From an uncultured Phycisphaerales bacterium (GTDB lineage: Bacteria > Planctomycetota > Phycisphaerae > WQYP01): DNA of 11,305 nt. A program made the translations under genes and the position numbers. Below, in pieces: positions 1 to 11,305 of the stretch (position 1 is the first letter of the stretch; each line of letters begins with the position of its first letter). Where the stretch lies: positions 1 through 11,305 of the forward strand of contig CAIPTQ010000238.1 in NCBI GenBank assembly GCA_903868035.1. Reading direction: 5' to 3'. A model generated the notes under the pieces. That model saw only the letters and a program-made list of their open reading frames with translations. It made no database searches and was not told the origin of the DNA.

Positions 1-457
1 ACTCCCCCAGCACCGCCTCCCCGCTCAGCTCCCGCACCGGCAGCTCCCCCAGCGACAGCTCCAGCATCTTCGCCAAATTCCCATACGCCAGCACAATCTG
101 CTCCCACGCCTTCTCTATCTCCCGAAACCGGTCCAATCCCCGCTTGGTCTCCCCGCGCTCCAGCATCCCCGCCACCTCCTTATGCTGCGGCATCAGCCAC
201 TCAATCAGCGCCGCCAGCTTCCCCAGCATCGTCAGGCTCAAATCTTTCCGATCGGCGGTCGTCAGGCGTAGGGTTTCGTACCCCAGCGGCTCTTCGCGGG
301 CTTCCGTCAGGCCCTGGCCTTCCAGAACGCTCTCCCCAAGCTGGATTTTCACCAGCACCCGCCCGGCGGCAATGAGCGGGCGCGTCCGCGCCAAAATCTC
401 CCCGATGGTCACCCCGTCCAGGTCCGCCAACGGTTTGCGATCCAAATACACAGGCAT
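1..457 (-). CDS. Hypothetical protein, N-terminal part (gene runs off the left edge)
   Basis: An open frame reads leftward from ATG at 457 and is still open at position 2, giving 152 residues without a stop. The start is supported by a GGAAAGGAG ribosome binding site just upstream (roughly 461-469). The protein begins MPVYLDRKPLADLDGVTIGE and has two parts. The first 45 residues or so look like beta-strand, helix, beta-strand (ILARTRPLIAAGRVLVKIQL). The rest is mostly helical and charged, including an amphipathic stretch around residues 75-140 (LGKLAALIEWLMPQ, then REIEKAWEQIVLAYGNLAKML). No signal peptide, membrane helix or catalytic motif is visible. I do not recognise the family. It resembles, from memory only, uncharacterised planctomycete proteins with a short 'my-ligand-X-G-K-P-L' opening strand. 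Codon use fits the neighbours. It is divergent from the sigma operon and should be independently transcribed. Confidence 0.75.
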   Translation of the reverse strand, partial: MPVYLDRKPLADLDGVTIGEILARTRPLIAAGRVLVKIQLGESVLEGQGLTEAREEPLGYETLRLTTADRKDLSLTMLGKLAALIEWLMPQHKEVAGMLERGETKRGLDRFREIEKAWEQIVLAYGNLAKMLELSLGELPVRELSGEAVLGE

Positions 458-481
458 AGGACTCCTTTCCTGACACACTGG

Positions 482-500
482 CCACTGACCACTGACCACT
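482..500. repeat. Short tandem heptamer repeat (CCACTGA, about 2.7 copies)
   Basis: CCACTGA occurs at 482-488 and 489-495 and partly at 496-500, preceded by a related CACTGG. It lies in the upstream region of the left minus-strand gene, about 25-45 bases before its start codon. It may be an intergenic dispersed repeat or a binding site; the sequence does not decide. Confidence 0.6.
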
Positions 501-559
501 TGTATGGCATGTATCGGCCCACCCCCCCATCTCAGTAAAGCGAAAAGAGGGACGTCGGG

Positions 560-657
560 AGCCGCGGCAGCGGCGGCACGAAAGTAGCCCATGACAAGCC
601 GCAGGCGCCGTCATGGGTTGGTTACCCCATAAATTGTGTCAAGCCGCGGAAGCGGCG
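560..657. repeat. Cluster of GC-rich palindromic repeats (REP-like)
   Basis: The 16-mer AGCCGCGG(C/A)AGCGGCG occurs at 560-575 and again at 642-657 with one difference, and each copy is itself a near-palindrome (GCCGC...GCGGC). A third, weaker AAGCCGC...GCGCCG unit lies at 596-610. That third unit forms the loop of a perfect 8-bp inverted repeat, CCCATGAC (588-595) against GTCATGGG (610-617). The arrangement resembles REP-type intergenic palindromes or a folded RNA element. Its position in a non-coding gap argues against it being part of a protein. Confidence 0.55.
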
Positions 658-714
658 CGGGAAATACTCGGTTTTGACCTGATACCCTCGCGTTCGACTC
701 TCCCACCCTCCCAA

Positions 715-745
715 TCGAAAATCAAACATCAAAAATTCGAAAATC
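715..745. repeat. Pair of TCGAAAATC direct repeats in an AT-rich patch
   Basis: TCGAAAATC occurs at 715-723 and 737-745, 22 bp apart (about two helical turns), with an AAAATC-like ATCAAACATCAAAAAT spacer. This is the only AT-rich patch in the gap and lies 50-80 bases upstream of the sigma factor start. It could be a regulator site or the footprint of a dispersed AATCGAAAATC-type repeat. Confidence 0.45.
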
Positions 746-782
746 CGCGCGCCCTCCGCCCCCGTCCGTCGTTATCCCTATT

Positions 783-799
783 AAAGGAGGCTCCGCTTG
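783..799 (+). promoter_or_regulatory. Strong ribosome binding site that fixes a TTG start
   Basis: AAAGGAGG at 783-790 is a near-perfect Shine-Dalgarno sequence, six bases ahead of the TTG at 797-799. No in-frame ATG or GTG lies in a comparable position, so this site decides the start of the sigma factor gene. Confidence 0.85.
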
Positions 800-1534
800 G
801 CCGACACCGACCTGCCGACCCTCGTGGCACGGGCTCAAAAAGGCGACCGTGCCGCGTTTGAGAGCATCGTGCATTGCACCGCCCGGCTGGTGTACGCGCA
901 GATCGTGGCCTCCGTGCGCGACCGCCACCAGGCCGAGGACCTCTCCCAGGAGACCTTCCTCGCCGCCTGGAAGCATATCGCCGACCTGCGCTCCCACGAC
1001 CGCGCCGGCGCCATCACCTGGCTCCTCACCCTCGCCCGCAACAAAGTCCTCGACGCCCTGAAGTTTGATGCCCGAAAAAAACGCGGCGGCATTGGCCCGG
1101 GAGATACCACTGCCGCCGCCCAAATATCCCCAGTGGTGCCAAAAGTGGTGCCGACGCCCTCGTCGGCTTCGCACGTGAGCAACCACCCCCATGCGGCCCC
1201 CGCGCCCTCGTCGGCCTCGCACGTGAGCAACCACCCCCATGCGGCCCCCGCACCCGCTTCGCACGACCCCGCCGACCTCCCCGACCGCGCACCCTCCCCC
1301 GACCAGGCCGCCCTGCGCCACGAGGCCCAGGATCACGCCCTGCGGCTGCTGGAGGAACTCCCCGACGAGTACCGCCAGCCCCTGGCCATGCGCTACCTCG
1401 CCGGCGCCGACTATCACGCCATCCGCGCCGCGCTCGACCTCTCCGACGGCGCACTCCGCGGCCTCCTCAACCGTGGCATGGCCCTCCTCCGCGAACGCAT
1501 GTCGCGCCAGAATGAAGACAAGGTGACACGATGA
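797..1534 (+). CDS. ECF-type RNA polymerase sigma factor with extended repeat-bearing linker
   Basis: A 245-residue sigma-70 family (extracytoplasmic function) protein that should redirect RNA polymerase to a specific promoter set. Region 2 spans about residues 17-90 (DRAAFESIV, then QAEDLSQETFLAAWKHI and AITWLLTLARNKVLDALK, typical of regions 2.1-2.4). Region 4 spans about 178-236 (LEELPDEYRQPLAMRYLAG, then a helix-turn-helix around DYHAIRAALDLSDGALRGLLNRG). The linker between them is about 85 residues, longer than usual for ECF factors, and is Pro/Ala/Ser/His-rich with a 16-residue segment present twice. TTG start with strong ribosome binding site. The gene overlaps the next by ATGA and is followed by a zinc-finger anti-sigma gene, so it is very probably held inactive by that protein. 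The family is certain; the ECF group and target promoters are not visible. Confidence 0.93.
   Translation: MADTDLPTLVARAQKGDRAAFESIVHCTARLVYAQIVASVRDRHQAEDLSQETFLAAWKHIADLRSHDRAGAITWLLTLARNKVLDALKFDARKKRGGIGPGDTTAAAQISPVVPKVVPTPSSASHVSNHPHAAPAPSSASHVSNHPHAAPAPASHDPADLPDRAPSPDQAALRHEAQDHALRLLEELPDEYRQPLAMRYLAGADYHAIRAALDLSDGALRGLLNRGMALLRERMSRQNEDKVTR
1157..1252 (+). repeat. Tandem 48-bp duplication inside the sigma factor linker
   Basis: Units 1157-1204 and 1205-1252 are directly adjacent and differ at only two bases, both silent (GCT/GCC and GCG/GCA). Each encodes PSSASHVSNHPHAAPA (residues 121-136 and 137-152). The sequence after unit 2 (PASH, from 1253) looks like the start of a decayed third copy. 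The in-frame length and near identity point to a recent duplication in a flexible linker. Confidence 0.95.
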
Positions 1535-1935
1535 CCCAAAATCCCCAACACCATCATGCGGTTATTCCATGGTTGGCCACTCTCCTCCTGGTGGGGTGCG
1601 TGTTCCTGCTGGCGGTCGCGCCCGCGCTTTTTGCCCAAGACCAGCCTGTGGCCACCCGTGCCGTTCAATCGCACACCGAGTGGTTGGCGGGCATCGTGAA
1701 GCAGACCGGCGCACTCAAGCCCGGCATCTCGCGCCAGGATTTCGAGAACACCTTCCACCGCGACGGCGGCATCAGCGGCCTTGAGGCGCAGCGTTATTGC
1801 CATCGCGACTGCCCCTACATCAAGGTGGACGTGGCGTTTACCGTGGCGAAGGATTCCCAAACGCCGTTTACCGATCCCGACGCGAAACTCACAAAAATCT
1901 CCAAACCTTATCTTGAAACACCGTACCGAGACTGA
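1531..1935 (+). CDS. Small exported protein of unknown function in the sigma operon
   Basis: A 134-residue protein whose ATG overlaps the sigma factor stop (ATGA), so translation is probably coupled. Residues 13-35 form a hydrophobic signal peptide or anchor (WLATLLLVGCVFLLAVAPALFA), with possible cleavage after A35. The exported part has a conserved-looking core: KPGISRQDFENTFHRDGG (63-80), then a Cys pair in YCHRDCPYIKVDVAF (89-103), then LTKISKPYLE near the end. I recall the same order (KPG-hydrophobic-R, GG, CPYIKVDV, KISKPYLE) in uncharacterised acidobacterial and other proteins, but can name no family with a known role. Its place between sigma and anti-sigma suggests an envelope partner or modulator of the pathway; that is inference. 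Confidence 0.8.
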   Translation: MTQNPQHHHAVIPWLATLLLVGCVFLLAVAPALFAQDQPVATRAVQSHTEWLAGIVKQTGALKPGISRQDFENTFHRDGGISGLEAQRYCHRDCPYIKVDVAFTVAKDSQTPFTDPDAKLTKISKPYLETPYRD

Positions 1936-1939
1936 CCCT

Positions 1940-1984
1940 ATGAACCTGTCCCTGAACTCCAAACTTTGGGAGGATATTCAATGA
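1940..1984 (+). other. Possible 14-residue leader ORF upstream of the anti-sigma gene
   Basis: ATG at 1940 opens a frame encoding MNLSLNSKLWEDIQ, whose TGA (1982-1984) overlaps the ATG of the large gene at 1981-1983. The ribosome binding site of the large gene lies inside it, so translation of the leader could couple to or expose that site. The leader has no good ribosome binding site of its own, so it may equally be chance. Confidence 0.25.
1968..1983 (+). promoter_or_regulatory. Ribosome binding site setting the anti-sigma start at 1981
   Basis: GGGAGG at 1968-1973 lies seven bases before ATG 1981. A TTG at 1966, in the same frame, would place the start inside this site, so ATG 1981 is preferred. 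Confidence 0.8.
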
Positions 1985-4900
1985 AAGAACTCACCGGCGA
2001 TCACGCCTTCGTTCACGAACACATGGCCGCCTATCTCGCCGGCGGGCTGGAGGCGGGGGTGCGGGAGCAGTTCGACGCGCACATCAACAACTGCCCGGAA
2101 TGCTTTGACGCGTTTTCCGAGGCGCGCGACGCCGACCGCGCCCTCCAGCGCACGCTGGGCACATTTGTCCCTGACGCCAAGCTCGAAGACCACATCATTT
2201 CTCATGTACGGGAGCATTTTATGAATCGCTGGCAACACCCTGTCCTCCGCCGCGCCGCCTATGCCACCGCCGCCGCCATCGCCCTGGCCGCCTCCGGCGT
2301 CTTCGCCAACTTCGCCATGCGCCAGGATGGTAGGTTCAATAATCCGCTGACGCGCCAACTGGCGGCACAGGCGGACAGCGCGGCACCCGAGTTGGCCAGG
2401 CCGGCGGATTGGGTGGCGGCGAAGTTCAGCTTCAACCACAAATCCGCGGCAGGCGCAACGGTGAACACAGAGAAGCATTACGCCATGAACTACGTCGATG
2501 CGCGTCTGGATGACATACTGTCCGACTTTGGTAAAACCTTCGGTTTCATTGTCGTCAAGAATGTTCAAACCCCGCAACGCGTCACGATACAGAATCCCAA
2601 TCCCGTCACTGCCGACGAGGCGGTGCAACTACTCAATTCCGCACTCCTGACCCAGGGATATGGCACCATCCAGTCCAAGACTGACAACACGCCCAACGCC
2701 AAAACCATTCTCCGCATCGCGAGCATTCAGGAAGCCAAAAAATCCCTGATACCCGTACGGACGGGCGCCGATCCAAGTGACATTCCTTTGAGCGACAGCA
2801 TCATTACGCAAGTGATCCCGCTGAAGAACGTGGATGCGGCGAGTTTGCGGAAGGATCTGGCATCTTTTATCAGTTCCGACGCTGACGTGACGGTCAATGC
2901 CGGCTCCAACACCCTGGTAGTCACGGACACTTCCGCCAAGATACATCGTTTAGCCGAGGTCATCCAAAGTCTTGACAGCCAGAGGTCGATCAAGACCGTC
3001 ATCGAATACCGGCAACTGACTAATGCCAACGCCGGCGAGGCCGCCAAGCTGCTCAACGGCATGTTTAGCCCCCCCAGCGGTGCGCGCGGCGGTAGCGGCG
3101 GCGCTGGTGCAGGGCCAAATGGCCGTCTCTACGCCGACTTCGATGCACGCACGAATACCGTGGTCCTCAACGGCCCGGCGGACCAGACGGCCCAGGCCGT
3201 GGACATGCTCAACCGCCTCGAAAGCATCCCCATGGATGTCGCTGCCAAGTCATTCCTGGCCAAGTCCGACCCCGCGCAATCCGCGCAGCAAGGCGGACAG
3301 CCATCCCAATCCAACGACACGTTCTTTATCCAGCATCTCAAGAACGGACCCGCCCAAACGCCGCCGCAAAGCGTCGGCACGGGCGTCCTGGCCTACAACG
3401 AGAAAAGTGGCCCGCTCGACCGCATGGATAAAATCACATCCACCAACGGCGACGACATGGGTTTCCAGTTTGGCGTCAACGGGAATCAGCGCGCCGGCGT
3501 GGACGCCAACGGCAACGCCGTCGCTTCAGGGGGCGCCGCCTCCGCCAACGATGGCAAGCTCGGCACCGTCGCCAATGCCGGCGATAATTACATAAAACGC
3601 GCCATCCCCACCCCCATCAACGGGATCAGCACCAGCTCCGGCAACATCATCCAAGCAGAACGCTACAGCACAGTCGTGACCGACACGAACAGCAAACAGG
3701 TGGCAAACTCAGACCGCTGGGTTGGTGGCGTAACCAGTTCCAACGTCAATGCTCCTACCTTTGCCGCACGCCAGGAAGATGCACCCGCTGCCGCAGATAA
3801 ACTAAACGAGAGCAAGACCGATGGACTCAAAGGGGCATATGACGTCCTCTTGGCTCCCACCGTCCACGCCACCGTACGCGATGACACCAAGTCTGGAACT
3901 GCCGAAGATACAAAACTTACACCCACCGCGGTCGCCCCCGGCAAGTTCAGCGATCAGGGGACATTTTTGTCGCTGACCGACGAGGCCCGCTTGTCCACCG
4001 AAGAACGTGCCGCCAAAGCCAAAAACGAAGAACCCGCCAAACTCGCCGCCGCTGACCCGAATGGACCCATCGCCATCATCAACGGCCAGCCCGTGAATCA
4101 AGCGGCAGGCGATAAGCTCCTTGCAAGCCTGTCCCAAGCGAACAATTCAACCGATCATCTGATTCCGTATGCCGACCTGTTGGTCTCTCCCACAGACTGG
4201 CCCGAGATTCAACGCACCGGCACCGTCGCCGATGGCACCGCCGCACCATCCGGCGGCCTCCTCACCAATCCCACCCTGGGCGCACGATATAAAATCCCCG
4301 ACTCCTCCGCCGCATCGACCAACTACACCCCCGCCAAGAATGGCCAAAATGTCGGCTTCGGCGACGCCCATGCGGAATTTTACACCTACTGGTACAACAT
4401 CACCGACCTGGGCGTGTTGTATGACAAAAAGGTCGGCGATCCCAAAATCAACATCGCCGACAGCGCCAACGTCGGCATGACCCAGATCGCCTGGAGCGAC
4501 CCCACGCTGCTGGCCGCCGTCACACCGGTCGCGCCCGCCACCCCCCCCACCGCCACCGGCACCGCCCTGACGCGCCCGGCCGCCCCAATGGTTGACCCCG
4601 CGGCAAGCCTGAAAATCATCCGCAACGGCACCATCGAATTCGAAGTCCTCTCCTTTGATGACGCCTACCGGCGCATCACCACCATCGCCGCCGCCGAGCG
4701 CGGCTTTGTGGCCTCGACCTCCTCCCAAAAACTGGCCAACGGCCATGTGCGCGGCACCATCGTCGTGCGCGTGCCGCCCGACAACGTGGACGACTTCCTG
4801 AAATCCCTGCGCGCCCTGGGCGACCTCAAGGCCCAGCAGATCGGTGCCGCCGACGTCACCAAGCAATACAATGACATTGAATCCGAACTCCGCGGGCTGG

Positions 4901-7005
4901 TCGTCATCGAAGCCCGGATTCAGGAACTCATCAAGGTCGGCAATCCCCTCAAGGACCTCATCGAAGCCGAAAAACAACTCGGCGACGTGCAAATCCGCAT
5001 CGAAAAACTCAAGGGCGAAATCAACTACTACAACAACCTCGTCACCCTCGCCACCATCACCATCACCGCCTACGAAAAGGACATCCAGTCCCCCACCGCC
5101 GCCAGCGAGCAGGAGAGCGTCAACGTCAACGTGGAGACCGAGGAAGTCGAGGCCAAGTACAAATCCGCCCGCGAAATCTTCGACACCGCCAAGGCCCGCA
5201 TCGTCGAAAGCCAGTTGAAAAACTCGGATGCCGAGCACGTGGCGGCACACATCGTCGCCGACGTGCCCCCGGCCCAGGCGGACTTTGTGGCCAACCAGCT
5301 CAAGCAACTCGGGAAGGTCGCCTCGTTCAACCGCGACCGCCGCCAAACCACCACCGGCGGCACCGGCGCGCCGATCCCCGGCGTCCAGGTGGAACAAAAA
5401 GACACCCGCTTCACCATCGACCTGTTCAACCTCGCCAACCTGGCCCCGCGCGAAACCACGGTGTTGCAGGTGGCCGTGCGCGATGTGGAGATCAGTTATA
5501 AGAATATTCTGGCCCTCGTGAAGCCGGTGCCGGCGGCCATGCCGGATGGTGTGCCCGCGAGCCAGCCGGCGGGGGCGGCGGCACTTACCGGCCGGGTCAT
5601 CTCCTCCAATCTCAGCGGCCAACTGCCCGAACAGAAACGGGCGGATATTCGGGCCGAGGTGCGAACCGACAATGCGGATGCGATCTTAGGGGCGTTGCGG
5701 GCCTCGGGCGAAGTGCTCGCCAGCTCGCTCAACACCAACCAGGACAACGCGGGCACGACCTCCGCCAAGCGCGGAATTCAGGTGACGCTGGTGAACATCG
5801 CCTCCGTGGGTGCCAAGGACATCGACAACATCACCATTGCCGTGCGCGACGTGGACGCGGCATACAACAAGGCGCTGGGCCTCATCCGCAAGGATGCCCC
5901 CGCTCCCGCCGTGGGTGCCGGCGTGCCCGCGGGCGTGGCGCTGCTCCCGCCCACCGTGGGCCGTGTTCTGTCGGCAAGCATGAACGGCCAGCAGCCCGTG
6001 CAGGCCGCGGCGGACATCCGGGCCGAGATTCGCGTGGACCTCGCGGCGGAACTGCTGGCCACGCTGCGCGCTTCGGGCGAAATTCTCAACAGCACCGCCA
6101 CGGAAAACCCCGAGACGCTCAACGTCACCCGCGCCAAGCGCGGCCTCTCGCTCCGCTTCGTCAACGTCGCGGCCATCAACCCCCGCGAAAACCAGGAACT
6201 CCACGGCGTGGCGGCGAATGTCGCCGACTCCTACCGCAACCTGCTGGTGGCGCTCCAGGACCTGGCGCTCAAGGGGGATGTGCGGATATTAAATTCGAGC
6301 CTGACCGACACCGACCCGCGCACCGTGAACGCCAACCTGCGTTTCGAGGCCCAGAAGACCGCCGTGGATGCCGTCGAAAAGGCGTTCACCGCCGCGGGGC
6401 TGGAATTTCCGGCGCGGATGACCACGCGCGCCCCGGAGAGTTCGGGAACGTTGGACTCCAAGGTCGGCTACCAGATCACCGAAATCAAGGCCGTCGAGAT
6501 GCTCGACCCCAAACGCATCATCACCCAGGGCGTCGAAGTGGATAATGTCGAACGCGCCGTCGGCCGCCTCCGCTCCTCCCTCACCGGCCTGGGCGTCAAG
6601 GTCCGCGAATCCGACTACAACGTCACCCACGACGCCACCACCGGCCGCGTCACCGCCCATATCATTTTAGATACATACGTGAGCGCCACCAACACCGTCC
6701 TCAACGACATCGACAACCTCGGCGGCCTCCAGAAAAACTACCAGGAAACCCGCAACGCCCAGGCCCCCGAAACCAAGACCTTCACCAAGGAACGCATCGA
6801 CCTCCAGCTCACCAGCCGCTCGCTGATCGTCCAGCCCGACCAGGGCCTCGGCTCCTCCTTCCGCGCCGCCCTCACCTCCGCCGCCGGCGCCCTGTTCCTG
6901 GCCCTCTACTACATCCTCACCGGCCTGCTCTTCCTCGTCCCCTTCACCATCATCGTCTGGCCCATCTGGACGCTCCACAAGCGGCGCAAGACCCGCGCCC
7001 AATAG
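1981..7005 (+). CDS. Giant mosaic transmembrane anti-sigma factor: zinc finger, secretin-N-like domains, DUF4349 and repeats
   Basis: A 1674-residue protein encoded directly after an ECF sigma factor. Residues 8-60 are a zinc-binding anti-sigma domain (zf-HC2/ZAS): H34-x3-C38-x2-C41 with His12 as the likely fourth ligand. A membrane helix follows at about 92-113, putting the rest outside the cytoplasm. About 167-247 resembles a secretin/TonB short N-domain (YVDARLDDILSDFGKTFGFIV). About 273-332 is a secretin N1-like domain (ITQVIPLKNVDAASLRKDL, then NTLVVTDTSAKIHRLAEVIQ). About 338-418 is a second one with a Gly-rich loop. Residues 420-875 are low-complexity, with a pseudopilin-like NGQNVGFGDAHAEFY at 787-801. 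DUF4349 spans 877-1034 (IIRNGTIEFEV, ADVTKQYNDIESELRGL, a coiled coil, then YYNNLVTLATITITAYE). About five repeats fill 1071-1618. A C-terminal membrane helix at about 1631-1662 ends in a basic tail. Binding and inhibition of the adjacent sigma factor is the expected role; the ligand sensed is unknown. Ordinary zf-HC2 anti-sigma proteins are a fraction of this length. Confidence 0.88.
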   Translation: MKELTGDHAFVHEHMAAYLAGGLEAGVREQFDAHINNCPECFDAFSEARDADRALQRTLGTFVPDAKLEDHIISHVREHFMNRWQHPVLRRAAYATAAAIALAASGVFANFAMRQDGRFNNPLTRQLAAQADSAAPELARPADWVAAKFSFNHKSAAGATVNTEKHYAMNYVDARLDDILSDFGKTFGFIVVKNVQTPQRVTIQNPNPVTADEAVQLLNSALLTQGYGTIQSKTDNTPNAKTILRIASIQEAKKSLIPVRTGADPSDIPLSDSIITQVIPLKNVDAASLRKDLASFISSDADVTVNAGSNTLVVTDTSAKIHRLAEVIQSLDSQRSIKTVIEYRQLTNANAGEAAKLLNGMFSPPSGARGGSGGAGAGPNGRLYADFDARTNTVVLNGPADQTAQAVDMLNRLESIPMDVAAKSFLAKSDPAQSAQQGGQPSQSNDTFFIQHLKNGPAQTPPQSVGTGVLAYNEKSGPLDRMDKITSTNGDDMGFQFGVNGNQRAGVDANGNAVASGGAASANDGKLGTVANAGDNYIKRAIPTPINGISTSSGNIIQAERYSTVVTDTNSKQVANSDRWVGGVTSSNVNAPTFAARQEDAPAAADKLNESKTDGLKGAYDVLLAPTVHATVRDDTKSGTAEDTKLTPTAVAPGKFSDQGTFLSLTDEARLSTEERAAKAKNEEPAKLAAADPNGPIAIINGQPVNQAAGDKLLASLSQANNSTDHLIPYADLLVSPTDWPEIQRTGTVADGTAAPSGGLLTNPTLGARYKIPDSSAASTNYTPAKNGQNVGFGDAHAEFYTYWYNITDLGVLYDKKVGDPKINIADSANVGMTQIAWSDPTLLAAVTPVAPATPPTATGTALTRPAAPMVDPAASLKIIRNGTIEFEVLSFDDAYRRITTIAAAERGFVASTSSQKLANGHVRGTIVVRVPPDNVDDFLKSLRALGDLKAQQIGAADVTKQYNDIESELRGLVVIEARIQELIKVGNPLKDLIEAEKQLGDVQIRIEKLKGEINYYNNLVTLATITITAYEKDIQSPTAASEQESVNVNVETEEVEAKYKSAREIFDTAKARIVESQLKNSDAEHVAAHIVADVPPAQADFVANQLKQLGKVASFNRDRRQTTTGGTGAPIPGVQVEQKDTRFTIDLFNLANLAPRETTVLQVAVRDVEISYKNILALVKPVPAAMPDGVPASQPAGAAALTGRVISSNLSGQLPEQKRADIRAEVRTDNADAILGALRASGEVLASSLNTNQDNAGTTSAKRGIQVTLVNIASVGAKDIDNITIAVRDVDAAYNKALGLIRKDAPAPAVGAGVPAGVALLPPTVGRVLSASMNGQQPVQAAADIRAEIRVDLAAELLATLRASGEILNSTATENPETLNVTRAKRGLSLRFVNVAAINPRENQELHGVAANVADSYRNLLVALQDLALKGDVRILNSSLTDTDPRTVNANLRFEAQKTAVDAVEKAFTAAGLEFPARMTTRAPESSGTLDSKVGYQITEIKAVEMLDPKRIITQGVEVDNVERAVGRLRSSLTGLGVKVRESDYNVTHDATTGRVTAHIILDTYVSATNTVLNDIDNLGGLQKNYQETRNAQAPETKTFTKERIDLQLTSRSLIVQPDQGLGSSFRAALTSAAGALFLALYYILTGLLFLVPFTIIVWPIWTLHKRRKTRAQ
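4339..4383 (+). other. Pseudopilin-like (H-X9-DG-like) motif coding segment
   Basis: This stretch of the giant gene encodes NGQNVGFGDAHAEFY (residues 787-801), preceded by a TNYTPAK segment. It resembles the C-terminal GQNVLFGDGHVEF signature of planctomycete-type pseudopilins (DUF1559/H-X9-DG proteins). Gly is replaced by Ala after the Asp, and Tyr stands where the upstream His is expected, so it looks like a degenerate or borrowed copy. Confidence 0.4.
5191..6834 (+). repeat. Five diverged tandem protein repeats downstream of DUF4349
   Basis: Within the giant protein, units of about 105-110 residues recur at about 1071-1181, 1202-1306, 1325-1428, 1430-1534 and 1539-1618. Units 2 and 3 are clearest: RVISSNLSG/RVLSASMNG, then ADIRAEVR/ADIRAEIR, LRASGEVL/LRASGEIL, AKRGIQVTLVN/AKRGLSLRFVN, and a closing IAVRDVDAAY/VAANVADSY. 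Units 1, 4 and 5 keep the pattern at lower similarity. The strand-helix-LRASGEVL core also matches the DUF4349 segment TIVVRVPPDNVDDFLKSLRA, implying internal duplication of that domain's fold. Confidence 0.7.
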
Positions 7006-7014
7006 CTCCGACCT

Positions 7015-7047
7015 GTGTCCGGTGCGCGGTTAACGCGTGCCGGACAC
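7015..7047. terminator. Long perfect-ended hairpin after the sigma/anti-sigma operon
   Basis: GTGTCCGG (7015-7022) and CCGGACAC (7040-7047) pair perfectly. TG/TG pairs as two G-U wobbles, CGCG pairs with CGCG, and the loop is GTTAA: a 14-bp stem starting ten bases past the stop codon. There is no T-run on either side, so it is either a terminator without a U-tract or an mRNA 3' end stabiliser. Confidence 0.55.
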
Positions 7048-7119
7048 GCTCCGCGGCGCGTCTAAATCGTGCCCGGCGCTCGTTGCGCACGCCCCAAAAA
7101 CGTCCCCATACGCGCATTT

Positions 7120-7149
7120 TTGGTGCCGCCCCCCCCGGCGCTGTATAAT
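7120..7149 (+). promoter_or_regulatory. Sigma70-type promoter of ppk2
   Basis: A perfect -10 box TATAAT (7144-7149) follows a TTGGTG -35-like hexamer (7120-7125) by 18 bases. Transcription would start near 7156, giving a leader of about 28 bases with AGGAG (7173-7177) ahead of ATG 7184. Its layout matches the panD promoter (TTGGTnCCGCC followed by GCGC before the -10). Confidence 0.7.
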
Positions 7150-7183
7150 CCCCCCCACTTCATTTCCCCCTCAGGAGTCCCTT

Positions 7184-8029
7184 ATGGTCAAACGCAAGGA
7201 CTTCGACCACCTGCTCGTCCCCCCTGGCAAAAAGTACCGCCTCGCCCGCGTCCCGCCCGATTCCACCAAGCACGTCCCCCCGCGCGACAAGGCCGACGCC
7301 GCCACGCAAAAAGCCGTCGAAAAACTGGGCATTTTGCAGGATAATCTCTATGCCGAGGGCCGCCGTTCGCTGCTGGTGATCCTCCAGGGTATGGACGCCT
7401 CCGGCAAGGACGGCGCGGTGCGCAAAATTTTTGACGCCGTCAATCCCACCGGCGTCCGCGTCTTCAGCTTCAAGCAACCTTCCGCCGAGGAACTCCGGCA
7501 TGACTTCCTGTGGCGCTGCCACGAAAAAGTCCCCCCGCGCGGCGACATCGGCGTCTTCAACCGCTCGTATTACGAGGACGTCCTGATCGTCCGCGTCCAT
7601 GCCGACCGCCTGCTGGCGCCCGAGCTGCTTGACAACAAGGCCGAATGGGCCCGCCGTTACCGCATGATCACTGAATTTGAGAGCGTGCTGGGCGACGCGG
7701 GCACCCGCGTGCTCAAGTTCTTCCTGCACATCTCCAAGGAGGAGCAGCGCAAGCGCTTCATGGCCCGCCAGAAGGATCCGACCAAGCACTGGAAACTCGC
7801 CGCCGCCGACTTTGCCGAGCGCCAGTTCTGGGACGACTACCAGGACGCCTACGAAAAAATGCTCCCCGCGACCAGCACCGCCGCCGCGCCCTGGTACATC
7901 ATTCCCGCCGACCACAAATGGGTGCGTAATTATTACCTCGCGCACCTGCTGGTCGCCGCGCTGCAGGAAATGAACCCCAAACCCCCCGAGCTGGCCGACC
8001 AATCGCTGATCACCAAGCGGTTCAAGTAA
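7184..8029 (+). CDS. ppk2: Polyphosphate:nucleotide phosphotransferase, PPK2 family (class III-like)
   Basis: A 281-residue P-loop kinase that transfers phosphate between inorganic polyphosphate and nucleoside mono- or diphosphates in the cytoplasm, linking polyphosphate stores to ATP/GTP supply. Walker A is GMDASGKDG at residues 69-77. The Walker B-like segment is FNRSYYEDVL at 125-134. The lid module KRFMARQKDPTKHWKL starts at 190 and is followed by the helix AERQFWDDYQDAYEKML. The GMDASGKDG form (rather than GRDAAGKGG) and the single-domain length fit class III enzymes, which in characterised cases act on both AMP and ADP; class assignment here is by motif only. The frame is open upstream to 7037, but that extension runs through the promoter. 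ATG 7184 with AGGAG at 7173-7177 and an MVKRKDF start is preferred. It is probably a single-gene transcript. Confidence 0.93.
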   Translation: MVKRKDFDHLLVPPGKKYRLARVPPDSTKHVPPRDKADAATQKAVEKLGILQDNLYAEGRRSLLVILQGMDASGKDGAVRKIFDAVNPTGVRVFSFKQPSAEELRHDFLWRCHEKVPPRGDIGVFNRSYYEDVLIVRVHADRLLAPELLDNKAEWARRYRMITEFESVLGDAGTRVLKFFLHISKEEQRKRFMARQKDPTKHWKLAAADFAERQFWDDYQDAYEKMLPATSTAAAPWYIIPADHKWVRNYYLAHLLVAALQEMNPKPPELADQSLITKRFK

Positions 8030-8044
8030 GGCGGGCGTCAGGTG

Positions 8045-8072
8045 CGCGGGCGGGGGATATTTCACGCCCGCG
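8045..8072. terminator. Short GC hairpin after ppk2
   Basis: CGCGGGCG (8045-8052) pairs perfectly with CGCCCGCG (8065-8072) around a 12-base loop, 15 bases after the ppk2 stop. It has no T-run. It could end or pause the ppk2 transcript before the panD promoter. Confidence 0.4.
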
Positions 8073-8084
8073 GCGAACGGTCAT

Positions 8085-8113
8085 TTGGTCCCGCCGCATC
8101 CGCGCCATACAAT
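8085..8113 (+). promoter_or_regulatory. Sigma70-type promoter of panD
   Basis: TTGGTC (8085-8090) and TACAAT (8108-8113) are separated by exactly 17 bases. Transcription would start near 8120 and give a leader of about 40 bases. The same TTGGTnCCGCC followed by a GCGC-containing spacer is seen at the ppk2 promoter. Confidence 0.65.
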
Positions 8114-8126
8114 AGATTCCGACCCT

Positions 8127-8139
8127 GCGGAAATTCCGC
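8127..8139. promoter_or_regulatory. Perfect 13-bp dyad in the panD leader, possible operator
   Basis: GCGGAA-A-TTCCGC (8127-8139) is a perfect inverted repeat about 14 bases downstream of the -10 box and ten bases before the ribosome binding site. The position suits a repressor operator. It is also short enough to be chance. Confidence 0.35.
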
Positions 8140-8148
8140 GTTTATTTC

Positions 8149-8162
8149 AGGAGCGTCCCATT
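8149..8162 (+). promoter_or_regulatory. Ribosome binding site supporting an ATT start for panD
   Basis: AGGAG (8149-8153) lies six bases before ATT 8160-8162. The only other start-like codon in frame nearby is TTG at 8172, 18 bases from this site and without one of its own. No in-frame ATG or GTG exists between the promoter and the conserved core. Confidence 0.7.
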
Positions 8163-8537
8163 CACACCAAGTTGCTAAAGGCGAAAATCCACCATGCCGT
8201 AGTCACGCAAACCGACCCGAGCTACCACGGCTCGATCACGATTGATGCGGATTTGCTGCGGGCCACGGGCCTGCATCCCAACGAACAGGTATTGGTGGCG
8301 GACTGCGAGAACGGGAACCGATTTGAAACGTATATCATTCCCGGCGCGGCGGCGTCGGGGATCATCGGGATCAACGGCGCGGCGGCACGGCTGTCGAAGG
8401 TGGGCAACCGGGTGATTGTAATGGCGTTTGTGTCTTTGGCGGAGAAGGAGATTGCAGCGCACGTCGCCCGGATCGTGGTGTGCGACCAGGCGAATAAAAT
8501 CAGCGAACGGATCGAGCAAAAATCGACGCTGGGCTAA
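8160..8537 (+). CDS. panD: Aspartate 1-decarboxylase (PanD), apparent ATT start
   Basis: Decarboxylates L-aspartate to beta-alanine for pantothenate and coenzyme A synthesis; a pyruvoyl enzyme made as a proenzyme that cleaves itself at Gly24-Ser25. Counting from ATT 8160 as residue 1, the protein is 125 residues, close to the 126 of E. coli PanD, and all key positions fall on the E. coli numbers: Lys9 and His11 (KIH), Tyr22, Gly24-Ser25 (SYHGSITID), Arg54, Thr57 and Tyr58 (NRFETY), and Asn72 (GIIGINGAAA). No ATG or GTG is available upstream; the frame opens at a TTG that is the -35 box. The alternative start, TTG 8172, would remove four residues and has no ribosome binding site. It has its own promoter and is convergent with the pil operon, overlapping its last stop codon by four bases. 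Function is near certain; the start codon is likely but unproven. Confidence 0.95.
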   Translation: MHTKLLKAKIHHAVVTQTDPSYHGSITIDADLLRATGLHPNEQVLVADCENGNRFETYIIPGAAASGIIGINGAAARLSKVGNRVIVMAFVSLAEKEIAAHVARIVVCDQANKISERIEQKSTLG

Positions 8538-9169
8538 TTTTTATTCAGGCGGGGCTGCATGGACAGTTCGATCGTGGGGCCGCCGGGGGAGTCCACGTGC
8601 TGCAGCGTGACGCCATCGTTGCGGATTTTCAGGACGCGGGCGCCGGCGACAACATCGCCGACCTTGACGATTTTGCCGTTGATGACGGCCATGTCGCTGT
8701 TGACGATGGTGGCGAGTTTGAAATCCTCGACGCGGAGGCTGAGCGCTGGTACGCCGGGGATGGTGGCGGGAGGGGGCGTGCTGGAACTGCGGGTGGCGGC
8801 GGGTTGGGGGGGGTGACTGCCAAGGTCTTTGAGCCAGGCGTCGGACATGGCGAAGGGATTGCGCGGGACGGCAGCGAGGGAGTGGTCGCCGCGGAGATCC
8901 TGGCAGAGGAGCGCGGTGGTGGGATCGGCCTTGAGTTCATTCATCATGGCGTCGAGGGCCGCGGGGGAGATTTCATTGGCCAGAACCGGAGGCGCGAGGG
9001 GCGAACCACTGGGCACCGGCGCTCCGGAGGCGGATTGGGGACCAGTGCCGCCCTTGAGGAACTGCAGGGCGACCAGGCCGATGAGGAGCGCGCCCAGTGA
9101 GAGCACGATGACCAGTTTTCTGGATTCGTTGGGCTTGGCGGCGGTTGGATTGCGGTCAAAATCACCCAT
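8534..9169 (-). CDS. PilP/GspC-like type IV pilus or type II secretion inner-membrane protein
   Basis: A 211-residue protein, last gene of the pil operon. It has a short cytoplasmic N-terminus, a membrane helix at about 18-38 (KLVIVLSLGALLIGLVALQF), a Pro/Ser-rich linker, a helical middle (about 65-110) containing an ...AVPRNPFAM... segment, and a second Pro-rich linker. The C-terminal beta-domain (about 144-206) carries INGKIVKVGDVVAGARVLKI and VTLQH, the pattern of the GspC/GspB/PilP periplasmic domain that docks to the secretin. Proteobacterial PilP is a lipoprotein; here a membrane helix replaces the lipobox, as in GspC. ATG 9169 lies two bases after the pilO stop, with GGAG within the end of pilO. 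The role as secretin-linking subunit is inferred from domain shape and gene order. Confidence 0.75.
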   Translation of the reverse strand: MGDFDRNPTAAKPNESRKLVIVLSLGALLIGLVALQFLKGGTGPQSASGAPVPSGSPLAPPVLANEISPAALDAMMNELKADPTTALLCQDLRGDHSLAAVPRNPFAMSDAWLKDLGSHPPQPAATRSSSTPPPATIPGVPALSLRVEDFKLATIVNSDMAVINGKIVKVGDVVAGARVLKIRNDGVTLQHVDSPGGPTIELSMQPRLNKN

Positions 9170-9171
9170 GG

Positions 9172-9723
9172 TTACCGCTCCATGTAAAAGGTGGAAAACT
9201 GGACGGTCAGCGAGCAGTTGACCTTGTCGGAGGCGCGGGCCTTGGCGTCCTTGTCCTGGATGTCGATGGTGGCCGAGTCGAGGCGGGCGATTTGGGACAT
9301 CGCGCGCAGCCCCGCGAGGAATTTGTAGCAGCTATCCCAGTCGCCGCTGCCGACCACGGTGACCTGGACGGTTTTGTAAGCGCCGGCGGACTTGGGGCTG
9401 CCGACGGGGGGCATGTTTTCGATGCGGATGCCCGCGGCCTTGGCGACGTCGGATAGTTCCTTGTTGAAGGCGCTGTCGGGGGGTCCGGAGGCGAGGCGTT
9501 TTTCGGCCTCCTGGATTTGGGTCTGGGCGCGGGCGCTGGCGAGGCGGAGCTGCTCGAGGCGGGCGAGGGAGCCGTTGAGGGCGGCGGTGGCGGTGATGTC
9601 TTCGGCCCCGCTCTTGAGCATGGGGTAGATGCCGAAGGCGGCGGCGCCGGCCAGCAGCAGGACGACGACGGCGATGCCGGCATAGTTGACGATTTTGAGA
9701 GACTGTTTGACTTGTTCGTGCAT
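9172..9723 (-). CDS. pilO: Type IV pilus alignment protein PilO-like
   Basis: A 183-residue bitopic protein of the PilO/GspM type that pairs with PilN in the inner membrane and forms the periplasmic alignment platform. It has a short cytoplasmic start (MHEQVKQSLKIV), a membrane helix at about 13-31, a coiled coil at about 40-80 (LEQLRLASARAQTQIQEAEKRL), and an alpha/beta periplasmic domain at about 95-183 with YKTVQVTVVGSGDWDSCYKF and a final strand SLTVQFSTFYMER. ATG 9723 is chosen because it gives a normal PilO N-terminus and has AGGG upstream. A TTG at 9750, overlapping the pilN stop, would add nine residues and is possible. It sits 23 bases after pilN and two bases before the PilP-like gene. 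Confidence 0.82.
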   Translation of the reverse strand: MHEQVKQSLKIVNYAGIAVVVLLLAGAAAFGIYPMLKSGAEDITATAALNGSLARLEQLRLASARAQTQIQEAEKRLASGPPDSAFNKELSDVAKAAGIRIENMPPVGSPKSAGAYKTVQVTVVGSGDWDSCYKFLAGLRAMSQIARLDSATIDIQDKDAKARASDKVNCSLTVQFSTFYMER

Positions 9724-9746
9724 GGTCAGCCCTGGATAAAAAGCCT

Positions 9747-10331
9747 TCAATTCGCCTTGACGAGGGGTTGTTCGCAGGTGATGTCAAAGGAGGTGACTTC
9801 GCCGTCGAGCAAGGTGGTCAGGTGTTTTTCGCCGAGCGGGACGATGAGGGGGAGACGGGGGGACTTGCCGATCTGGGTGAGGCGTTCGAGGAAGCGGGAG
9901 TGGGAGGTGTCGTTGGCGGTGATGCCGCGGATGCGGACGGAATAACGGGCGTCGGCGGGTTTGACATCGGCGGGGTGGGCCACGACGCGGAGGAATTCGA
10001 GGGAGTCGCTTTCGGCAAAGCCGCCGGAGACGCCGGTGAGCAGGGCGAGGAGCACCTTGTCGCCCTGGAGATCCTCCATCTTTTTCATGCGCCCGGCGAG
10101 GTCGTCGCGGCGGGCGCGGAGATCGTTGTACTCGGTGAGGAAGACGGCGTTGTCCTGGCATTGCCGCGTGAGACGGGCAAACTCGGCGGCCTGCTTGCGC
10201 CGCCACATGTAGGTTTGCAGGAGCGCAACGGCGGCCACGGCCACGGTGATGATGAGCAGGGTGCTCCAGCGGCTGACGAGCGCGGCACGGGCGACGCGGA
10301 TGCGGTATTCAACGGGAATCAGTTCAGCCAT
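9747..10331 (-). CDS. pilN: Type IV pilus alignment protein PilN-like
   Basis: A 194-residue bitopic inner-membrane protein. The N-terminus MAELIPVEYRIRVARA resembles the PilN segment (NLLP/LIP-x-x-Y-R) that binds PilM in the cytoplasm. A membrane helix follows at about 23-41, a coiled coil at about 45-95 (RLTRQCQDNAVFLTEYNDLR, then RRDDLAGRMKKMEDL), and a ferredoxin-like periplasmic fold at about 115-190 (YSVRIRGITANDTSHSRFLE, then SFDITCEQPL). ATG 10331 overlaps the pilM stop by eight bases and has a strong AGGAGG five bases upstream inside pilM, so the two are translationally coupled. The frame extends further upstream, but only as an out-of-frame reading of pilM. Confidence 0.83.
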   Translation of the reverse strand: MAELIPVEYRIRVARAALVSRWSTLLIITVAVAAVALLQTYMWRRKQAAEFARLTRQCQDNAVFLTEYNDLRARRDDLAGRMKKMEDLQGDKVLLALLTGVSGGFAESDSLEFLRVVAHPADVKPADARYSVRIRGITANDTSHSRFLERLTQIGKSPRLPLIVPLGEKHLTTLLDGEVTSFDITCEQPLVKAN

Positions 10332-11280
10332 TGGGACCTCCTGACGGCTGGAGCGCCAGGCCCAGCGCGGCGGCGAAGTGCGTCGCGCCGCCGGCCTGCA
10401 GCGCGGTTCGGATGTCCACGGGGAAAGCCTCCGCCGAAAGCCCATCGAAGGGGGACGGCGCGCGGACCCGCAGATTGAAACGATTGGTGAAATAGTTGGC
10501 GAAGGCCTCGTCCCGGGCGCCGTTGCCGAAGGCGACGATCTCGCCGAGGGAATCGAAGTGGCGGGAGCCGATCATGTGGGAGACGCACTTGGAGATTTCG
10601 TGGCCGATGCGTTCGAGGCCGGCCTGCGCGCCGTTTTTGGGCGCGGGGATGTCGAAGGGGCGCCAGAACAGGACGCGCTGTTTTTCGACGACGGAGAAAT
10701 AGCCCAGCGTGTCGCCCAGCACGACGGTGCCGACGATGGAATCCTGGTCGGGCAGAAGATGGGCGATGAGGCTGGCCAGGGCGCAGGGCGCGACATCCAG
10801 GTGGGTGCAGGCCAGCTTGAGGCGGGTGAAGCCGTCCAGGTACTTGTGAACGACCGCGCGCTGCGAGGCGACGACGAGGACTTCATAGGTGCGGGTTTTG
10901 GGGTCCGGTTCGGAGACGGTCCAGAAATCATAGAGCAGGTCGCGGGGGTCGCAGGTCAGGATGTTCTGGAGGGTCTGCTTGACCTGGTCCTCGGGGGTGC
11001 CCGGCTTGGCCGGATCAATGAGGACGGAGCGCGTGGTGACCAGGCTGGTCGGGATCGCCGCGGCACAGTGGCGGCCGCGCAGGCGGCGGCTGGCGAGGAG
11101 CTTCTCCAGGGCGGCCAGATGGCGCTCGGGCAGGTTGGCGGGGCCGCCCTCGGCCAGCATTTCGCAGGCCACCGCCAGGATGGCGGGCATCCCGCCGCGG
11201 CGCACGGCGACATCGAGGACGCGCACGGCCTCCGGCGCCAGGTCGATCGCCAGGAGGGAATCAGTGGATTTCTTGAACAT
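10324..11280 (-). CDS. pilM: Type IV pilus assembly ATPase-like protein PilM
   Basis: A 318-residue actin-fold protein, first visible gene of the operon, expected at the cytoplasmic face where it binds the PilN N-terminus. Visible landmarks are the phosphate-1 segment LLAIDLAPEAVRVLDVAV (about 9-26), the phosphate-2 strand TVVLGDTLGYFSVVEKQRVL, and the adenosine segment EIVAFGNGARDEAFANYFTN followed by LRVRAPSPFDGL, the usual PilM ending. The glycines normal for PilM phosphate-1 (DIGSSS type) are replaced by LAPEA, so nucleotide binding may be altered. Its length is slightly below the usual 340-350. ATG 11280 has AAGGGTG (complement of 11286-11292) five bases upstream. The promoter is probably beyond the right edge. 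Confidence 0.85.
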   Translation of the reverse strand: MFKKSTDSLLAIDLAPEAVRVLDVAVRRGGMPAILAVACEMLAEGGPANLPERHLAALEKLLASRRLRGRHCAAAIPTSLVTTRSVLIDPAKPGTPEDQVKQTLQNILTCDPRDLLYDFWTVSEPDPKTRTYEVLVVASQRAVVHKYLDGFTRLKLACTHLDVAPCALASLIAHLLPDQDSIVGTVVLGDTLGYFSVVEKQRVLFWRPFDIPAPKNGAQAGLERIGHEISKCVSHMIGSRHFDSLGEIVAFGNGARDEAFANYFTNRFNLRVRAPSPFDGLSAEAFPVDIRTALQAGGATHFAAALGLALQPSGGPNG

Positions 11281-11305
11281 CGTAACACCCTTGCACTGGG
11301 GCTGG

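What the first reader, a model, noticed from the sequence alone, without database searches (positions are those of the whole stretch)
1981..7005. A 1674-residue anti-sigma factor that fuses a zinc finger, secretin-N-like domains and DUF4349
The gene after an ECF sigma factor encodes a zf-HC2 domain (H34, C38, C41) and a membrane helix, then an envelope part of about 1500 residues anchored again at the C-terminus. The envelope part starts with three domains that look like secretin N0/N1 domains (GspD/PilQ), normally used to build outer-membrane channels. Anti-sigma factors are usually 100-300 residues. A tethered sensor with secretin modules could bind a secretin or secretion substrate and release the sigma factor when the machine is blocked or assembled.
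Basis: partly seen in the sequence, partly recalled or inferred. Interest (0 to 1): 0.82.

Follow-up and report, generated by a model that had tools for sequence, protein, structure and literature searches.

The report
Anti-sigma factor carrying secretin vestibule domains
A gene switch protein predicted to sit in a bacterial membrane has taken up a secretion-pore protein and kept intact only the part that normally docks onto the secretion machine, so it may let the cell sense the state of that machine.

Summary
One intact ORF (1981-7005) encodes a 1674-residue zf-HC2 anti-sigma factor beside an ECF sigma gene, with a membrane helix, GspD N0-N1-N2 domains (residues ~164-416), DUF4349, a rod of beta-alpha-beta domains and a second membrane helix. 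Pfam, NCBIfam, PDB sequences and a predicted structure agree.

After N2, collinear scraps of the pore domain remain (z 12-13, 0 of 300 shuffles; reversed control 0.1). Three full-length GspDs share a 100/99-100 supported clade with five of the six anti-sigma copies found; the sixth appears to be a separate capture (AU p 0.002, long branch). Six of 29 family members carry N0-N1. The region between helix and DUF4349 is hypervariable and elsewhere holds pieces of a second secretin and of pseudopilins.

Best mechanism, inferred: N0-N1 is a docking probe for the secretion machine whose engagement controls destruction of the anti-sigma factor, as STN domains do in FecR-type signalling. The main rival is that the insert is a passenger in a fast-evolving spacer: close relatives lack it. 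No binding or regulation was shown.

The parts
741..776 (+). Promoter-like element upstream of the ECF gene (GCGCG...CGT core shared with relatives); autoregulation is inferred
   Evidence: DNA alignment of 7 hand-chosen upstream regions (L076 and the cut L082 left out): GCGCG and CGT invariant; coordinates. A 33-base version taken from L083, searched in 26 genomes, hit only that same locus
797..1534 (+). ECF sigma factor, 245 aa, TTG start behind AAAGGAGG
   Evidence: Sigma70_r2 7.2e-12, Sigma70_r4_2 1.2e-5; sigma70-ECF 2.5e-18
1531..1935 (+). 134-aa ORF between sigma and anti-sigma gene, ATGA overlap with the sigma gene; exported by eye
   Evidence: no Pfam family
1981..7005 (+). Anti-sigma factor CDS, 1674 aa
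2011..2103 (+). zf-HC2 anti-sigma zinc finger (residues 11-41; H34, C38, C41)
   Evidence: Pfam PF13490 4e-6
2263..2319 (+). First membrane helix (residues 95-113)
   Evidence: hydropathy
2485..2679 (+). GspD N0 domain (169-233)
   Evidence: PF21305 1.3e-5; 3ezj
2806..2988 (+). GspD N1 domain (276-336)
   Evidence: PF03958 6.3e-23
2992..3219 (+). GspD N2 domain (338-413)
   Evidence: PF03958 has two stretches (second not printed); 3ezj alignment to 413; model
3313..3345 (+). Remnant of the start of N3 (445-455, NDTFFIQHLKN)
   Evidence: alignment to GspD P0037 389-399, 5/11
3430..3555 (+). Pore-domain remnant 1 (484-525), ~ P0037 589-630, 20/42 identical
3673..3783 (+). Pore-domain remnant 2 (565-601; SSNVNAPTF exact), ~ P0037 722-758, 19/37
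   Evidence: GspD-profile hit i-E 6.7e-4
3904..3969 (+). GspD C-terminal tail remnant (642-663), ~ P0037 834-855, 12/22
4150..4215 (+). Motif STDHLIPYADLLVSPTDWPEI (724-745) shared with a second, TPR-like secretin
   Evidence: 59-64% identity over 22-27 residues in 3 of the 4 secretin-like hits (the fourth 47% over 39), E 0.002-0.008, ORFs read; marginal for this protein, strong in some relatives
4339..4380 (+). H-X9-DG-like motif (787-800, NGQNVGFGDAHAEF) as in pseudopilin C-termini (motif name recalled)
   Evidence: 39% over 59 residues to prepilin-like L090, E 0.0024; marginal
4612..5109 (+). DUF4349 (878-1043): ferredoxin-like with a coiled-coil hairpin in the model (my reading of the secondary structure)
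   Evidence: PF14257 4.8e-48; model pLDDT 84
5116..6855 (+). Rod of tandem beta-alpha-beta domains (1046-1625)
   Evidence: predicted structure
6886..6972 (+). C-terminal membrane helix (1636-1664)
   Evidence: hydropathy, helix in model
10324..11280 (-). PilM-like inner-membrane platform gene, converging on the sigma locus (context)
   Evidence: PF11104 2e-10; TIGR01175 1.4e-12
9172..9750 (-). GspM/PilO-like gene (context)
   Evidence: NF040576 1.4e-7, 31.3 bits under its cut-off of 60; PilO and T2SSM_b about 6e-4, just under cut-off
8534..9169 (-). Possible GspC/PilP-like gene (context; weak)
   Evidence: NF041515 E 0.017; T2SSB E 0.01, CdsD_C 0.0021

Best explanation
What it is (by sequence; about 0.95 sure): a membrane-spanning zinc-finger anti-sigma factor for the adjacent ECF sigma factor, probably from a planctomycete of the Phycisphaerae (inferred from the titles of related records L001 and L002 and the name of P0014). 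Between its membrane helix and its conserved DUF4349 stalk it carries a captured GspD. N0-N1-N2 are intact and the pore domain is reduced to scraps. How it works (inferred): residues 1-90 hold the sigma factor. In the periplasm the N0-N1 lobe, which in a real secretin docks on the inner-membrane platform (GspC HR domain) and on neighbouring N domains, lets the anti-sigma factor dock on the T2SS/T4P machine or its unassembled GspD. Whether that contact is made decides whether the anti-sigma factor is cut and the sigma factor freed. The anchored rod, held to the membrane by a helix at each end, would keep the probe in the periplasm and could hide or expose the cleavage site.
For: Head, helix, DUF4349 and rod are shared across the family, and an ECF gene lies directly upstream in 8 of 12 context loci, the contig ending there in the other 4. 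N0-N1 is present in 6 of 29 members and pairwise 31-48% identical (shuffled about 22%), while the rest of the middle is near the shuffled level (22-37% against 24-28%). By profile range N0-N1 is kept in 6 of 6 and N2 in 4 of 6 of these, with no pore-domain hit in any. In the window protein N0-N1-N2 is whole while only scraps of the ~490 residues after N2 remain. The donor is a GspD: P0037-P0039 (361, 380 and 350.8 bits for GspD, the last just under the 351.35 cut-off) group with five anti-sigma copies 100/99-100, 56% identity P0001-P0037. Apparently captured twice (AU p 0.002). GspD N0 binds GspC HR (PMC3169554 passages). FecR-type anti-sigma factors use an N0-like STN domain to bind the transducer's STN, and by its title PMC11637429 finds that this contact protects the anti-sigma factor from proteolysis (passages of it and of PMC7186176).
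Against: No interaction, cleavage or regulon was shown. P0023, sister to N0-N1-bearing P0022 (91% identical core), lacks N0-N1, and so does P0003, sister to P0028; P0003 even keeps a pore scrap without N0-N1-N2. The domain is therefore dispensable. Other members carry other material in the same place. Secretion genes lie near the locus in the window but were found in 0 of 12 other context loci; none of these shows N0-N1 (L084 and L085 lack the front of the gene) and several are short. The separate origin of P0022's copy rests on a long branch and its place beside G001's GspD has only 86/65 support.
Confidence: 0.4

Rival explanations
1. Passenger in a hypervariable spacer. The stretch between the helix and DUF4349 is weakly constrained and picks up and loses in-frame pieces of the cell's own envelope genes. 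Sensing is done by the conserved DUF4349/rod and the two membrane helices; the secretin domains do nothing specific.
For: Middle 34-51% identical where core is 87-96% (the four closest of nine pairs compared: P0015/16, P0018/19, P0014/17, P0022/23). N0-N1 present/absent between sisters. Pieces of a TPR-like secretin in 11 of 39 middles and of pseudopilins in 9 of 39, some from near-identical members; reversed 0 and 0. Pseudopilins are very numerous (up to 86 matches a genome), so random uptake would meet them often.
Against: N0-N1 stays a folded, alignable domain in 6 of 6 carriers while the attached pore is lost. In the unselected NCBIfam scan GspD is the commonest hit outside the anti-sigma models (6 of 29, tied with a coiled-coil model, ASRP, that in P0013 lies on the DUF4349 hairpin), although GspD N0-N1-N2 genes are few (0-5 matches a genome).
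Confidence: 0.36
2. Bait: the ectodomain imitates secretion substrates, pilin ends and secretin parts, so that the working machine or its quality-control protease engages it. Occupancy of the machine is read out as anti-sigma degradation. Here the whole mosaic matters, not N0-N1 alone.
For: Many of the pieces that could be named come from secretins and pseudopilins; one member's TPR-secretin piece is closest to its own genome's secretin (65%, next 55%).
Against: Profiles for the TPR-like secretin and the pseudopilin were built after the motifs had been noticed, so these counts are not unbiased; PATR and Poly_export pieces also occur, and in 19 of 39 middles none of the three profiles hit (counted).
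Confidence: 0.12
3. Assembly or gene-calling artefact: a GspD gene and an anti-sigma gene joined by a misassembly.
For: The window lies in a record for which no whole genome is held; some relatives are visibly truncated or out of frame at one end (P0002 and P0005; P0028).
Against: Six proteins from several sources (ncbi/ena, jgi, ena, window) have N0-N1 before DUF4349, five of them behind a zinc finger, and the pore is eroded in frame rather than cut once.
Confidence: 0.02

Closest known systems
FecR/PupR/FoxR sigma regulators of cell-surface signalling
   Same: Membrane anti-sigma factor with a periplasmic domain of the STN/N0 kind, a fold shared with secretins and TonB transducers (PMC7186176, PMC11637429, passages seen)
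   Different: Those have one C-terminal STN after a beta-solenoid CJM domain and pair with a TonB-dependent transducer. Here three domains N0-N1-N2 derived from GspD itself sit in the middle, followed by DUF4349, a rod and a second helix; the cytoplasmic part is zf-HC2
RsgI anti-sigma-I factors of Clostridium thermocellum
   Same: Conserved cytoplasmic head with divergent sensor modules outside (PMC12203970, passages seen)
   Different: Gram-positive; C-terminal sensors such as carbohydrate-binding modules, a GH10 or a peptidase-like domain; no secretin parts named in the passages seen
GspD, type II secretion secretin
   Same: N0-N1-N2 by sequence and predicted fold; remnants of the pore domain in order
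   Different: No pore-forming domain; membrane helix at each end of the chain instead
Class I zf-HC2 anti-sigma factors (ChrR, RsiW type)
   Same: HX3CX2C finger and ECF neighbour
   Different: Usually short (recalled). Additional domains are reported as typically well conserved within a group (PMC7406223, passages seen), whereas here the ectodomain varies between sisters
DUF4349 proteins
   Same: DUF4349 plus C-terminal membrane helix, as in the Methylobacterium tail-anchored candidate of PMC10924467 (passages seen)
   Different: 'anti-sigma' does not occur in that main text

Membership tests
Class I (zf-HC2) ECF anti-sigma factor | N-terminal zinc finger HX3CX2C | tested here: met
   PF13490 27.2 bits over cut-off 22.2; H34, C38, C41
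Class I (zf-HC2) ECF anti-sigma factor | ECF sigma gene next door | tested here: met
   797-1534, one small ORF between; directly upstream in 8 of 12 context loci, in the other 4 the contig ends there
Class I (zf-HC2) ECF anti-sigma factor | Binds and inhibits that sigma factor | not testable with these tools
   needs two-hybrid or pull-down
GspD secretin | N0-N1-N2 periplasmic domains | tested here: met
GspD secretin | Secretin pore domain (PF00263); whole-protein GspD score | tested here: not met
   No PF00263 in the window protein at E up to 1; GspD model 105 bits against cut-off 351; only scraps remain
FecR/PupR-type sigma regulator | STN/N0-fold domain in the periplasmic part | tested here: met
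   GspD N0
FecR/PupR-type sigma regulator | FecR family domains (FecR, FecR_C) | tested here: not met
   No such Pfam hit in the window protein at E up to 1; FecR_C at 0.009 in 1 of 29 members
FecR/PupR-type sigma regulator | Partner TonB-dependent transducer | not tested
   no whole genome is held for the window
RsgI | RsgI N-terminal anti-sigma-I domain | tested here: not met
   No such family in the Pfam and NCBIfam scans at E up to 1
DUF4349 protein | PF14257 over cut-off | tested here: met
   163.8 bits, cut-off 27.7

The most novel reading that the evidence does not exclude
A second kind of cell-surface signalling: an ECF switch whose anti-sigma factor repeatedly rebuilds its ectodomain from the cell's own secretion-machine genes (GspD N0-N1-N2 apparently twice, a TPR-like secretin, pseudopilins). 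The probe is then always matched to the current machine, and the switch reports its assembly or blockage.
Probability: 0.2. Interest if true: 0.87.

Novelty: new variant of a known kind. Interest (0 to 1): 0.62.

Why it matters
How bacteria monitor type II secretion and pilus machines is, as far as I recall, poorly understood. An anti-sigma factor that has kept the docking half of GspD and shed the pore gives a direct, testable candidate for such a sensor, probably in planctomycetes. The family also shows an anti-sigma ectodomain turning over by uptake of pieces of envelope proteins while head and stalk stay 79-96% identical (four pairs), against the published pattern of conserved accessory domains within anti-sigma groups (PMC7406223, passages). 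As for print: in the listings (20 of 31 papers listed; 6 of 6; 8 of 8) I saw no title or abstract start describing a secretin domain inside an anti-sigma factor apart from the FecR-type cell-surface signalling papers; one search found no paper with both DUF4349 and anti-sigma, two with DUF4349. PMC3467454 on type III secretion and extracytoplasmic stress responses in Yersinia was seen in the listing only. The library lacks most subscription journals.

Tried and rejected
Assembly chimera: disfavoured by six proteins from several sources with N0-N1 before DUF4349. Simple 'N0/N1 module added' reading: replaced by whole-GspD capture with erosion. Chain scores against GspD were also high for P0019, P0035, P0036 and L002, but their reversed controls were about as high, which I put down to Gly-rich sequence, so they are not counted; P0023 (4.6 against 2.5) is unsure. 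P0028 and P0022 show no convincing pore remnants. In one search two reversed middles also reached i-E 0.01 against the GspD profile, so its single hits mean little without the order. The promoter pattern as regulon probe gave only the locus it was taken from, 1 of 26 genomes. Fold search of the DUF4349/rod model gave nothing at E below 0.001; VIA rows were dominated by the coiled-coil hairpin, so no fold name from the PDB is given. No Rfam hit. The first genome-contig scan confirmed no relative; the second gave 6 loci, four of them from Bizionia, Lutibacter (two) and Mucilaginibacter with a lone DUF4349. No whole genome is held for the window, so I could not see its own GspD or sigma regulon. 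The homology searches scored only the ~8000 candidates sharing most words, so 6 of 29 is a sample, not a census.
Full report
Observation. The reading frame 1981-7005 is intact and encodes 1674 residues. Pfam finds zf-HC2 (11-41), the GspD N0 domain (169-233, slightly under its cut-off), Secretin_N in two stretches and DUF4349 (878-1043). NCBIfam finds GspD over 170-416 and an anti-sigma model over 15-132, both below their whole-protein cut-offs, as expected for part of a protein. By sequence the PDB match is the ETEC GspD N0-N1-N2 fragment 3ezj over 164-413, E 6e-11. A model of residues 152-425 (pLDDT 76, pTM 0.41, 12 aligned sequences) has GspD and XcpQ N0-N1-N2 as its first twelve Foldseek matches. 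TM-scores normalised by the query are 0.23-0.40 for those twelve and 0.64 to PulD in the ring, so the fold of each domain is better supported than their arrangement. Two hydrophobic stretches, 95-113 and 1629-1667, suggest that both ends are anchored in the inner membrane; the only two cysteines are in the zinc finger. The model of 862-1674 (pLDDT 84) shows DUF4349 with a coiled-coil hairpin, then tandem beta-alpha-beta domains and a long C-terminal helix; no PDB row reached E 0.001.

Setting. The ECF gene 797-1534 starts at TTG behind AAAGGAGG and overlaps a 134-aa ORF that ends 45 bases before the anti-sigma gene. On the other strand, past PPK2 and panD, a PilM-like, an unassigned, a GspM/PilO-like and a possible GspC/PilP-like gene converge on the locus. 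In 12 context loci of relatives (3.7 to 23.7 kb) the ECF gene lies directly upstream in 8; in the other 4 the contig ends there; none shows a match to the window's four secretion-type genes, PPK2, panD or the 134-aa ORF at E 0.001. None of those 12 shows N0-N1 (two lack the front of the gene), so linkage of N0-N1 with secretion genes is untested.

Family. Two homology searches gave 28 relatives with DUF4349 besides the window protein, 29 in all; zf-HC2 in 27 of 29, Secretin_N in 6 of 29 (E up to 0.05), GspD in 6 of 29. A third search added P0036 and P0041 with DUF4349 and, importantly, GspDs P0037-P0039. Matches to the C-terminal part at E 1e-40 or better occur in 2 of 28 genomes of one order and 9 of 26 of another within the class of L001, a MAG titled Phycisphaerales; in a sample of 397 genomes of the class 68 have some match at E 0.001. 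In a tree of the DUF4349 part (38 rows), N0-N1 presence needs 3 changes, and N0-N1-bearing P0022 and bare P0023 are sisters.

Hypervariable middle. In the four closest of nine pairs the core (DUF4349 to end) is 87-96% identical and the head 79-90%, while the stretch between is 34-51% (pairs P0022/23, P0015/16, P0018/19, P0014/17). P0022 and P0023 aligned end to end show the break directly. Between N0-N1 carriers N0-N1 is 31-48% identical (shuffled about 22%), and what follows is 22-37% (shuffled 24-28%). So N0-N1 is the most conserved thing in the middle of those that have it, but it evolves faster than DUF4349 (63-89%).

Whole-GspD capture. Behind N2 the window protein still holds scraps of the GspD pore domain and C-tail in the right order. 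They are best seen against P0037, a full-length GspD (361 bits): 484-525 (20/42), 565-601 (19/37, with SSNVNAPTF exact), 642-663 (12/22). The chain score exceeds 300 of 300 shuffles in each of two runs (z 11.8 and 13.0), and the reversed target gives z 0.1. P0005 (z 8.1; reversed 2.2), P0003 (6.0; 0.1), P0012 (4.2; 0.3, 1 of 300 shuffles as high) and weakly P0002 (3.9; 2.0) behave likewise; most of the 39 middles do not, and several high scores are matched by their reversed controls. P0003 has no N0-N1-N2 yet keeps a piece like the secretin signature (DIQINGDLPELGKAFKR, 10 of 17 identical to P0039): it seems to have lost what the window protein kept. This counts against an indispensable role.

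Origin. N0-N1 of five anti-sigma proteins and the GspDs P0037-P0039 form one clade (100/100 of 42 rows, P0022 left out; 100/99 of 20 rows; in an earlier tree of 40 rows without P0037-P0039 the five stood together at 91/81). P0001 is 56% identical to P0037 there, 46-49% to P0038 and P0039, and 42-47% to P0006, P0007 and P0010. One clade for the five alone is not rejected (p 0.255); one clade for all six is (p 0.002), with P0022 beside the GspD of G001 at 86/65. P0022 is a long branch, so two captures is likely, not certain.

Other pieces. The motif IPYxDxxxYPxxWPEI in 6 of 29 members belongs to a second, TPR-like secretin (one copy, L087, scored against NCBIfam secretin models only below their cut-offs). 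Profile hits (E 0.01 for 1000 sequences) to that secretin occur in 11 of 39 middles (P0034 at 2e-51), to pseudopilins in 9 of 39 (P0029 at 3e-15), 0 in reversed middles, and 0 and 3 among 243 decoy ORFs. The three decoy hits match the N-terminal pilin part, so I take them for real pilins. Not all 39 are independent (L077 and P0032 are near-identical). These two profiles were chosen after the motifs had been noticed. Unselected library scans show GspD in 6, autotransporter repeats in 3-4 and Poly_export in 1 of 29, and a Secretin hit in P0013 at 0.0011. One member's TPR-secretin piece is 65% identical to its own genome's secretin and at most 55% to others. For the window protein itself the two motifs are marginal (E 0.002-0.008).

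Mechanism. In GspD the N0 domain binds the HR domain of inner-membrane GspC (PMC3169554, passages). In FoxR and PupR an STN domain with the secretin N-domain fold contacts the transducer's STN, and that contact is reported to protect the anti-sigma factor from proteolysis (PMC11637429, PMC7186176, passages). I therefore favour N0-N1 as a docking probe for the T2SS/T4P machine or for unassembled GspD (0.4). The passenger-in-a-spacer reading is almost as likely (0.36), because sisters do without the domain.

Verdict. The new points are that it is a captured, pore-eroded GspD, in a family whose ectodomain turns over quickly. It is a new variant of known kinds (modular anti-sigma ectodomains; STN-type signalling), not a member of the secretins or of FecR.

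Noticed in passing
window 1155-1250: A 48-base unit is tandemly duplicated (98% identical) within the ECF sigma gene, lengthening the linker between regions 2 and 4 with PSSASHVSNHPHAAPA twice.
   Followed up: no
window 1531-1935: Small ORF with HRDGGISGLEAQRYCHRDCPYIKVDVAF between sigma and anti-sigma gene; no Pfam family and no match in the 12 context loci.
   Followed up: partly
L086-L089 (four genomes); related hits in 24 of 26 genomes, (at least one of them the anti-sigma gene that gave the query): A second, TPR-like secretin occurs across this order.
   Followed up: partly
26 genomes of the G050 order: Prepilin-like proteins are very numerous, 4 to 86 matches a genome at E 1e-10.
   Followed up: no
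P0040, P0042, P0044, P0045: Very long proteins (1977-2925 aa) combine Secretin_N with PF23248, PF14611 or PF24471; not examined.
   Followed up: no
G255:C17, G246:C29, G086:C18, G350:C1: Open frames of 4648-4834 aa match the window's N0-N1-N2 at 1e-16 to 1e-20; what these giant proteins are was not examined.
   Followed up: no
window 7037-8029 and 8085-8537: PPK2-family polyphosphate kinase and aspartate decarboxylase (panD) follow the anti-sigma gene.
   Followed up: no
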